Part shown: positions 1 to 64,000 of the stretch, piece by piece
How the letters are laid out: each line of letters starts with the position of its first letter
Position numbering within the stretch: position 1 is the first letter of the stretch
From: Firmicutes bacterium HGW-Firmicutes-9
GTDB taxonomy: Bacteria; Bacillota; Clostridia; Christensenellales; CAG-138
Length of the DNA stretch: 64,000 bases
Assembly (NCBI GenBank): GCA_002841395.1
Contig: PGZM01000001.1
Coordinates: forward strand, 62,001 to 126,000
Reading direction: 5' to 3'
Position numbers and translations under genes: made by a program
The notes under the pieces: generated by a model
The model's database searches: none
The model's input: the letters and a program-made list of their open reading frames with translations, nothing else
What the model was told of the DNA's origin: nothing

Positions 1-565
1 GTTTGTCCCCCGTGGAACCACTTGCGATGAAGCCTGTCGGGCTCCAACCTTCGAACGTATAGCCGTCTCTGGTCGGGTTGGCCAGCGTGATGTCAGCACT
101 CGAGATCGTATAGCTCGTGGGGTTAGAGGCATCATTGACGCCGCCGTTGAGCTCGTAGGTGATGTTGTACTCGATCGGTGCCGACCAGGAAGCCGTGAAG
201 GTCTTGTCACCGGTTGAGTTGTTCAAGATCTTATCGGAAGGCGACCAGTTCAGGAAATTGTATCCTGCGCGGGTCGGATCCTGTAGGGTGATCGTGGGAT
301 CATTATAGGTATAGGTCGACGGGTTACTCGGGTGATTGACACCGCCGTTGAGCTCGTAGGAGATGTTGTAACTCGTCAGTTCCCAACTCGCGGTAAAGCT
401 AAGATTTCCGGTCGTACCCTTTTCGATGGTCACATCGGAGGGAGTCCATCCGGTGAATGTATAACCCAATTTGGTCGGGTTCTGCAGCGTAAACGTCGGC
501 GTTACCTTTGTATAGGTAGTGGGGTTCGCCGGGTTGTTTGTACCACCGATTAAGTAGTAGGTGAT
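1..565 (-). repeat. Tandem InlB B-type repeat units (~67 codons each, at least two full and one partial)
   Basis: YYLIGGTNNPANPTTYTKVTPTFTLQNPTKLGYTFTGWTPSD.. / YELNGGVNHPSNPSTYTYNDPTITLQDPTRAGYNFLNWSPSD.. / YELNGGVNDASNPTSYTISSADITLANPTRDGYTFEGWSPTG.. Confidence 0.85.
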
Positions 566-1357
566 GTAGTACGTACGAGAATACACGAATGTGATCACGT
601 TGCTGCCGAAATCAAGGGTAATCGACTGAGGGCTGTTCGAGATCAGCGTGTAACCTGAAATCGAAATGGCAGAAGCAGTGACTGTTTGTCCAACGTGCCC
701 GTCGTCTTCGTAGGGGTCGTGCAGTTGTGCACCTGCGTCATCTACATAACGCACGGTGTAATCGACGTCGATACTATCCTTTAAATGGATGTAAACGTTG
801 TAGACCGTCGGATCGGAAGAGGACAAGAGCTGTACAGTTCCGTTGCCGGTCATCTGGCTGTTTGTGATAAATGAAGATTTTCCGGCGAGTGCAAATCCCG
901 TGTCTGTCTGCAAGAGATTGACAAGGGCTCTGTTGGTCACAGCCGAGTAGGCTGTAATCTTTTCGCTGGTCAGCGGGGACATCACATAATGCTGTAAGAG
1001 ATTGGAAGTGTTATTTCCAATATAGATCCAGATATGTAGTTCTACCGCTTTATAAACTGCGGTAACGGTCAAGTTGCTCGTCACGGCTGAGAAATCAGTG
1101 TCCCATCCGTCTGCAACGTAGCCATTCCGCTCGGGGTGTGCGGGTGCGGTGGCTGCCTGACCTTCCTCCACTGAAACAGTGGAAATAAACGTTCCATCAA
1201 AATCCTGGAACGTGACATCATAATATGTAGGAGACAGTACGGTGTCTCCACCTTCTCCTTCACCAACAGCGGCCAGCGCCTGTGTGGGGAACAGAGAGAA
1301 AACGAGCATAAAGCTAAGCACAACGCTAATAGCTTTTGTAAGACGTGACCCTTTCAT
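1..1357 (-). CDS. Secreted/cell-surface protein with InlB B-type (Flg_new / Listeria-Bacteroides) repeats, C-terminus truncated by window edge
   Basis: Reading minus from ATG at 1357: MKGSRLTKAISVVLSFMLVFSLFPTQALAAVGEGEGG... (signal peptide, AxA site), then YDVTFQDFDGTFISTVSVEEGQAATAPAHPERNGYVADGW and repeated YELNGGVN..NP..YT...TLxxPTRxGYxFxxWSPS units; open to base 1. GGAGG RBS just upstream. Absent from ORF track because it has no stop in the window. Confidence 0.9.
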   Translation of the reverse strand, partial: MKGSRLTKAISVVLSFMLVFSLFPTQALAAVGEGEGGDTVLSPTYYDVTFQDFDGTFISTVSVEEGQAATAPAHPERNGYVADGWDTDFSAVTSNLTVTAVYKAVELHIWIYIGNNTSNLLQHYVMSPLTSEKITAYSAVTNRALVNLLQTDTGFALAGKSSFITNSQMTGNGTVQLLSSSDPTVYNVYIHLKDSIDVDYTVRYVDDAGAQLHDPYEDDGHVGQTVTASAISISGYTLISNSPQSITLDFGSNVITFVYSRTYYITYYLIGGTNNPANPTTYTKVTPTFTLQNPTKLGYTFTGWTPSDVTIEKGTTGNLSFTASWELTSYNISYELNGGVNHPSNPSTYTYNDPTITLQDPTRAGYNFLNWSPSDKILNNSTGDKTFTASWSAPIEYNITYELNGGVNDASNPTSYTISSADITLANPTRDGYTFEGWSPTGFIASGSTGDK

Positions 1358-2043
1358 GGTTTTATCCTCCTTGTAATAACAAGAGCACTTATGAGAACTC
1401 TGTATGCTACTATAATATGAACAAATAGTTACATCGCCGTTGCTTTCTTAAAAAAAGTAACAGTATTTTTGGGTTTTTTTTCAAAAAGCGGGGCTGTATT
1501 TCTAGTTTTCTTAATATTTCCGTAGTTTTGTCGCATTTAAGTTGCCACTTCGCGAAAAACTCAGTAATCAATGGCTTTCTTGTAACTTAGTCACCATGTG
1601 TAGCCTTACAAATCTGCTATTTAAGAATACTGCTAAAATGAGTAATTATACGATGAGTACACGAGTTGCGATTCTTATGGCATTTCTTAAAAGAAGCAGA
1701 TCATTACGGAGCTCGATTTCATACAGTAAATCGCACAATAGAGTGCTGTTTGCGTAACGATTATGTAACAAAGACCCATTAGTGCTGGATCGAGGATGTG
1801 CTGCTTTGAAGGTAAACGCGATATGAAATGAAAAACACCACGCGTGGTATGGATTTTGCGATACAAATTTGAGGATGCCGATGAGAAGAGGACGCGAATT
1901 CTCAAAATAGTCATCCGTCAGTCGATTGTTCGGTCAAGTACCCCACATGGTAATACATGAGTTTGCTTTTGATACAGAAGCATGATGTACATGTTTCGCA
2001 ATGAATAGCTTTCATCAAGCAACAAACTGTAACAGCAATAAAA

Positions 2044-2068
2044 CACCGTCCGTATAAAACGAACGGTG
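2044..2068 (-). terminator. Intrinsic terminator of the GntR regulator gene
   Basis: Minus: CACCGTTCGT-ttta-ACGGACGGTG followed by TTTTATTG. Confidence 0.7.
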
Positions 2069-2093
2069 CTTTGTTTCTATGTTGTTTATTGGC

Positions 2094-2855
2094 CTATAGT
2101 TCTCCTGTGCTCAGGCCGAGCGTATTGATCACATGGCGGATATGGATGCTCATGGCGCTCTTAGCGCCCGCGCCATCCCGAAGACGCAGGAAGCTGACCA
2201 TATCCCGGTTGTCGTAGATCACGATGTTCTTGAGCGCCTCGATGTTGTCTGACATCTCCATTGCCTCGTTGACCGCAGCGTTGATGATCGGGAACATACG
2301 GATGATGAACTCGTTGTGGGAGGCCGCCGCGATCATCTCGTGGAAGCGTTGATCTTCGTCCGGCCAGTTTCCGTCCGTCCGGACCAGCTCCTCAACATAT
2401 TTTGCCTGCGCGAGAATGCGTTCCAGCTCCTCGTCCGTCGCGCGGAAGCACGCGAGCATCATGCACTGCGGCTCAAACATCAGGCGGATTTCATACATAT
2501 CCGCAAGCCGCGCGTGGCTCAGCGCACCCATGTCGTATTTATTGAACATAGTAAGATCGTCGCTGATAAACGTGCCGCGCCCGCGCTGCACGCTGAGAAT
2601 GCCTTGCGCGATGAGATAATGCACGGCTTCGCGCAGCGTCGTGCGGCTCACGCCGAGGCTCGTCGCAAGCTCGGTTTCGTTCGGTAGCTTATCGCCAGCG
2701 GAGAATTTCTTCTGCAGCACGATCATGTTGTAAAGCTCGGTTGCCGTGCGTTCCGAAAGGCTTCTGTTGTCGCCGGACATGAAGGTCACCTTCTTCTTTT
2801 TATCGGATGGGACATCCTCGGGAAATCTCTGATGACTCGCGGAAAATGCTTTCAA
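2094..2855 (-). CDS. GntR-family (FadR/FCD subfamily) transcriptional regulator; internal start at 2780 possible
   Basis: N-terminal wHTH (..YNMIVLQKKFSAGDKLPNETELATSLGVSRTTLREAVHYLIAQGILSVQRGRGTFI) plus helical FCD-like effector domain. Confidence 0.88.
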   Translation of the reverse strand: MKAFSASHQRFPEDVPSDKKKKVTFMSGDNRSLSERTATELYNMIVLQKKFSAGDKLPNETELATSLGVSRTTLREAVHYLIAQGILSVQRGRGTFISDDLTMFNKYDMGALSHARLADMYEIRLMFEPQCMMLACFRATDEELERILAQAKYVEELVRTDGNWPDEDQRFHEMIAAASHNEFIIRMFPIINAAVNEAMEMSDNIEALKNIVIYDNRDMVSFLRLRDGAGAKSAMSIHIRHVINTLGLSTGEL

Positions 2856-2966
2856 ACATCATACATCATATATTTTCGTCTTACAAGTCAGCAGAGGCTG
2901 TTTTGGCTTGACATCATATGACTGATTTAGTAGTATGATGTCGTATCAAGACGTTATACATCATAC
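2856..2966. promoter_or_regulatory. Cluster of ATCATA/TATGAT operator-like motifs in the GntR-buk divergent promoter
   Basis: ACATCATACATCATA (2856-2870), ACATCATAT (2911-2919), AGTATGATGTCGTAT (2932-2946), ATACATCATAC (2956-2966). Confidence 0.6.
2908..2936 (+). promoter_or_regulatory. Sigma-A-type promoter for buk operon
   Basis: TTGACA (2908-2913), 17-nt spacer, TAGTAT (2931-2936), overlapping the operator-like motifs. Confidence 0.6.
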
Positions 2967-3063
2967 AACGAGCCATTCAACAGACAATGCGATTTTACAA
3001 TTCAGCTCATGGAAAGACAGAACAAACTGACGATTATATACGCACCAGAAAGGAACACGAGGG

Positions 3064-4134
3064 ATGAACAGGAGAATCCTCGCGATCAACCCGGGCTCTT
3101 CCACAACCAAACTCGCGGTCTATGAGGGCGAAACGCCCTTGTTTGAGGAATCCATCGAGCACAACGGCAGCGCGATTGCCTACAGCACCGATCCCGAAGG
3201 CGCACTCGCGTTTCGCATGAAGCATATCCTCTCCGCGCTCGAAGCGCACGAAGTATCGCTTGATTCGCTCGACGCGGTGATCGGCCGCGGCGGCATGCTG
3301 CATCCGATTCCCGGCGGCGTCTACACGGTCAACGAGCGGATGCTTGAGGACTTAATGAGTGTACGATATGGCGACCATGCCTCCAACATGGGCGCAATGC
3401 TCGCAAACCAGATTGGCAAACTACAGCACATTCCTGCCCTGATTGCGGATCCCGTCGTAACCGACGAGCTCTGCCCGCTCGCCCGGCTATCCGGTCATCC
3501 GGAGATCAGCCGGGCTTCTGTATTTCACGCGCTGAATCAGAAGGCGAAGGCGCGCAGATTTTGCGCCGAACGCGGTCTGAAATACGACGAGGTCAACCTG
3601 ATCATCGCGCATATCGGCGGCGGTGCGACCATCGGCGCGCATGAAAAAGGGCGTGTGGTGGACGTGAACGATGGCCTTTGCGGAGAAGGACCCTACAGCG
3701 CGCAAAGATGCGGCGGCTTACCGACCAACTCCGCGTTGCGCCTCATGGAGCGGGAGCAGCTCTCCGCTACCGCAATGCTCAAAAAGCTCACCACCAAAGG
3801 CGGACTGATCGCATATCTGGGCACCGACGACGGCAAGGAAGTCAGCCGCCGTGCGCAGAACGGGGATGAGAACGCCCGGTTTGTCTTCGAGGGGATGGCC
3901 TATCAGGTCGCGAAAGAGATCGGCGCGTGCGCGGCGGTTCTCAAAGGCGACGTGCAGGCGATCATCCTCACGGGCGGGTTCGCGCGGGACAAGATGTTTA
4001 CGGGCTGGATCGCGGAGCGGACGAAGTTTATCGCCGAGATTGTGGTTATGCCCGGCGAGGACGAGCAGCAGGCGCTCTGCGCGGCGGCGCTGCGCGTGTT
4101 GACGGGAGAAGAACAGCCTCTGATTTACGCGTAA
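3064..4134 (+). CDS. buk: Butyrate kinase (ASKHA carboxylate kinase)
   Basis: MNRRILAINPGSSTTKLAVYEGE..; HIGGGATIGAHEKGRVVDVNDGLCGEGPYSAQRCGGLP; ILTGGFARDK, characteristic of Buk. Confidence 0.93.
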   Translation: MNRRILAINPGSSTTKLAVYEGETPLFEESIEHNGSAIAYSTDPEGALAFRMKHILSALEAHEVSLDSLDAVIGRGGMLHPIPGGVYTVNERMLEDLMSVRYGDHASNMGAMLANQIGKLQHIPALIADPVVTDELCPLARLSGHPEISRASVFHALNQKAKARRFCAERGLKYDEVNLIIAHIGGGATIGAHEKGRVVDVNDGLCGEGPYSAQRCGGLPTNSALRLMEREQLSATAMLKKLTTKGGLIAYLGTDDGKEVSRRAQNGDENARFVFEGMAYQVAKEIGACAAVLKGDVQAIILTGGFARDKMFTGWIAERTKFIAEIVVMPGEDEQQALCAAALRVLTGEEQPLIYA

Positions 4135-4160
4135 GATTTGGCGCAACGGACGGGAGAGTT

Positions 4161-4817
4161 ATGAACGATCACCTGACCATCGTCACAGGTCACTACGGCA
4201 GCGGGAAGACCGAGTTTGCCGTGAACCTCGCCTTCCGCCTCAAGCGGGAGGGAAACGCGGTTACCCTTGCGGATCTCGACATCGTAAATCCATACTTCTG
4301 CTCTCGTGAGCGGAAGGAAGAGATGACGAGCCAGGGTATTCGCGTAATCGTCTCCAAGGGTGCAGACTCCGATTTGCCAGCCATCAACCCTGAAGTATAT
4401 GCGCTGTTTGAAGCGGGCGTATGCGGCATTATCGATGCGGGTGGCGACGCGGTTGGCGCGCAGGCGCTCGGCAGGTTTTCGCAGAAGATCAAATGCATTC
4501 CGTACGAGCTACTATGCGTGGTAAATTTCAACCGGCCTGAGACGAACACGCCGCAGAAGGCCGAAGCGTATTTGCGGCAGATCGAGTACAGTTCACGTCT
4601 GAATGCAACTGGACTCGTCAACAACACACACCTCGATCACCAAACTACCACACATGATATATTGCGCGGCGCGGAGTTGATCGAAGAATTATCGAAGATA
4701 ACGCGCGTTCCCGTGAAATATCACATGTTTGAAGAGCGGTTTTCTGGGCGGCTGGAACTGCCGCAGGCGCAGCAGTTCCCGATGCAGCTATACATGAAAA
4801 AGCCCTGGGAGTTCTAG
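4161..4817 (+). CDS. P-loop ATPase (CobQ/MinD/ParA-like) associated with 2-oxoacid ferredoxin oxidoreductase
   Basis: ATG at 4161: MNDHLTIVTGHYGSGKTEFAVNLAFRLKREGNAVTLADLDIVNPYF; Walker A GHYGSGKT. ORF-track start 3927 overlaps buk and is unlikely. Confidence 0.82.
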   Translation: MNDHLTIVTGHYGSGKTEFAVNLAFRLKREGNAVTLADLDIVNPYFCSRERKEEMTSQGIRVIVSKGADSDLPAINPEVYALFEAGVCGIIDAGGDAVGAQALGRFSQKIKCIPYELLCVVNFNRPETNTPQKAEAYLRQIEYSSRLNATGLVNNTHLDHQTTTHDILRGAELIEELSKITRVPVKYHMFEERFSGRLELPQAQQFPMQLYMKKPWEF

Positions 4818-4870
4818 ACGAAGGATTGTATCCGCTACAGATCTTAAGAAGCTAGAAGAAAGTATAAGAG

Positions 4871-5089
4871 GTGATTCGATTGGCTGGTAAAGTCACGTTT
4901 CGAGAAGAACGCTGCAAGGGCTGCGAACTCTGCGTTGCCGTTTGCCCGAAGCACATCATCGTGATGCGTCCTGCCACGAACGCAAAGGGCTACCATCCCG
5001 CGACGGTGGAGCGCATGGAAGAATGCACTGGCTGCGCAAGCTGCGCGCGGATGTGTCCGGACAGCGTCATCACCGTGGAAAGGGGCTGA
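4871..5089 (+). CDS. 2x[4Fe-4S] ferredoxin, delta subunit of 2-oxoacid:ferredoxin oxidoreductase
   Basis: CKGCELCVAVCP ... CTGCASCARMCP. Confidence 0.88.
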   Translation: MIRLAGKVTFREERCKGCELCVAVCPKHIIVMRPATNAKGYHPATVERMEECTGCASCARMCPDSVITVERG

Positions 5090-5093
5090 GCGT

Positions 5094-6158
5094 ATGGCAA
5101 AGGAATTATGGAAGGGTAACGAGGCGGTTGCGGAGGCAGCAATCCGCGCGGGCTGCCGCTATTTCTTCGGCTATCCGATCACCCCGCAAAACGAGATTCC
5201 CGAATATTTCTCCCGCCACATGCCGGAGCATGGCGGAGTGTTTCTGCAGGCCGAAAGTGAAGTCGCCGCGATCAACATGACCTACGGTGCGGCCGGCAGC
5301 GGCGCGCGGGTCATGACGTCCTCCTCCTCGCCGGGCATCAGCCTCAAACAGGAAGGCATCTCCTATATCGCAGGCGCGGAACTGCCGGTCGTGATCGTGA
5401 ACATGATGCGCGGCGGCCCCGGCCTCGGCAGCATCGCGCCCGGTCAGGCGGACTATTTTCAGGCGACGCGCGGCGGCGGCAACGGAGACTATCGCACGGT
5501 AACGCTCGCGCCAGCAACCATTCAGGAGATGACAGATCTGACGCAGGAAGCGTTTGATATCGCGGACCTCTATCGCATCCCCGTGCTGATCCTTGCGGAC
5601 GGTATGATCGGGCAGATGATGGAAGCGGTCGAGTGGAAGAAACCCAGGGCGCGCAAGCTCCCCGCAAAGGATTGGGCGACCGACGGCACGAAAGGCAAGC
5701 GGGAACACAACATCGTCAACTCGCTGTTCATCGATCCCAAGGACTGCTCGGCGCATAACATCCGCCTGCAGCAGAAACACGACAAGATCACACAGAACGA
5801 AATTCGTTATGAAGAGTATCTGACAGACGATGCCGAGGTACTGTTTGTGGCCTATGGCACGACCGCGCGCATCTGCCAGTCCGCCGCGCTGAAGCTTCGC
5901 GAAGCCGGCGTGAAGGCGGGCGTCTTTCGCCCGATCTCGCTCTGGCCATATCCCGAGAAAGAACTCTACGCCTGCGCCAACCGTGGCAGCGTGAAGACCG
6001 TCGTCTGCGCGGAGATGAGCATGGGGCAGATGATCGACGACGTGAAGATCGCGCTCAACGGCACCAAGCCCATTCGCTTCTTCGGCACGGGCGGCGGAAC
6101 ATTCCCGACCCCAGCGGAACTCATGAATGTCGCGCGCGCAGCGCTCGAGGAGGTGTAA
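5094..6158 (+). CDS. 2-oxoacid:ferredoxin oxidoreductase alpha subunit (Vor/Kor type)
   Basis: AKELWKGNEAVAEAAIRAGCRYFFGYPITPQNEIPEY..SSSSPGISLKQEGISYIAGAELP. Confidence 0.92.
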   Translation: MAKELWKGNEAVAEAAIRAGCRYFFGYPITPQNEIPEYFSRHMPEHGGVFLQAESEVAAINMTYGAAGSGARVMTSSSSPGISLKQEGISYIAGAELPVVIVNMMRGGPGLGSIAPGQADYFQATRGGGNGDYRTVTLAPATIQEMTDLTQEAFDIADLYRIPVLILADGMIGQMMEAVEWKKPRARKLPAKDWATDGTKGKREHNIVNSLFIDPKDCSAHNIRLQQKHDKITQNEIRYEEYLTDDAEVLFVAYGTTARICQSAALKLREAGVKAGVFRPISLWPYPEKELYACANRGSVKTVVCAEMSMGQMIDDVKIALNGTKPIRFFGTGGGTFPTPAELMNVARAALEEV

Positions 6159-6162
6159 GGCA

Positions 6163-6924
6163 ATGGCAATCGTCTATCAGCGCTCCAAGGGCCTGACCGA
6201 AATCGAACAGCATTTTTGCCCGGGTTGCACGCACGGCGTAATCCACAAGCTCGTGGCAGAGGTTTTGGAAGAGCTCGACATCATCGGTTCGACGGTCGGC
6301 GTGGCATCGGTCGGCTGCTCTGCATTTGCATATAACTACTTCTCCTGCGACATGCAGCAGGCGGCGCATGGGCGCGCGCCCGCGGTCGCGACTGGCATCA
6401 AGCGCGTGCATCCAGACCTTGCGGTGTTCACGTATCAGGGCGATGGTGACCTCGCCGCCATCGGCACGGCGGAGATCGTCCATGCCGCGATGCGCGGAGA
6501 GAAGATCACCGCGATCTTCGTCAACAACGCAATCTACGGCATGACAGGCGGCCAGATGGCGCCGACGACCCTGCTGGGTCAAAAGGCGACCACGGCTCCT
6601 CAGGGCAGGAACAAAGAGCAGCACGGTTCGCCGATTCGCATGGCGGAGATGCTTGCAACGCTCGATGGCTGCGCGTATTCCGAGCGCGTGATGGTAACCG
6701 ACCCCGCGAGCATCGCAAGAGCGAAGCGCGCGATCAAAAAGGCATTTACTCTACAGCTTGCCGGTGCAGGTTTTACGATGGTGGAACTACTGTCCACCTG
6801 CCCGACAAACTGGGGACTCTCGCCCATAGAGGCGGTAGGCTGGCTCAAGGAAAATCTTGTGCCGTACTATCCGCTCGGCGTGTACGCAGACAGGTCAGAA
6901 CAAAAGGAGGAGGCAACACGATGA
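6163..6924 (+). CDS. 2-oxoacid:ferredoxin oxidoreductase beta subunit (TPP-binding)
   Basis: HFCPGCTHGVIHKLVAEV..; GDGDLAAIGTAEI.. TPP motif; start ATG 6163 after AGGAGG. Confidence 0.92.
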   Translation: MAIVYQRSKGLTEIEQHFCPGCTHGVIHKLVAEVLEELDIIGSTVGVASVGCSAFAYNYFSCDMQQAAHGRAPAVATGIKRVHPDLAVFTYQGDGDLAAIGTAEIVHAAMRGEKITAIFVNNAIYGMTGGQMAPTTLLGQKATTAPQGRNKEQHGSPIRMAEMLATLDGCAYSERVMVTDPASIARAKRAIKKAFTLQLAGAGFTMVELLSTCPTNWGLSPIEAVGWLKENLVPYYPLGVYADRSEQKEEATR

Positions 6925-7469
6925 CACACGAAATCATCCTTTCGGGATTTGGCGGACAAGGCATTATGGCGATGGGCAAGATGCTCGCGGAAGCGGGTAT
7001 GCAGGAGGGCTTGAGCGTCAACTGGCTGCCGAGCTACGGGCCGGAAGTGCGCGGGGGAACCGCGAACTGCTCCGTCATGCTCAGCAGCGAACCGATCGTT
7101 TCCCCGATCGTGCTGGAACCTACCGAGATTATCGTGATGAACAAACCTTCGCTTTTGCGCTTTGAGCCGCAGTTAAAGAGCGGCGGAGTTGCGTTCATCA
7201 ACAGCAGCATCATCGAAATTCCGGCGACTCGCCGCGATATCAGCGCGTTCTATGTGCCGTGTCTCGATATTGCGCAGGAGCTCGGCAATCCTAGAGCTGC
7301 CAACATGGTCATGCTCGGCGCATATATCGAGGTCACCCAGTGCGTGCAGCAAAAGACGGTGGAGAAGATGCTTTCGCACCTGTTTACGGGAGCAAAGGCA
7401 AATCTCGTTGCGCTCAACAAAGAGGCGCTCCGCCGGGGAGCAACGTGCATCCTGAAAGCCGCTTCCTGA
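6921..7469 (+). CDS. 2-oxoacid:ferredoxin oxidoreductase gamma subunit
   Basis: MTHEIILSGFGGQGIMAMGKMLAEAG..LPSYGPEVRGGTANCSV; 4-nt overlap with beta subunit. Confidence 0.92.
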   Translation: MTHEIILSGFGGQGIMAMGKMLAEAGMQEGLSVNWLPSYGPEVRGGTANCSVMLSSEPIVSPIVLEPTEIIVMNKPSLLRFEPQLKSGGVAFINSSIIEIPATRRDISAFYVPCLDIAQELGNPRAANMVMLGAYIEVTQCVQQKTVEKMLSHLFTGAKANLVALNKEALRRGATCILKAAS

Positions 7470-7505
7470 GCCTAGTTTTCAGAACAGAAAAATCGCGACA
7501 CAATC

Positions 7506-7537
7506 AAAAAGCACACTCGATCAGGAGTGTGCTTTTT
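7506..7537 (+). terminator. Intrinsic terminator of buk-kor operon, possibly bidirectional
   Basis: AAAAAGCACACTC-gatcag-GAGTGTGCTTTTT. Confidence 0.85.
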
Positions 7538-7549
7538 GTTTTTTCGTTA

Positions 7550-8260
7550 TTAAGTCAGATACAGAATGCAAACGAGCTCTTGCAGCGTGTCGCCCTGCTT
7601 GCGATAGGCGATAAAGTGATAGCCATCCAGCGTGTCCTCAAATTTGTCGCCGACCTTCTTGAGTCGCTGCGCTTCTTCCGTCCAGAAACGGATGGACGTT
7701 TGCTGCAACTTGTCTTTCGCGTCGCTGGCGGGAAGCAGGTCTAAGAGCAGAGCGGGAATCACCTCGTCGTTGGCGGTGGCAAGAGATTCAGAAGCTTCTG
7801 CAAGGCGCTTTTCAATATCACTCTTGGGATTACCCTGAAAAACCTCCGGCAGTTGGAATGTGATCTCCAGCGAAGAGAGGTCGCCGTTGCGAAGCTCATA
7901 GGTCAGCAGGACTTCGGCTTGCTCGGATTCGCTCCAGATTAGGGTGTATGTCGTCGGCTTATTGCGTACGGGCGCTGCGGCGTAGAGTTCGCTGCTCAAC
8001 AGGTGCGTTTTGAACACAGATTCCGGAACACCACGCGTGGTAGATGATTCTTCGGGATCATTGGAGGGCGCGGAGGCATCTGCCGACTCGGTTTCTTCAC
8101 TCGTCTGCTTTGAAGCGGTCTCACTCGCTGGCGTTGGCGAAGCATCGGGTGTTTGTGTCGCACTTTCCGCGCGCGAAAGCAGATAGATCACCACGGCGGC
8201 GGCGACGATCAAAACCAGAAAGATGATGTTGGTCAATTCCCGGCGCAAGGTCTGCTTCAT
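7550..8260 (-). CDS. Membrane-anchored extracytoplasmic protein of unknown function
   Basis: N-terminal TM (NIIFLVLIVAAAVVIYLL), Ser/Thr/Glu-rich linker, then a globular domain. Confidence 0.7.
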   Translation of the reverse strand: MKQTLRRELTNIIFLVLIVAAAVVIYLLSRAESATQTPDASPTPASETASKQTSEETESADASAPSNDPEESSTTRGVPESVFKTHLLSSELYAAAPVRNKPTTYTLIWSESEQAEVLLTYELRNGDLSSLEITFQLPEVFQGNPKSDIEKRLAEASESLATANDEVIPALLLDLLPASDAKDKLQQTSIRFWTEEAQRLKKVGDKFEDTLDGYHFIAYRKQGDTLQELVCILYLT

Positions 8261-8284
8261 GCGTTACCTGCCCTAATAAAAAGA

Positions 8285-8310
8285 TGTCGATCACAAAAGT
8301 GCGATCGACA
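8285..8310 (-). terminator. Intrinsic terminator
   Basis: Minus: TGTCGATC-gcacttttgt-GATCGACA followed by TCTTTTTATT. Confidence 0.7.
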
Positions 8311-8400
8311 CCAGTATAGCAGATGTTTGTATTTTTACGATAGAAACTGTCGAAAAAAGGGAATCAGATAGCGATATTTGTCAAATCACTGGAATATTGT

Positions 8401-9501
8401 TTACAGTCGCCCTTCGTGCAGGAAGCGGACAACGCGCTGTGCGGCGTCAGGATTGCGAATCTTCGTCTGCGCTTCGCGCATGGCTTCTTTGGCGGAACGG
8501 TCTTCTTCGAGCGAAACGGCGAGCGCGGCGCAGGCTTCCTCGTCTTTTCCTGTCAGGCTCATGCCGCGCGCGGAGAAGTAGACAGCAGATTGCGCTTCAA
8601 ACGGATCTTGCGAAGGCAGATGCACGAGCGGCTTTCCGCAGACAGCGGCCACCGCGCTGAGCGCACCGGATGGCGCGGTCAACATCACATCGCACGCGGC
8701 GCAGTAGAGCGAAAGCGGGTCTTCTGGCGCGAGTACCTCGACGCGGATGTCGCCCGCGTATCGCGCGATAAACGGGCTTCTCGGCGGCGCACCGTCCGGC
8801 GAGACCACGCAAACGCGCCCATCCTCGTTTCGGATGCAACCCAACAGCGCATCGACAGCGGCAATCGTATTTTCGGCATATGGAATGAAGTAGCAGGGCA
8901 TATGCTGCGGCAGATTGAGCAGCGCGCGTGCATCCGCCTTCTCCTCATCCCGAAACCAATCGGCGGGGAGCGGAATTCCGGCGGGCAGAATCGCTTTTTT
9001 CGAAATACCACGTGTGGTATATGCACTGGCGAAGCTTTCGTGTGCGGTGAAGTAGTGGTCAAGCCGCGTTTCTTCCAGAAATGGCACGCAGGCATAGTCG
9101 CACGAAACATAACAGCAGCGCGCTGAGAATGCGAGCGTCTTTCGAATATGGCTGACGGCTTCTGCGGTGTAGCGATGCAGGCAGAGCACCGCATCAAACT
9201 CGCCTTCGTGCAAAAATGTGCGCAGTTGCTCCGCGAAGCGTGCGTTGACCTCGTAGACTGCCGATTTGCGCTTGCCTTCGCGGATGAACGAACCGTTCGC
9301 TGAAAGAAACGCAAACCCGCGCGGACTGTACAGCGCCTCTTCCAGCGTGCGGATCTGCGAGAGCGTCGGGTGCAGTCCAAGCAGCGCCAGCGCGCCAACG
9401 ACGAGACAGGTGTCCCCGCGCGCCGTGAACGCTAGCTGGAGCGCGCGCGAAACAGCCCGCTGACTTTCGCTGTCCGGCCCGGTTAGAATCAAGACCCTCA
9501 T
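8401..9501 (-). CDS. Glycosyltransferase, MGDG-synthase/MurG-like (GT28-like)
   Basis: MRVLILTGPDSESQRAVSRALQLAF..; DHYFTAHESFASAYTTRGISKKAILPAGIPLP; C-terminal GALSAVAAVCGKPLVHLPSQDPFEAQSAVYFSARG. Confidence 0.75.
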   Translation of the reverse strand: MRVLILTGPDSESQRAVSRALQLAFTARGDTCLVVGALALLGLHPTLSQIRTLEEALYSPRGFAFLSANGSFIREGKRKSAVYEVNARFAEQLRTFLHEGEFDAVLCLHRYTAEAVSHIRKTLAFSARCCYVSCDYACVPFLEETRLDHYFTAHESFASAYTTRGISKKAILPAGIPLPADWFRDEEKADARALLNLPQHMPCYFIPYAENTIAAVDALLGCIRNEDGRVCVVSPDGAPPRSPFIARYAGDIRVEVLAPEDPLSLYCAACDVMLTAPSGALSAVAAVCGKPLVHLPSQDPFEAQSAVYFSARGMSLTGKDEEACAALAVSLEEDRSAKEAMREAQTKIRNPDAAQRVVRFLHEGRL

Positions 9502-9562
9502 TCCGGTTTTCCTCCCATCCCCATGTGAGAAAAATCGTATCCAGGCTTTGGCGACGTCTGCC

Positions 9563-11899
9563 TCAGCCGCATTTGCTGAATCCGCACGCGCGGCAGATGA
9601 CGCAGCCGCCTTCGTGCTCTACCTTGCCGCCGCATTCGGGGCAGACGTGTACTTCCGCGGCGTTCGCGGGCACGTCCGATACATCGATCGGGACAAACGG
9701 CGCGCTGCCGTTTTGCGGCACGGGCGCGGACTGCGGTGTCAGCGTCTTTGCCTGCGCATCGGGCGTTTCATAGTCCGCGCCGTTGTCGATGTATTTGCTG
9801 ACTTTGAGCAACACACGCGCAATCGCGTCCGGGCAGGAGGTGCAGCTCATGTTCTTTTGCCGAATGGTTGACGGGCAGCGAATGCCCTTGAGCTGATCGT
9901 AGACCTCGCTCATGGAGATGCCGCTGCGCAGCGCGATGGACGCAAGCCTTGCTGTGGCTTCGCTCTGGCTGGGGCAACCGCCCGCTTTGCCGGTGCTGGT
10001 GAAGACCTCGCAGATGCCGTTTTCGTCGTAATTGACGGTGACATACAGCGTGCCGCAGCCGATGTTCATCTTTTCCGTAAAACCGCGGGTGACGAGCGGG
10101 CGCGGACGCGGCTCGATCTTGCCGTAGTTCTCCGGCAGCGGGGCTTCCAGCTCCGGCTTATCCGAGTCGCTCTTGCCGTCGTTGACTTTACCGATGTTGA
10201 GCACCTGTCCCGTGCGGCTGCCGTCTCTATAGATCGTCACGCCCTTGAGCCCTTCGCGATACGCCATGAGATAGACCGCGTAGACGTCGTCCCGCGTGGC
10301 AGCGTTCGGGAAGTTGACCGTTTTGGAAACTGCGTTATCGGTGTAGCGCTGGAAGGCTGCCTGCATGCGTACATGCGCTTCCGGCGAGATATCGTGCGCG
10401 CAGACGAACACCTTGCGCACCTCTTCGGGAATCTCCGCGATGTGTGCGATCGTGCCCTCGGCGGCGATGCGTTGGAGCATCTCTTCGCTGTCTAAACCCA
10501 GCGCGCGGAGTTTTTCCATCAGCAGCGGGTTGACTTCGACCATCTGCGTGCCGTCCATGACGTTGCGAATGTAGACATAACCGAACACCGGTTCCACGCC
10601 GGAGGAGCAGCCCGCGATGATCGAGAGCGTGCCCGTGGGCGCGATGGTGGTGACGGTCGCGTTACGGATAGGTTCCTCGTCTTTGAGCGTGCTCTCGGAA
10701 AAGAGCGGGAACGCACCGCGCGTCTTTGCGAGTCTGCGGCTTGCGTTGTGTCCGGTGGTCTGGATAAACGACATCACGCGCTCCGCAAAGGCAACACCCT
10801 CGTCGGAGTTGTAGGGGATACCGAGCGCGAGCAGCGCATCCGCAAAGCCCATCACGCCAAGGCCGATCTTTCGGGTGCTGCGCGTCATCTCGCCGATGCG
10901 CTCGAGCGGATAGTTGTTGACATCGATGACGTTGTCAAGGAAATGGACGGCTTCTTCAACCGTGGTTTTGAGCAGGTCAAAGTCCAGTTTGACTTTTCCG
11001 TCCTCCGTCTTGAGCAGCGAGACGAGATCGATAGAGCCAAGGTTGCAGCTCTCAAATGGCAGCAGCGGCTGCTCGCCGCAGGGGTTTGTGCTCTCGATTT
11101 CGCCGACCGTGGGCACCACGTTGTCGCGGTTGAGGCGGTCAAGGTAGACGATGCCGGGTTCGCCCGTCGCCCAAGCGGCGTCGACGATTTCGTCGAAGAC
11201 CGCGCGTGCGCTGAGGCGGGACACACTCTGCTTCGTCTTGGGGTCGATGAGGTCATACTCTTCGCCCGCTTCTACGGCGCGCATGAACGCCTCCGTGAGT
11301 CCCACGGAGATGTTGAAGTTGTTGATGTCATTCGTGTCGCTCTTGCAGCGGATGAACTCTAGAATGTCCGGATGATCCACGCGCAGGATGCCCATGTTCG
11401 CGCCGCGCCTTGTGCCGCCCTGCTTGACCGCTTCGGTTGCGACGTTGAACACGCGCATAAAGCTGACGGGGCCGCTCGCGACGCCGCCGGTGGAGCGCAC
11501 GGTCGCGCCTTTTTGCCGCAGGCGCGAAAACGAGAATCCCGTTCCGCCGCCGGATTTGTGGATGAGCGCCGCGTTTTTCACCGCCTCAAAGATATCCTCC
11601 ATGCTGTCGCCGACTGGCAGCACGAAGCAGGCGGAGAGCTGCCCCAGCGGGCGGCCTGCGTTCATCAGCGTCGGAGAGTTGGGTAGAAAGCGCAGGGAAG
11701 TCATCAGATCATAAAACGAATCGGAAACGGCTTCGATGTTTGCATTCGGGTCATAGAGCGTGTCCGCCTCCGCGACTGCGCTCGCGACGCGGCGAAACAG
11801 ACCCTCTACATCCTCGGTCACCTGTCCGTGTTCATTCTTCGCGAGATATCTTTTTTCGAGTACCTTCATTGCGTTGTCATTGATGCCACCAATTGCCAT
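9563..11899 (-). CDS. nrdJ: Adenosylcobalamin-dependent (class II) ribonucleoside-diphosphate reductase
   Basis: GGGTGFSFSRLRQKGATVRSTGGVASGPVSFM; NPCGEQPLLPFESCNLGSIDL; C-terminal CPECGGKVEHEGGCVICRACGFSKCG. Confidence 0.94.
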   Translation of the reverse strand: MAIGGINDNAMKVLEKRYLAKNEHGQVTEDVEGLFRRVASAVAEADTLYDPNANIEAVSDSFYDLMTSLRFLPNSPTLMNAGRPLGQLSACFVLPVGDSMEDIFEAVKNAALIHKSGGGTGFSFSRLRQKGATVRSTGGVASGPVSFMRVFNVATEAVKQGGTRRGANMGILRVDHPDILEFIRCKSDTNDINNFNISVGLTEAFMRAVEAGEEYDLIDPKTKQSVSRLSARAVFDEIVDAAWATGEPGIVYLDRLNRDNVVPTVGEIESTNPCGEQPLLPFESCNLGSIDLVSLLKTEDGKVKLDFDLLKTTVEEAVHFLDNVIDVNNYPLERIGEMTRSTRKIGLGVMGFADALLALGIPYNSDEGVAFAERVMSFIQTTGHNASRRLAKTRGAFPLFSESTLKDEEPIRNATVTTIAPTGTLSIIAGCSSGVEPVFGYVYIRNVMDGTQMVEVNPLLMEKLRALGLDSEEMLQRIAAEGTIAHIAEIPEEVRKVFVCAHDISPEAHVRMQAAFQRYTDNAVSKTVNFPNAATRDDVYAVYLMAYREGLKGVTIYRDGSRTGQVLNIGKVNDGKSDSDKPELEAPLPENYGKIEPRPRPLVTRGFTEKMNIGCGTLYVTVNYDENGICEVFTSTGKAGGCPSQSEATARLASIALRSGISMSEVYDQLKGIRCPSTIRQKNMSCTSCPDAIARVLLKVSKYIDNGADYETPDAQAKTLTPQSAPVPQNGSAPFVPIDVSDVPANAAEVHVCPECGGKVEHEGGCVICRACGFSKCG

Positions 11900-12011
11900 G
11901 GAAAATCCCGTCCCTTACTAAAATAGTCATATATGGTGCGTTTGTTGCGTAAAACTGAATCCGTTACCGGTAGATGATAAGACGCCCGGTTCAGGCGCAA
12001 ATTCAGCATAG

Positions 12012-12056
12012 CACCATATCTGGTAGCAAACAAGTCTTGACATAACCAGATATTGC
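12012..12056. promoter_or_regulatory. Two NrdR-box-like palindromes upstream of nrdJ, centres about 32 bp apart
   Basis: CACCATATCTGGTA (12012-12025) and ACCAGATATTGC (12045-12056); on minus strand TTGTTT-17 nt-TATGCT brackets the first box. Confidence 0.65.
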
Positions 12057-12226
12057 GAGTTTACAGATCGTTAACTCTTGTTACACCCTGACTTTGGTTT
12101 TCGATTCAGCGGTTGTTTCTTCGCCAGAAACAAAAGCAACATAGCGGGTAAAAACGGCGTTCAATACGGGAAAAATCCTGAGAGGTTGCAACAAAGCGGA
12201 CGAACCAATGCATGATAAAAAGAAAA

Positions 12227-12249
12227 ACCCGGAGTAAAAATCTCCGGGT
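12227..12249 (-). terminator. Intrinsic terminator of MBL-fold gene
   Basis: Minus: ACCCGGAG-attttta-CTCCGGGT followed by TTTTCTTTTT. Confidence 0.8.
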
Positions 12250-12291
12250 ATGATGAAAATCATTTCTTTGTGACAGTTATGAAAAGCTTGG

Positions 12292-12936
12292 TTAACGTTT
12301 GTAGTCGAGAATCAACAATCTGCGGTCGCCCAGCGTGTCGTGCGATAGCGTCGCAGTGTTGGCGTTGAGGTGGTGCACGCGGCGGTTTGCGTTTGCGGCG
12401 AGCAGCGGCTCCAGACCCTCGATGTTAAAGTGCAGCGCGGGCGTTTTATAGTGCATGGGAATGAGCACTTTCGCGTTGAGCCGGTCGGCGAGCTCCGTCG
12501 CGGCTTTGGCGTTGATGGTAAACACGCCGCCGATGGGCGCAAGCAGCACATCCACATCCCCGATGGTTTTGATCGTCTCATCAGGGAGCATGTGTCCCAG
12601 ATCGCCGAGATGCAAAATCTTGAGTCCGTCGATCTCGTAGAGGAACACGATATTCTCGCCGCGTTTGGCGCCTTTTTCATTGTCGTGATAGTTGGTGAAT
12701 CCCTTGACCGATATGCCGCCCGCAAAGTGCTCGCCCGGGGTGCGGATGATCTCCGGCGTGCCCGCGACGATGGCGAGACAGTTGTGGTCATGGTGCTCAT
12801 GGCTGATGGTCACGGCGTCGCAGACGAGGTCGCTAAGTTCATACCCCGTCTCCGGATCGCACGGATCGGTTAAAATGGAATATCCGCTTTCACTCGTGAG
12901 CAGGAAGCAGGAGTGTCCGTACCATGTGATTTGCAT
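12292..12936 (-). CDS. MBL-fold metal-dependent hydrolase (UPF0173-like)
   Basis: MQITWYGHSCFLLTSESGYSILTDP..; TISHEHHDHN; LHLGDLGH; IPMHYKTP. Confidence 0.88.
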   Translation of the reverse strand: MQITWYGHSCFLLTSESGYSILTDPCDPETGYELSDLVCDAVTISHEHHDHNCLAIVAGTPEIIRTPGEHFAGGISVKGFTNYHDNEKGAKRGENIVFLYEIDGLKILHLGDLGHMLPDETIKTIGDVDVLLAPIGGVFTINAKAATELADRLNAKVLIPMHYKTPALHFNIEGLEPLLAANANRRVHHLNANTATLSHDTLGDRRLLILDYKR

Positions 12937-12966
12937 AAAAATATGATCTCCTTATGTGAAAATAGC

Positions 12967-12982
12967 CCTGCCTAAAGGCAGG
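12967..12982 (-). terminator. Intrinsic terminator
   Basis: CCTGCC-ttta-GGCAGG then GCTATTTTC on minus strand. Confidence 0.6.
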
Positions 12983-13060
12983 ATCGTCGAGAAAGCATCT
13001 TTGGTTTCGTCGGCGAAAGTTAAAAACAGATTCAGTGCCGGATGGGAAACGAATCAGGTC

Positions 13061-13618
13061 TCAATATGAGTTAGCAAGAAGCCGTAGCATTGCGCTGCCA
13101 AGTGCGCCGCAGCGGGAGAGAAGCGCGGGACGAATCCGCGGGGGAATCGTGTGAAAGAGCGTCAGCGCGGCCTGTTCCGCGCGGGCAAGTGCCGCCTTGC
13201 TTTCGTGCGCTACGGTTGCGAGGATCAGCGCTCGATGAAATGCGTCTTGATCGGGACAACCGGTTCCGTCGTGCCGGGAGAGCACATACATGCGGTTTTG
13301 CGCAAGCGCATTGAATGCTGGCTCCGGTGCGGGCAAAAGGCGATGGATCTCTTCCACCAAAGCGTTAAAAAACGCAGGCGAAAAAGTGAACAACAGCCAG
13401 CCGTTGACCACGCGAACAGAGTCGACAAGTTGCGCATTGTAAAGCGAGCCAAAGTCGAGCGCTGCGAGCGCAGCCGCGTCTGCGCCTTGCGGAAGATGGA
13501 CGCTTGCGTGCGCGTCACGCGCGGGTAAATGAATCCGCGAAACGGGCGCATTTGGGAGCGCGCCGCCGAGTACGCGGCGAATCTGCGCGCGAATATCGCT
13601 TTCAAACGGCGGTTTCAT
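13061..13618 (-). CDS. Conserved hypothetical protein; weak resemblance to ArgRS accessory domains
   Basis: Most plausible start ATG 13618 (MKPPFESDIRAQIRRVLGGALPNAPVSRIHLP..). Confidence 0.55.
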   Translation of the reverse strand: MKPPFESDIRAQIRRVLGGALPNAPVSRIHLPARDAHASVHLPQGADAAALAALDFGSLYNAQLVDSVRVVNGWLLFTFSPAFFNALVEEIHRLLPAPEPAFNALAQNRMYVLSRHDGTGCPDQDAFHRALILATVAHESKAALARAEQAALTLFHTIPPRIRPALLSRCGALGSAMLRLLANSY

Positions 13619-13932
13619 ATCAGACAGTGTACCCGCGCGGATTCGCTCTGTCAATGACTGTAGGTACTGGGATACCCGATTTTGCGTTGGATGCGATAAA
13701 ATTTTACGTTTTTTGCGTGAAAATCGTGTGAAATGGATCAAGGAACATGCGTATTTCGGGCAGATCACGCGAAGAAATGTAAACTTCCCGCGCTACGCTC
13801 TACCATGCCGGAATGCGTGTGGTATAATATCCGCATATGTGAACCGCAAGTCAGCGATGTGGAACGATGTTTCATCAAAAGCGAGGTTCGCTTTTCGCAA
13901 ATTCGTCATATCATATACGAACGGAGGCCGCT

Positions 13933-14277
13933 ATGCCCAACAAACAATTGCGTTGCCAGGTCAGCGTCCGCATCTACGGCGAAGAGAAATGCTTTGGACC
14001 GGGTGTTGCAGAATTGCTGGAGCGGGTAGATCGACTGCGCTCACTGCGCAAGGCGACCATCGAGATGGACATGGCATACAGCAAAGCCTGGAAGATTGTG
14101 AAGATCGCGGAAGAGAACCTTGGCTTCCCGCTGCTTGTCTCCGTGACCGGCGGCAAGGGCGGCGGCGGTGCAGAACTCACGCAGGATGCAAAAAACTTCC
14201 TCACGGCCTACCGCAGGTTTGAAGAATCGGTTCGCAGCTATGCCGATGAAGCGTTTGTTGAAATGCTGGGCGGCTGA
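13933..14277 (+). CDS. ModE-like / LysR-type HTH domain regulator (DNA-binding domain only)
   Basis: LRCQVSVRIYGEEKCFGPGVAELLERVDRLRSLRKATIEMDMAYSKAWKIVKIAEENLGFPLLVSVTGGKGGGGAELT. Confidence 0.85.
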   Translation: MPNKQLRCQVSVRIYGEEKCFGPGVAELLERVDRLRSLRKATIEMDMAYSKAWKIVKIAEENLGFPLLVSVTGGKGGGGAELTQDAKNFLTAYRRFEESVRSYADEAFVEMLGG

Positions 14278-14370
14278 TCGCGCGCGATTGATTGGAATAG
14301 TCTCAGGAGAAATGCAGTAATGCCATCCTCCGAAAGCAGATAGATTTTAATTATAAGGAGAAACGCAGAG

Positions 14371-15195
14371 ATGCAGTTTACCAAAGTACACGGACTGGGC
14401 AACGACTTTATCATATTAGATGGCAGAACCGAATCGCGCAACTACTCTGCGCTGGCGCGCAAGCTCTGCCACAGGCAGACGGGCATCGGCGCGGACGGCC
14501 TGCTCATCATCGAAAACAGCAATATCGCGGATATCCGCATGCGCATCGTCAACGAAGACGGCAGCGAGGCGGAGATGTGCGGCAACGGCATCCGCTGCTT
14601 TGCAAAATACGTCTATCAGCAGAAGATCGTCGATAAAACCGAGTTCGCGGTCGAAACCCTCGCCGGCATCATGCGCCCGAAACTCGTCATGCAGGGTGGA
14701 GACGTCACCGGCGTGACGGTCGATATGGGCGAACCCGTGCTGGAGTGCGCGGAGATCCCCGTCGTGGGCGAAGGCCGCTGCGTCGGCCGCGAGATGACGG
14801 TGCAAGGGCAAACCCTTCGTTATACGACCGTGCTGGTCGGCGTTCCGCACACGTTGATCTATGTGGACAATCCCACGGACAAAAAGTGGATGAACATGGG
14901 CTGGGATATCGAACACGCGAGCGTGTTCCCTAAGCGCAGCAACGTCAACTTCGCCAAGGTTGTAAACGATCATACGCTTGAAATGCGCACGTTTGAGCGC
15001 GGCTGCGGTCCGACGCTTGCCTGCGGCACGGGCGCTTGCTCGGCGGCGGTGGCGAGCTATCTCAATGGAGAGACCGGACGCAGTGTGGACGTCAACATCG
15101 AGCTTGGCACTCTTCACATCGACTGGGCGGAAGACAACCACGTCTATATGACGGGACCCGCAGAGATCGTCTTTACCGGCGAGATCAAACTCTAA
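14371..15195 (+). CDS. dapF: Diaminopimelate epimerase
   Basis: MQFTKVHGLGNDFIILDG..; RIVNEDGSEAEMCGNGIRCFAKY; GCGPTLACGTGACSAAVAS. Confidence 0.95.
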   Translation: MQFTKVHGLGNDFIILDGRTESRNYSALARKLCHRQTGIGADGLLIIENSNIADIRMRIVNEDGSEAEMCGNGIRCFAKYVYQQKIVDKTEFAVETLAGIMRPKLVMQGGDVTGVTVDMGEPVLECAEIPVVGEGRCVGREMTVQGQTLRYTTVLVGVPHTLIYVDNPTDKKWMNMGWDIEHASVFPKRSNVNFAKVVNDHTLEMRTFERGCGPTLACGTGACSAAVASYLNGETGRSVDVNIELGTLHIDWAEDNHVYMTGPAEIVFTGEIKL

Positions 15196-15209
15196 CAGAT
15201 CACCATTTT

Positions 15210-15225
15210 GGGCGGGGAACCGCCC
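15210..15225 (+). terminator. Intrinsic terminator after dapF
   Basis: GGGCGG-ggaa-CCGCCC-TTTTTTT. Confidence 0.85.
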
Positions 15226-15388
15226 TTTTTTTGTTGCGCAATTTCCTAGTAATTTGAACAGTCTATACAGAAATGTGATAGACCATTGTCATTGTGAAGA
15301 GAGTGTGATACGCTTGCTTTCAGACGGTCGCCTGACCGAACCAGATTACATTTCTATGCAATTCTTTCTGGATGGGAGCAACGCAATA

Positions 15389-17224
15389 ATGGAGACAAAC
15401 GTAGCGCCGGAGATGGTCGCGACGGACGAGAAATCCGCCGCAGAACAACTTCGCAAAAAGACCTTTCACCGCAACAAGTGGTTCTATTCCATCAGCGGTA
15501 TAGGCCGCGACATGAGCTACTCGCTGATCGACTCGTTCCTGCTGATCTACATTCAGTTTGGCGTTTCGCTGACGCTTGCGCAGTTCACGACGCTGAGCTT
15601 GATCATCGGCGTCGGCGGTCGCCTTTGGGACGCAATCAACGACCCGCTGATGGGCGCGATCATCGAAGGCTCGCACTTTAAAAAAGGCAAGTTCCGTCCG
15701 TGGATACTGCTCGGCGGCATCCTGTGCGGTCTCGTCATCATCGTGATGTTCAACGTGCAGAGCATTCCCGGCTGGCGCTTTGTCGTGTTTATGACGGTGA
15801 TGTACCTATTATGGGAATCTACGTTTACGATGAACGACATCGGCTATTGGGCGATGCTGCCAAGCCTTTCGAGCGTGAAGGAGGAGCGAAACTCCATTAC
15901 GACGCTCACCGTGCTCTTTGCGGGTGTCGGCGCGATTCTCGCGCAGGGCATCATTCCGCAGGTGACGGTTGGCGACATGCGCGCGGGCTATCGCTTTGTT
16001 TCGATCCTGATCGCCGCCGTGTTCATCGGCTGCCAGATCCTGCTGTTCTTCACGGTAAAAGAGCCGCCGCGCCGCAAGGTTGAAAACAGCGAAAACATCT
16101 CGCTCAAGAAGATGTGGAAAACCATCGCGCGGAACGACCAGGTACTCTGGATGACGCTCTCGATGCTCTTCTACAACATTGGCAGCACAATGTTGATCGC
16201 ACTTGCTGCAAACCTACTCTATATGGAAGTTGGATACAACGGCACGCTCTACTTCTACGTGGTCGTGGCATATGGCGTGACGATGGTCGCGGTCAACGCG
16301 CTCTATCCCGCGCTGGTCAACCGCCTCGGCAGAAAGCGGCTGCAAAACTGGAGCATTCTTCTCGCCGTCGTCGGCTACGCCTTGATTGCGCTGTTGGGCT
16401 GGCTGCCGGTTCTGCCGTTTAGCATCGCACCTCTGTGCGCATTTATCATCATGGTTTCCGCGGGGCAGTCGCTGTTCTACATGAGTTGCATCATCAATAT
16501 GGCGAACTGTGTGGAGTATAACGATTATAAACACGGCGAGCGCAACGAGGCAGTTGTTTCCACGCTTCGCCCGTTTATGGCGAAGTTTGCTGCGGCGATG
16601 CACACGCTGATCGTGACGCTCGTGCTCACCATCTCCGGTACGTTCCTGCTGAGCCAGTCGATCAGCACGCTGGAAACCCAGCGCGACTTCTTCGACAAAC
16701 ACAGTCCCGCCGATCAGGTCTACTACATCCAGCAGGTGCAGGACTACCTCAAGGAATATGAAGGGCTCAAGGCCGGAACGCCGGAATACAAAGCCGCTGC
16801 TGAACTGGTTGGCAAAGAGATTGCGGCGGACGACGTCATCAGCAAGTTCCAGCTGGATCCGGAGTATGTGCCCGCGTTGAGCGACGCGATGGTGATCGTC
16901 AAAACCGAGGCTGGTGAAGAGAAAGAGCTTGAAAGACTGGGCTCGTTTGATGCGAACTCCATCTCGGCTTCCAGCGGAACGTTCTCGATCAAGATCGACG
17001 ATCTCAAGAGCGGAGAAGAAAGCGCGGCGAACCTGCATTTCCGCGACCAGCGGACGCTGACCATGCGCATCTGGGTGCGCCTTGCCGCGACGCTGCTGCC
17101 CGCGCTGATGCTGTTGATTGCGCTGTACATTCAGAAAAAGAAGTTCATCATCGACGAAGATTACTACGATCAGATGATGCACGATATCAATAACCGCAAA
17201 GAAGAGGAGAGCTCTCTGGCATAG
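15389..17224 (+). CDS. GPH-family (MelB-like) sugar:cation symporter with ~130-aa soluble insertion before the last TM
   Basis: GRDMSYSLIDSFLLIYIQFGVSL..GGRLWDAINDPLMGAIIE..KFRPWILLGG; hydrophilic segment ETQRDFFDKHSPADQVYY...LHFRDQRT before final TM. Confidence 0.85.
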   Translation: METNVAPEMVATDEKSAAEQLRKKTFHRNKWFYSISGIGRDMSYSLIDSFLLIYIQFGVSLTLAQFTTLSLIIGVGGRLWDAINDPLMGAIIEGSHFKKGKFRPWILLGGILCGLVIIVMFNVQSIPGWRFVVFMTVMYLLWESTFTMNDIGYWAMLPSLSSVKEERNSITTLTVLFAGVGAILAQGIIPQVTVGDMRAGYRFVSILIAAVFIGCQILLFFTVKEPPRRKVENSENISLKKMWKTIARNDQVLWMTLSMLFYNIGSTMLIALAANLLYMEVGYNGTLYFYVVVAYGVTMVAVNALYPALVNRLGRKRLQNWSILLAVVGYALIALLGWLPVLPFSIAPLCAFIIMVSAGQSLFYMSCIINMANCVEYNDYKHGERNEAVVSTLRPFMAKFAAAMHTLIVTLVLTISGTFLLSQSISTLETQRDFFDKHSPADQVYYIQQVQDYLKEYEGLKAGTPEYKAAAELVGKEIAADDVISKFQLDPEYVPALSDAMVIVKTEAGEEKELERLGSFDANSISASSGTFSIKIDDLKSGEESAANLHFRDQRTLTMRIWVRLAATLLPALMLLIALYIQKKKFIIDEDYYDQMMHDINNRKEEESSLA

Positions 17225-17243
17225 CTCCAATATGACGAGAGAC

Positions 17244-17278
17244 GATAAACGCGCCGAATTATATTCGGCGCGTTTATC
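17244..17278. terminator. Bidirectional terminator between convergent genes
   Basis: GATAAACGCGCCGAA-ttata-TTCGGCGCGTTTATC-TTTT. Confidence 0.85.
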
Positions 17279-17297
17279 TTTTGCTTCTATATGGTTT

Positions 17298-17339
17298 TCA
17301 TTTTGTCCATTCACTCGCTTCCGGGAAGTTTTGCATGTG
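17298..17339 (-). pseudogene. Duplicate 3' tail of the PIG-L deacetylase gene (14 codons: HMQNFPEASEWTK-stop)
   Basis: CACATGCAAAACTTCCCGGAAGCGAGTGAATGGACAAAATGA, 30/42 nt identical to the true gene end (17358-17399). Confidence 0.8.
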
Positions 17340-17357
17340 TAGGTAATTTGGAAAAAA

Positions 17358-18122
17358 TTACCTCACCCACTCACTTGCTTCTGGGAAGCAGTGCATGTGC
17401 ACCGTGGACAGCGCACGGTAGCCATCGGCAAGACCGATAAGCTGCCGCAAACCCAACCGGATCGAGCGAAGCTTGAAATACATACAGATATCCGCAAGCA
17501 TCTTCTGGTCAAACTGGCTCTTGTGGCAGGCGAGCGCTTCCGCACGGGCAGAAAACGTCTTCTTGACACGCAGATAGGCGTTCGGCTTATCCGTATAGTA
17601 AAACGCCAACGCTTTCACCGCATGGCTGCCGGAAACGCCGATGCTGAGCATCACGCTCTCAAACGGCGCCATGTTCATGCTCATCTTCGCGGCCATTCCC
17701 GTCTTGATGTGGTCAATGTGGCACTCGCTGATCACGTTTGGGTCGGGCGCGAACACAACGTCCGGCTTGATGCGAACGATCTGCTTTGCGATCTCGGAAG
17801 CCGCATCCTCCATTCGATACATCCCGCCGTCATAGAGCGGCAAAAACGTCACATCCGTCACGCCAAGCAATTTCGCGGAAGCCAGCGATTCCTGCTGACG
17901 GATCGCCACCAGCTCCTCACCAAAAAGAGCGGGATCGATGCCGCCCATTCGTCCGTCGGTGAGAATCACGAACGAGACGTGCTTTCCTGCCGCCGTCAGC
18001 GCGCGGATGCTCGGCGCGCAGGCGACCTCGATATCGTCCGGATGCGGACCGATGAACAGATACCGCTCATATGCATCGAGTTTGGGAATCGGGGCGACGC
18101 GTTTTAAGATGGCGTTGAACAT
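17358..18122 (-). CDS. PIG-L (LmbE-like) family deacetylase
   Basis: YLFIGPHPDDIEVACAPSIRALTAAGKHVSFVILTDGRMGG..; start ATG 18122; ORF-track extension to 18599 antisense to GH20 rejected. Confidence 0.88.
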   Translation of the reverse strand: MFNAILKRVAPIPKLDAYERYLFIGPHPDDIEVACAPSIRALTAAGKHVSFVILTDGRMGGIDPALFGEELVAIRQQESLASAKLLGVTDVTFLPLYDGGMYRMEDAASEIAKQIVRIKPDVVFAPDPNVISECHIDHIKTGMAAKMSMNMAPFESVMLSIGVSGSHAVKALAFYYTDKPNAYLRVKKTFSARAEALACHKSQFDQKMLADICMYFKLRSIRLGLRQLIGLADGYRALSTVHMHCFPEASEWVR

Positions 18123-18283
18123 GTATCTTCCTCCGAAGCGAGAACTGATTTGCACTCGTAACAGTATATCACCTGTGCGGCGTTGCCGTAAGCTGTGATG
18201 CAAGGTATAATGAAAATTGCATCGAACAGTTACAGCGAACGAATTATTGACGAAATACGCGCGAAAGCAACGGGGGACAACGC

Positions 18284-19864
18284 ATGCCGATTCCAAACAT
18301 ACGCAGCCAGCAAGTTTTAGAAGGCAGCGTCTTGCTTTGCCGTACAGATGCGGTGTTCGATCCGGCGCTCGCCGGCGCGTGGGAGGGTGTGTTTGCGATG
18401 CTTTCTCTTGGCGAGCAGTCGCCTGAAACAGAAGGCATGAAAGCAGAATTTCGGCTGAACAGCGCGCTTCTTGAGGAAGCGTACACCATCCGTGCGAATG
18501 AGAACGGCGTGCTCGTCGAGGCGGGCGGCATCGCAGGCGTGGTGTATGCGGCGGGTACACTTGCGCAGCTTTCTGCAGAGCACGACGGAAATCTGCCATG
18601 TTGCGTGGTCGATGACGCGCCGGAGCAACCCTGGCGCGGTATTCTCATCGACGTCTGCCGCCACTTTTTTCCGATTTCTACCGTCAAGACGCTCGTCGAT
18701 TTGATGGCGTACTACAAATATAATCGCCTGCACCTGCATCTCACCGAGGATCAGGGGTTTCGCTTTGAGAGTGAGAAGTTTCCGCTGCTCAACAGCGTTG
18801 GTTCCTATCGCAAGAGCACGTTTGACAGGCACAAGGATAATAAAGGACATAACGGAACGCCGCACGGCGGGTACTATACCAAGTCAGAGCTTCGCGAACT
18901 CGTGCGCTATTGCAAAGCCCGCGGAATCGAGATCGTGCCCGAAATCGATATGCCCGGTCACGCGCTCTCGATGATTGCGGCGTATCCCGAACTCGCGTGC
19001 GTCAACGAACCTGTAGAGGTTGCGACCTACTTCGGCGTGACGGATTTTTCAAAGAAGCTTTTCTGCGCGGGCAGCGAGAAGACGTTTGAGTTTTTATTTG
19101 CGCTCCTGGACGAAGTGCTGGAAATCTTTCCGTTCCCTTATCTGCACATCGGCGGAGACGAGGCGCTCAAGAGCGAATGGAAACGTTGCGCACGCTGCCA
19201 GAAAGTCATGCGCGAGCAGAAGTTGAAGGACGAGCACGAGCTGCAAGGCTATTTTCTCAACCGTGTGATCGATTATCTAAAAGCGCGCGGCAGAGAGGCG
19301 ATCGTCTGGAACGACGGGCTTTGCGATACGCTCTCGCGGGACGCGATTTGCCAATACTGGACGCCGCTGACGAAGAAAGGCCCCGGACAGATTGCGCAGT
19401 ATGTCAACGCGGGCGGGCGGGCGATTCTCAGCCCGGTGACGCGCGTTTATTATGACTATCCCTATGCCGCAACGCCGTTGAAGAAGACTTACGGCCTTTC
19501 GCCTTTGGTGCGCGGTGTTAAAAAAGAGCACAGTCGAGATATCCTCGGCGTAGAGGCGGCAATCTGGACGGAGTGGATCGATTCTGAAGAGAAATTGTTT
19601 TTCAACACGCTGCCGCGCCTCGCCGCGACGTCGGAAACGGGATGGTCAGTTCAAGCGCACATACACTACAGCGCGTTTTTGAAGCGACTCCAGCCGCACT
19701 ACGCGCTCTATGAGCGACTTGGATTGACCTATGCAAAGCAAGTGGAGAAACCACTGCCGGTACTGCGCCGGATCAAGGGTACCGCGCAGTTTGTTGCGGA
19801 AGAGACGCACGCAGAACTCTATGCACAGCAGAAGACAGAGCAAAGCCCATCAAAACGGAGGTAA
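18284..19864 (+). CDS. Beta-N-acetylhexosaminidase (GH20), no signal peptide
   Basis: WRGILIDVCRHFFPISTVKTLVDLMAYYKYNRLHLHLTEDQGFR; VPEIDMPGHA; LHIGGDEA. Confidence 0.92.
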   Translation: MPIPNIRSQQVLEGSVLLCRTDAVFDPALAGAWEGVFAMLSLGEQSPETEGMKAEFRLNSALLEEAYTIRANENGVLVEAGGIAGVVYAAGTLAQLSAEHDGNLPCCVVDDAPEQPWRGILIDVCRHFFPISTVKTLVDLMAYYKYNRLHLHLTEDQGFRFESEKFPLLNSVGSYRKSTFDRHKDNKGHNGTPHGGYYTKSELRELVRYCKARGIEIVPEIDMPGHALSMIAAYPELACVNEPVEVATYFGVTDFSKKLFCAGSEKTFEFLFALLDEVLEIFPFPYLHIGGDEALKSEWKRCARCQKVMREQKLKDEHELQGYFLNRVIDYLKARGREAIVWNDGLCDTLSRDAICQYWTPLTKKGPGQIAQYVNAGGRAILSPVTRVYYDYPYAATPLKKTYGLSPLVRGVKKEHSRDILGVEAAIWTEWIDSEEKLFFNTLPRLAATSETGWSVQAHIHYSAFLKRLQPHYALYERLGLTYAKQVEKPLPVLRRIKGTAQFVAEETHAELYAQQKTEQSPSKRR

Positions 19865-19869
19865 AGCGT

Positions 19870-20388
19870 ATGAATGAAACTTTGGAAAATCTGAAAACAC
19901 GCAGGAGCATCCGCTCCTTCTTGCCCAAACAAGTGGAAAAAGACCTGCTGGATCAAGTGCTGGAGGCGGGAACCTATGCGCCCACCGGCAGCGGCAGGCA
20001 GTCTCCCGTCATCGTTGCGGTACAGAATCACGCAACAATCAAACATCTTTCCCACATGAACGCAAAGGTGCTCGGCAACGACAGCGACCCGTTTTACGGC
20101 GCGCCGACGGTGCTCGTCGTTCTCGCGGATCGTTCTCGCAGAACGTATCTGCTCGACGGAGCCGCCGTGATGACGAATCTGCTCAACGCGGCGCACGCGG
20201 TTGGCCTCGGCTCCTGCTGGGTTCATCGTGCGAAAGAGGTGTTCGAGAGCCCGGATGGACGTTCTCTCCTGTTAAAATGGGGCATTCACGGTAATTACGA
20301 GGGCATCGGCCACGTCGCGCTTGGCTATCCCGCGAGCCCCGCGCCCGAACCCGCACCGCGCAAAGAGGACTACATCATCCACGTTTGA
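19870..20388 (+). CDS. Nitroreductase family protein
   Basis: LKTRRSIRSFLPKQVEKDLLDQVLEAGTYAPTGSGRQSPVIV; GLGSCWVHRAKEVF. Confidence 0.88.
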   Translation: MNETLENLKTRRSIRSFLPKQVEKDLLDQVLEAGTYAPTGSGRQSPVIVAVQNHATIKHLSHMNAKVLGNDSDPFYGAPTVLVVLADRSRRTYLLDGAAVMTNLLNAAHAVGLGSCWVHRAKEVFESPDGRSLLLKWGIHGNYEGIGHVALGYPASPAPEPAPRKEDYIIHV

Positions 20389-20409
20389 GCGGACGCGAGC
20401 GGAGGAAGC

Positions 20410-20952
20410 ATGCGCATTACGAACCTCTTAAAACGACACGCACGTGCGTTTGCAACTGTCAGCACGGGGGAGATTCGATTCGACCCCGCGTTTGGCGCAC
20501 TTTGCGAGCAGAATGCCTGCGGGTTCTATGGCGCATGCTGGATGTGTCCGCCGGACGTCGGCATCATCTCCGACTGGATTGCAAAAGCGCGGTCGTATGA
20601 TCACGCCATCGTGTTCCAAACCGTGCGGGAGATTGAGGATTCGTTTGATATCGAAGGCATGCGCCGCGCCGCACGGGCGCACAACCGCCTGATCGTACGC
20701 CTCCGGCATGCAGCAGAAAAGGCGGGCATCGATTGCCTCCTGCTCGGTGCAGGAAGCTGCGGCGGTTGCGCTGTTTGCGCGCGGAAGAGAAACGAGCCGT
20801 GCGCGCATCCCGATCGCGCGGTGGTGCCGCTGGAAGCGGCGGGTGTTGATGTTACGCAGCTTGCAACGCTTTCCGGCATGCCATATATCAACGGCAAAAA
20901 CACAGTGACGTACTTCGGGCTGCTGCTCTATCGCGGCGAGTTGGAAGCATAA
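20410..20952 (+). CDS. DUF2284 metal-binding protein
   Basis: CEQNACGFYGACWMCPPDVG; LGAGSCGGCAVCARKRNEPCAHPDRAVVPLEAAGVDV. Confidence 0.8.
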   Translation: MRITNLLKRHARAFATVSTGEIRFDPAFGALCEQNACGFYGACWMCPPDVGIISDWIAKARSYDHAIVFQTVREIEDSFDIEGMRRAARAHNRLIVRLRHAAEKAGIDCLLLGAGSCGGCAVCARKRNEPCAHPDRAVVPLEAAGVDVTQLATLSGMPYINGKNTVTYFGLLLYRGELEA

Positions 20953-20991
20953 TATTCTGAGACCCAGTAAACCATACACAAGGAGAAATGC

Positions 20992-22185
20992 ATGAAAATC
21001 CTCGTTTGCAACGTTGGCAGCACTTCGCTGAAATATCGCCTGTTTGATCTGACCTCCGGAGAAGAGACGCTTTCCGAAGGGCGTATGGAGCGCGTCGGCA
21101 CGCAGGCAGGCGCGTGGTCGCACAAGAATGCGGGGCAGGAAGCGGTCAAGCAAACGCTGCCGATTCCCGACTATGCCACGGGCATCCGGCTCATGCAGGA
21201 AGCGCTGCTTGTCAAAACGCTGGACAGCATGGAGTCGTTGGATTGCGTCGCGTTCAAGGTTGTGCATGCGCAGGGCGTAACCGGCGTGCAGCTGCTCGAT
21301 GAGTCCGTGCTCTCTGCGATGGCGGCGTTTAAAACGGTCGCGCCCAGCCATAACCCGCCGTATATTGCCGCGATCCGTCAGTTTCAGCAAGCGTTGCCGA
21401 ATACGCCAATGATCGGCTCGTTTGAAACCGGCTTTCACGCGACGATGCCGCCCAAGGCGTATCTCTATTCCGTGCCGATTTCGCTTTACAAGGAGCATGC
21501 CATCCGCCGCTACGGCTTCCACGGCGCGTCGCACGAATACGTGACCACGCGTACGTCGGAGCTCATGGGTCGAACCGATATCAAACTGATCTCCTGCCAT
21601 CTTGGCGGCAGCGGCTCGCTCTGCGCAGTCGTGAACGGCAAGTCGCTCGATACCAATCTCGGGTTCTCTTTGCAGTGCGGCATCATGCACAACAACCGCT
21701 GCGGCGACATCGACCCGTATATCCCGATCTATCTGATGAAGGATTTCGGCTATTCTCTCGCGCAGATCGAGACCATGCTCAATAAGGAAAGCGGCCTGCT
21801 CGGCATGAGCGGCGTTTCCAATGACCTGCGGGATGTGGAACTGGCGGCGGAGACAGGAAACGAGGACGCGCAAAACGCGGTGGACAGCTATTGCTACCAG
21901 ATTCAGAAGCAGATCGGCAGTTATGCCGCCGCGATGGGCGGTGTGGACGCGATCTCGTTTGCGGGCGGCATCGGCGAGAACAGCGCGCTCGTGCGCAGAA
22001 AAGCGCTTGAAGGGTTGGAGTTCATGGGCGTTTCGCTCGATATAGCGAAAAACGAAACTGCAAAGCCGGACTGTGAGCTCACGGGCGAAGGCAGCCGCGC
22101 GCGGATTTTCGCCATCGCCACCAACGAGGAGATCGTGGTTGCGCGAAAAGCAAAAGCGTATCTCGCCTCCCGCACACAAGCATGA
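20992..22185 (+). CDS. ackA: Acetate kinase family protein
   Basis: MKILVCNVGSTSLKYRLFD; GFHGASHEYV; CHLGGSGSLCAVVNGKSLDTNLGFS; FAGGIGENSALVR. Confidence 0.88.
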   Translation: MKILVCNVGSTSLKYRLFDLTSGEETLSEGRMERVGTQAGAWSHKNAGQEAVKQTLPIPDYATGIRLMQEALLVKTLDSMESLDCVAFKVVHAQGVTGVQLLDESVLSAMAAFKTVAPSHNPPYIAAIRQFQQALPNTPMIGSFETGFHATMPPKAYLYSVPISLYKEHAIRRYGFHGASHEYVTTRTSELMGRTDIKLISCHLGGSGSLCAVVNGKSLDTNLGFSLQCGIMHNNRCGDIDPYIPIYLMKDFGYSLAQIETMLNKESGLLGMSGVSNDLRDVELAAETGNEDAQNAVDSYCYQIQKQIGSYAAAMGGVDAISFAGGIGENSALVRRKALEGLEFMGVSLDIAKNETAKPDCELTGEGSRARIFAIATNEEIVVARKAKAYLASRTQA

Positions 22186-22372
22186 AAACACAATATACGC
22201 GCAATACGCGTTGCATAAATACTTTTCACAGTTAATTCACGATCTCGTGCTTCGATAAGAAGGCTAATAGTTAGAGCGATATTTGCGAATCATGCGCTAT
22301 GCTTATTTGCATAACGCATTTGCGCTATGCATTCGCGTTGCAAAGCGACACCGTTTGGTTTATACTGCGCAT

Positions 22373-23230
22373 ATGAAACGCAAAAAACGCAGACGCAAAT
22401 CAAAGGCGGAGATCATCACGGCGGTGCTCTACGGCATCTTCGGCCTGCTTGTAGCCGGGGCGCTGTATGGCCTCGGCGTTGGCGCGACCGCACTCTTTGG
22501 CGAGACACTCGGCAACCACTATTATGCGGTGCTGGCGGAAAAAGCCGCGCCCGTGGACGCAGTGGATTTCGCGCTGCTCACAAAAGAGAACCCCGAAGTT
22601 CGCGGTTGGGTGCGCCTTGCGGATACGGCGATCAATCTGCCGCTCGTGAAGACGACGGACAATAGCTTCTACCTCAACCACCGGTTTGACGAGGTGAAAA
22701 ACAAGCTTGGCACGCCGTTCATCGATGCGGGCAACGTCGGAGACTTTTCCGATCGGCATACTGTGATCTATGGGCATGCACTCGGCAGCGGTTCCATGCT
22801 CGGTTCGCTGCTTGAATACGAAAACCCGAACTACTTCATGCGCAATCCGGAGATACAGCTGTTTTTACCGGATGGCACGGTGAAAACCCTTGCGGTGTTC
22901 GCCTGCTCCCGCGTGCCGGGGGTGCGTAGCGCGATCCCGATTGCGTTTTCGAACGAGACGGAATTCCTCGCTTTTGTTGAAGATCTTTACGCGACCTCCG
23001 CGTTTACAAGCAGCGTAAAAATTACCGCGCAGGATCAAATCGTGTCCTTCTGCGTCGCCTTGCCGGATGGCGGAGACGGCAGACTGCTCGTGAGCTGCAA
23101 GCTCACCGACGGCAGCGCCGCCACAACCATTGGCACGATGCAGACGCCGAGCGTACCCGTTGCGACACAAGCATCCGTGGAAGACACGCAGATGCCGGAC
23201 GAGTCCGCGCTGCCCGAGCAGACCCCATAA
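22373..23230 (+). CDS. srtB: Class B sortase
   Basis: TM near N-terminus; NPEVRGWVRLADTAINLPLVKTTDNSFYLNHRFD; HTVIYGHALGSGSMLGSL; QIVSFCVALPDGGDGRLLV. Confidence 0.85.
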   Translation: MKRKKRRRKSKAEIITAVLYGIFGLLVAGALYGLGVGATALFGETLGNHYYAVLAEKAAPVDAVDFALLTKENPEVRGWVRLADTAINLPLVKTTDNSFYLNHRFDEVKNKLGTPFIDAGNVGDFSDRHTVIYGHALGSGSMLGSLLEYENPNYFMRNPEIQLFLPDGTVKTLAVFACSRVPGVRSAIPIAFSNETEFLAFVEDLYATSAFTSSVKITAQDQIVSFCVALPDGGDGRLLVSCKLTDGSAATTIGTMQTPSVPVATQASVEDTQMPDESALPEQTP

Positions 23231-23254
23231 ATCTTGAATAAAATCGCGCTACAG

Positions 23255-23271
23255 GCCGCCTGACAGGCGGC
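23255..23271 (+). terminator. Intrinsic terminator after srtB
   Basis: GCCGCCTG-a-CAGGCGGC-TTTT. Confidence 0.65.
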
Positions 23272-23590
23272 TTTTGCATGGAGTTGATGTGCGTTTGGCG
23301 CTGGAACGCGCGGTTCTGTTCTTTTTTTTAAAAATGTGGTATCCTATACGCAATTCTGAGGAGTAAACACACGATCCAGAAAAGAACGACGCAAAAAGCG
23401 CATAAAATCAAACAATAGCATGCAACCAAACGCAAGGTAGACGAGTGTTCTAGGTGAAGACGACACTTGAGCGGACGAAGGAGCAAATCGCTTGTTCGAT
23501 TCCATCAAACACGGTTTTCACGATGATTGCCGCGGTTCTTCGCGGCTTCGGAACAAGACGAACGGATGAAAAGAGAAGGGGAGATCGATT

Positions 23591-24580
23591 ATGAAAACAA
23601 AACGTACCCTGATTGCACTCATTCTTTGCGCGGTGCTGCTGGCTTCCTTTGGATGCGCCGCTGCGCCAAGAGCGACTGAGAGCGAAAACCTTGCATATGC
23701 GGACTCCGCAAAGGGCTCCTACGACATGGCAGCGCCGATGGAAGAGGCCGCAATGGCACCCGCTGCGGCGGGGGAAGTCGCACAGCAGTCGGGAGAACCG
23801 ACGGGCGATTTCGACGTGCGCAAGATTGTCTACAATGCGGATATGTCCGTGACCGTGGATGATCCGTCCGCCGCGCTCAATACGCTGCTGCAGAAGACCA
23901 AGTCGCTGGGCGGCTATGTCTCCGGCTCGTATGCAACCACAGATGAAGAAGGCACAAACTACGCATACGCCACGCTGAAGGTACCCTCCGATCAGCTCGA
24001 CGCGCTGGTCACCGCGGCTAACGCGCTCGGCAAAGTCAACGACTATCGACTAAGCTCGGACGATATCTCGCTATCCTATTACGACATTCAGGCGCGGCTC
24101 ACCAGCGCGAAAGCCGAGGAGCAGCAGTTGTTGGATATCCTCAGCAAGTGCGAAACGGTAGAGGAGATTCTCGCCGTGCGCCAGAGCCTTTCCAGCGTGC
24201 GTTCGGACATCGAGAGCTACACCGCGCAGATCCGGCTTTGGGATAACCTCGTCGCGTATGCCACGCTCAGCGTGACCATCAGCCGCACACCTAAGACGGC
24301 GGTGGAAGGCGAAAACGATCTGATCCAGCTTTGGAAAGCTTCGGATGTTTGGAACAAGATGGAGCGCGGTTTCCAGAACAGCGTGCGCTTTGTCGCAAAC
24401 GCCATCGGCGCCATCGGCATCTTCATCGCGATTGCCTTGATTCCGGCAGGCGTACTGTTCCTGCTCATCGGGCTGCCGATCATTCTGCACAAAAAGAACA
24501 AACGGAAAAAGGCTGCAGCGTTGAAGGCGCAGCAGGCGATGTCCGCTGAACCGGACGATACCGTCAAACAGAACGAATAA
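23591..24580 (+). CDS. DUF4349 lipoprotein
   Basis: Lipobox LLASFGC; KIVYNADMSVTVDDPSAALNTLLQKTKSLGGYVSGS; C-terminal TM. Confidence 0.85.
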   Translation: MKTKRTLIALILCAVLLASFGCAAAPRATESENLAYADSAKGSYDMAAPMEEAAMAPAAAGEVAQQSGEPTGDFDVRKIVYNADMSVTVDDPSAALNTLLQKTKSLGGYVSGSYATTDEEGTNYAYATLKVPSDQLDALVTAANALGKVNDYRLSSDDISLSYYDIQARLTSAKAEEQQLLDILSKCETVEEILAVRQSLSSVRSDIESYTAQIRLWDNLVAYATLSVTISRTPKTAVEGENDLIQLWKASDVWNKMERGFQNSVRFVANAIGAIGIFIAIALIPAGVLFLLIGLPIILHKKNKRKKAAALKAQQAMSAEPDDTVKQNE

Positions 24581-24608
24581 AAATTTTGAATTCAGGGGGA
24601 TGGAATAG

Positions 24609-25724
24609 GTGGTAACGATCAAAGAGGCCGTGACCAAGAAGGATTTGGTCAAGTTCATGGAATTCCCGCTCGAGCTTTACAAGGGAAATTCCTACTATGT
24701 GCCGGACATTCTGGCGAGCCAGGTTGCCGACATGGAGAAGGACAAGAACCCCGCGTTCGCATTTTGCCAGGCAAAGGCGTTTCTCGCCTACCGCGATGGC
24801 AAGATTGTCGGCAGGATTCAGGGCATACTCAACAACCGTGCAAACGAAACCTTCGGCAAGAAGTATATGTGCTTCACACAGGTCGATTTCATCGATGACG
24901 ACGAGGTTGTTGACGCGCTGTTTGACACGGTGGAATCCTGGGCGCAGGAGCTTGGCTGCACGTTGATGCACGGCCCGCTCGGCTTTTCGGACATGGACCG
25001 CGAGGGCATGCTGATTGAAGGGTTCGATCAATTGAGCCTGTTCCACACCTATTACAACCATCCGTACTACCTGACCCAGCTCACGCGGCGCGGCTACGGC
25101 AAAGAGGTTGATTGGGTCGAGATGCGCTTAACGCTCCCGACCGAACCGATCGAGTCCGTGACCAAGGTCTCGGACTACGTGAAAAAGCGCAAGAAGCTGC
25201 ACGTGGTCAACATGGGTGATAAGCCACTCAAGGAACTGATCAACGACATGTTCCTGCTCTACAACCGCGCATATACGCTCTTTGGCATGATTCCGCTGGA
25301 TGATGCACAGATCGCCAAATATGTCAGCGAGTTTCGGCCGATGGTCAGCAAGCGCACAACTTCGTTTATCTACACGGAAGAAGGCGAGATGGTCGCGTTC
25401 GGCATCTGCTGCCCCCGTCTTGACAAAGCGATGCAGAAGATGAAGGGCAAGACGATGCCGTTTGGCTGGATTCGCCTCTTAAAGGCGCTCAAGGGCAAGA
25501 ACGACACGGTCGATCTGCTGCTCATCGCAGTCCGTCCGGACCTCCAGGGACAGGGTGTGAATGCCATCATCCTCGACGACATGCAGCACAAGCTCATCAA
25601 AGCGGGCGTGCGCTATGCCGAGACGGGACCCATGCTCGAGATCAACGACCACATCCTCGCGCAGTGGGAACGGTTCCAGGGTGTACAGCACAAACGCCGC
25701 CGCTGCTTTGTCAAGGAACTGTAA
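24609..25724 (+). CDS. GNAT-like N-acetyltransferase family protein
   Basis: Begins GTG; RPDLQGQGVNAIILDDMQHKLIKAGVRYAETGPMLEINDHILAQWERF. Confidence 0.7.
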   Translation: MVTIKEAVTKKDLVKFMEFPLELYKGNSYYVPDILASQVADMEKDKNPAFAFCQAKAFLAYRDGKIVGRIQGILNNRANETFGKKYMCFTQVDFIDDDEVVDALFDTVESWAQELGCTLMHGPLGFSDMDREGMLIEGFDQLSLFHTYYNHPYYLTQLTRRGYGKEVDWVEMRLTLPTEPIESVTKVSDYVKKRKKLHVVNMGDKPLKELINDMFLLYNRAYTLFGMIPLDDAQIAKYVSEFRPMVSKRTTSFIYTEEGEMVAFGICCPRLDKAMQKMKGKTMPFGWIRLLKALKGKNDTVDLLLIAVRPDLQGQGVNAIILDDMQHKLIKAGVRYAETGPMLEINDHILAQWERFQGVQHKRRRCFVKEL

Positions 25725-25737
25725 TCAAGCAAAGAAA

Positions 25738-25760
25738 GCTGCTCTCAAACGGGAGCAGCT
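25738..25760 (+). terminator. Intrinsic terminator
   Basis: AGCTGCTC-tcaaacg-GGAGCAGCT-CTTTTTT. Confidence 0.8.
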
Positions 25761-25857
25761 CTTTTTTATTTTGATACAAAAGAAAGGCGGTATGTGACAA
25801 ACTTGCAGAACAATTTGTGTTTGTGTGATATAGTGTAATCAATTCAACAGGGAGGAC

Positions 25858-26046
25858 ATGATTATGAGACTGAGCGCACCGACAATAATTATCTGGCTGC
25901 TCGCACTGATCCTAGCCGCACTGGCGATTCTGAGCAAATTCATCGGCATCCCCGTCATCGGCGGATTCATCAAGCAAAATGATTTCTGGGTTATGACCGC
26001 GGCCTACGGCCTGTTATTCCTTGGAACACTGTTTAAAGGGCTGTAA
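25858..26046 (+). CDS. Small two-TM membrane protein
   Basis: MRLSAPTIIIWLLALILAALAILSKFIGIPVIGGFIKQNDFWVMTAAYGLLFLGTLFKGL; RBS ggagg. Confidence 0.75.
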   Translation: MIMRLSAPTIIIWLLALILAALAILSKFIGIPVIGGFIKQNDFWVMTAAYGLLFLGTLFKGL

Positions 26047-26059
26047 GTCAGCTCAAAAC

Positions 26060-26087
26060 AAAAATGCCCGCGAAAGCGGGCATTTTT
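26060..26087. terminator. Bidirectional intrinsic terminator
   Basis: AAAAATGCCCGC-gaaa-GCGGGCATTTTT. Confidence 0.9.
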
Positions 26088-26106
26088 GTTGCGTAAATGT
26101 CGTTTG

Positions 26107-27318
26107 CTATTTGGTGTCGCCAAGACGCTTGACGAAATATGATCTGACCTGCGCCAGCGCCTCTTTTGCGCCGACGGCTGAAGGAGCCGTTCCCTGCGCA
26201 AGAGAGCCTCTGCCGCCGCCTTTTCCGCCGAGCGCCGCATTGACCGCGGGCATGAGCTCCGATACGTCGATTGGAAATCCTGCTCCGCTCGAGAGCACGT
26301 AAAACAGCCTGCCGTCTGTCTCGCTGAGCAACAGCGCGAGTGTCTTTTCGGCGGAGGACGACTGTGCGAGATCCTTCAGCCTTCCGGCATCCACACCGCT
26401 GACGAGCTGAGCCACCACGCGGTATTTGCCCGCTTGGGCTGCTGCCTGCAGAAACTCAGCCGACATATAGACGTTCAGCGATTTCGCGAGCTCGCGCTCG
26501 CTCTTTTTGAGCGCACCGAAATCGTCCGAAAGTTTTTTGACCGCGCCGGGCACCGCCTCCCGTTGGCAGGAGAAACGCCGCGCGATGGCGTCGAGGTCGT
26601 CGTGCTGCGCTCGGTGTAGTTTTAGCGCCCGCTCGCCACAGAAAAACGTGATGCGCGTGCCGCCCTTATAGCTACTGGCATCCGCTACGAAAATGGAGCC
26701 GATTTCGCCCGTTGTGTAGCAATGCGGCGCGCAACAGGTGCACATATCCGCGCCTTCTACGTGTACAATGCGGATCGGCGGCTGCAATCCTTCCGCGTGC
26801 TTTCGCAGCGGAAGCGCGGCAACCTCCTCCTCGCTTTCGTAAAACGTCGCCTGTACGGGTAGGTTTTTCCAAACGAAACGGTTTGCAAGCAGCTCCGCTT
26901 CTTTGATCTCTTCGCGGGAGACGGGTTTGGCAAAGTCGATAGTCGCATAGTCCAGCGCGAGATGGAAGCCGACGTTGCTCGCCTGAAATAGGTCGTAGAA
27001 CGAGAATGAAAGCAGGTGTTCGCCCGTGTGCTGCTGCATTAGATCAAACCGGCGCATCCAGTCGATAGCGCCAGTGACGCTTGCACCAACCGCGAGCGCG
27101 CGGTCTATGCGGTGGTAGATCTCGCCGTTCTCCTCGCGCACGTGGAGGACGTTTGCCTCGCCCAGTGTGCCAGTGTCGGAGGGTTGTCCGCCGCCTTCGG
27201 GGAAGAACACGGTCTGATCGAGCACAACGTCAAACTTGTCTTCGACTGCCGTGCAGGAGAGAACGGTGGATTGGGTTTCGGTTTGGTGGCTGTCTAGATC
27301 ATACAAACGCTTTGTCAT
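26107..27318 (-). CDS. AlaX-type alanyl-tRNA editing protein with DHHA1-like C-terminus
   Basis: FFPEGGGQPSDTG; QQHTGEHLLS (HxxxH); CTCCAPHCYTTGEIG; C-terminal GGKGGGRGSLAQG. Confidence 0.87.
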   Translation of the reverse strand: MTKRLYDLDSHQTETQSTVLSCTAVEDKFDVVLDQTVFFPEGGGQPSDTGTLGEANVLHVREENGEIYHRIDRALAVGASVTGAIDWMRRFDLMQQHTGEHLLSFSFYDLFQASNVGFHLALDYATIDFAKPVSREEIKEAELLANRFVWKNLPVQATFYESEEEVAALPLRKHAEGLQPPIRIVHVEGADMCTCCAPHCYTTGEIGSIFVADASSYKGGTRITFFCGERALKLHRAQHDDLDAIARRFSCQREAVPGAVKKLSDDFGALKKSERELAKSLNVYMSAEFLQAAAQAGKYRVVAQLVSGVDAGRLKDLAQSSSAEKTLALLLSETDGRLFYVLSSGAGFPIDVSELMPAVNAALGGKGGGRGSLAQGTAPSAVGAKEALAQVRSYFVKRLGDTK

Positions 27319-27348
27319 AGGTTACCTCAGCGATCAAAATTGTAGTCG

Positions 27349-27399
27349 TCAAATAAACGCAAACTGTTTTAAAACAAAGATAAAGAGAGACATCGTCAC
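27349..27399 (-). pseudogene. Duplicate 3' tail of AEC permease gene (17 codons: VTMSLFIFVLKQFAFI-stop)
   Basis: 43/51 nt identical to true gene end 27401-27451 (VTMFIFIFALKQFAFI-stop); the two copies are separated by one nucleotide. Confidence 0.85.
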
Positions 27400-27400
27400 G

Positions 27401-28339
27401 TTAAATAAACGCAAACTGTTTCAACGCAAAGATGAAGATAAACATTGTCACAATCGATAGCACGCTGGTCACGGCGACAAGCGTGCCCGCTAGTTCGTCG
27501 TCCGCCTGCATGCCGACCGCCATCGAATAGGTGACCATTGCGACCGGAGCCCCGAAGATAATCAGTGAAACGACGATGTGTTCACCGCGGAAACCCAGAA
27601 GCAGAAACGTGGCAACCATGATCAGCGGTATCAGAATGAGCCTAAGTAGAGATACCGCGAGAATCGCCGGGCGGTTCTTCTTCACAGCGGCAAACGAGAT
27701 AGTGCCGCCAAGCAGCACAAACGCGAACGGCGTTGTCGAAGCCGCGAGTGCGTCGATGGGTTTTTGCAAAACGGCGGGTAACTTGAGCTGGAGAAAATTC
27801 GCGAGAAAGCCCGCCAGGCACGCGATGATGACTGGATTCTTCAGAACCCGAAGGAGCACCTCGCCAAAGCGCACTTGCTCGCCGCGGTAGCGTTCCATGG
27901 CAACGACGGATAGCGTGTTAAACAGCGGAACGGTGAGCGAAACCGCGATCGACATCATGCCGAGATTGTCTTCGCCAAGCAGCGCCGCCGCAACCGCGAG
28001 GCCGAAGATCGCGTCGTTGGAGCGGAACACACCGAGAATCAGCACGCCGCGCCGGTTGTTCTCCTTGGAGAACACGGGCACGAGTAACGCAGTCAGCGCG
28101 TAGATGATCGCAATGCCGATTGCCATATAGAGCAAAAACGGCGTTGCAACCATCGCCTTGAGGTCAGCCGCCGCAATCGCGCGGAAGCACATCAGCGGCA
28201 GCGTAACGTAAAAGATGATCTTGTTTGCGTTTCGCATCAGATCTGTGGTTACGATATTGGTTTTGCGCAGCACGACGCCGATGATCATGTAGATCATCAG
28301 AGGCGCAACGACGCTGAACGATAAAAGTAAGTTTTCCAT
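27401..28339 (-). CDS. AEC (auxin efflux carrier) family transporter
   Basis: MIYMIIGVVLRKTNIVTTDLMRNANKIIFYVTLPLMCFRAIA..; multi-TM. Confidence 0.88.
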   Translation of the reverse strand: MENLLLSFSVVAPLMIYMIIGVVLRKTNIVTTDLMRNANKIIFYVTLPLMCFRAIAAADLKAMVATPFLLYMAIGIAIIYALTALLVPVFSKENNRRGVLILGVFRSNDAIFGLAVAAALLGEDNLGMMSIAVSLTVPLFNTLSVVAMERYRGEQVRFGEVLLRVLKNPVIIACLAGFLANFLQLKLPAVLQKPIDALAASTTPFAFVLLGGTISFAAVKKNRPAILAVSLLRLILIPLIMVATFLLLGFRGEHIVVSLIIFGAPVAMVTYSMAVGMQADDELAGTLVAVTSVLSIVTMFIFIFALKQFAFI

Positions 28340-28776
28340 GAATCTCCCCGGTTTCTTTGATCCATACGCACAAGCGATATTGTGTGCATTATAACATATG
28401 AAACCCGCAGTAAGACCGTGAAGCTGCTATTTTGATGGGCGATTCGGTGATTCTGAACAAGGTTCGTTGAAAAAGGCACTGAACGAGCTGTGGGAACACA
28501 ATTTTACGCTTCGATTTCGATTTGACAAAATAATCTGAAAATGATTAACTCCCTGTAAAATGCGCGGATAATGACACGAAACACCTAACTACTTGTTCCT
28601 TTTGAGGACAAATGATGGTATGATGACAAATAGACAGATAGACAAGCGCGACTATCTCGCGGAAAAGACGAAGCAAACTGAACAAGGGCGATGGCACGAC
28701 AAACGCAGCAAAAACGGCTGTCATCGCCAGACCAAATCACGTTGATATCGTAGCGTAGTACCCGGGGGTTGCATGG

Positions 28777-30693
28777 ATGAACAAATTTTCGGACGAAACA
28801 GCACTCTATTACTTTAATCGCGGCGTTTCCACGGCGGCATATCTGGAGCTCGGCTGCCACGAAGGCGCAGGTGAATTCGGGGAACGGGTGTTCCGTTTTT
28901 CCGTCTGGGCACCGAATGCGGAGTCCGTCAGTGTGGTCGGCACGTTTAACAAATGGGACGAGAAGGCCGATCCGATGGAGCGCGTCGGTACCACCGGCGT
29001 CTGGGAAGTCGCCATCGGCGTGGCGCGCCCAGGCGATCTTTACAAATATGCGATCGGAACCTATACAGGCGAAGTGATTCTGAAAGCGGATCCCTTCGCC
29101 TTCCGTGCAGAAGCGCACGGAACGGCCTCTGTCGTCGGCGACATGCCATACTATGAGTGGTCCGATCAAGATTATATCGAGGGTCGGGAGGATCAACCCG
29201 ACACCTACAGCGAGCCGATGAACATCTACGAGGTGCATCTGGGCAGCTGGAAGCAGGGGCTTGGCTACCACGAGCTGGCGCATGAGCTGGTCGATTATGT
29301 GGTCGATATGGGATATACCCACATCGAGATCATGCCGCTGATGGAGTATCCCTACGATCCCAGCTGGGGCTATCAGGTCACGGGGTATTATGCGGCGACT
29401 GCGCGCTACGGCGAGCCGGAAGAACTCATGTATCTCATCGACTGCGCGCATAACGCAGGCATCGGCGTAATCATGGACTGGGTGCCCGCGCACTTCACGA
29501 GAGACGAGCACGGTTTGCGCCTCTTCGACGGCACACCGTTGTTTGAACATCCCGATCCCCGGCGCGGCGAGATGCCGCAGTGGGGCACGCTGTTGTTCAA
29601 CTTTGAGCAGACGCAGGTGCAATCGTTTTTGATCTCCAGCGCCATGTATTGGCTCAAGGAGTTCCACTTCGACGGTCTTCGGGTCGACGCGGTGAGTGCG
29701 ATGCTCTACCTCGATTTCGGTAAGAATCCGGGCGAGTGGCTGCCCAACCGTTACGGCGGACACGACAACCTCGACGCGGTCGCGTTTTTTAGAAAGCTCA
29801 ACTCGGCTGTCAACAATCTTGATGGCGGCAAGATGCTCTTTGCCGAGGAAAGCTCGGCGTATCCCTATATCACACGTCCCGTTTCAGAAGACGGCTTAGG
29901 CTTTGCCTACAAATGGAACATGGGTTGGATGAACGACATACTCACCTACATGAGTATGGACAGCATCTATCGAAAATATCACCACGACAAACTGACATTT
30001 TCCCTCTGTTATGCGTTTTCGGAACACTATGTGCTGCCGTTTTCGCATGACGAGGTGGTGCATGGCAAAAAGAGCATGCTCAGTAAGATGCCGGGCGATT
30101 ACTGGCAGCAGTTTGCGCAGCTAAGGCTGCTCTACGCATTTCAGTATGCGCATCCGGGCAAGAAGCTCATGTTCATGGGCTGCGAATTCGGTCAGTACAT
30201 CGAGTGGAAAGAGGACGATTCGCTCGACTGGTTCCTGCTGGATTATCCCAAGCATTCGGAAATGCAGCTCTACGTGCACGATCTAAACCATTTCTATCTC
30301 GACAACCCGCCGATGTTTGACATCGACGATAGCTGGGCGGGCTTCCGCTGGTGCGGGGTGGACGATAACATCCACTCGATCCTTTCGTTTATGCGTACCG
30401 ACCGGGACGGCAACAGCCTGCTCTGGACGTTTAATTTCACGCCGCAACCGTGGCTCGACTATATGATCGGCGTTCCGCGATACGGGCTTTATACCGAGGT
30501 ATTTTCCACCGACGCGCCATACTTTGGCGGCACGGGGGATTATCCCAACGCGCCGACAATGTCTGTCTGCGAACCCTATGGCGAGCATCCGTGCCGCATT
30601 CGCCTGCGGCTGCCGCCATTTGGTGCGGTGTGCTATCGCATTACCCCCAAACCCCTGCCAAAAATCGCGGCAATACAGGAGGACGACGCATGA
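28777..30693 (+). CDS. glgB: 1,4-alpha-glucan branching enzyme
   Basis: [84 protein letters not shown]. Confidence 0.95.
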
Positions 30694-31913
30694 AGAAACG
30701 AATCGTAGCGATGCTGCTCGCCGGCGGACAAGGAAGCCGCCTTGGCGTGCTGACATCGAGCATGGCGAAACCCGCCGTGCCCTTTGGCGGGAAATACCGC
30801 ATCATCGATTTTCCGCTGAGTAACTGCGTCAATTCTGATATCGATACCGTCGGCGTGCTCACGCAATACCGCCCGCTCGCGCTCAACAGCTACATCGGCA
30901 CCGGTCAACACTGGGACCTCGACCGCATGAACGGCGGCGTGTTCGTGCTGCCGCCCTATGTAACAGGCGTGGACGGAAGATGGTACACAGGTACCGCAAA
31001 CGCGATCTATCAAAACGCAGAGTTCGTCGACCAGTACAACCCGGACTATGTGCTCATTCTCTCCGGCGATCACATCTACAAGATGGACTACGGCGCGATG
31101 CTGCGCTTTCATATCGAGAAAAATGCCGTCGCGACCATCGCTGTGTTGCCTGTTCCGATGGAAGAGGCGCATCGATTCGGCATCATGAACACGGATGACG
31201 CGGATCGCGTCACCTCGTTTGATGAAAAACCCAAGCAGCCGAAATCCAATAAGGCTTCGATGGGCATCTACATCTTCAACTGGAAAGTGCTCAAGGAGAG
31301 CATGCGCATCGATGATGAGAATCCGGATTCTACCAACGACTTTGGCAGCGACATCATTCCTGCGATCATCAAAGGCGGTCTACCGGTGTATGCATATCCG
31401 TTCAAGGGATACTGGAAAGACGTCGGAACCATCCAGAGCCTCTGGGAAGCGAACATGGACATCATCGCAACGCCTCCCAAGCTCGTGCTCAACGATCCGC
31501 AGTGGAGAATCTACAGCCGAAACCCGATCATGCCGCCGCACTACGTTGGCGCAAACGCTTCTATCACGCAAAGCCTCGTCACGGAAGGCTGCCGCGTGGA
31601 GGGTAAGGTGCACCACAGCGTGCTCTTCTCCAACGTCTCCATCGAAGCGGAGGCGGAGGTGTACGATTCCGTCATCTTCCCCGGCGCGGTGATCCGCCGC
31701 GGGGCGAAGGTTTATAAAGCGATCGTCGGCGAAAACTCGGTGATCGGTGAAGACGCGATCATCGGCGGCGAGCTGCGGCTTGGCGATCAGGTGGACAATT
31801 CGCTGACCGGCACCATCACGCTGGTTGGCAACGATATCAGCATTCAGTCGGGGACATATCTGCCGCAGGGCACGGTCGCCACGGAAGATGTTTGCGGAGG
31901 TAGAAGCCTATGA
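30690..31913 (+). CDS. glgC: Glucose-1-phosphate adenylyltransferase
   Basis: [53 protein letters not shown]; start ATG 30690 overlaps glgB stop. Confidence 0.95.
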
Positions 31914-33034
31914 CAAGCAACGCATTCGGCCTCATCTACACGGGCGAAACCAACCCCATGCTGCGCGATCTCGCGTTGTCCCGTTCGGTCGCTGCGGTGC
32001 CGTTTGGCGGCAGATACCGCTGCATCGACTTCATCCTCTCCGATCTCGTCAACACGGGCGTCACCAGCGTCGGACTCATCACGCAAAAGAACTATCATTC
32101 CCTCATGGATCATCTGGGAGCCGGCAAGGAATGGGATCTCCACAGAAAGCGCGAAGGTCTCTTCATGCTGCCACCGTTTATGACGAAAGAGAACACGGGC
32201 CTCTATCGCGGCAGCGTGGATGCCATCCGTTCCTGCCTTGGGTATGTGCGCAGAAACCCGCAGCAGTACGTGATTTTGTCCGGCAGCCATACGATCTTTA
32301 ACATGACGTTCAACGACATGCTCGCGCGGCATATCGAAACGCGCGCGAACATCACGATGCTCTATAACGAAGGCGAAATCGCCGCAAGCGAAGAGCAGAA
32401 CCTCGATCTGCGGCTGTTGATGGATGAAAGTGGTCGCGTGAATGAGATGGAGCTCAACCCGTTCTCGCCGCGTTCCGCCTATCGCAGCTGCGACGTAATG
32501 ATCATGGATAAGCTCTTGCTGGAGTATCTCGTCGAGGAGGCGTATTCCCACGGGGATTATGACCTCACACGCGACATCCTGCTCAAAAAGTGCCAGACGC
32601 TCAAGATCATGGGCTATCGTTACGACGGTTATGTTGCGCGGCTGGATTCGGTCAACGACTTCTTCCGCCACAACCTCGCGCTGCTGCAGCCGGAAGTACG
32701 TAATGATTTGTTTAACCCCTCGCACCCGATCTATACGAAGGTCAAGGACGAGGTCAGTGCAAAATACGGCGAAAACGCAGTGGTCAAAAACGCGATGCTC
32801 GCCGACGGCTGCCAGATCGACGGAACGGTGGAAAACAGCATCGTATTTCGCGGTGTCAGCGTTAAAAAAGGCGCGGTGGTCAAAAACAGCATTCTCATGC
32901 AGGGCGTCAGCATCGGCGAAAACTGCCTGATGGATCACGTGATACTCGACAAAGGCGTCGTCGTGCGCGACGGACGCACGCTCACCGGCTACGACGGATT
33001 CCCGATTATCCTCAAAAAAGGCACAACGATCTGA
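31910..33034 (+). CDS. glgD: Glucose-1-phosphate adenylyltransferase subunit GlgD
   Basis: [72 protein letters not shown]. Confidence 0.94.
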
Positions 33035-33155
33035 TAATGACTTTATGGCCGTTGTTCTCTCTGCGATCTAATACTATCGCAGAGGTGTATTTGACTTCGT
33101 GTATTCCGGTGCGGCAGATGCCGCGTAAAATGGTTTTTTCGGGAGGGCTCACAAC

Positions 33156-34676
33156 ATGAAAGTGCTGTTCTGCGCAAGCGAGTGCGTACCGTTTGTCAAA
33201 ACCGGAGGTCTAGCGGATGTCGCGGGCGCGCTTCCGATCGCGCTGGCCAAAGAGGGGCACGATGTGCGCGTCATATTGCCGAACTATCGCGTGATCGACA
33301 CCTACTGGAAAAACCGCATGGAACATGTCTGCCACTTTGACGTGCTCTTTGGCTGGGAAAAGCAGTATTGCGGCATCAACTGCGTGGTCGAAAGCGGTGT
33401 AACCTACTATTTTGTGGACAACGAGTCACACTTCGGCGTGACGGAAATCTACGGAGACGGCATTACGGAAGGGCTGCGATTCGCATTCTTCTGCCGCGCG
33501 GTGCTTGAGGCGCTGCCGCTGATCGATTTTGTGCCGGACGTGATGCACCTAAACGACTGGCAGACTGGTTTGATCGCGACGCTGCTCAAAACGCAATATG
33601 TCGCAAACCCCATTTACGCGCGGATCAAGACCGTGTTTTCGATCCACAATCTCAAGTATCAGGGCATCTTTTCCTGGCGCGAGATCGCAGGCAGGCTGGG
33701 ATTGGATGAACGCTATTTTACCTATGAATATCTGGAGTTTTTCGGTTGCATCAGCTGCATGAAGGGCGGACTTGTCTTCTCTGACCGGCTTTGCACCGTA
33801 AGCCCAACGTATGCCGAGGAGATCAAAACCCCGTTCTTCGGCGAAAATCTCGATGGCCTCCTGCGCGCACGGGAAAACACCCTCAGTGGCATTCTCAACG
33901 GCCTCGATTATTCGATTTTCAACCCCTCGGACGATCGCTTCCTGACGCATCACTTTGACACGGATACGCTGGATAACAAGCTTGCCTGCAAGCGCGCGCT
34001 CCAGCGCGAATGCGGACTGGAGGAGCGGGATGCGCCGCTGATCGGCATGATCGCGCGGCTGTCCCAGCAAAAAGGCCTTGACCTTGTGGAACGCGTGCTG
34101 GGAGACATCATGCGCAGCGACGTGCAGATTGTCTTCCTCGGAAAAGGTGACCGTCGCTTTGTCGACCTGCTCAACTGGGCAAACTGGCGCTATCCCAAGC
34201 GGGTGCATGCACGCATCGAGCTGGACGAAGGCCTCGCGCACCGCGTATATGCGGGTGCGGATATGTTCCTCATGCCGTCGCAGTTTGAGCCGTGCGGCCT
34301 GAGCCAGATGATCGCGCTGCGATATGGCTGTGTGCCCATCGTGCGCGAAACAGGCGGACTAAGGGACACCATCAAGCCGTATAATATGTATACCGACGAG
34401 GGCAACGGTTTCTCGTTTGCCAACTACAACGCGCACGAGATGCTCTTTACCATTGAACGCGCGGTGACCTATTGGAACGAAGACAAGGCCATGTGGCGCC
34501 GGATGATGCTCCGCGGCATGGCGGATCGCTTTGACTGGGCAAAGCCCGCAAGGGCATATCTTGCGCTGTACGAAAAGATGCTTCCTCCGCCTGTTGCAGA
34601 GGAAGAAGAGAGCCCTGCGGAAGAAGCCGCGCCGCTGAAGGTTGCATCAATAGCAACAGAAGAATCCGAAGCATAA
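33156..34676 (+). CDS. glgA: Glycogen synthase (ADP-glucose, GT5)
   Basis: MKVLFCASECVPFVKTGGLADVAGALPIAL; MPSQFEPCGLSQMIALRYGCVPIVRETGGLRDTI. Confidence 0.96.
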   Translation: MKVLFCASECVPFVKTGGLADVAGALPIALAKEGHDVRVILPNYRVIDTYWKNRMEHVCHFDVLFGWEKQYCGINCVVESGVTYYFVDNESHFGVTEIYGDGITEGLRFAFFCRAVLEALPLIDFVPDVMHLNDWQTGLIATLLKTQYVANPIYARIKTVFSIHNLKYQGIFSWREIAGRLGLDERYFTYEYLEFFGCISCMKGGLVFSDRLCTVSPTYAEEIKTPFFGENLDGLLRARENTLSGILNGLDYSIFNPSDDRFLTHHFDTDTLDNKLACKRALQRECGLEERDAPLIGMIARLSQQKGLDLVERVLGDIMRSDVQIVFLGKGDRRFVDLLNWANWRYPKRVHARIELDEGLAHRVYAGADMFLMPSQFEPCGLSQMIALRYGCVPIVRETGGLRDTIKPYNMYTDEGNGFSFANYNAHEMLFTIERAVTYWNEDKAMWRRMMLRGMADRFDWAKPARAYLALYEKMLPPPVAEEEESPAEEAAPLKVASIATEESEA

Positions 34677-34692
34677 ACACACGAGAAACTAA

Positions 34693-34722
34693 AAAAGAGA
34701 CGTTCTTGCGAGCGTCTCTTTT
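34693..34722. terminator. Intrinsic terminator after glgA
   Basis: AAAAGAGACG-ttcttgcgag-CGTCTCTTTT. Confidence 0.85.
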
Positions 34723-34747
34723 GTGTTGTTATGTTTTACTCGGTAAA

Positions 34748-35542
34748 TCAGATCAGTTCTTTGGTGCTGGACGAATCTTCGCCGTGGGACGCAGAGTTCG
34801 TGCCGGAAGTAGCATAGGCGGGCAGCGGAAGTCTGCCGGTGAGATCGAGGTAAAACGCTGCGTTGGCGGCCTCGGTATACGGGAGCAGGAACACGACGCC
34901 GATGCCCGTGATGGAGGCGAGAATCCACCAGCCGATAAAGCTGAACTGGAGGCAGAAGAGCCGCCATTTTTTGTCCACCATCAAGCGCTTGGATTCCTCG
35001 ATGGCATCCATTGCGGACATATCCGGGTTCTCGGCCATGATGTATGGCGCCATGCTGTAGCGATAGGCTGCGACGATACCCGGGATAACGAACAGCAATG
35101 TCCAGGCAAGAATTTTCAGAGCCATCAGGATACGCAGCAGCAGCGCATTGCCAAAATACGGAAAGCGTGAGAACAGTGTCTCGATCTTTGGCGTTGCGGG
35201 ACTTTCGTAAAGCGAAAGGTTGAAGCTGTTGTAACCCAACTCCACCGCGCTGCCGACGATGAACGCCGCGATGCCGTACATCGCGAAGAGCACCGCCATA
35301 GAGGCAACAATGCCCACGAATGGATTGAGCAGAGCCTGGAGCTGCTGAACGTCAAACTGTCCGTGTGACCAGCGTTCCACCATATACGGAAAATCGCTTT
35401 CACCAACTTTAAAGTCAAAGCGAAATCCTCTCGCGCTCGCGCCGCCAAGCAATGATGCGATCAGGCCTGCGAGCACCGTCCACCAGTAACGACCGCGCAG
35501 GATGTTCCATGCGGTCTCGCGATAATCTTTTGCAAGTCTCAT
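34748..35542 (-). CDS. DUF975 family membrane protein
   Basis: RETAWNILRGRYWWTVLAGLIASLLGG; KILAWTLLFVIPGIVAAYRYSMAPYIMAENPDMSAMDAIEESKRLMVDKKWRLF. Confidence 0.85.
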   Translation of the reverse strand: MRLAKDYRETAWNILRGRYWWTVLAGLIASLLGGASARGFRFDFKVGESDFPYMVERWSHGQFDVQQLQALLNPFVGIVASMAVLFAMYGIAAFIVGSAVELGYNSFNLSLYESPATPKIETLFSRFPYFGNALLLRILMALKILAWTLLFVIPGIVAAYRYSMAPYIMAENPDMSAMDAIEESKRLMVDKKWRLFCLQFSFIGWWILASITGIGVVFLLPYTEAANAAFYLDLTGRLPLPAYATSGTNSASHGEDSSSTKELI

Positions 35543-35604
35543 TTTTTGTCATCCCCCCATTTTATATACATTTGGCGATCGCATAGCGGGAAAGCGAACT
35601 CCCG

Positions 35605-36495
35605 TTATTCGATCGTGACCCAATATTTGTCGATCATGCAGACCGGACGATAGGCGAGCTTGGAATAACGGAGATTCTCTTCGCCGGAGTCGTCCTCGCG
35701 GTTGATATAGAGCGTGTCCTTCTCCGCGGCGTACTTGGCAAACCACGACACGATCGCCTGATAGGAGCCCGCGTAGTCCACACGCGCTTTCTCAACATGG
35801 CAATGGAGCGTGTCGCCGACGATCTCGCCGACCGAGAGCGCGACGATGGTACCCGCAACGTCAATATAACCCGCCTTCTGACCCAGTATCAGCGAGGAAG
35901 CGAGCAGCTCTTTGGCGCGCTTCATCTCCTCGGCCTCGATGACCTTGTCCAGCGGAACATGCTGTTCATACTCGTCTAAAAACGCGATGGCAGCAGGAAG
36001 CGTTTCCTCCGTCACCGGAACGAACTGCGCGGAAGGATTGTCCTTGCAGAAGCGGTTGAGGTGGTTGCGCTGCGTGTGATATTTTTTACCGGGAAAGTTC
36101 ATCAGATCGCACGCGTTATAGACATAATCCGCCCAGTCGCGATGGGTAGAGACGATTGCGCGGTTGCCGTAGCGCTCGCACAACAGCGCGACACCCTCTT
36201 TCGGCACGGCGCAGAACCGGAGCGGCATACCGCTCTCTTTTGCATGGAGCTCGATTGCGTCCAGCGCGGCGTTCAAATCGCCATTGCCGATCGGGAAGAC
36301 AAAGCAGGTTCCCTCGCCGGGATAGGTTGCGAGCATGACGAGCATGCCGGAAACGATGGTATAGGCGGAGCGGAAATACGCGCGCCACTGAAACACGGCG
36401 CCGAGCGTATAGTCGCAGCTGCGGAATGGTTGCACATCCAGATACGGCTTGAGTTCATTCGCGTTCTGGATACATATTTTTGAAAACTCTAACAT
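35605..36495 (-). CDS. DUF2156 (LPG-synthetase C-terminal-like) protein
   Basis: Start ATG 36495; YHTQRNHLNRFCKDNP; ALSVGEIVGDTLHCHVEKARVDYAGSYQAIVSWFAKYAAEKDTLYINREDDSGEENLRYSKLAYRP. Confidence 0.8.
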   Translation of the reverse strand: MLEFSKICIQNANELKPYLDVQPFRSCDYTLGAVFQWRAYFRSAYTIVSGMLVMLATYPGEGTCFVFPIGNGDLNAALDAIELHAKESGMPLRFCAVPKEGVALLCERYGNRAIVSTHRDWADYVYNACDLMNFPGKKYHTQRNHLNRFCKDNPSAQFVPVTEETLPAAIAFLDEYEQHVPLDKVIEAEEMKRAKELLASSLILGQKAGYIDVAGTIVALSVGEIVGDTLHCHVEKARVDYAGSYQAIVSWFAKYAAEKDTLYINREDDSGEENLRYSKLAYRPVCMIDKYWVTIE

Positions 36496-36827
36496 AAAAC
36501 CCCTGTATGATACAGCGCAGCCGTGGAGAAAGCTCTCCTCGCGCGGTTGGCACATAAATTGACTTTTATATGATAACACGCTTGTTTGCATGAGGCAATG
36601 TTGTTGCATTGTGCGCAGGTGAACGGATTGCAACATTTTTATGTGTCTGAAGTGGAAACACGAGTTTTTTGGTCGGGAATGGGAAAATCTGAAGCAAAAT
36701 GCAGCAAGCGACCGAGCAGTCTGGAAAATAAAAATATGGATTTGTGAAAAATAACACTCCACAAAAGCACGCAGTAGGTGTACAATATACGTACAAACGT
36801 TCGTATGATGCGAACAGAGGAGGAAGA

Positions 36828-37259
36828 ATGAAGGCGATCTCGTTACCACAGCTCCGCGCCGAGGCCAAGCGACAGCTCATGAACTACCGGCGCAACAACT
36901 CCCGCGTTTACCGCAGCAGCGCAATCCGTGCGGAAGGAGGCGAAATGCTCGCGTGGATTCGCGCGATCGACTCCGCGCGCATCTATCTGCGCGCGCAAAA
37001 CCCGGCAAAAGAACGATACATGACGCGTCTCTTCGGGCTAGAGACCCCGCTGCCGCGCAGCCAGCCTATGCGCGCGCGGTTGATCCGGCTCAGTGAGGAG
37101 ATGTGTGTTTCGGAATCCACGCTCTATAAATGGCGTGAGGACATTCTGGAGGTCGTGCTGTATGCCGCAATGGAGGCGGGCGTGATCGGGCTATTCGGCA
37201 TTCGCGCGGCGCAGGAGCAGGAATGCGCGCAAAACGAATCGAACACGTCCCGCGATTGA
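36828..37259 (+). CDS. Small HTH protein resembling phage ArpU/RinA-type late activators
   Basis: ERYMTRLFGLETPLPRSQPMRARLIRLSEEMCVSESTLYKWREDILEVVLYAAMEAGVI. Confidence 0.55.
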   Translation: MKAISLPQLRAEAKRQLMNYRRNNSRVYRSSAIRAEGGEMLAWIRAIDSARIYLRAQNPAKERYMTRLFGLETPLPRSQPMRARLIRLSEEMCVSESTLYKWREDILEVVLYAAMEAGVIGLFGIRAAQEQECAQNESNTSRD

Positions 37260-37348
37260 CGCGGTTTGCGACGGGGTGTTAGAATCAGAGCAATCTTTGG
37301 CATTCTTGCGTGCCTAGCGCGCAGAACCATTTGCACAAAAGGAGTTGC

Positions 37349-38035
37349 ATGGCAAACAAAACCAGCCTGACCATCGGCGCATATACCGTTCAAGTGACAC
37401 GTAAGCGCATCAAAAACATGTATCTTCGCGTGCTGCCGCAGGAGGGGATTTCTGTCAACGCGCCAATACGCACCACGGACGCGGACATCTACCGCTTTGT
37501 GATAGATCGTGCGGACTGGATCGCTTTGCAGCTGCGGAAACAGGTGGCCGTACTGCCGCGCGGATATGAGGACGGCGACGCAATACCGTATTTCGGCAAG
37601 AGCCTGACGCTGCGGCTCATCGACCGCACGGGACGCTCCCACATTGCGCTGCGCGGGGATGTGCTGGAGCTGTATATCCGCCCTGACGCGGACGAAATCG
37701 CGCGCAAAAAGGCAATAGACGCCTGGTATCGCGCGGAGCTGTATGAGGCGGCCGGCGCGATGCTGCCCGCCATCGAGCGCACGGTCGGCAAGCGCGCGGG
37801 CGAGCTGAAGGTGCGGGATATGAAGACGCGATGGGGCACCTGCAACATCAAAACTGCGCTGATTACGCTCAATCTCCGGCTTGCGGAGCGGCCCGCGGAG
37901 TGCCTGCGATACGTGCTCACGCACGAATTGTGCCACCTGCACGAGTCGGGGCATGGCGAACGCTTCTGGAAACGCATGGACGTGTACTATCCGGACTGGA
38001 AACGCGTGCGAAAGCTGCTCAAACAGCGCATCTGA
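37349..38035 (+). CDS. YgjP-like (M48-type) metallopeptidase domain protein
   Basis: MKTRWGTCNIKTALITLNLRLAERPAECLRYVLTHELCHLHESGHGERFWKRM (HExxH-like HELCH). Confidence 0.9.
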   Translation: MANKTSLTIGAYTVQVTRKRIKNMYLRVLPQEGISVNAPIRTTDADIYRFVIDRADWIALQLRKQVAVLPRGYEDGDAIPYFGKSLTLRLIDRTGRSHIALRGDVLELYIRPDADEIARKKAIDAWYRAELYEAAGAMLPAIERTVGKRAGELKVRDMKTRWGTCNIKTALITLNLRLAERPAECLRYVLTHELCHLHESGHGERFWKRMDVYYPDWKRVRKLLKQRI

Positions 38036-38066
38036 CACAAGAGAGAACAGAATCGCTTTCAACAAA

Positions 38067-38094
38067 AAAAGCCGGGGCTTATGCTCCGGCTTTT
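38067..38094. terminator. Intrinsic terminator between convergent genes
   Basis: AAAAGCCGGGGC-ttat-GCTCCGGCTTTT. Confidence 0.85.
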
Positions 38095-38106
38095 GTGATG
38101 CACTGT

Positions 38107-38673
38107 TCAGGAAAGGTTGTTCTTCTTGAGCACGGGGATCATGCGCTTCGCGATCAGCGCGGCGACGAGGCTCTTGGCGAGGTCGCCCGGCACGAACACG
38201 AGGAAGCAATACAGCACCGCCGTCCAGACGGACACCTGCTTGCCGAGATAATAGTTGCTCAGGAAGTAGAAATACGTTGTGCCGAGCACGTAGACCGCGA
38301 GCAGGCCGACCAGCGCCGCGATCAAGAGCCGCCAGAAGGTGGGGTTCTCGACTTTTTGCACGATTGCGCCCGTGATGAACGCGCCGACGACGAAACCGAT
38401 CAGGTACCCGAACGAGGGCTTGAGCACGTAACCGATGCCGCCTCCCTGTGTGAAGACGGGGATGCCTATGAGGCCGACCGCGAGGTAGACCAGCGCGCTG
38501 GCCGCGCCCAGCTTTTTGCCGAGCAGCATGCCCGCGAGCACGACGAAGAACGTCTGCATCGTAAACGGTACGAGCGGCACGGGCACGCGGATAAACGCGC
38601 CGACGGCGATCAACGCCGCAAACAGCGCAACGAGTATCATTTTATACGTGCGGGATTTTGCAACAGGGTTCAT
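38107..38673 (-). CDS. bioY: Biotin transporter BioY
   Basis: VPLVPFTMQTFFVVLAGMLLGKKLGAASALVYLAVGLIGIPVF..GGGIGYVLKPSFGYLIGF. Confidence 0.93.
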   Translation of the reverse strand: MNPVAKSRTYKMILVALFAALIAVGAFIRVPVPLVPFTMQTFFVVLAGMLLGKKLGAASALVYLAVGLIGIPVFTQGGGIGYVLKPSFGYLIGFVVGAFITGAIVQKVENPTFWRLLIAALVGLLAVYVLGTTYFYFLSNYYLGKQVSVWTAVLYCFLVFVPGDLAKSLVAALIAKRMIPVLKKNNLS

Positions 38674-38746
38674 TGGAAACAGTTCTCCTAACTTGATTCT
38701 CTTATTACTTTGCCGAACTTCTCCGGCAGCGCCGCGTTCTGCGCGG

Positions 38747-39721
38747 CTAGATCACCTTTACGCTGATTTCGCCGGAGGAGAGCGCTTCCCGGTGCCCATC
38801 TGCAAACTCTACGACGAGGCGGCAGTGGTCGTCTACGTCGATTGCGCGGGCGGGCGTTGCTCCGCCTTCTGTGATGACGTTCACCTGTCTACCCAGCACG
38901 AAGCTGCGCCTGCGGTATTCCGCGTTGGTTTCCGCGCTACCGAGCGCGCGGTAGAGCGGCAGAAAACGGTTGAGATATTCCGCGATCATGCGGTTTTTCG
39001 CGTCCGGCGCGGGGGATATGAGCACGCTGCCCGCGATGTCCCGAATCTCCGCCGGAAACCCGCCGTCCGGTTCCAGCACGTTGATGCCGGTGCCGAGGAT
39101 CGCGTACTCAAACTGTCCGCTCTCCATGTCAAACGAGCCTTCCGTGAGGATGCCGCAAATCTTCTTGCCGCGCATGAACACGTCGTTGACCCACTTGATG
39201 GAGGCCGGTTCGCCGGAGAGCGCTTCCACCGCGCCACAGACGGCAACCGCCGCCGTGGTGGTGATCAGCGTCGCGTCGTCCGGCGCGATCTTGGGCTTGA
39301 GCAGGAGGGAGACGTAGACGCCCGTGCCCTGCGGGGAATAAAAGCTGCGCCCTTTGCGTCCGCGCCCGCCAGTCTGTTCGGCGGCGATGACGACGGTGCC
39401 TTCGGCTGCGCCTTCGTTTGCGAGCTTGCGGAGCACGAGGTTTGTCGAGTCCACCGAATCGAACACGCGAAGGTCGAGAGACTGTGCGTCGCCTGTGAGA
39501 TATTGCCGGATGCCGCTTTCGGAGAGCACGTCGCTGGAAGCAGCGAGGCAGTAGCCGCGGTTCGGGACAGCCTGAATCGGGTAGCCATCGGCTTGGAGGG
39601 CTTTGATCGCCTTCCAGACCGCGTTTCGGCTCACGCCGAGGCGGCGGGCGATTTCCTCACCGGAGAGGAAGACGCTCTTGTTGGATTCGAGTAGGGTGCG
39701 AAGGTGGTCTTGTACGGTCAT
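38747..39721 (-). CDS. birA: Biotin--[acetyl-CoA-carboxylase] ligase / biotin operon repressor
   Basis: N-terminal HTH; FDSVDSTNLVLRKLANEGAAEGTVVIAAEQTGGRGRKGRSFYSPQGTGVYVSLLL; IKWVNDVFMRGKKICGILTE. Confidence 0.93.
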   Translation of the reverse strand: MTVQDHLRTLLESNKSVFLSGEEIARRLGVSRNAVWKAIKALQADGYPIQAVPNRGYCLAASSDVLSESGIRQYLTGDAQSLDLRVFDSVDSTNLVLRKLANEGAAEGTVVIAAEQTGGRGRKGRSFYSPQGTGVYVSLLLKPKIAPDDATLITTTAAVAVCGAVEALSGEPASIKWVNDVFMRGKKICGILTEGSFDMESGQFEYAILGTGINVLEPDGGFPAEIRDIAGSVLISPAPDAKNRMIAEYLNRFLPLYRALGSAETNAEYRRRSFVLGRQVNVITEGGATPARAIDVDDHCRLVVEFADGHREALSSGEISVKVI

Positions 39722-39802
39722 GGAGAATCTCCTTAGGGGGTAGTATAAATGGGTGCAAATAAAATGTCAACTGAACAAAATAAAAAGGGTGACGTTAAGC
39801 GC

Positions 39803-40588
39803 TCAATCCAATCTCCTGATTGAATATCCGAAACGATCAACTGAATCCAGATAGTATGAAAACAAGAAATCGAAAACGGCTTCATATTTCTCGCCTATTT
39901 TATTTGTTAATTCAAAGCAATTCTTAATTATTCCAAGGTCAGCCTCTTTTAATGCATCCTCGCGAAACAAGAAGTTGATCTTCTGAGGAATGTTCGGTTG
40001 AAGTTCTCCTAGGGCATTAGGGCAATGAAACAAGAAAACCTTGAGTTCTCTACAAGAAAAACCATGGAACTGATCTCTAATAGATGTTCTAGAATGAGTA
40101 CACCGGATAATCTGATTCGAGATATTACATAGGTTATATGATATGCATATATAGGAAGTATCCAGGGTCTCAATGTTAAAACCATCTTCTTCTCCCTCAA
40201 CATAGCATTTACTATTTTTAATTGCTTCTGATTCGAAAAAATCTCGACTTAAGCCTTGACTTATTGAGCAATCGAGAACATCTATTATCGGTTGTCTTTC
40301 AAAGAGATCTCGCTTTTCCTCGGCGTTTAACATCCGTTCATTCAACTCGTTTGATTTGTCATTTTGGCGAATCGCAACTAAGCCTAAAACAACCGTACCA
40401 AGAAATGCCTCAAACCCAGCAATGTATGTAATCAGCTCTCCCGCTTGCCAAGTTGAAGCAAACCAAGGTGAGATCGCGGGGATTCTATATGCAATATGAA
40501 CAAGAATCAAAGGCAAAAAGAACAGACTAAATCCGATCATAGCCGTTTGCCAAATATGTTTTTTAATCCAATCAAGTATCTTTGACAT
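39803..40588 (-). CDS. AT-rich orphan membrane protein of unknown function
   Basis: Two N-terminal TMs plus cytosolic domain; clearly AT-richer than its neighbours. Confidence 0.7.
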   Translation of the reverse strand: MSKILDWIKKHIWQTAMIGFSLFFLPLILVHIAYRIPAISPWFASTWQAGELITYIAGFEAFLGTVVLGLVAIRQNDKSNELNERMLNAEEKRDLFERQPIIDVLDCSISQGLSRDFFESEAIKNSKCYVEGEEDGFNIETLDTSYICISYNLCNISNQIIRCTHSRTSIRDQFHGFSCRELKVFLFHCPNALGELQPNIPQKINFLFREDALKEADLGIIKNCFELTNKIGEKYEAVFDFLFSYYLDSVDRFGYSIRRLD

Positions 40589-40683
40589 AGAATTCTACCT
40601 CCGAAATCCCATTTCCCTCACTATACCACCCAGTAAACCCAAACGCGAGAGAGGATTTTGTTACACCCCAAAAAGAAAAAATT

Positions 40684-40709
40684 CCCCCGCCGACAACCGC
40701 CAGCGGGGG
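40684..40709 (-). terminator. Intrinsic terminator of ABC operon
   Basis: CCCCCGC...GCGGGGG; minus strand continues AATTTTTTCTTTTT. Confidence 0.8.
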
Positions 40710-40734
40710 TAATTTTTTTCCTTAAATCAAGGAC

Positions 40735-41589
40735 TTATCTCTTTTTTCTGGAAAGGTTCAATAGCGCAAGCCCAAGGAACAGGATGCCCGCACCGATCAG
40801 AACCAGAATGCTGGTCATCGGGGTCACCATCTTGTCCCCAACCTGGAACGTCACGCCCAGCATCTGCTTAAACCCGTCAACCACTTCCGCTGGCGCTCCC
40901 GCAAACCCGGTCGTGATCGCGTCTTCCATAATCACCTGCCGCAGCAGCAGCGCGGAGTGCGACGGCGGGAAGAGCTTGATGACCATCTGCACGCTCTCCG
41001 GCAGCTGGCCGATCGGGATGTAGATGCCCGTCATGAAGCCGATGATCGTGCCGATGATCGTACTCGCGATCGAGAACGCGTTGTTGCTCTGGAAAAACGA
41101 GACGAAGAACAGCACCAGCGCGGTGTTAGAAAACGTCGAGAGCAGGATCAGTCCGAAGATTTTCAAGAACTGAATGCCCGTAAACATCGTGCCGCCACCG
41201 CTGAGCAAATACAGCTGGCATAGTACGAGCGCCACGACGCACATAATTACGCCGATCACAAACGCGCTGAGGATATAGCCGCCCGCTATGCTGACACGCG
41301 GCATCGGCGAGGAATGGATGTCCTTGATGATCTTCTTGGACTTGTCCTCGACCATTGTGCCGAACGCGCCCATCGTGGTGGTCACAGACGTGACCGCGAT
41401 GAGACCCGCGACGATCCAGCGATCCATGATGTTGCGCGCATTGGCGATTTCGCTCATGCTGCTCGACCAAACATCGCCGAGGAACAGCGCATACATGCCG
41501 ATGATGATGAACACCGACAGCAGCGAGAAAAAGACCGATGCCCGATCTTTAAAGAAGACAAGGAGGTTACGCTTCATAAAGTTAATCAT
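40735..41589 (-). CDS. ABC-2 type transporter permease
   Basis: MKRNLLVFFKDRASVFFSLLSVFIIIGMYALFLGD..; multi-TM. Confidence 0.88.
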   Translation of the reverse strand: MINFMKRNLLVFFKDRASVFFSLLSVFIIIGMYALFLGDVWSSSMSEIANARNIMDRWIVAGLIAVTSVTTTMGAFGTMVEDKSKKIIKDIHSSPMPRVSIAGGYILSAFVIGVIMCVVALVLCQLYLLSGGGTMFTGIQFLKIFGLILLSTFSNTALVLFFVSFFQSNNAFSIASTIIGTIIGFMTGIYIPIGQLPESVQMVIKLFPPSHSALLLRQVIMEDAITTGFAGAPAEVVDGFKQMLGVTFQVGDKMVTPMTSILVLIGAGILFLGLALLNLSRKKR

Positions 41590-42500
41590 TCGCGAATCTC
41601 CTTTCCCGTGATGGCGATAAATGCATCGTCCATTGTGCCCGTCGTGACGGTAAAGCCCGTGATAGCATCCTTGTATGTGTCAAGCAGCGGCAATGCGGCG
41701 AGCGTGTTCGGAACTTTGAGCGTCACGCGGTCTGCGACGACCTCCGGCGCAAGTCCCGCGGCGGTGAGCCTGCTTGCCAGCGCCTCCGCCTCCTTCGTGG
41801 TGAGCGTGAGCTTATCGCTCGTAAACCGCTCCTTCAGGTCGGAAGGCGTGCCTTTGGCGACGATGTTGCCGTTGTCGATGACGATGACGTAGTCCGCCTC
41901 CGCGGCCTCTTCCATATAGTGCGTGGTGAGGAATATCGTCATGCCCGTGTCGTGCTGGAGCTTTGTGATCGTCTCCCATACGCTCTTGCGCGTCTGCGGG
42001 TCGAGGCCGGTGGTCGGCTCGTCCAGAAACAGAATTTTCGGCGTGTTGACCAGCGCGCGTGCGATGTCGCAGCGTCTGCGCTGACCGCCACTGAGCTTGC
42101 CGTAAGGCCGCTTCATGATCTCCTGAATCCCCATGCGCTCTGCAATGTCGCGGATGGTCTTCTCGAGCTGTTTCCCCTTCAGCCCGTAAAAGCCCGCGCG
42201 GATGTGCAGGTTTTCCGAGACGGTGAGCAGCGGGTCTAATAACCCGTCCTGAAACACCGCGCCGATGGTATGCCGGATCGCGTTGTCGTCACGTCCCAGC
42301 AGATGACCATCCACCTCAACCTTGCCCGCGTCCGATTGCAGAAACGTGCAGATGATGTCGATGGTGGTTGACTTGCCCGCGCCGTTCGGCCCGAGGAACG
42401 CGAAGATCTTTCCCTGCTCCACGTAAAAGTCGATGCCCTTCACGGCGGGTACCTGTCCGTAGCTCTTTTGCAGCCCGGACACCTCAATGATGTGTTCCAA
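41586..42500 (-). CDS. ABC transporter ATP-binding protein (DrrA-like)
   Basis: FLGPNGAGKSTTIDI; LSGGQRRRCDIARALVNTPKILFLDEPTTGLDPQTR. Confidence 0.93.
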   Translation of the reverse strand: MEHIIEVSGLQKSYGQVPAVKGIDFYVEQGKIFAFLGPNGAGKSTTIDIICTFLQSDAGKVEVDGHLLGRDDNAIRHTIGAVFQDGLLDPLLTVSENLHIRAGFYGLKGKQLEKTIRDIAERMGIQEIMKRPYGKLSGGQRRRCDIARALVNTPKILFLDEPTTGLDPQTRKSVWETITKLQHDTGMTIFLTTHYMEEAAEADYVIVIDNGNIVAKGTPSDLKERFTSDKLTLTTKEAEALASRLTAAGLAPEVVADRVTLKVPNTLAALPLLDTYKDAITGFTVTTGTMDDAFIAITGKEIRE

Positions 42501-42627
42501 TCAACAATTCCCCCTTTTTCCATTGGTGATTTTCGCTACACAGTATAATATACTTCATCACGTGAGGCAATAGAAATTGCATCAAATATGATCGATTCTT
42601 TGTAAAATTCATGCAAAAGCGATAACG

Positions 42628-42664
42628 GCAGGCTCCGATCAATGCAGATCAGGCCTGCTTTTTT
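42628..42664 (+). terminator. Intrinsic terminator on + strand with no upstream + strand gene
   Basis: GCAGGC..GATC..GATC..GCCTGC-TTTTTT. Confidence 0.7.
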
Positions 42665-42667
42665 GAG

Positions 42668-42696
42668 TTGACATTCTATCGAATCAGTCATATAAT
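42668..42696 (+). promoter_or_regulatory. Perfect-consensus sigma-A promoter for hydrogenase operon
   Basis: TTGACA (42668-42673), 17-nt spacer, TATAAT (42691-42696). Confidence 0.9.
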
Positions 42697-42744
42697 ATCG
42701 ATAACAAAAACGCGATATGATAACTCGCAAGGGAGAACATCTCG

Positions 42745-43002
42745 ATGGACATCACGGTATGCATCGGCAGCTCCTGCCACCTGAAAGGCTCACGCGCGGT
42801 GGTCGAGCGGCTGGAACAACTCATTCTGGATGGCGGATGGAAGCAAAAAGTGGCCTTGAGCGGCTCGTTTTGCATGGGACAGTGCCAAACGGGCGTGAGC
42901 GTGCGCGTCGATGGAGCCTATCACTCGCTCACGCCGGAAACGACGGAGCAGTTCTTCCTGCAGACGATCCTGCCGCGACTGCTGTCGGGAACGTCTCTGT
43001 AA
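42745..43002 (+). CDS. Thioredoxin-like [2Fe-2S] ferredoxin, hydrogenase-associated (paralogue A)
   Basis: MDITVCIGSSCHLKGSRAVVERL..FCMGQCQTGVSVRVDG. Confidence 0.85.
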   Translation: MDITVCIGSSCHLKGSRAVVERLEQLILDGGWKQKVALSGSFCMGQCQTGVSVRVDGAYHSLTPETTEQFFLQTILPRLLSGTSL

Positions 43003-43048
43003 TGCAACAAATCGAAACTGTAATACCGGATTAAGAAGGTTAAACAAC

Positions 43049-44725
43049 GTGTCGGATGTATTGCGGCTGAAGAAGTCGAACTGCAAAAACTGCTATAAAT
43101 GTATTCGCCATTGTCCGGTCAAATCGATCCGCTTCTCCGCCAACCAGGCGCATATCGTCGGCGAGGAGTGCATCCTTTGCGGGCAATGTTTCGTTGTATG
43201 TCCGCAAAACGCAAAGGAGATCGCGGACGGAACGGAGCTGGTTCGCGTACTGCTCGACGGCGTGAACCCCGTGATCGCAAGCCTCGCGCCTTCATTCGCC
43301 GCGTATTTTGAACAGGTCGGGTTCTCCTCGCTGCGCGAGGCGCTCATACGGCTTGGCTTTGCTTCCGCAGAGGAGACGGCGCTCGGCGCAACGCTGGTCA
43401 AGCGTGAATATGAGCGGCAGCTGCAACAGGCGCAGGAGGATGTGATCATCAGCTCTTGCTGCCCTTCGGTCAACCTGCTGATCCGGAAATATTATCCCGA
43501 ACTGATCAAGCATCTCTCGCCCGTGGTGTCACCGATGATAGCGCACAGCATCGACATCAAGCGGCGAATACCGCAGTCAAAAACGGTGTTCATCGGGCCC
43601 TGCCTTTCCAAAAAGGATGAGGCGGAGGACAGCCTCGTTGACGCGGTGCTGACGTTTGACGAACTCTCGCGGATGCTGGCGGAAGCAAACATCGTACCCG
43701 AGCCCGTGCAGGACAATCCCGAGGAGAGCCGCGCGCGCCTCTTCCCGACTGTCGGCGGCATCCTCAAAACCATGGATGTCCCTGATACCGGCTACACCTG
43801 CCTGACGGTGGACGGAACGGAAAACTGCAAGGCGGCGCTTGCGGATCTTGCGGCGGGGAATCTGCACAAGTGTTTCCTGGAGATGAGCGCATGCTCCGGC
43901 AGCTGTATCGGCGGTCCGGTCATGGAAAAGTATAAAAACTCGCCCGTGCGGCACTATCAGGCGGTGATTTCATCCGCGGGCAAGCGGGATTTCGCCGTGT
44001 CCATGCCGGAGACTGGCTCTCTTGTGCGGCGGCATACCTACATCGGCGTGCCCGTCTCGCAGCCATCGGAGGAAGAGATCGCAAAGATACTTGCAAAGAC
44101 CGGAAAACTCAAAAAAGAGGATGAACTGAACTGCGGCAGCTGCGGCTATAATACCTGCCGCGAAAAGGCGATTGCGGTTTGGCAGGGCAAAGCGGATATC
44201 AGCATGTGCTTGCCGTTTCTGATGGATAAAGCAGAGCGTTTTTCCAACAATATCCTGAGCCATACACCAAACGGCATCCTCGTGGTCAACGAGGAGTTGG
44301 AGGTACAGCAGGTCAACGCCGCTGCGATGAAGATGCTGCATATTTCGCATGGAGGCGACGTGCTTGGCGAGCCGCTGGTGCGCATCATGGACCCGCTGCC
44401 GTTTGTTGCGGCATTGGAGGGCGGCGCCGTTCGTGAGCAGCGCGCGTATTATGCGGAGTATGCCAAGTATCTGGAGCTTTCGCTCGTGCACGACAAGGAG
44501 ACACATATTCTGATCGCGATTCTGCGCGATGTGACGGAAGAGGAAGAGCAGCGCCTCAAGAAGGAGGAGATTGGCCGCCAGACGGTGGAGATCGCCGACC
44601 GCGTGGTCGAAAAGCAGATGCGCATCGTGCAGGAGATCGCCTCTCTTCTTGGTGAAACAACCGCGGAGACCAAGATTGCGCTCACCAAGCTCAAAGAGTC
44701 CATCAACAACGACGAATCGCGGTAA
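43049..44725 (+). CDS. PAS-containing sensory-type [FeFe]-hydrogenase (group C-like)
   Basis: GTG start 43049; CKNCYKCIRHCP / CILCGQCFVVCP; H-cluster motifs SSCCPSV, GPCLSKK, EMSACSGSCIGGP; CGSCGYNTCREKA; PAS-like SNNILSHTPNGILVVNEELEVQQVN. Confidence 0.87.
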   Translation: MSDVLRLKKSNCKNCYKCIRHCPVKSIRFSANQAHIVGEECILCGQCFVVCPQNAKEIADGTELVRVLLDGVNPVIASLAPSFAAYFEQVGFSSLREALIRLGFASAEETALGATLVKREYERQLQQAQEDVIISSCCPSVNLLIRKYYPELIKHLSPVVSPMIAHSIDIKRRIPQSKTVFIGPCLSKKDEAEDSLVDAVLTFDELSRMLAEANIVPEPVQDNPEESRARLFPTVGGILKTMDVPDTGYTCLTVDGTENCKAALADLAAGNLHKCFLEMSACSGSCIGGPVMEKYKNSPVRHYQAVISSAGKRDFAVSMPETGSLVRRHTYIGVPVSQPSEEEIAKILAKTGKLKKEDELNCGSCGYNTCREKAIAVWQGKADISMCLPFLMDKAERFSNNILSHTPNGILVVNEELEVQQVNAAAMKMLHISHGGDVLGEPLVRIMDPLPFVAALEGGAVREQRAYYAEYAKYLELSLVHDKETHILIAILRDVTEEEEQRLKKEEIGRQTVEIADRVVEKQMRIVQEIASLLGETTAETKIALTKLKESINNDESR

Positions 44726-44761
44726 CGGATTTACTGCGATGCAGAAAGGAGGCGATAGCCG

Positions 44762-45943
44762 ATGATCACCAACAGCCATTTATGCGCCGATATCGGCTAT
44801 ATGAGCCTCAACCATGCGGGCGAACAGCTTTGCGGCGACCATGTCGAAATTGCCGAGACAGACGGGAACTCCACGGTGATTGTGCTTGCGGACGGTCTCG
44901 GCAGCGGCGTCAAGGCGAGCATTCTCTCCACGCTGACGAGCAAAATTATCTCCACGATGCTTGCGGCGGGTCTTCGCCTTGAGGACTGTGTGGAGACGAT
45001 CGCCGCGACGCTGCCCGTTTGCAGCAACCGCGGAATCGCGTACTCGACATTTACCATTCTGCGCCTCGTCAACAACGAACGCGCGGAGATCATACAATAC
45101 GACAACCCCGCTGTGATCCTCCTGCGCGAGGGGAAAAGCGTAGAAATGCCGACCACGATGCTGACCATCGGCGGCAAGCAGATCTACCGCACGGATGTTG
45201 CGCTGCGGGAGAACGACCTGTTTCTCGCGCTGAGCGACGGCGTTGTGCACGCGGGCGTCGGCGGCGTCTATAACTTCGGCTGGCGGCGGGAGGATATCGC
45301 GCGCTTCATGGAGCCGTTCTGGCACGTCGGTTTCACGGCGAAGACGCTCTCGACGATTCTGCTGCAGGAGACAAACCGCCTCTATGCCGCGCAGCCAGGC
45401 GATGATGCAACGGTTTGCGCCGTGCGGATTCGACCGCGCGTACCGATGAATCTGCTCTGCGGACCGCCCGCGAGCCGCGACGACAACGAGAAGATGATGT
45501 CGCTCTTTTTTGGTAAAGAGGGAAAGCACATCATCTGCGGCGGCACGACCGCGTCGATTGCGGCGGATTATCTCCATCGTCCGCTCAACGTCGGCCTTGC
45601 GTTTCCCGATCCGGTGATTCCGCCGACCGCGACCATCGACGGCGTCGATCTCGTGACGGAAGGCATCATCACCATCAACCGCGTGCTGGAATACGCGCAA
45701 AACCACCTCGACGACAACAGCGCCTATGAGCGATGGAGCATCGGACGCGACGGCGCAAGCCAGATTGCGCGGCTGTTGTTTGAGGAGGCAACGGACATTA
45801 ACTTTTTCGTCGGCTGTGCGGTCAACCCCGCGCACCAGAACCCGGAGCTGCCGATCAATTTCCGGCTCAAGATGCGCCTGGTCGAGCAGCTGTCCGACTG
45901 CCTTTTGAAGATGGGTAAGCGCATCAAGACGAGCTATTTTTAA
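44762..45943 (+). CDS. SpoIIE/PP2C-family phosphatase with additional C-terminal domain
   Basis: GEQLCGDHVEIAETDGNSTVIVLADGLGSGVKASILSTLTSKII..; DDATVCAVRI, then ~160 aa GKHIICGGTTASIAADYL... Confidence 0.85.
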   Translation: MITNSHLCADIGYMSLNHAGEQLCGDHVEIAETDGNSTVIVLADGLGSGVKASILSTLTSKIISTMLAAGLRLEDCVETIAATLPVCSNRGIAYSTFTILRLVNNERAEIIQYDNPAVILLREGKSVEMPTTMLTIGGKQIYRTDVALRENDLFLALSDGVVHAGVGGVYNFGWRREDIARFMEPFWHVGFTAKTLSTILLQETNRLYAAQPGDDATVCAVRIRPRVPMNLLCGPPASRDDNEKMMSLFFGKEGKHIICGGTTASIAADYLHRPLNVGLAFPDPVIPPTATIDGVDLVTEGIITINRVLEYAQNHLDDNSAYERWSIGRDGASQIARLLFEEATDINFFVGCAVNPAHQNPELPINFRLKMRLVEQLSDCLLKMGKRIKTSYF

Positions 45944-46023
45944 CCCGCGGTCTGTCGGCGGAACGCTCCGCAAGACTGAATCGCAACGTTTTATCATAAA
46001 CACGCTGGAGGAACAACACACAC

Positions 46024-46527
46024 ATGCAGCCAACTTTTGACTACAGCGCGGTGGACGACATTCTTTCCCTCTATGGCAAGAAGGAGTCGAATATCATCGC
46101 AATCCTGCAGGACGTGCAGGAGCGTTATCACTATCTGCCGCGCGAAGTGTTTCCCTATCTTTCAGGCGCGCTCGGCGTCAGCGAAGCGAGGCTATACTCC
46201 GTCGCGACGTTTTACGAGAACTTCTCACTGGAAGCAAAGGGCAGGTTCGTGATTCGCGTCTGCGACGGAACCGCCTGCCACGTGCGCAAATCCATCCCGA
46301 TTCTGGAACGCCTGCGCAAAGAACTCGGACTTTCGGAGGCAAACAAGACCACCGCGGATCGCGGCTTTACGGTAGAGACGGTCTCGTGCCTCGGCGCATG
46401 TGGCCTTGCTCCCGTCATCACGGTCAACGATCAGGTCTATCCTGCCATGACGCCGGATAAAGCGAGCGAGCTGATCACCGCTCTGCGCGCACAACTGGCG
46501 GCGGAAAGCGAGGGCGCAAGCGCATGA
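46024..46527 (+). CDS. NADH-dependent [FeFe]-hydrogenase NuoE-like subunit (HydC/HndA)
   Basis: LQDVQERYHYLPREVFPYLSGALGVSEARLYSVATFYENFSLEAKGRFVIRVCDGTACHVRKS; CLGACGLAP. Confidence 0.93.
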   Translation: MQPTFDYSAVDDILSLYGKKESNIIAILQDVQERYHYLPREVFPYLSGALGVSEARLYSVATFYENFSLEAKGRFVIRVCDGTACHVRKSIPILERLRKELGLSEANKTTADRGFTVETVSCLGACGLAPVITVNDQVYPAMTPDKASELITALRAQLAAESEGASA

Positions 46528-48404
46528 ACAAGCTTTGCAATAGAGACGAACTAACGGCGTTGCGCCACGCGTGCGCGGGAGCACTACAACTGGAAACGAA
46601 GCGAATTCTCGTTTGCGCCGGCACGGGATGCGTCTCCAGCGGATCGATGAAGATCTTTGAGCGGCTCAAAACGCTGTTGGAAGGTAAGAATATCCCCGTT
46701 TCGGTCGAGCTCGTACACGAACCGCACGGCGAAAGCGTGGGGCTCAAGGAATGCGGCTGCCACGGCTTTTGCGAGATGGGACCGCTGGTTCGCATCGAGC
46801 CGCAAGGCTGGCTCTATACGAAAACGCGGCTGGAAGACTGCGAAGAGATCGTGGAACGTACCATCCTTGGCGGCGAGCGCATTGAGCGGCTGATGTTCCA
46901 AAAAGACGGCGCGGTTTACCCGAAACAGGACGAAATCCCGTTTTATCAAAAGCAAACGCGCGTTGTGCTGGAGCACTGCGGCCAGATCGACGCGACCAGT
47001 ATCCGTGAATATCTCGGGTTCGGCGGATATTCCGCCTTTGAAACCGCGTTGTTTGACCGCACGCCGGACGACATCATCGACGAAATCACGAAGTCCAATC
47101 TGCGCGGTCGCGGCGGCGGCGGATTTCCCGCAGGCCGCAAGTGGGCGCAGGTGCGCCGCCAAACCGAGCCGGTCAAATACGTGGTTTGTAATGGCGATGA
47201 GGGAGACCCCGGCGCATTTATGGACAGAAGCGTGATGGAAGGCGACCCGCACCGCATGCTGGAAGGCATGATGATCGCGGGGCTTGCCTGCGGCGCAGCG
47301 GAAGGTTATATCTACGTCCGCGCGGAATATCCGCTCGCGGTCAAGCGGCTTCGTCGAGCGATTGCTCAGGCGGAGGAGCTAGGTCTGCTCGGCGAGCACA
47401 TCCTTGGCACGGATTTCAACTTTATGCTGCACATCGCGCGCGGCGCGGGTGCTTTCGTCTGCGGCGAAGGCAGCGCGCTAACCGCCTCGATCGAAGGCAA
47501 GCGTGGCATGCCGCGCGTGAAACCGCCGCGCACGGTGGAACACGGCCTGTTCGACAAGCCGACCGTGCTCAACAACGTGGAAACATTCGCGAACGTACCG
47601 CTGATCATCAACCGCGGAGCGGACTGGTACAGGAGCATCGGTCCTGAGAACAGCCCCGGCACGAAAGCGTTTGCGCTCACCGGAAACATCGTCAACACGG
47701 GTCTTATTGAAGTGCCGATGGGCACCACACTACGCGAAGTTATCTTTGACATCGGCGGCGGCGTGCGCGACGGAAAGGCGTTTAAGGCGGTGCAGATCGG
47801 TGGTCCTTCTGGCGGCTGCTTGACGAGCGAAGACCTCGATCTGCCGTTGGACTTCGACTCGCTGAAAAAAGCGGGCGCGATGATCGGCTCCGGCGGGCTG
47901 GTCGTGATGGACGAGGACACCTGCATGGTGGAAGTCGCGCGGTTTTTCATGCACTTCACGCAGAACGAATCCTGCGGGAAATGCGTGCCCTGCCGCGAGG
48001 GAACCAAGCGCATGCTTGCGATTCTGGAGCGCATTGTCGAAGGAAAAGGTGAGGAAGGCGACATCGAACTGCTGTTGGAGCTTGCGGACACCATCACGGC
48101 GACCGCGCTCTGCGGCCTCGGAAAATCCGCGGCGTCGCCTGTGGTGAGCACGATTCGCAGTTTCCGGGATGAGTACGAGGCGCATATCCGCGAAAAACGG
48201 TGCCCTGCCGGCAGCTGCCAGAAGCTCAAGCGCATCTGGATCGATCCCGCCCTGTGCAAGGGTTGCTCCAAGTGTGCAAAATCCTGTCCGGTGAACGCGA
48301 TCTCCGGCCAGATCAAACAGCCGTTCTCCATCGATTTGTCCAAGTGCATCCGGTGCGAGTCGTGCATTTCTACCTGTGCATTCCACGCCATACGGGAGGG
48401 CTGA
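46524..48404 (+). CDS. NADH-dependent [FeFe]-hydrogenase NuoF-like subunit (HydB/HndC)
   Basis: GRGGGGFPAGRKW; ESCGKCVPCREGTKRML; C-terminal CKGCSKCAKSCP / CIRCESCISTCAF. Confidence 0.95.
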   Translation: MNKLCNRDELTALRHACAGALQLETKRILVCAGTGCVSSGSMKIFERLKTLLEGKNIPVSVELVHEPHGESVGLKECGCHGFCEMGPLVRIEPQGWLYTKTRLEDCEEIVERTILGGERIERLMFQKDGAVYPKQDEIPFYQKQTRVVLEHCGQIDATSIREYLGFGGYSAFETALFDRTPDDIIDEITKSNLRGRGGGGFPAGRKWAQVRRQTEPVKYVVCNGDEGDPGAFMDRSVMEGDPHRMLEGMMIAGLACGAAEGYIYVRAEYPLAVKRLRRAIAQAEELGLLGEHILGTDFNFMLHIARGAGAFVCGEGSALTASIEGKRGMPRVKPPRTVEHGLFDKPTVLNNVETFANVPLIINRGADWYRSIGPENSPGTKAFALTGNIVNTGLIEVPMGTTLREVIFDIGGGVRDGKAFKAVQIGGPSGGCLTSEDLDLPLDFDSLKKAGAMIGSGGLVVMDEDTCMVEVARFFMHFTQNESCGKCVPCREGTKRMLAILERIVEGKGEEGDIELLLELADTITATALCGLGKSAASPVVSTIRSFRDEYEAHIREKRCPAGSCQKLKRIWIDPALCKGCSKCAKSCPVNAISGQIKQPFSIDLSKCIRCESCISTCAFHAIREG

Positions 48405-48407
48405 TCG

Positions 48408-50111
48408 ATGGAACAAAGAGCGTTTACGACGGTGGATGGCATCCCCGTAGAGATCAACGGCGAAAAGAACCTGTTGGAATTGATCCGCAAAGCGGGCATC
48501 AAGCTGCCGACATTTTGCTATCACTCGGAGCTTTCGGTCTACGGCGCGTGCCGCATGTGCATGGTCGAGACAGAGCGCGGCGGGCTGGAAGCCGCCTGCT
48601 CCACACCGCCGAAATCGGGAATGGTGATCAAAACCAATACCGAGCGCTTGCGCCGTTATCGCAAGAATATTCTGGAGTTGTTGTTGGCGAACCATTGCCG
48701 GGACTGCACCACCTGCGGCAACAACGGGAAATGCAAGCTGCAGGATCTCGCGATGCGCTTCAATATCGAGGGCGTGCGCTTTCCCAACACCGCGCCGCAG
48801 CAGCAAAAGGACGAATCCTCGCTCTGCATCGCGCGGGACTCTGCCAAGTGTATCCTCTGCGGCGACTGCGTGCGCATGTGCAACGAGGTACAGGCGGTCG
48901 GCGCGATCGATTTTGCGCATCGCGGCTCCAAGATGGAGATCAGCACCGCGTTCTGCGTGCCGATTGCGGAATCCCCATGCGTGGGCTGCGGCCAGTGCGC
49001 GGCGGTTTGCCCGACGGGCGCAATCGTCGTGCGCGACAATGCAAACCGCGTCTGGCGCGCGCTGGATGACCGCGGTGTGAAGGTCACCGCGCAGATAGCC
49101 CCAGCTGTGCGCGTTGCGCTCGGGCGGGAACTCGGTTTGCGGGAAGGCGAAAACAGCATGGGCAAGATTGTTGCCGCGCTCCATCGCATGGGTTTTGACG
49201 AGGTGTACGATACCTCCACCGGTGCGGATTTGACCGTGCTGGAGGAGAGTGAAGAACTGCTCGCGCACTTGGAAAGCGGTAGTGATCTGCCGCTGTTTAC
49301 CTCCTGCTGTCCTGCATGGGTGCAGTTCTGCGAGAAGACGTTTCCGCAGCTGCTGCCGCATGTCTCCACTTGTCGCTCACCGATGGAGATGTTTGCTGCT
49401 GTGATCAAGGAGCAGGAAAAGACATCCTCTCGAACGCAGTTTCACGTGGCGGTTATGCCCTGCACAGCAAAGAAGTTTGAGGCCGCGCGAGACGAGTTTT
49501 GCGTGAATGGCGTGCCAAATGTGGACGCGGTGATCACCACACAGGAGCTGATCCGCATGATCAAAGAGTCCGGCGTGGTGTTTGAAGACCTGGAGCCGGA
49601 AGCGCTCGATATGCCGTTTGGCGTAACGTCCGGCGCGGGCGTGATCTTCGGCGTGACGGGCGGCGTGACGGAGGCTGTGCTGAGAAGACTTGCCAGCGAT
49701 AAGTCTCGCGGCGGGCTCTATGCTTCGGCGCTGACCGGCGTGCGCGGCATGAAGGGTGTGAAGGAAGCAAGTGTGCCGTATCTCGACCGCGAAGTGCGCA
49801 TTGCCATCGTCAGCGGGCTTGCCAATGCGGATGCGCTGGTACGGAAGATTATCGCTGGAGAGGCGCATTACGACTTCGTCGAGGTGATGGCGTGCCCGGG
49901 CGGCTGCGTCAGCGGCGCGGGACAACCCTACAGCTCCTCCGCTGCCAAGGCGGAGCGCGGCGAAGGTCTCTACGCGGTGGATCGCGTCTCCAGCGTCAAG
50001 CGATCGGAGGAAAATTCGCTTGTACAGGCACTCTATGGCGATGTGCTGAAAGGCCGCGTACACGAGCTGCTGCATGTGGATTACGTGAAGGATGGAGGGC
50101 ACAACGCATGA
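48408..50111 (+). CDS. NADH-dependent [FeFe]-hydrogenase catalytic subunit (HydA/HndD)
   Basis: [2Fe-2S] CYHSELSVYGACRMCMVE; TSCCPAWVQF, MPCTAKKFEA, EVMACPGGCVSGAGQPY. Confidence 0.96.
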   Translation: MEQRAFTTVDGIPVEINGEKNLLELIRKAGIKLPTFCYHSELSVYGACRMCMVETERGGLEAACSTPPKSGMVIKTNTERLRRYRKNILELLLANHCRDCTTCGNNGKCKLQDLAMRFNIEGVRFPNTAPQQQKDESSLCIARDSAKCILCGDCVRMCNEVQAVGAIDFAHRGSKMEISTAFCVPIAESPCVGCGQCAAVCPTGAIVVRDNANRVWRALDDRGVKVTAQIAPAVRVALGRELGLREGENSMGKIVAALHRMGFDEVYDTSTGADLTVLEESEELLAHLESGSDLPLFTSCCPAWVQFCEKTFPQLLPHVSTCRSPMEMFAAVIKEQEKTSSRTQFHVAVMPCTAKKFEAARDEFCVNGVPNVDAVITTQELIRMIKESGVVFEDLEPEALDMPFGVTSGAGVIFGVTGGVTEAVLRRLASDKSRGGLYASALTGVRGMKGVKEASVPYLDREVRIAIVSGLANADALVRKIIAGEAHYDFVEVMACPGGCVSGAGQPYSSSAAKAERGEGLYAVDRVSSVKRSEENSLVQALYGDVLKGRVHELLHVDYVKDGGHNA

Positions 50112-50368
50112 CGGAGCTTTCGGTTTGTATCGGCAGCGCCTGCCATCTCAAAGGCGCGTATAATGTGATCTCCACGTTTCAGCATCTGATCGAGGAGAAA
50201 GGCCTTCACGATCAGATTGCGTTTGCGGCGAAGTTCTGCACCAAGCAGTGCCATAAGCCCGGCGTCGCGGTCTCGCTCGACGGCGTCAAGAGCGTGATAG
50301 CTGCGGAGGAAGCGCGGAAGTTCTTTCACGAGCAGGTGCTGCCCGCCGTGGAACAGGCGAAAGGGTAA
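50108..50368 (+). CDS. Thioredoxin-like [2Fe-2S] ferredoxin, hydrogenase-associated (paralogue B)
   Basis: MTELSVCIGSACHLKGAYNVISTFQ..FCTKQCHKPGVAVSLDG. Confidence 0.87.
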   Translation: MTELSVCIGSACHLKGAYNVISTFQHLIEEKGLHDQIAFAAKFCTKQCHKPGVAVSLDGVKSVIAAEEARKFFHEQVLPAVEQAKG

Positions 50369-50410
50369 GCGATTAGATTGTAGTTCCGAATATAAAGCGA
50401 ATAAGAGTAA

Positions 50411-50443
50411 AAACGTCCGGTGCGAAGATCGCGCCGGACGTTT
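50411..50443. terminator. Bidirectional terminator after hydrogenase operon
   Basis: AAACGTCCGG-tgcgaagatcgcg-CCGGACGTTT. Confidence 0.8.
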
Positions 50444-50487
50444 GTGTTGTTATAGTTCTTTGAGCGCAGGGATATGATTGATCTGCG

Positions 50488-51870
50488 TTACTCTGCCTGC
50501 TCCGCTTGATCCGCTTGCTCGAGAATCGCATCATACCGCTCTTCATCCAGCGGATATTTCTGCACGAGCACAATACCCAGTAGGAAGATGAGCGCGGGAA
50601 CAGGCCCGATCAAGAGGCGAATCGTATACAGTGCGCTAGCAGTCTGATCCACGATATTCGGCACAAACTTCGCAAAGCCCAGGAACACGCCGGAGAGCGC
50701 GGCAGCGAGCGCGACGCCAATCTTGGAGAAGAACGTCCACATGCCATAGTACGCGCCCTCTTTGCGGGTCTTGGTCTGAATCGCATCCACCTCGACCACG
50801 TCCGGCAGCATCGCAAACGGCGGCACATAGCCAAAGCCGATGCCAACGCCCGCGAACACCATCACGCAGAAGGTGAAGATCATGCCGAGTGTGTGCGCAA
50901 AGAGGAACATCGCAAGACAGCTGAGCACGAGGATGCCGAGCGCAAGCTGATAGGTGCGCTTCTTGCCGATGCGCTTGGCCACCAGAACCGAAATCGGTAC
51001 GCAGAGCATCGCAACGCCGAGCAGCAGCAGCATGGCGATGGTCGTCATGCCTTCGTCCTGATAGATGTATTTGAAATAGTAGACCAGCATGGTTTGCACA
51101 AATGTGATACCCGTGAGGTTCATCGTGTAGACCGCGACCAACCGCAAATAGGTTTTGTTCTTGAACACCACGCCGAAGGTTTCAAAAAACTTGGTCTTAG
51201 GGCGGGGCTGCTCGGCGCTCGCTGTTTCGCGCACGGTGAAAAACGTCGTTAGAATCGTCGCCGCCATAATAAAGCCAAAGAGCAGACCGACGATGGAATA
51301 TCCGGTGTGCGGGTTGCCAGCGAGTTCCACGATGGGAATGACCACCGCGGCTCCGAGAATCGTACCGATTACGGCAAAACTAAAGCGGAAGCCGTTGAGC
51401 GTGGTGCGCTCCTGATAGTCCTTCGTGATCTCCGGCGTGAGCGAGCCGTAGGGGATGTTGACGACCGTGTAAGCGGTGTTCAACAAGCACAGCGCAAACG
51501 TCGCCCAGAGAAAACCTGCCGTCTGACGGCTGGAAAAATCAGGCGCGGAGAAGAAATACCACATCGCAAGCAGCAGCGGAATCGCGCCGAAGAGCAGATA
51601 GGGCCTTCTGCGACCCCAGCGGGAACGCGTGCGGTCGGAGAGAAATCCCACAAGCGGGTCGGTGACCGCATCCCAGAATTTACCGACCAGGATGGCGATG
51701 CCCGCGAGCGCGGCGGAGACGCCAACCGTATCCGTCAGATAGATCAGCGAGTAGAACCCCATCGCGGTGAAAAACAGGTTTCCGCCGAGATCGCCGATGC
51801 CGAAACCGAGTTTCACGGAAAGCGGCAGGCGGGAGGAATGCGAGACCTTGTTGTCAGCGACTTGTTTCAT
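50488..51870 (-). CDS. GPH-family (MelB/MFSD2-like) transporter
   Basis: GFGIGDLGGNLFFTAMGFYSLIYLTDTVGV..FWDAVTDPLVGFLSDRTRSRWGRRRPYLLFGAIP. Confidence 0.9.
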   Translation of the reverse strand: MKQVADNKVSHSSRLPLSVKLGFGIGDLGGNLFFTAMGFYSLIYLTDTVGVSAALAGIAILVGKFWDAVTDPLVGFLSDRTRSRWGRRRPYLLFGAIPLLLAMWYFFSAPDFSSRQTAGFLWATFALCLLNTAYTVVNIPYGSLTPEITKDYQERTTLNGFRFSFAVIGTILGAAVVIPIVELAGNPHTGYSIVGLLFGFIMAATILTTFFTVRETASAEQPRPKTKFFETFGVVFKNKTYLRLVAVYTMNLTGITFVQTMLVYYFKYIYQDEGMTTIAMLLLLGVAMLCVPISVLVAKRIGKKRTYQLALGILVLSCLAMFLFAHTLGMIFTFCVMVFAGVGIGFGYVPPFAMLPDVVEVDAIQTKTRKEGAYYGMWTFFSKIGVALAAALSGVFLGFAKFVPNIVDQTASALYTIRLLIGPVPALIFLLGIVLVQKYPLDEERYDAILEQADQAEQAE

Positions 51871-53266
51871 GATGATACCTTTCTATGCAAGATTCCAGAT
51901 TTTTTGCGAGCTGCTCCGTAGCAACTTTCGCGGTATGCTTCGGGTGTGCGTGATATTCCGGCATGAGCGCGGTGAGGTTGACGCAATCGCCGGGCACGAT
52001 GAAGGCGCGTTTGCGGATGTCGTTCGGTCGATTGGTGATGTTTCCGCCCATGAGTCTGCTCGCGAGATCGGCGAGGTTCAACACGTGTTCCACGATCCGG
52101 TCGTCGCTTGGCGGGGTGTCGTTCTCCATATAAGATACGTCGTGATAGCTCATCAAATCGACAAGCTCCATATGCTGCATGGCAAACCAGCCTTCGCCCG
52201 TGCGGCGGTCGGCAAGCGCAAGCTCCAGCTTTGAGAGACCCTTGAGCGATTCTTCGGGCTTTACGCGTGCCCAGCCCTCGAGCCGCACGCGATACATCCG
52301 CTGGACGACGGTTTCCCGACTGGGATCGATGCCGAGCGCGTGCTCCGCGACCGATAGCGCCGCGGGCAGCAGCGCATTCCAGCGACGCTGCCGGTTCTGC
52401 GCGTCGCTCTCGTCCGGATGTGCATCGGGTGTTTGATAGTTGTAGGTTGCGGTATAGAACGACTCTGTAATTGCGAGCAAGCGATGCTCAACCGCGACAA
52501 GGCGCGGCAATAGCTCCGCCAGCGTGTTCTCAATCTTGTTTGCACCTTGCGAAAGCCCGCAGAGTTGTTCCAGCTTGCAGACGTGAGCAACGACCTTGCG
52601 ATGGTCGCGCTTGTCATATTGATAATGTATCGAGATCGGCAGAATGCGCACTTCCTCCGTGCGGTTCGCGCGCTCGATATCGCTTGCGCACCAGAACCCC
52701 ATGCGCACCGCGCCTTGCTCAATGCGCGGCAGGGTTTCGCTGTGGTAAGAAATCTGTCCTTCCGGCGCAAGGCCGAGCGGATTCGGGCCGTCCTTGAGGA
52801 CGGCGCGGATGCTGGAGAGGCTGCCTGCCTCGCACTTGACGTGATAGACGGGCATCGCGCCCGCGCGCGGCAGCAGAAAGCGGATGAACGCATCACCCCA
52901 GAGCGCCACGGCGTAATCGTGCACAAGCCGCAGGCCGGGTTCGTGTTTCAGCGGTGACCCCGCTTTTCTAGCCAGTCGCGGCAGCATATTTTCAAACACG
53001 TGGAAGATCAGCTGCGGTTCGTCGCCGTATGGGTGCCGAAACGCGACGATCAGGCGCGAACGCTTTTGCTGAAAATCTCTTAGTTCATCGAGAATGCGAT
53101 CCGGCGAGAGAATCTCCACACCGGTGAATGCGAGCGCGTATTTCAGATAGGCGGGGATGAGCGCGCGTCCCAGCCGCACCAGCGGCGTGGAGCGCTTCGA
53201 CGGAGCGAGCTGATGCCGCGATTCTGCGGTAAGGATCGGTTCGGCTGCCAGCCGCGGTTTACCCAT
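51854..53266 (-). CDS. PlsC-like glycerolipid acyltransferase family protein
   Basis: Start ATG 53266; SRLIVAFRHPYGDEPQLIFHVF (acyltransferase-like motif I); NPLGLAPEGQISYHSETLPRIEQGAVRMGFW. Confidence 0.7.
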   Translation of the reverse strand: MGKPRLAAEPILTAESRHQLAPSKRSTPLVRLGRALIPAYLKYALAFTGVEILSPDRILDELRDFQQKRSRLIVAFRHPYGDEPQLIFHVFENMLPRLARKAGSPLKHEPGLRLVHDYAVALWGDAFIRFLLPRAGAMPVYHVKCEAGSLSSIRAVLKDGPNPLGLAPEGQISYHSETLPRIEQGAVRMGFWCASDIERANRTEEVRILPISIHYQYDKRDHRKVVAHVCKLEQLCGLSQGANKIENTLAELLPRLVAVEHRLLAITESFYTATYNYQTPDAHPDESDAQNRQRRWNALLPAALSVAEHALGIDPSRETVVQRMYRVRLEGWARVKPEESLKGLSKLELALADRRTGEGWFAMQHMELVDLMSYHDVSYMENDTPPSDDRIVEHVLNLADLASRLMGGNITNRPNDIRKRAFIVPGDCVNLTALMPEYHAHPKHTAKVATEQLAKNLESCIERYHHETSR

Positions 53267-53374
53267 AGGCACCTCCGGATTTTGGTTTCTTCGCAAAAAA
53301 AGACATGTTCCTGAAAGAAGAATACTAGCTTTCATTATGCTAAGAATGCGTTGCCCTGTCAACAGTCGGCGTGG

Positions 53375-54208
53375 TTAAACGCGCCACGTGATCAGCGCGG
53401 TGTTGAGCTGCGTTTCGTCGCGAACGAGGCCGTTCTCTGCGACGCTGTGGAAATAAGCTGTCAAGATCGGGTGGGATTGCTCTGCCGGGATGCCGAAGAT
53501 TTCGAAGTAACGTTCGTTGCGCGCGATTGCATCCGAGAGCGGCATGGAGTACTCAAATTTGCGAGAGAAGTTTGAGACGTCCGCTTGCCTGCCGGAAAGA
53601 TACAGCGCCTCGATATACCAGAGCGTCTCCGTCGTCATACCGCCCTGCGGGCGAACATCCAGCCGCTGCATGAGCTGTTTTCTGTGGAGATCATACGATC
53701 CGCGCGTGACCGCGATGATGCCGCAGGCTTCGCTGGCGTACGACTCCATGCGCTCCAACTCAGTGAAGTTGCAGATAGCGGGACACATGGAGGTGAATAC
53801 GAACGAGAATTTTCGGTCTGTTTGATACGTTTCCCACATGCTATTCTCATAGCGTATGTTATAGAGACCCAGTGTTTCCGCCTGCGCGCGGCTGACAGAG
53901 AGGGACGCCGCGTCCATCTCCAGCGCGGTGACATCAAGCCCCCGCGCGGCGAACGCATGCGAAAATGCGCCCGTGCCGGAACCGATGTCCAGCACGTGAT
54001 CGCACGCGCGGACGAGCCCGCGATCAAGCAAGAGTTGCGTCATCTCCGCCGCATGCGGATCGATGGCGGCATCCATTTCCTCGCGCCCTGTTGCCAGAAA
54101 CGAGTAGTAGGGAATCCAGCGCGCGTTACGTTCGATGCGCGCCTGCCGGTCTCCGTGACCGCCTGCCTGCTCCCATGCGAGCGCAAAGGCTTCGATTGAA
54201 TCGAACAT
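53375..54208 (-). CDS. SAM-dependent class I methyltransferase
   Basis: CDHVLDIGSGTGAFSHAFAARGLDVTALEMDAASLSVSRAQ. Confidence 0.87.
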   Translation of the reverse strand: MFDSIEAFALAWEQAGGHGDRQARIERNARWIPYYSFLATGREEMDAAIDPHAAEMTQLLLDRGLVRACDHVLDIGSGTGAFSHAFAARGLDVTALEMDAASLSVSRAQAETLGLYNIRYENSMWETYQTDRKFSFVFTSMCPAICNFTELERMESYASEACGIIAVTRGSYDLHRKQLMQRLDVRPQGGMTTETLWYIEALYLSGRQADVSNFSRKFEYSMPLSDAIARNERYFEIFGIPAEQSHPILTAYFHSVAENGLVRDETQLNTALITWRV

Positions 54209-54269
54209 GTTTCCTCCGTTTGGCGTGATTCAAGAATCGTATGGATAAAGCGATTTGGGACAAAAAGAA

Positions 54270-54295
54270 TCCGCCGCGCTGTGTACGCCGGCGGA
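54270..54295 (-). terminator. Intrinsic terminator
   Basis: TCCGCCG...CGGCGGA; minus strand continues TTCTTTTTG. Confidence 0.65.
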
Positions 54296-54312
54296 ATCGA
54301 AACTTGGTCTTG

Positions 54313-54624
54313 TTATTTCTTTTGAAGCATGGCTTTGAACACGCCGCGCGGGTCTTTGACGAGCAGCACGATGAGCCAGACGATCAGGCCGAGTGCGACG
54401 ACAGACAGCCCCAGAAACAGGTCGTTGAGCAAATCCGCCGGTACGGGGGTGAAGAACGAGGCGGGTTCCGCCGCAAACTCGTAAATCGCATCGACGAACC
54501 ACATCAAAGACGCGCCCCAGTAGAGAAAGCAGAGCGTGCTGAGTTTCATCTCATCCTGCGGGGCTTTTTTATACCAAAGCACCGTGCAGATGATTGCCGC
54601 GAATACGGTAACAAGCAGCGTCAT
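54313..54624 (-). CDS. Small three-TM membrane protein
   Basis: MTLLVTVFAAIICTVLWYKKAPQDEMKLSTLCFLYWGASLMWFVDAIYEF.. Confidence 0.7.
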   Translation of the reverse strand: MTLLVTVFAAIICTVLWYKKAPQDEMKLSTLCFLYWGASLMWFVDAIYEFAAEPASFFTPVPADLLNDLFLGLSVVALGLIVWLIVLLVKDPRGVFKAMLQKK

Positions 54625-54630
54625 ACGCGT

Positions 54631-55041
54631 TTATTCCGCGAGTGCGGGCAGCGTCGTCTTTTTCTCCAGTGAGGAGGAGACGAGCACCATCGCGCCCCAA
54701 ACTGCGGTGACAAGCAAGGCCATCCCGACGCCGACGGTGGACATCTCATGCAGCATGATCGTCGCCTCTGCCGGGGTTGCAGCTGCCGTCAGAAACGGCG
54801 TCCACGGGACAATTTCACCGTGCCAGACATGCTCAAACGCAAGCTGGAGCGATCCGCCCCAAAGCAGGTTGGATAACCAACGCAGTTTGTGGGAGAACGG
54901 AATCTTCGCCGCGTGCTGTTCGCTTGTCTCTTCCGCCTCGCGGCGGTATTTCGGGAGCAGCTTGTTTTCGTGCGCCAGCACGATCTGCGTTGTGACGGTG
55001 ACGATGGCCGCTTCAGCAGCGGAAACCAGGAAACATGCCAT
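54631..55041 (-). CDS. Small membrane protein paired with 54313-54624
   Basis: MACFLVSAAEAAIVTVTTQIVLAHENKLLPKY..LLWGGSLQLAFEHVWHGEIVPWTPFLTA. Confidence 0.7.
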   Translation of the reverse strand: MACFLVSAAEAAIVTVTTQIVLAHENKLLPKYRREAEETSEQHAAKIPFSHKLRWLSNLLWGGSLQLAFEHVWHGEIVPWTPFLTAAATPAEATIMLHEMSTVGVGMALLVTAVWGAMVLVSSSLEKKTTLPALAE

Positions 55042-55231
55042 GAAATGTTACCTCCGGGGTATGATGAATTCGGTGTAATTGACTGTTTAAAAACAAGCTT
55101 TTCTAGCGTTGTTCTTCGACTAAAACAAGCCTATCGCAATCAAAATTGGCTGTCAATACGCAACGCGCGTTGATTATCTTTCGTTGGCAGGTTTTTCAGT
55201 AAAAAGGTGAGAAAAGCCCGTCGTGGTTGCT

Positions 55232-56227
55232 CTAACGAACGCGCCAGCGGATGGCGTCCACGCGCGCTTTTGCCTCGGAGATGATCCGCTTGGGTTGCTT
55301 TTCAAAGAACTCGACAACGGGCTCGTTCTTCACGATGTTCCAGATTCCCGCGACGCGTCCGTTGACCGCTATGGAGGGATTGCAGATGCCGGATTTGAGG
55401 ATGAGTTTGGATTTGTGCTCGGCGGGTACCACCGCACTGCGATCGGAATAGGAGACGATGAACGGATCAAACCCCGAAAGCAGCGTCAGCTCCGGAATGT
55501 CTTCGGTCTGTGTTTCCGGCGCAAAAAAGTATGTGCTGCGGTTCAGCTCAAACTGCTCCAGATCGTCCAGCGGAAGTTTTTTGAGAATGTTGGCTTCCGC
55601 TTTCCAGAAACCGAAAAACCACGCGGCATCCGCGAGCGTCGCAGGCCCGTAGACCGTAAAAAAGCGGCGCACCAGCTCCGGCAGCACATCCTCCAGCGTC
55701 TGCGTCGGCTCGGCGGAGATCAGGTCAAAATCCCGGCTCGTCATATCCCGAAATGCAACGCGACCTTGCCGCGCGAGCCAAACGAAGATGCCGCCCCAGG
55801 GCGAAAACAGGGCGTCGATCATCTCGCCGCTGTACTGTCCCGCGAAAATGCGCCGGAATTCCGCGCGTGAGGTCACGCCGTCCTCCATATAGCGGATGAC
55901 TTCCTCCGCTGCGCTCTCGACAAGCGTTTGCCCGAACATGCGGGTCAAATACGATTCGCCCTGATGCAGCGCGAGTAGCTCCGGCAGGTCTTCGTAGACA
56001 ACGCCGTGCAGCGTGCCGCGATAGAGCCAGGTCTTTGTCAGCCGCGTTTTCCAGCCCGCGATGTCCGCACCGCGAATTAGCGCGGAGAACGCCACGTTTC
56101 GATAAAACCAGCTGTGCAGCCCCATCAGCTCATGGGACAGTGTATCCAGCTCCCTGCAGGGACGGGAAAGATACAATCCGTGCATGCGTCTTCGGATGAT
56201 GCTATCGATCTGGTCTTGTTGCGTCAT
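55232..56227 (-). CDS. Winged-helix (HTH_42 / AlkZ-like) DNA-binding protein
   Basis: DTLSHELMGLHSWFYRNVAFSALIRG..TWLYRGTLHGVVYEDLPELLAL; LLSGFDPFIVSYSDR..VNGRVAGIWN. Confidence 0.8.
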   Translation of the reverse strand: MTQQDQIDSIIRRRMHGLYLSRPCRELDTLSHELMGLHSWFYRNVAFSALIRGADIAGWKTRLTKTWLYRGTLHGVVYEDLPELLALHQGESYLTRMFGQTLVESAAEEVIRYMEDGVTSRAEFRRIFAGQYSGEMIDALFSPWGGIFVWLARQGRVAFRDMTSRDFDLISAEPTQTLEDVLPELVRRFFTVYGPATLADAAWFFGFWKAEANILKKLPLDDLEQFELNRSTYFFAPETQTEDIPELTLLSGFDPFIVSYSDRSAVVPAEHKSKLILKSGICNPSIAVNGRVAGIWNIVKNEPVVEFFEKQPKRIISEAKARVDAIRWRVR

Positions 56228-56346
56228 GGCTCACCTCAATCAAATATTTAAACACCACATATCTTGTATTTATAGATTATATCGGATAATATGAATATAA
56301 CGATAATAAATATTGTTAAGAAAACTTGATCTTTCGGAGGGCACGA

Positions 56347-57552
56347 ATGGAACATCAACAGGATCAACCCTTGCAGATCCCTTGGGGCAAGTTCCTTGGG
56401 GATGTTGCCGTCTGCGCGCTCGGGGCCTATGGCGGACCGGAGGCGCATTACGGCGTGTTCATCGACCAGCTCGTGGTCAAGCGGCAGTACCTCACCGAAG
56501 AGGAGATGACGGAACTGATTGGACTCACCGGAATTTTACCGGGGCCAAGCAGTACGCAGACCATCATCGCCATCGGCTATCGCGTCGGAGGACCCTTGCT
56601 CGCGCTGTTGACGTTTCTGGTTTGGGCGCTTCCTGCGCTTGTTTTGATGACGGCGTTGTCGTTTTTGTATGTTTGGCTGGCGCGCGTGCAGCCTTCGCTT
56701 TCGCTTTTGCGGTTTGTGGGTCCTATGGCGGTTGGGTTCATGCTCTCCGCCGGATGGCGCATCGGCAGAAAGGTCGTTAAAGACTGGCTGACGGGACTGC
56801 TCTTTGTTGCCAGCGCGGCGATCACTGCGTTTTTGCGCACACCGTGGATTTTCCCTGCCGTCCTGATCGCGGGTGGGTTGATCAGCATTGCCGGCTCTAA
56901 AGAGAAAGACATCTGGAACCGTGCCAGGATTCGTCCACCGTGGCGCTATTTACTCGTGTTTGTGGGGTTTGCAATTGCCGGTATTCTGATCGAGTTATTC
57001 TGGGGCAATCCGATCGCGCGGCTGTTTGCGGACTTCTACCGCTATGGCTACCTCGTCATCGGCGGTGGTCAGGTGGTGATACCGATGATGTATGGCGACC
57101 TGGTGGAAGCCACGCAGAGCCTGACCGCGCAGCAGTTTTTGACCGGGTACGGTTTGGTGCAGGGTCTTCCGGGGCCGATGTTCAGCTTCAGCGCGTTTGC
57201 GGGCGGCTTGGCCGCAAGCGGCGCAGGCGCGCTGCGCCAGATTGTAGGGGCGGCTGCGTCAGGGGTTGGCATCTTCCTGCCAGGCATCCTACTGATCTAT
57301 TTCGTCTACCCGATCTGGGAGCAGCTGAAGCAGATTCGCGCAATCAAGATATCACTCCGCGGGATCACGGCGGTCGCGGGCGGATTAATCGCGGCTGCTG
57401 CACTGGTGCTTCTGGCTCGAAACGGGTTCTCGCCGGAGGTGCTGGCCGTTACAGCGATCACCACCGCTCTGCTCATGAGTAAAAAGATTCCCGCACCGTT
57501 GATTGTATTATTGGTATTGATCGCGGGCGCGGTGGCGGGTGAGCTGGCATAG
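56347..57552 (+). CDS. chrA: Chromate transporter (fused two-domain ChrA)
   Basis: GAYGGPEAHYGVFIDQLVVKRQYLTEEEMTELIGLTGILPGPSSTQTIIAIGYRVGG; second half QFLTGYGLVQGLPGPMFSFSAFAGGL. Confidence 0.9.
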   Translation: MEHQQDQPLQIPWGKFLGDVAVCALGAYGGPEAHYGVFIDQLVVKRQYLTEEEMTELIGLTGILPGPSSTQTIIAIGYRVGGPLLALLTFLVWALPALVLMTALSFLYVWLARVQPSLSLLRFVGPMAVGFMLSAGWRIGRKVVKDWLTGLLFVASAAITAFLRTPWIFPAVLIAGGLISIAGSKEKDIWNRARIRPPWRYLLVFVGFAIAGILIELFWGNPIARLFADFYRYGYLVIGGGQVVIPMMYGDLVEATQSLTAQQFLTGYGLVQGLPGPMFSFSAFAGGLAASGAGALRQIVGAAASGVGIFLPGILLIYFVYPIWEQLKQIRAIKISLRGITAVAGGLIAAAALVLLARNGFSPEVLAVTAITTALLMSKKIPAPLIVLLVLIAGAVAGELA

Positions 57553-57576
57553 ATAATCTTCCAGAACATTATGTGA

Positions 57577-57606
57577 AATAGCCGGAGTGTATTGATCCGG
57601 CTATTT
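57577..57606. terminator. Intrinsic terminator
   Basis: AAATAGCCGGA-gtgtattga-TCCGGCTATTTTC. Confidence 0.8.
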
Positions 57607-57631
57607 TCTTGCCGCATGATTGTGTTCTCTG

Positions 57632-58306
57632 CTAAATGTGATTGCCAACGCCATTGAGGAACACGTCGGCAAGCATCTCGGCCTCGGATGCTTCTGTTCC
57701 AAATTGAAACTGTTCTGGCATTATGCTGCTGAGTGCAACACATCCGAGCATCAGACTCAGGAACGTGCGGGAGACAAGGCGTGGGTCAAGATTGCGATAC
57801 ACGCCTTTATGCATGTGCGTCTCGTGAAACGAATCGGCCAGCGTAAAGATATGCGGGAGCGCCTGCTCCAAAAGACCTGAGAATGCGACTGGATTGCGCG
57901 GCGCTTCAGCAAGCAGAATCTGCAGCAGCGGAAGGTTCTCTTTGATAATTCGGATGCGGTTTTGCATGATGGATGCGATAGCCTGCTCCGGTGAAGTGTC
58001 ATCGCCGCTTTGCTCCAGCGCTGTGAGTAGATACGGACGAAAGATGCGGTCTACAATCCGTTCGCTCAGCGCGGAAAGAAGCCCGTGTTTGGAGCCGAAA
58101 TACTTAAACAGCGTCGCTTCCGAAACGCCTGCTTCGCGCGCGATTTCGAGGGTTTTCCCGCCGTCGTATCCGTCCCGCGAGAAGATCAGCACCGCGGCGT
58201 CCAACATGGCCTCTCGCTTCTTATTGGAGATGCGTGCACTGGTGTCAAACAGCGCGTCGTGCGCGGTCTGCTCTGCGGACTCGACCTTTTTCGTCGTGAG
58301 GTTCAT
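57632..58306 (-). CDS. TetR/AcrR family transcriptional regulator
   Basis: KREAMLDAAVLIFSRDGYDGGKTLEIAREAGVSEATLFKYFGSKHGLLSAL. Confidence 0.92.
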   Translation of the reverse strand: MNLTTKKVESAEQTAHDALFDTSARISNKKREAMLDAAVLIFSRDGYDGGKTLEIAREAGVSEATLFKYFGSKHGLLSALSERIVDRIFRPYLLTALEQSGDDTSPEQAIASIMQNRIRIIKENLPLLQILLAEAPRNPVAFSGLLEQALPHIFTLADSFHETHMHKGVYRNLDPRLVSRTFLSLMLGCVALSSIMPEQFQFGTEASEAEMLADVFLNGVGNHI

Positions 58307-58803
58307 GCGTTGTTACCCTGTGCGGTTCTGCCCGCCTTTGCGCGCGGATCGTCAACGGAGAAAAACTCGCCGAAAAACGAGCCGGGCACGGAGCGCATCC
58401 TGGAAAGCCGCATCGCAAACGAGTTTGCATACCGCTCGGCATCTGCTAACGCCGTCCATTCATAGATGCCGCCGAAATCTCCGGTTTCGTCATTGATCAG
58501 CCATAGCTTGGAGCGAAACCCCTGCATGCCGAGGAAGAACGGTATCATAAAGTTGGCATAGAACATCGTGAATTTTGCGGACGTGTTGGAATGAAACCAT
58601 ACCCGAAACACGCCCTGTACCGGCGGCATTCCTGCGTCCATTCGTACCGCATTTTTGAAGATGCGGAATTTGCGCCCGTCTTCGATGACGACGGTTTCGT
58701 GGATTCTGTTTCTCGGGAAGCGGTAAGCGTCCGAGAGAAGAAGGCCTATCCCGCGCAAATAGGTCGGTAATGCGCGCGGGGAAATGGTATGGTCTACGTT
58801 CAT
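58303..58803 (-). CDS. Conserved protein, possibly YdhR/ABM-like fold, co-transcribed with TetR gene
   Basis: FFLGMQGFRSKLWLINDETGDFGGIYEWTALADAERYANSFAMRLSRMRSVPGS; 4-nt overlap with TetR. Confidence 0.65.
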   Translation of the reverse strand: MNVDHTISPRALPTYLRGIGLLLSDAYRFPRNRIHETVVIEDGRKFRIFKNAVRMDAGMPPVQGVFRVWFHSNTSAKFTMFYANFMIPFFLGMQGFRSKLWLINDETGDFGGIYEWTALADAERYANSFAMRLSRMRSVPGSFFGEFFSVDDPRAKAGRTAQGNNA

Positions 58804-59070
58804 GGTTACTCCTGTTTGCTTGCGGATTTCATCCGTTTCTATGTTGAAATGATGTTACCACTACAGAAAATTAAAGTGAATACTTTAATTTGATATGGCG
58901 ACATATCTTTCTTATATAGTTCCGTCTAAAAACACGAATGGAGTACGAATGAGAACGGCTGTAGCTTGCGATACAAAACGCAATGGCTGCGGCGACGAAC
59001 GCTTCATTTTGAACAGGAACCTGCGATATCGCAGGGTTTTGCTCGTGCATGATTTGCGCTCTGTGCGTCA

Positions 59071-60261
59071 TTATTCCTTCGGTTTTTTCATCAGCCGCGC
59101 GTAGGAGATGGAATCCTTGCCATAACGTGAGCGGATGCTGTCCATCGCGCGGTCGATCTTCGCGCTCTTGATCTTATCCTCGGTCGTGTCACCGATGAGC
59201 GTCATCTGCTCGGTGCAGCAATCGCTCAGATTCGTTCCGGTGACCGAGAGCAGCCGCACGGGCGCGGACATCGACCAGGATTTTTCGACGATAGCGCAGG
59301 CTGCCTCATAGATTTCGCGTGTGACGTTGGTCGGCGCTGTGAGCTTTTGCTGGCGCGAGATGGTCGTCAGCAGCGGGTCCTTGATCTGGATCTGCACCGT
59401 TGAGCAGTACAGTCCGTGTTTTCTGAGGCGCGAACCCACTTGATCACTCAGCGCGAGAAGCCCTGCACAGATCTCCTGTTTACCGACCAGATCGTGCGCA
59501 AAGGTGATGCTGTTGCCGACGCTTTTCGGCTGATCCGATTCATCTTGCGGGCGAACGGGACTTGGATCGATGCCGGAGGCGTATTCCCAGAGCGTCTCGC
59601 CGCTGCGTCCGAGGAGCAGCCGTATCTGCTCGCGTCCGGCGCGCGCGATATCGCCGATGGTCTCGATGCCCATGCGGGAGAGGTGCTCCGCAGTCGTCTT
59701 CCCGACGCCCATCATGTCCCGCGCGGGAAGCGGCCAGAGAATCGATTGATAGTTCTCGCGCGTGATGCAGGTTGTCGCATCCGGCTTTTTATAGTCGCTG
59801 CCGAGCTTTGCAAAAATCTTATTGAACGATACGCCGATAGAGATCGTGATGCCGATCTCCTCGTGTATTCTGCGGCGCAGTTCGTCGGCAATCTGCTGTC
59901 CGCTGCCAAATTTGTGGAGCGAACCGGTCACGTCCAGCCAGGATTCGTCGATGGAAAACGGTTCGACCAGATCCGTATACTGCCCGTAGATCAAGTTGAT
60001 CTGATCGGAAATCTCCACATATTGGTCGTGGTGCGGCACAACCAGCGTGAGCTGCGGGCATTTCCGCTTTGCCTGCCAGATGGTCTCCGCCGTCTGCACG
60101 CCGTATCGTTTGGCGAGGTCATTTTTTGCGAGGATAATGCCGTGTCTGCTGTCCGGATCGCCGCATACCGCCATGGGCACGAGTTTCAGCTCCGGCCGCG
60201 AGATACACTCGACCGAAGCGAAATAGGAGTTGCAGTCGCAATGCAGTATCGTGCGTTCCAA
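59071..60261 (-). CDS. dinB: DNA polymerase IV (Y-family)
   Basis: ILHCDCNSYFASVECISRPELKLVPMAVCGDPDSRHGIILAKNDLAKRYGVQTAETIWQAKRKCP; FSIDESWLDVTGS. Confidence 0.94.
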   Translation of the reverse strand: MERTILHCDCNSYFASVECISRPELKLVPMAVCGDPDSRHGIILAKNDLAKRYGVQTAETIWQAKRKCPQLTLVVPHHDQYVEISDQINLIYGQYTDLVEPFSIDESWLDVTGSLHKFGSGQQIADELRRRIHEEIGITISIGVSFNKIFAKLGSDYKKPDATTCITRENYQSILWPLPARDMMGVGKTTAEHLSRMGIETIGDIARAGREQIRLLLGRSGETLWEYASGIDPSPVRPQDESDQPKSVGNSITFAHDLVGKQEICAGLLALSDQVGSRLRKHGLYCSTVQIQIKDPLLTTISRQQKLTAPTNVTREIYEAACAIVEKSWSMSAPVRLLSVTGTNLSDCCTEQMTLIGDTTEDKIKSAKIDRAMDSIRSRYGKDSISYARLMKKPKE

Positions 60262-60628
60262 AGGATACCTCGCGTTCGTGGCAGATCAGGTTTGTCTACA
60301 TAATAATCAAACAAATAACGATGGCAAACGTCTATTCGTATTATATCAAAACAGGACGTGAACAGACAATGCGGAATAGAACATTTGTTTTCTTTTTATG
60401 AAATTCGAGAGAAGATAGTATGCCTTCTTAACGGAAAAAGCATCGCATAGGAAAACACGGTTTCAATTTGGTATTTCGCTTCAGAATGGTATATGGTATG
60501 ATAAGAACAGTAAATAAACAATGAATTCGGATAATTTCTCTTCAAGTTACGATCCAATCGAGGTTGTGATCTGCTGCCGGAATAGCCGGTACGATATATA
60601 TCATAGCAGACGAAAAGGAGCACGAACG

Positions 60629-61150
60629 ATGTACTGTTCAAACTGTGGAACACAGAGCAGCGGCAACTTTTGCCCCGAGTGCGGGGAAGTGATGGCGGGT
60701 GCGAATCGTCCGGCCGCGACACAGCCGACGGTAATGCCGAATGTTCCTGCGGGAAGTCCGGTGGTGCAAACCATGAATCCGAACACGTCAAACGTGGTGT
60801 ATATACCCGTTCCGGCGCAGAAGCGCGGGTTCAACGGTTGGGGCGTGGCTGCGTTTGTGCTGTCATTGATCGGTTACTTTGCCAGTGTCATCTCTTTCCT
60901 GGAGGGAAGTATCTGGATTAGCGTGGCACTAATCGCGATAGAAATCGTACTGATCGTGTTCGGTTTTCGTGCCGCAAAGAAAAAGTATCTGGGTCGCGGT
61001 CTGACAATCGCCGCGCTCGTGATCGCATGCCTAACGGTATATTTGGTGCTTATGGTTGCGGTTTTTCGGGATAGTGCATATGATTATTTAGAGGAGTATT
61101 CTTCACTCATAGGCTTTCGGGTTTCGGATCTGTTCAACCGATTGATCTAG
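60629..61150 (+). CDS. Zinc-ribbon plus multi-TM membrane protein
   Basis: MYCSNCGTQSSGNFCPECGEVM..; DUF4190-like TM region. Confidence 0.75.
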   Translation: MYCSNCGTQSSGNFCPECGEVMAGANRPAATQPTVMPNVPAGSPVVQTMNPNTSNVVYIPVPAQKRGFNGWGVAAFVLSLIGYFASVISFLEGSIWISVALIAIEIVLIVFGFRAAKKKYLGRGLTIAALVIACLTVYLVLMVAVFRDSAYDYLEEYSSLIGFRVSDLFNRLI

Positions 61151-61299
61151 TCATTCTTCGCTTTTTCTATCCAATCGTATGAAGCACGAGCGAGCAAAAC
61201 ACCAGATCGCGTATTGACGGCAAGATGCAGCGAAACGCTTCCAAGCGCGCTCGGCGCGCTTTTTTAGCGCAAACTTCAAAAAAATTAAGCGAAACCATA

Positions 61300-61328
61300 T
61301 TGACACGCTGAAAAACATGACATATAAT
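61300..61328 (+). promoter_or_regulatory. Perfect-consensus sigma-A promoter for sugar ABC operon
   Basis: TTGACA (61300-61305), 17-nt spacer, TATAAT (61323-61328). Confidence 0.9.
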
Positions 61329-61335
61329 CAAGTCA

Positions 61336-61349
61336 CTTAAACGCTTAAG
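61336..61349. promoter_or_regulatory. LacI-family-like operator O1
   Basis: CTTAAACGCTTAAG, near-palindrome centred on CG just downstream of the -10. Confidence 0.8.
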
Positions 61350-61445
61350 CGAATCTTTTTCATTTCTGTTCGTTCCTGCAAGATTCAAAACACGACAAAC
61401 AAAGATTGAAAAAACGAGACGGACGGTATAAAATGAATTTGCGAA

Positions 61446-61459
61446 CTTAAACGCTTAAG
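61446..61459. promoter_or_regulatory. LacI-family-like operator O2
   Basis: Identical CTTAAACGCTTAAG 110 bp downstream of O1. Confidence 0.8.
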
Positions 61460-61508
61460 GGTCACCGTTTCTTATCATGAATGGAAAGTTTAAAAGGAGG
61501 AAAGAATT

Positions 61509-62831
61509 GTGCTGAAAAAATCCACGGTAATCCTTATGGTTGTGCTCATGGTTTTGGGTCTCTTTGCCGGTTGCCAGGCGCCCGCGGCGCCGGAAGCCAC
61601 CGAACCCGTTACAACGGAAGAAGCAATGGTTACGGAACCCGAGGCTCCTGCTGCGGAGCCGATCACGATCGACTTCATGAACTTCTCTGCTAATGAAGGC
61701 GGACTTCTGACCCTCGGTCTGATGAAAGACCTGTTTGAAAAGGACAATCCCAACATCAAGATCAACATCGAAACATTCGGTTGGGACACCTACGGCACGC
61801 AGCTGCAGACCCGCATCGGCGGCGGCGACGCGCCGGACTGCTTCGAACTCGGTCTCGATGCGTTCCCGTCCTACGTTGACCAGAGCGCAATCCTGCCGCT
61901 GGACGAGATGACTGCGGCAACCACCACCGATCTGAGCATGCTGACGGAAAAATCCGTGCAGGCGTTCTCGCTGAACGGCGTGAAATATGGCATGCCGTAC
62001 AGCTACTCCACCGTCGTTCTGATCTACAACAAGGACCTCTTTGATCAGGCTGGCGTCTCCTACCCGACGGCCGACTGGACCTGGGCGGATGCGGATGCAG
62101 CCGCGCTGAAGATCAAAGCCCTCGGCGAAGACTATTACGGTCTGATTCAGCCGATCTCTACCTATGAATTCTTCAAAGTAGTCAAGCAGTACAACGGCGG
62201 TCTGCTCAACGACGACAACACCGCGTTCACCGTCAACCGTGCGGAAAACGTAGAAGCGCTCCAGCGTCTTGTCGACAACGTGCAGGTCACCAACATCTGC
62301 CCCAGCACGGAACAGCGCGGCAGCCTCGATGAATGGGGCATGTTCAAACTCGGCAAAACCGGCATGATCGTTACCGGCATCTGGGCGTTCCCGTCGTTCA
62401 CGACCGATTGCGCCTTCAACTGGGACATCGCAGTTGAACCCGGCGCGGTGACCAAGGCCACACACTATTTCGCAAACGGGTTGGCCATCAGCGCGGATTC
62501 CGAAAATGCGGAAGCAGCCTATAAGTGGATCGAGTTCCTTGCAACGAGCGAACAGGTTGCGCAGCTGCGCATCCAGCTCGGTTGGGAACTGCCGTGCGCC
62601 ACGTATCAGACCGCGATGGATCAGTATGCAAAGCTGACCCCGCCGGCAAACCGTCAGGCAGTGTTTGATTCCCTCGACTATGTTGTGCCTGTGCCGCAGA
62701 TCGCACAGTTCAGCCAGATGGGCGACATCCTTGGCGCGGAACTCGAAGCCGCAGCCAACGGAACCAAGACCCCGCAGCAGGCGCTCGATGATGCGCAGGC
62801 CGCACTCGAAGCCGCCATCACCCTCGGTTAA
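61509..62831 (+). CDS. Sugar ABC transporter substrate-binding lipoprotein
   Basis: GTG start; VVLMVLGLFAGCQAPAAPEATEP lipobox; ITIDFMNFSANEGGLLTLGLMKDLFEKDNPNIKINIET. Confidence 0.92.
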   Translation: MLKKSTVILMVVLMVLGLFAGCQAPAAPEATEPVTTEEAMVTEPEAPAAEPITIDFMNFSANEGGLLTLGLMKDLFEKDNPNIKINIETFGWDTYGTQLQTRIGGGDAPDCFELGLDAFPSYVDQSAILPLDEMTAATTTDLSMLTEKSVQAFSLNGVKYGMPYSYSTVVLIYNKDLFDQAGVSYPTADWTWADADAAALKIKALGEDYYGLIQPISTYEFFKVVKQYNGGLLNDDNTAFTVNRAENVEALQRLVDNVQVTNICPSTEQRGSLDEWGMFKLGKTGMIVTGIWAFPSFTTDCAFNWDIAVEPGAVTKATHYFANGLAISADSENAEAAYKWIEFLATSEQVAQLRIQLGWELPCATYQTAMDQYAKLTPPANRQAVFDSLDYVVPVPQIAQFSQMGDILGAELEAAANGTKTPQQALDDAQAALEAAITLG

Positions 62832-62900
62832 CATCACGTTGTTTCGTTGGTGGGAGCAGGACTCTTCCTGCTCCCGCCAACCGGATTTGGAGGAGTCTCA

Positions 62901-63812
62901 ATGCGGAAAAACCGGAACAATCACACGCTTACCGCGTCCGCCTTTCTCGCGCCAAGCATGGTTGGCTTTTTGCTGATCGCAGCCATACCGTTTGCGCTGT
63001 CGTTCGGCATCAGCTTTACCTCCTGGAGCGGAATCAAGGGACTTGCGCTTTTTTCGCCTTCGTTCTGGCAAGAAAATTTTATCGGCTTTGAGAACTACGC
63101 AAAAATTCTCAAAAGCAAAGAGTTCTGGGTGTCACTCCTACATGTGGCGCAATACATGGTGCTGTATATCCCGCTGATGCTTGTCTCCTCGCTCGGCATT
63201 GCGATGCTGCTCAACAAACCCAGAAAGGGCACGGCGTTTTTCCGGCTGTTGTTCTACATTCCGGTGCTGACGAGCTGGGTTGCGGGCGCGATCATCTGGA
63301 AATGGGTGCTTGATCCGCAGTACGGCATTCTCAACGACATTCTTCTGCGCGTGGGCATCGAAGGCCCCGCGTGGTTGCAGGATCCTAAATGGGCGATGTT
63401 TGGCATCGTGCTTGCTTCGGTCTGGAAGGACATGGGCTTCTACGGCTTGATCTTCCTCGGTGGACTGAAAAACATCAACCCGATCTATTATGAAGCGGCG
63501 CATCTCGACGGTGCGGGCAGATTCCAGAGCTTCCTCAAGATCACGCTGCCCATGCTCACGCCGATGGTATTCTTTGTTCTGATCATCAGCCTGATCAACT
63601 CGTTCATGCTTTTCCCGCAGGTGATGATCATGACCAACGCGGGTCCCGCGGGCGCAACGCAGGTAATTGTGGAACGCATCTACAAATATGGCTTTAGTTA
63701 TTATAAAATGGGGTATGCCTCCGCACTGTCGTGGCTATTGTTTTTGATCGTGTTCCTGTTTACGTATCTCCAGCAGAAGCTCCAGAAAAAGTGGGTGAAC
63801 TATGATGCGTAA
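62901..63812 (+). CDS. Sugar ABC transporter permease (MalF/UgpA-like)
   Basis: ATG 62901: MRKNRNNHTLTASAFLAPSMVGFLLIAAIPFALSFGISFTSW; EAAHLDGAGRFQSFLKITLPMLTP. Confidence 0.93.
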   Translation: MRKNRNNHTLTASAFLAPSMVGFLLIAAIPFALSFGISFTSWSGIKGLALFSPSFWQENFIGFENYAKILKSKEFWVSLLHVAQYMVLYIPLMLVSSLGIAMLLNKPRKGTAFFRLLFYIPVLTSWVAGAIIWKWVLDPQYGILNDILLRVGIEGPAWLQDPKWAMFGIVLASVWKDMGFYGLIFLGGLKNINPIYYEAAHLDGAGRFQSFLKITLPMLTPMVFFVLIISLINSFMLFPQVMIMTNAGPAGATQVIVERIYKYGFSYYKMGYASALSWLLFLIVFLFTYLQQKLQKKWVNYDA

Positions 63813-64000
63813 CAGAAACAAATCACTCTCGAATCTTTGGTTCTACGTCTTCGCCAGCGGCATCGGTTTTTTGATCGTCATCCCGTTGTATTGGATGATC
63901 ATCACCGCGCTAAAGACGCAGACCGCGATCTTCACCTACCCGATCGAGTGGTTCCCGAAGGAAATCACGTTGCAGAACTTTCTCGATCTGTTCGCGCGGT
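63802..64000 (+). CDS. Carbohydrate ABC transporter permease (MalG/UgpE-like), truncated by window edge
   Basis: MMRNRNKSLSNLWFYVFASGIGFLIVIPLYWMIITALKTQTAIFTYPIEWFPKEITLQNFLDLFAR; overlaps previous gene by 11 nt; not in ORF track. Confidence 0.9.
   Translation, partial: MMRNRNKSLSNLWFYVFASGIGFLIVIPLYWMIITALKTQTAIFTYPIEWFPKEITLQNFLDLFAR

Follow-up and report, generated by a model that had tools for sequence, protein, structure and literature searches.

A PIG-L/LmbE-family deacetylase gene in the DNA analysed here (the window, 64,000 nt in full) is followed by a second, decayed copy of its own 3' end, which starts just past the stop codon and stays in the same frame. This second tail is an ordinary small DNA duplication and not a second gene. 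Very probably it arose by tandem duplication in situ in the common ancestor of the window genome (G000) and its closest sister species (G002), and it was perhaps retained as a hairpin in the 3'-untranslated region (3'-UTR).

The repeated tail and its host gene

The features of the locus, in window positions, were as follows.

17358..18122, minus strand: PIG-L/LmbE-family deacetylase gene, 254 aa, intact (Pfam PF02585, E 7.7e-28)
17358..17399, minus strand: copy 1, the last 13 codons (HMHCFPEASEWVR) and the stop codon TAA; tail conserved in 80 relatives and 40/42 identical in G002
17340..17357, minus strand: linker of 18 nt, 14/18 identical to G002
17298..17339, minus strand: copy 2, a decayed gene-tail duplicate (HMQNFPEASEWTK-TGA), 30/42 identical to copy 1 and 31/42 to the orthologous copy of G002
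17341..17363, minus strand: inverted repeat AGGTAATTT-TTTCC-AAATTACCT with the stop codon inside; AGGTAATTTT-TAG-AAAATTACCT in the sister species
17308..17397, minus strand: predicted RNA hairpin of copy 1, linker and copy 2 (~90 nt), MFE -32.7 kcal/mol, z -4.0
17244..17278, no strand assigned: terminator, a perfect palindrome with a 16-bp stem between the convergent PIG-L and MFS_2 genes, T-rich tail on the plus strand

On the minus strand the order is CACATGCACTGCTTCCCAGAAGCAAGTGAGTGGGTGAGG-TAA, the 18-nt linker and CACATGCAAAACTTCCCGGAAGCGAGTGAATGGACAAAA-TGA, with a period of 60. The repeat had been reported in an earlier reading made from the letters alone (the sequence-only reading), and its coordinates, reading and identity were all confirmed. 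When the 130 nt downstream were simulated 100,000 times with a first-order Markov model, the best ungapped matches to the tail averaged 17.4 (sd 1.3) and reached 24 at most, compared with the 30/42 observed. An assembly artefact is excluded, because the sister species, which was assembled independently, shows this arrangement too, in a sequence that differs in its letters. The differences inside PEASEW had been described as all synonymous, which is literally so in G000, while the flanking codons have changed (HC to QN and VR to TK) and the copy of the sister species reads HMQDFPEAGEWVR.

A near-perfect inverted repeat in the linker and stop codon had been overlooked. Its stem is 9-10 bp long, the site occurs only once in the whole genome, and shuffled linkers gave such a stem with a probability of ~0.002. 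Further genomic copies were sought as a sign of a dispersed REP-, MIRU- or MITE-like repeat and only this locus was found, and an Rfam search of positions 17000-17700 gave no score close to the gathering threshold.

The host protein scored 98 bits with PF02585 against a cut-off of 28.2, which places it in the family, and it carries both the HPDD metal motif and the HIDH motif. The closest solved structures were the diacetylchitobiose deacetylases PDB 3wl4, 8bgn and 3we7 (E ~1e-33 to 6e-32, near full length). The host gene is thus a full-length relative of these members of the PIG-L/LmbE superfamily, with the HPDD and HxDH motifs and the conserved C-terminal His, which aligns with the conserved tail His (HMHC) of PIG-L. 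In contrast, the duplicated tail alone is no protein domain and lacks that His, having Gln in its place. The gene is flanked by a GH20 hexosaminidase and a convergent MFS_2 sugar transporter (window 15254-19864), a neighbourhood that suggests a putative cluster for the utilisation of chitobiose or N-acetylglucosamine oligomers. The palindromic terminator at 17244-17278 is distinct from the duplication and was also found in G002 and G003. The interval from the terminator to the stop codon of the MFS gene is 19 nt long and 100% identical in the sister species.

Source and age of the second copy

The window genome was compared with seven relatives of the genus, and a full-length PIG-L orthologue was present in five genomes, G000 included. 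When the locus was aligned with its closest relatives, as the sequence-only reading had proposed, an orthologous copy 2 was found in G002 (Christensenella sp. UBA7703), the closest sister species, whose PIG-L protein is 84% identical at the amino-acid level. It lies at the same place with the same spacing (HMHCFPEASEWVR-TAA-FLENYL-HMQDFPEAGEWVR-TAA) and matches the tail of G002 itself at 36/42 positions. The second tail was absent in G003, which has the same convergent MFS neighbour, and in G005 and G006, which have another neighbour, and a scan of 103 family genomes for the two-tail pattern gave matches in G000 and G002 only. The PIG-L gene tree joined G000 and G002 as sisters (support 94/95), and their second copies are in register and share the derived CAARAY where CACTGC stood. 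The duplication is old, since the two species are only ~57% identical at four-fold sites; copy 2 predates their split, and the earlier statement that it is not a recent slippage product holds.

The sequence-only reading had taken copy 2 for the end of a separately evolved homologue, displaced by xenologous replacement or site-targeted insertion. Such an origin would account for the 12 differences from copy 1 in 42 nt, and for a segment that starts and ends like a gene tail. However, all 80 relatives whose tails were surveyed, a check that had also been proposed, end in an HxHC.PE-like tail in which H, C and P/E are nearly invariant, and an HMQN ending was found in 0/80. The serine codon of the tail is AGT in both copies of G000 and in copy 1 of G002, and GGT in copy 2 of G002. 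The same serine is TCN in G003, G005 and G006, and a single change never converts TCN into an AGY serine codon. Since no HMQN tail occurs elsewhere in the survey and AGT is lineage-specific, copy 2 was derived from the tail of its own lineage. The close match of the G002 copy to its own copy 1 argues the same way. Moreover, the two copies are only 18 nt apart, with no insert, integrase or island between them, and G003 has neither a second tail nor a displaced gene end despite the same neighbour. Descent from a displaced homologue is therefore hardly credible. The sequence comparison identifies copy 2 as a copy of this gene's own tail, made in the common ancestor of G000 and G002, and not as the remnant of a xenologue: it lies adjacent to its source, and the unduplicated state is found at the same place in G003.

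An extra PIG-L fragment of G006 was considered as an orphan tail, but this reading was dropped. The fragment is situated at the end of a contig and is slightly different from the other copy; the assembly is fragmented (87% complete, 7% contamination), and a strain variant is the most likely explanation.

The duplication in the G000/G002 ancestor would have involved a unit of ~60 bp, after the split from the rest of the genus. With the stop codon inside the duplicated unit, the gene would have remained intact, and copy 2 would have become 3'-untranslated and free to decay. For the mutational step we infer a template switch during replication at the short inverted repeat of the linker, rather than simple slippage. 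G006, which has no duplication, already has the 5' arm (AGGTAATTTT; GAGGTAATTTT in G006), so that the 3' arm is what was added, in agreement with a template switch, a mechanism described in PMC8794818. The PIG-L case resembles quasipalindrome-associated short tandem duplications, which arise by slippage or template switching, in its head-to-tail copies 60 bp apart, its near-palindromic unit and the inverted repeat at the junction. It differs from them in that it straddles a stop codon, is old enough to occur in two species that have diverged, and has counterparts at several other gene ends of the genus. REP/BIME palindromes and MIRU-type intergenic repeats are palindromic, lie at gene 3' ends and can fold as RNA. 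These properties are shared by the PIG-L repeat, which, unlike them, is single-copy, comes from the gene's own coding sequence and belongs to no dispersed family.

Hairpin and conservation of copy 2

The hairpin predicted for G000 was also predicted for G002 (-34.0 kcal/mol, z -3.9), with 26 pairs shared, and its stability exceeded that of shuffled sequences in each of the two species. When the tail was duplicated exactly and the linker shuffled, the predicted fold reached -34 to -37 kcal/mol, which is as stable or more so. Duplicated tails fold anyway, because the codons for CFPEA are nearly palindromic. As exact duplication alone gives the fold, the hairpin was a by-product at birth and is no proof of selection.

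Over 102 nt, G000 and G002 differ at 17 positions, and the only three transversions all lie in the apical loop (linker). In conservation tests picked post hoc, after the data had been seen, all 33 pairs of G000 could still pair canonically in G002 (P 0.000-0.001 when an equal number of changes was placed at random), and in the reverse null 32 of the 36 pairs of G002 were kept in G000 (P 0.04-0.15). Compensatory double changes were sought between the two sequences and none were found; the three shared pairs that vary have one-sided, pair-keeping changes. In tests picked in the same way, the stem part of copy 2 was 27/33 identical (82%), compared with 13/29 (~45%) in the next 29 nt (Fisher P 0.003), while the third positions of the flanking genes were ~62% identical.

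The differences between the second copies of G000 and G002 are all transitions (11/11). The 0 transversions in 42 sites of copy 2 compare with 0.16-0.24 per site at third positions or four-fold sites (P ~7e-4 to 1e-5). Ordinary mutation bias was considered as the cause and found unsupported: at low divergence, the four-fold sites of G000 and G004 showed 27 transitions and 32 transversions (~46% transitions). The transition-only pattern is either unexplained or points to constraint.

Readthrough of the first stop codon, whether programmed or latent (the latter also raised in the sequence-only reading), would add a 20-residue extension to the protein, and re-initiation at the ATG of copy 2 would yield a 12-residue peptide; the peptides would be FFPNYLHMQNFPEASEWTK. 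Copy 2 is indeed open and in frame in both species, and 10/14 codons, the stop included, keep their meaning, so that amino-acid retention in the two species is somewhat above that under random change (P 0.004-0.02), a result that some coding constraint could also give. But both species have a T after the first TAA stop, a poor context for readthrough, and nothing resembling a Shine-Dalgarno sequence precedes the ATG in copy 2. Copy 2 has diverged in its C-terminal codons and stop (5/10 nt) and has lost the conserved His and Cys of the tail, and the other gene-end duplications of the genus are out of frame. Conservation ends with the stem and does not reach the final codons of copy 2 or its stop, so that a hairpin fits better than translation. 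The readthrough extension is unsupported, and we consider any translation of copy 2 very unlikely.

It is possible rather than probable that the near-palindromic tail, once duplicated, gave one long hairpin at the 3' end of the mRNA, and that this hairpin made the stem portion of copy 2 decay more slowly. Such a hairpin might stabilise or insulate the 3' end of the mRNA ahead of the terminator. Alternatively, copy 2 may be purely neutral, the decaying product of one duplication whose similarity comes from chance, conversion or template-switch repair between the arms and not from selection, an account to which we give somewhat less than an even chance. It agrees with the species-specific and decaying state of comparable gene-end duplications and with a hairpin that comes free with an exact duplication. 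The two copies within a genome agree in their first His codon (CAC in G000, CAT in G002), a hint of conversion, and template switching is reported in PMC8794818 to preserve stems where selection is absent. However, copy 2 is free of transversions (0/42) and its stem part is better conserved than the adjoining sequence (P 0.003), both of which speak against neutrality, and the 12 differences between the two G000 copies exclude a recent wholesale conversion. On moderate evidence from two sequences, copy 2 is possibly kept as a predicted 3'-UTR hairpin, and it is almost equally likely that it persists neutrally or through conversion between the arms.

Gene-end duplications elsewhere in the genus

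A direct-repeat scan (lag 42-130, threshold at least 30/42) was run on a sample of ~0.8 Mb of DNA. It found further 3'-end duplications that include the stop codon.

27347-27451 of the window, minus strand: AEC-type transporter gene (27401-28339), G000, period 52, copy 2 out of frame
L128:19670-19780: rpe, G000, period 49
L130:1770-1880: MFS gene, G000, period 47, perfect 24-nt repeat
L190-L191 (G002:C6) near 21291: argJ, G002, period 53
L113 near 1055, minus strand: RNR-like gene, G003, period 79

None of the periods 52, 49, 47, 53 and 79 is divisible by three and none keeps the reading frame. As the comparable gene-end duplications are all out of frame, the in-frame spacing at PIG-L is unremarkable, and the frame of its copy 2 is probably a coincidence. 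The MFS duplication is missing in the close relative G004 and the AEC duplication in the sister species G002, and the polarity is therefore one of gain. In the duplicated tail of argJ the differences are 8/8 transitions. An intergenic array of imperfect ~55-nt repeats with GAAGGCACGATCGC palindromes, followed by a terminator, was observed at L120:12380-12620 on contig C2 of G000.

Duplications of this kind were counted at 7 of ~1,056 genes of the genus (PIG-L counted in both species) and at 0/498 in two other groups, a difference that is not significant; the count used in the test was slightly larger (8/1,056, Fisher P 0.06). The genes of the scan were the longest non-overlapping ORFs, assigned mechanically, so that the categories are approximate, and PIG-L of G000 was mislabelled by an antisense ORF. 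Three more 3'-end matches start at or after the stop codon and were left out of the count, and a gapped comparison of intergenic identity was too lenient to serve as evidence. The excess of gene-end duplications in the genus is thus suggestive only. Within a partial coverage of the literature, no description of recurrent gene 3'-end duplications of this kind was found. Gene 3' ends of the genus might be subject to an unusual process that repeatedly duplicates 50-80 bp in tandem, stop codon included, and the PIG-L duplicate might be one that was taken into use as a 3'-UTR hairpin and retained in more than one species; we regard this combination as unlikely. If true, it would mean that RNA elements are born from a gene's own tail.

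These results indicate that a second tail can be in frame and differ synonymously without being a lost homologue or a readthrough extension. The same picture arises when a palindromic gene tail is duplicated beyond its stop codon. Part of copy 2 has decayed more slowly than expected, and if the excess in the genus holds genome-wide, it would offer a tractable case of 3'-UTR structure arising from coding sequence.

Follow-up and report, generated by a model that had tools for sequence, protein, structure and literature searches.

A second, diverged gene tail behind an AEC-type permease gene, possibly the remnant of a displaced allele

How does an intact bacterial gene come to be followed by a second, diverged version of its own end? 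The case considered here lies in a 64,000-nt stretch of the genome of Firmicutes bacterium HGW-Firmicutes-9 (contig PGZM01000001.1, positions 62,001 to 126,000; hereafter the window), where a minus-strand gene of 312 amino acids (27401..28339) is trailed by a repeat of its final 16 codons with a separate stop codon. The encoded protein is a permease of the AEC type (auxin efflux carrier family), scoring above the gathering threshold of Pfam PF03547 (Mem_trans) across its whole length (E = 8.3e-27; 94.1 bits against a cut-off of 25.7; residues 9–303), while its match to TIGR00946 fell under that model's cut-off. The explanation preferred here, at a probability of roughly 0.52, is that the copy is a fossil of the former 3′ end of the permease gene, left behind when the resident allele was replaced by a related, unsampled one; a tandem duplication within the lineage is the main competitor.

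The gene's own tail, termed copy U, is read directly from the sequence at 27401..27451 (minus strand) as GTGACAATG...TTTATT-TAA. It is separated by a single spacer base (27400..27400) from copy D (27349..27399, minus strand), which reads GTGACGATG...TTTATT-TGA and was delimited by repeat finding, the tail test and alignment. The two are identical at 43 of 51 nucleotides, with 8 differences and a period of 52, exactly as the first-pass annotation of this DNA had reported, and that annotation was equally right in calling several differences synonymous (4 of the 7 coding ones, the others being F/S, I/L and A/V) and in describing copy D as out of frame with the gene while keeping its own frame and TGA stop. 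Translation of copy D is not expected. The spacer base and the next base read CG, and CG likewise follows the stop of copy D, giving a 2-nt junction microhomology; the 52-bp unit lies head to tail, with no filler, and reaches 2 nt beyond the stop codon in both copies.

A chance origin of the copy is excluded. When the predicted gene tails of the window were each compared with the 250 bases downstream, the permease scored 63, against a maximum of 20 in shuffles and 25 for the next-best gene, and Tandem Repeats Finder placed its top-scoring array of the window here (27347-27451, period 52, score 154). The first-pass annotation had also implied a second duplicated tail elsewhere in the window; none was found, no other gene of the window convincingly passing the tail test. 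Two other repeats were noted in passing: a palindrome-like CTTAAGCGTTTAAG motif, resembling a LacI-type operator, occurs twice at a distance of 110 bp (61335-61366 and 61445-61476) ahead of an apparent lipoprotein gene on the plus strand, and at the left edge of the window (108-571) lie three diverged 62-nt repeats spaced by 201 nt, probably encoding 67-residue protein repeats.

The permease gene and its surroundings were compared with seven relatives in the same genus (G001–G007; the window genome is G000). Orthologues with 70–79% protein identity are present in all seven, as is the gene order of glg genes, permease and an AlaX-like gene, the last being the downstream neighbour in the window (26107..27318, minus strand), an AlaRS-like editing protein of 403 amino acids with tRNA_SAD and DHHA1 domains that is syntenic in all genus relatives. 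The distance from permease stop to next start is 24–64 nt in six relatives, 82 nt in the window genome and 148 nt in G001. On the other side of the permease, the gap to glgB in G007 holds a duplication with a 56-nt period (L047:2378-2432). A single permease tail is found in G002–G007, and G001 carries an independent and different duplication; the extra tail of the window genome is specific to its lineage.

Which of the two tails occupies the native position is indicated by what follows them. The 30-nt gap between the stop of copy D and the start of the next gene (27319..27348, minus strand) agrees at 27 of 30 aligned bases with the corresponding gap of G004, behind that genome's single tail, compared with at most 20/28 in the other relatives with a gap of similar length, and the G004 gap matches only the sequence that follows copy D. 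Copy D consequently sits in the native tail position with its native flank, and the additional 52 bp lie upstream of it. In sequence, copy D is closest to the tail of G004 (41/48, versus 37/48 for the gene's own tail), and reads MSLFIFVLKQFAFI, one residue away from the relatives' usual ending of approximately MFLFIFVLKQFAFI, whereas the gene's own MFIFIFALKQFAFI is two residues away. The expectation of the first-pass annotation that the copy would look like a relative's C-terminus is borne out in part. The annotation had named a strain-specific tandem duplication lacking any homologue match as the outcome that would overturn its reading; the insertion is indeed lineage-specific, yet the copy does match a homologue.

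The main alternative is a plain partial tandem duplication. Under this reading, seriously held and judged somewhat short of even odds, 52 bp spanning the stop codon would have been duplicated within the lineage by replication slippage or unequal exchange at the CG microhomology, at an age of about the split from G004; the first copy would have stayed the gene end while the second drifted. The exact head-to-tail unit, filler-free and running 2 nt beyond each of the two stops, is the pattern of plain slippage. The distribution of changes fits it less well. Polarised against the relatives, 5 of the eight differences are derived in the gene's own tail and 3 in copy D, so that it is the functional tail that has changed more and the non-coding one that is nearly ancestral, whereas duplication followed by unconstrained decay of the copy would leave the gene with about a quarter of the derived sites. 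At least 5 of 8 derived sites in the gene would then have a probability of 0.025–0.048 (dN/dS of 0.1–0.2 assumed), a nominal and uncorrected value from eight sites polarised by majority. Likewise, the two tails have diverged from each other (8/51) as far as copy D has from another species (7/48). Neither observation is decisive against duplication.

Displacement of an allele predicts a different descent for the body of the gene and for what surrounds it. G000 and G004 group together, at 96–100% support, in the trees built from the AlaX-like gene, from the glg genes and from all flanks; the permease tree joins them at 43/19 only, on long branches, so that their sisterhood is weakly recovered there and not rejected. 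The path between the two genomes measures 0.49 for the permease, compared with 0.27 for the AlaX-like gene and 0.17 for the glg genes. G004 is the nearest relative on most flanking genes: relative to the distance to other relatives, its distance to G000 is 0.68–0.92 in seven flanking genes and 1.04 (0.94–1.12) in the permease. Upstream of the gene, the 150 nt proximal to glgB are strongly G004-like (117/146; score 73 versus 25 for the next relative), and the 85 nt adjoining the permease start display no G004 affinity (score 11 versus 10). Taken with the gap behind copy D, the glgB side and the distance ratios place G004 affinity on both sides of the permease and its loss across the gene up to the tail junction. 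This would be suggestive of a different descent for the body, and suggestive only, because a fast-evolving gene could lose affinity too, and the permease is fast-evolving in both the G000 and the G004 lineages. That the permease alone lacks G004 affinity is hence another point against a tandem duplication, again not a decisive one. As for the annotation's reading of a displaced paralogue or allele, the G004-like copy and the gene's loss of the affinity that its flanks show speak for it, and the weak body tree and the possibility of tandem duplication leave it short of established. The samples involved are tiny, and the findings favour displacement rather than prove it.

If an allele was displaced, the events might have run as follows. 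A related, unsampled lineage would have supplied an allele that replaced the body and the 3′ end of the resident gene, joined on one side by homologous pairing within or before the gene. The junction on the other side would have been illegitimate, using a microhomology of about 2 nt, and would have fallen immediately behind the incoming stop and some 51 nt upstream of the resident one. The last 16 resident codons and the native intergenic sequence would have remained as an untranslated remnant. The CG microhomology is weak and equally expected under slippage, and a search of the relatives and of genome contigs, covering few genomes of the genus, found no closer or donor allele. ComEC (PF03772) is present in G000 and 6 of the 7 relatives; it is also found in most other genera, and so does not discriminate for natural transformation. 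Ku-dependent end joining was set aside, as no Ku gene was detected in the eight genus genomes, which are incomplete assemblies, with a positive control in B. subtilis.

Other origins for the second tail were weighed and found much less probable. A functional element between the permease and AlaX-like genes, be it an RNA structure, a regulator or a translated peptide, could account for the intact reading frame and stop of copy D, but copy D is out of frame and missing from G002–G007, has no match in Rfam, folds no better than its shuffles (z = 0.15) and contains no terminator-like site; the tail copy appears to be without evident function, and this explanation is regarded as highly improbable. 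An assembly artefact, by which two strain variants of one stretch were joined in tandem, comes to mind in that several of the genus relatives are metagenome assemblies and the window genome may be one too. It is nevertheless considered improbable, given that a divergence of 16% exceeds ordinary strain variation, that native flanks continue on both sides, and that tail copies occur in several genomes of the genus, one of them common to G000 and G004. A diversity-generating retroelement was rejected on the substitution pattern, only 1 of the 8 differences falling at an A of copy D, and an integration scar from tyrosine recombinase att sites on the lack of any element, with just one base between the tails.

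Tail copies are not confined to the permease. Stretches of G000 and its relatives were scanned for copies anchored on stop codons, and a wider scan was added. In G000, four credible tail copies were found in 764 kb (678 genes), where 0.2 were expected from shuffled pairs. The stop-anchored search returned two in 157 genes of G005 and none in 320 genes of G037, from another family of the order, and the wider scan gave two further copies in G003. Gene heads copied upstream of starts did not clearly outnumber those in shuffled pairs after paralogues, operator-like sequences and ORF-calling artefacts had been set aside, and no permease tail copy was present outside the genus in the 14 AEC loci scored.

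The gene for DNA gyrase subunit GyrB has tail copies in 3 of 7 readable genus genomes (G005, G007 and G000) versus 0 of 25 genomes of other genera. In G005 (L072:18032-19999) the gyrB tail is identical to its copy at 48 of 54 positions with all coding differences synonymous; in G007 (L125) 7 of 8 coding differences are synonymous, and in G000 (L122) the copy has decayed. The gyrB gene of G004 (L126) has an apparent frameshift about 20 codons before its end, either an assembly error or real. Other copies in G000 follow a ribulose-phosphate 3-epimerase-like gene (L052:19066-19710) and a transporter-like gene, both named by resemblance, the latter copy being exact (24/24 nt) and absent from G004. 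The transporter-like gene (L054:19-396) comes directly after an oxidase-like gene (L054:474-1823) that also has a tail copy, common to G000 and G004; the pair lies at G000:C1, ~166000-167900. Beyond G000, a copy lies behind an nrdR-like gene of G005 (L079:2929-3426), the G001 permease (L046:2374-3312) ends in an independent 77-bp tandem duplication of the tail and 42 nt of spacer, and an rlmI-like methyltransferase gene bears three tail copies with a 67-nt unit, the last decayed, in G003 (L172:4394-5620) and a tandem tail array with a 72-nt unit in G005 (L074:9037-10428).

These cases fall into two kinds, distinguished by the sequence behind the stop codon. Behind the G001 permease (30/42) and the rlmI-like genes, the copy is followed by a repeat of the spacer that follows the stop, none of 500 shuffles doing as well, and because of this repeat they are taken to be plain tandem duplications. 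Such clear cases, one of them at the very same gene, lend weight to a tandem origin in the window as well, as do copy ages across the genus that span identical to decayed. The spacer-repeat comparison has no power for the window permease, whose spacer is one base, and its 52-bp register does fit a tandem. The second kind comprises six copies, behind gyrB in G005, G007 and G000 and behind the epimerase-, transporter- and oxidase-like genes of G000. Here the copies resemble the gene ends up to the stop codon and no further, the spacer being unrepeated even where the tails are as alike as those of the transporter-like gene and G005 gyrB, so plain tandem duplication does not explain them; two alleles with unrelated flanks might be expected to leave this pattern.

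Pooled over the eight polarisable cases of the genus, the derived sites number 17 in the genes' own tails and 32 in the copies, which is compatible with duplication and decay (P = 0.07–0.21), the window permease and G007 gyrB being the two cases that depart from this pattern. Overall, somewhat more of the differences are synonymous than expected (28/52, P ~0.01). The recurrence of the same genes in several species suggests either hot spots or old copies that were repeatedly lost. A broader interpretation, that gene-end exchange bounded by stop codons is unusually frequent in this genus, with diverged alleles replacing orthologous ends, those of housekeeping genes like gyrB included, at the same genes repeatedly across species and old tails left as fossils, is at present thought unlikely.

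Displaced 3′ ends have precedents, and in the open-access literature they are described for Rhs and T6SS loci; searches there turned up no account of core genes with tail fossils. In Vibrio, T6SS effectors have been displaced with retention of 3′ remnants, for which homology-facilitated illegitimate recombination was proposed (PMC5361080). As would be the case for the permease, homology anchors one side of the incoming gene, and the old 3′ part is shifted downstream; the Vibrio examples, however, involve immunity genes in their entirety and effectors of unrelated types, under selection, whereas the permease involves an ortholog and a 51-nt remnant with no evident use. Displacement of Rhs C-termini leaves arrays of dissociated tips (PMC2935791), in which an old C-terminal coding piece similarly remains downstream of the new one, but the tips are laterally acquired and differing alternatives, while the permease tails are orthologous and almost identical in the protein they encode. 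A survey of E. coli has also proposed that small variable segments arise by homology-assisted illegitimate recombination (PMC2884548). The small scale, the lack of a mobile element and the replacement of an ancestral segment are in common; that survey is within a species, and fossils of gene tails are not described in the parts of it consulted. Replication slippage producing a partial tandem duplication shares the head-to-tail unit and the short microhomology, and differs in that the derived-site asymmetry of the permease runs opposite to it and in that several cases of the genus have an unrepeated spacer.

On its own, the permease tail is a small evolutionary scar of an ordinary kind, to which recurrence at other gene ends of the genus adds interest. 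A dated remnant of a former gene end can reveal an allele swap and its junction site directly, without trees. If recurrence in the genus is confirmed, tail fossils would provide a simple sequence signature by which events in core genes, be they illegitimate allele replacements or gene-end duplications, could be counted, and, should gene-end exchange prove true, they would constitute a readable record of allele replacement between species.
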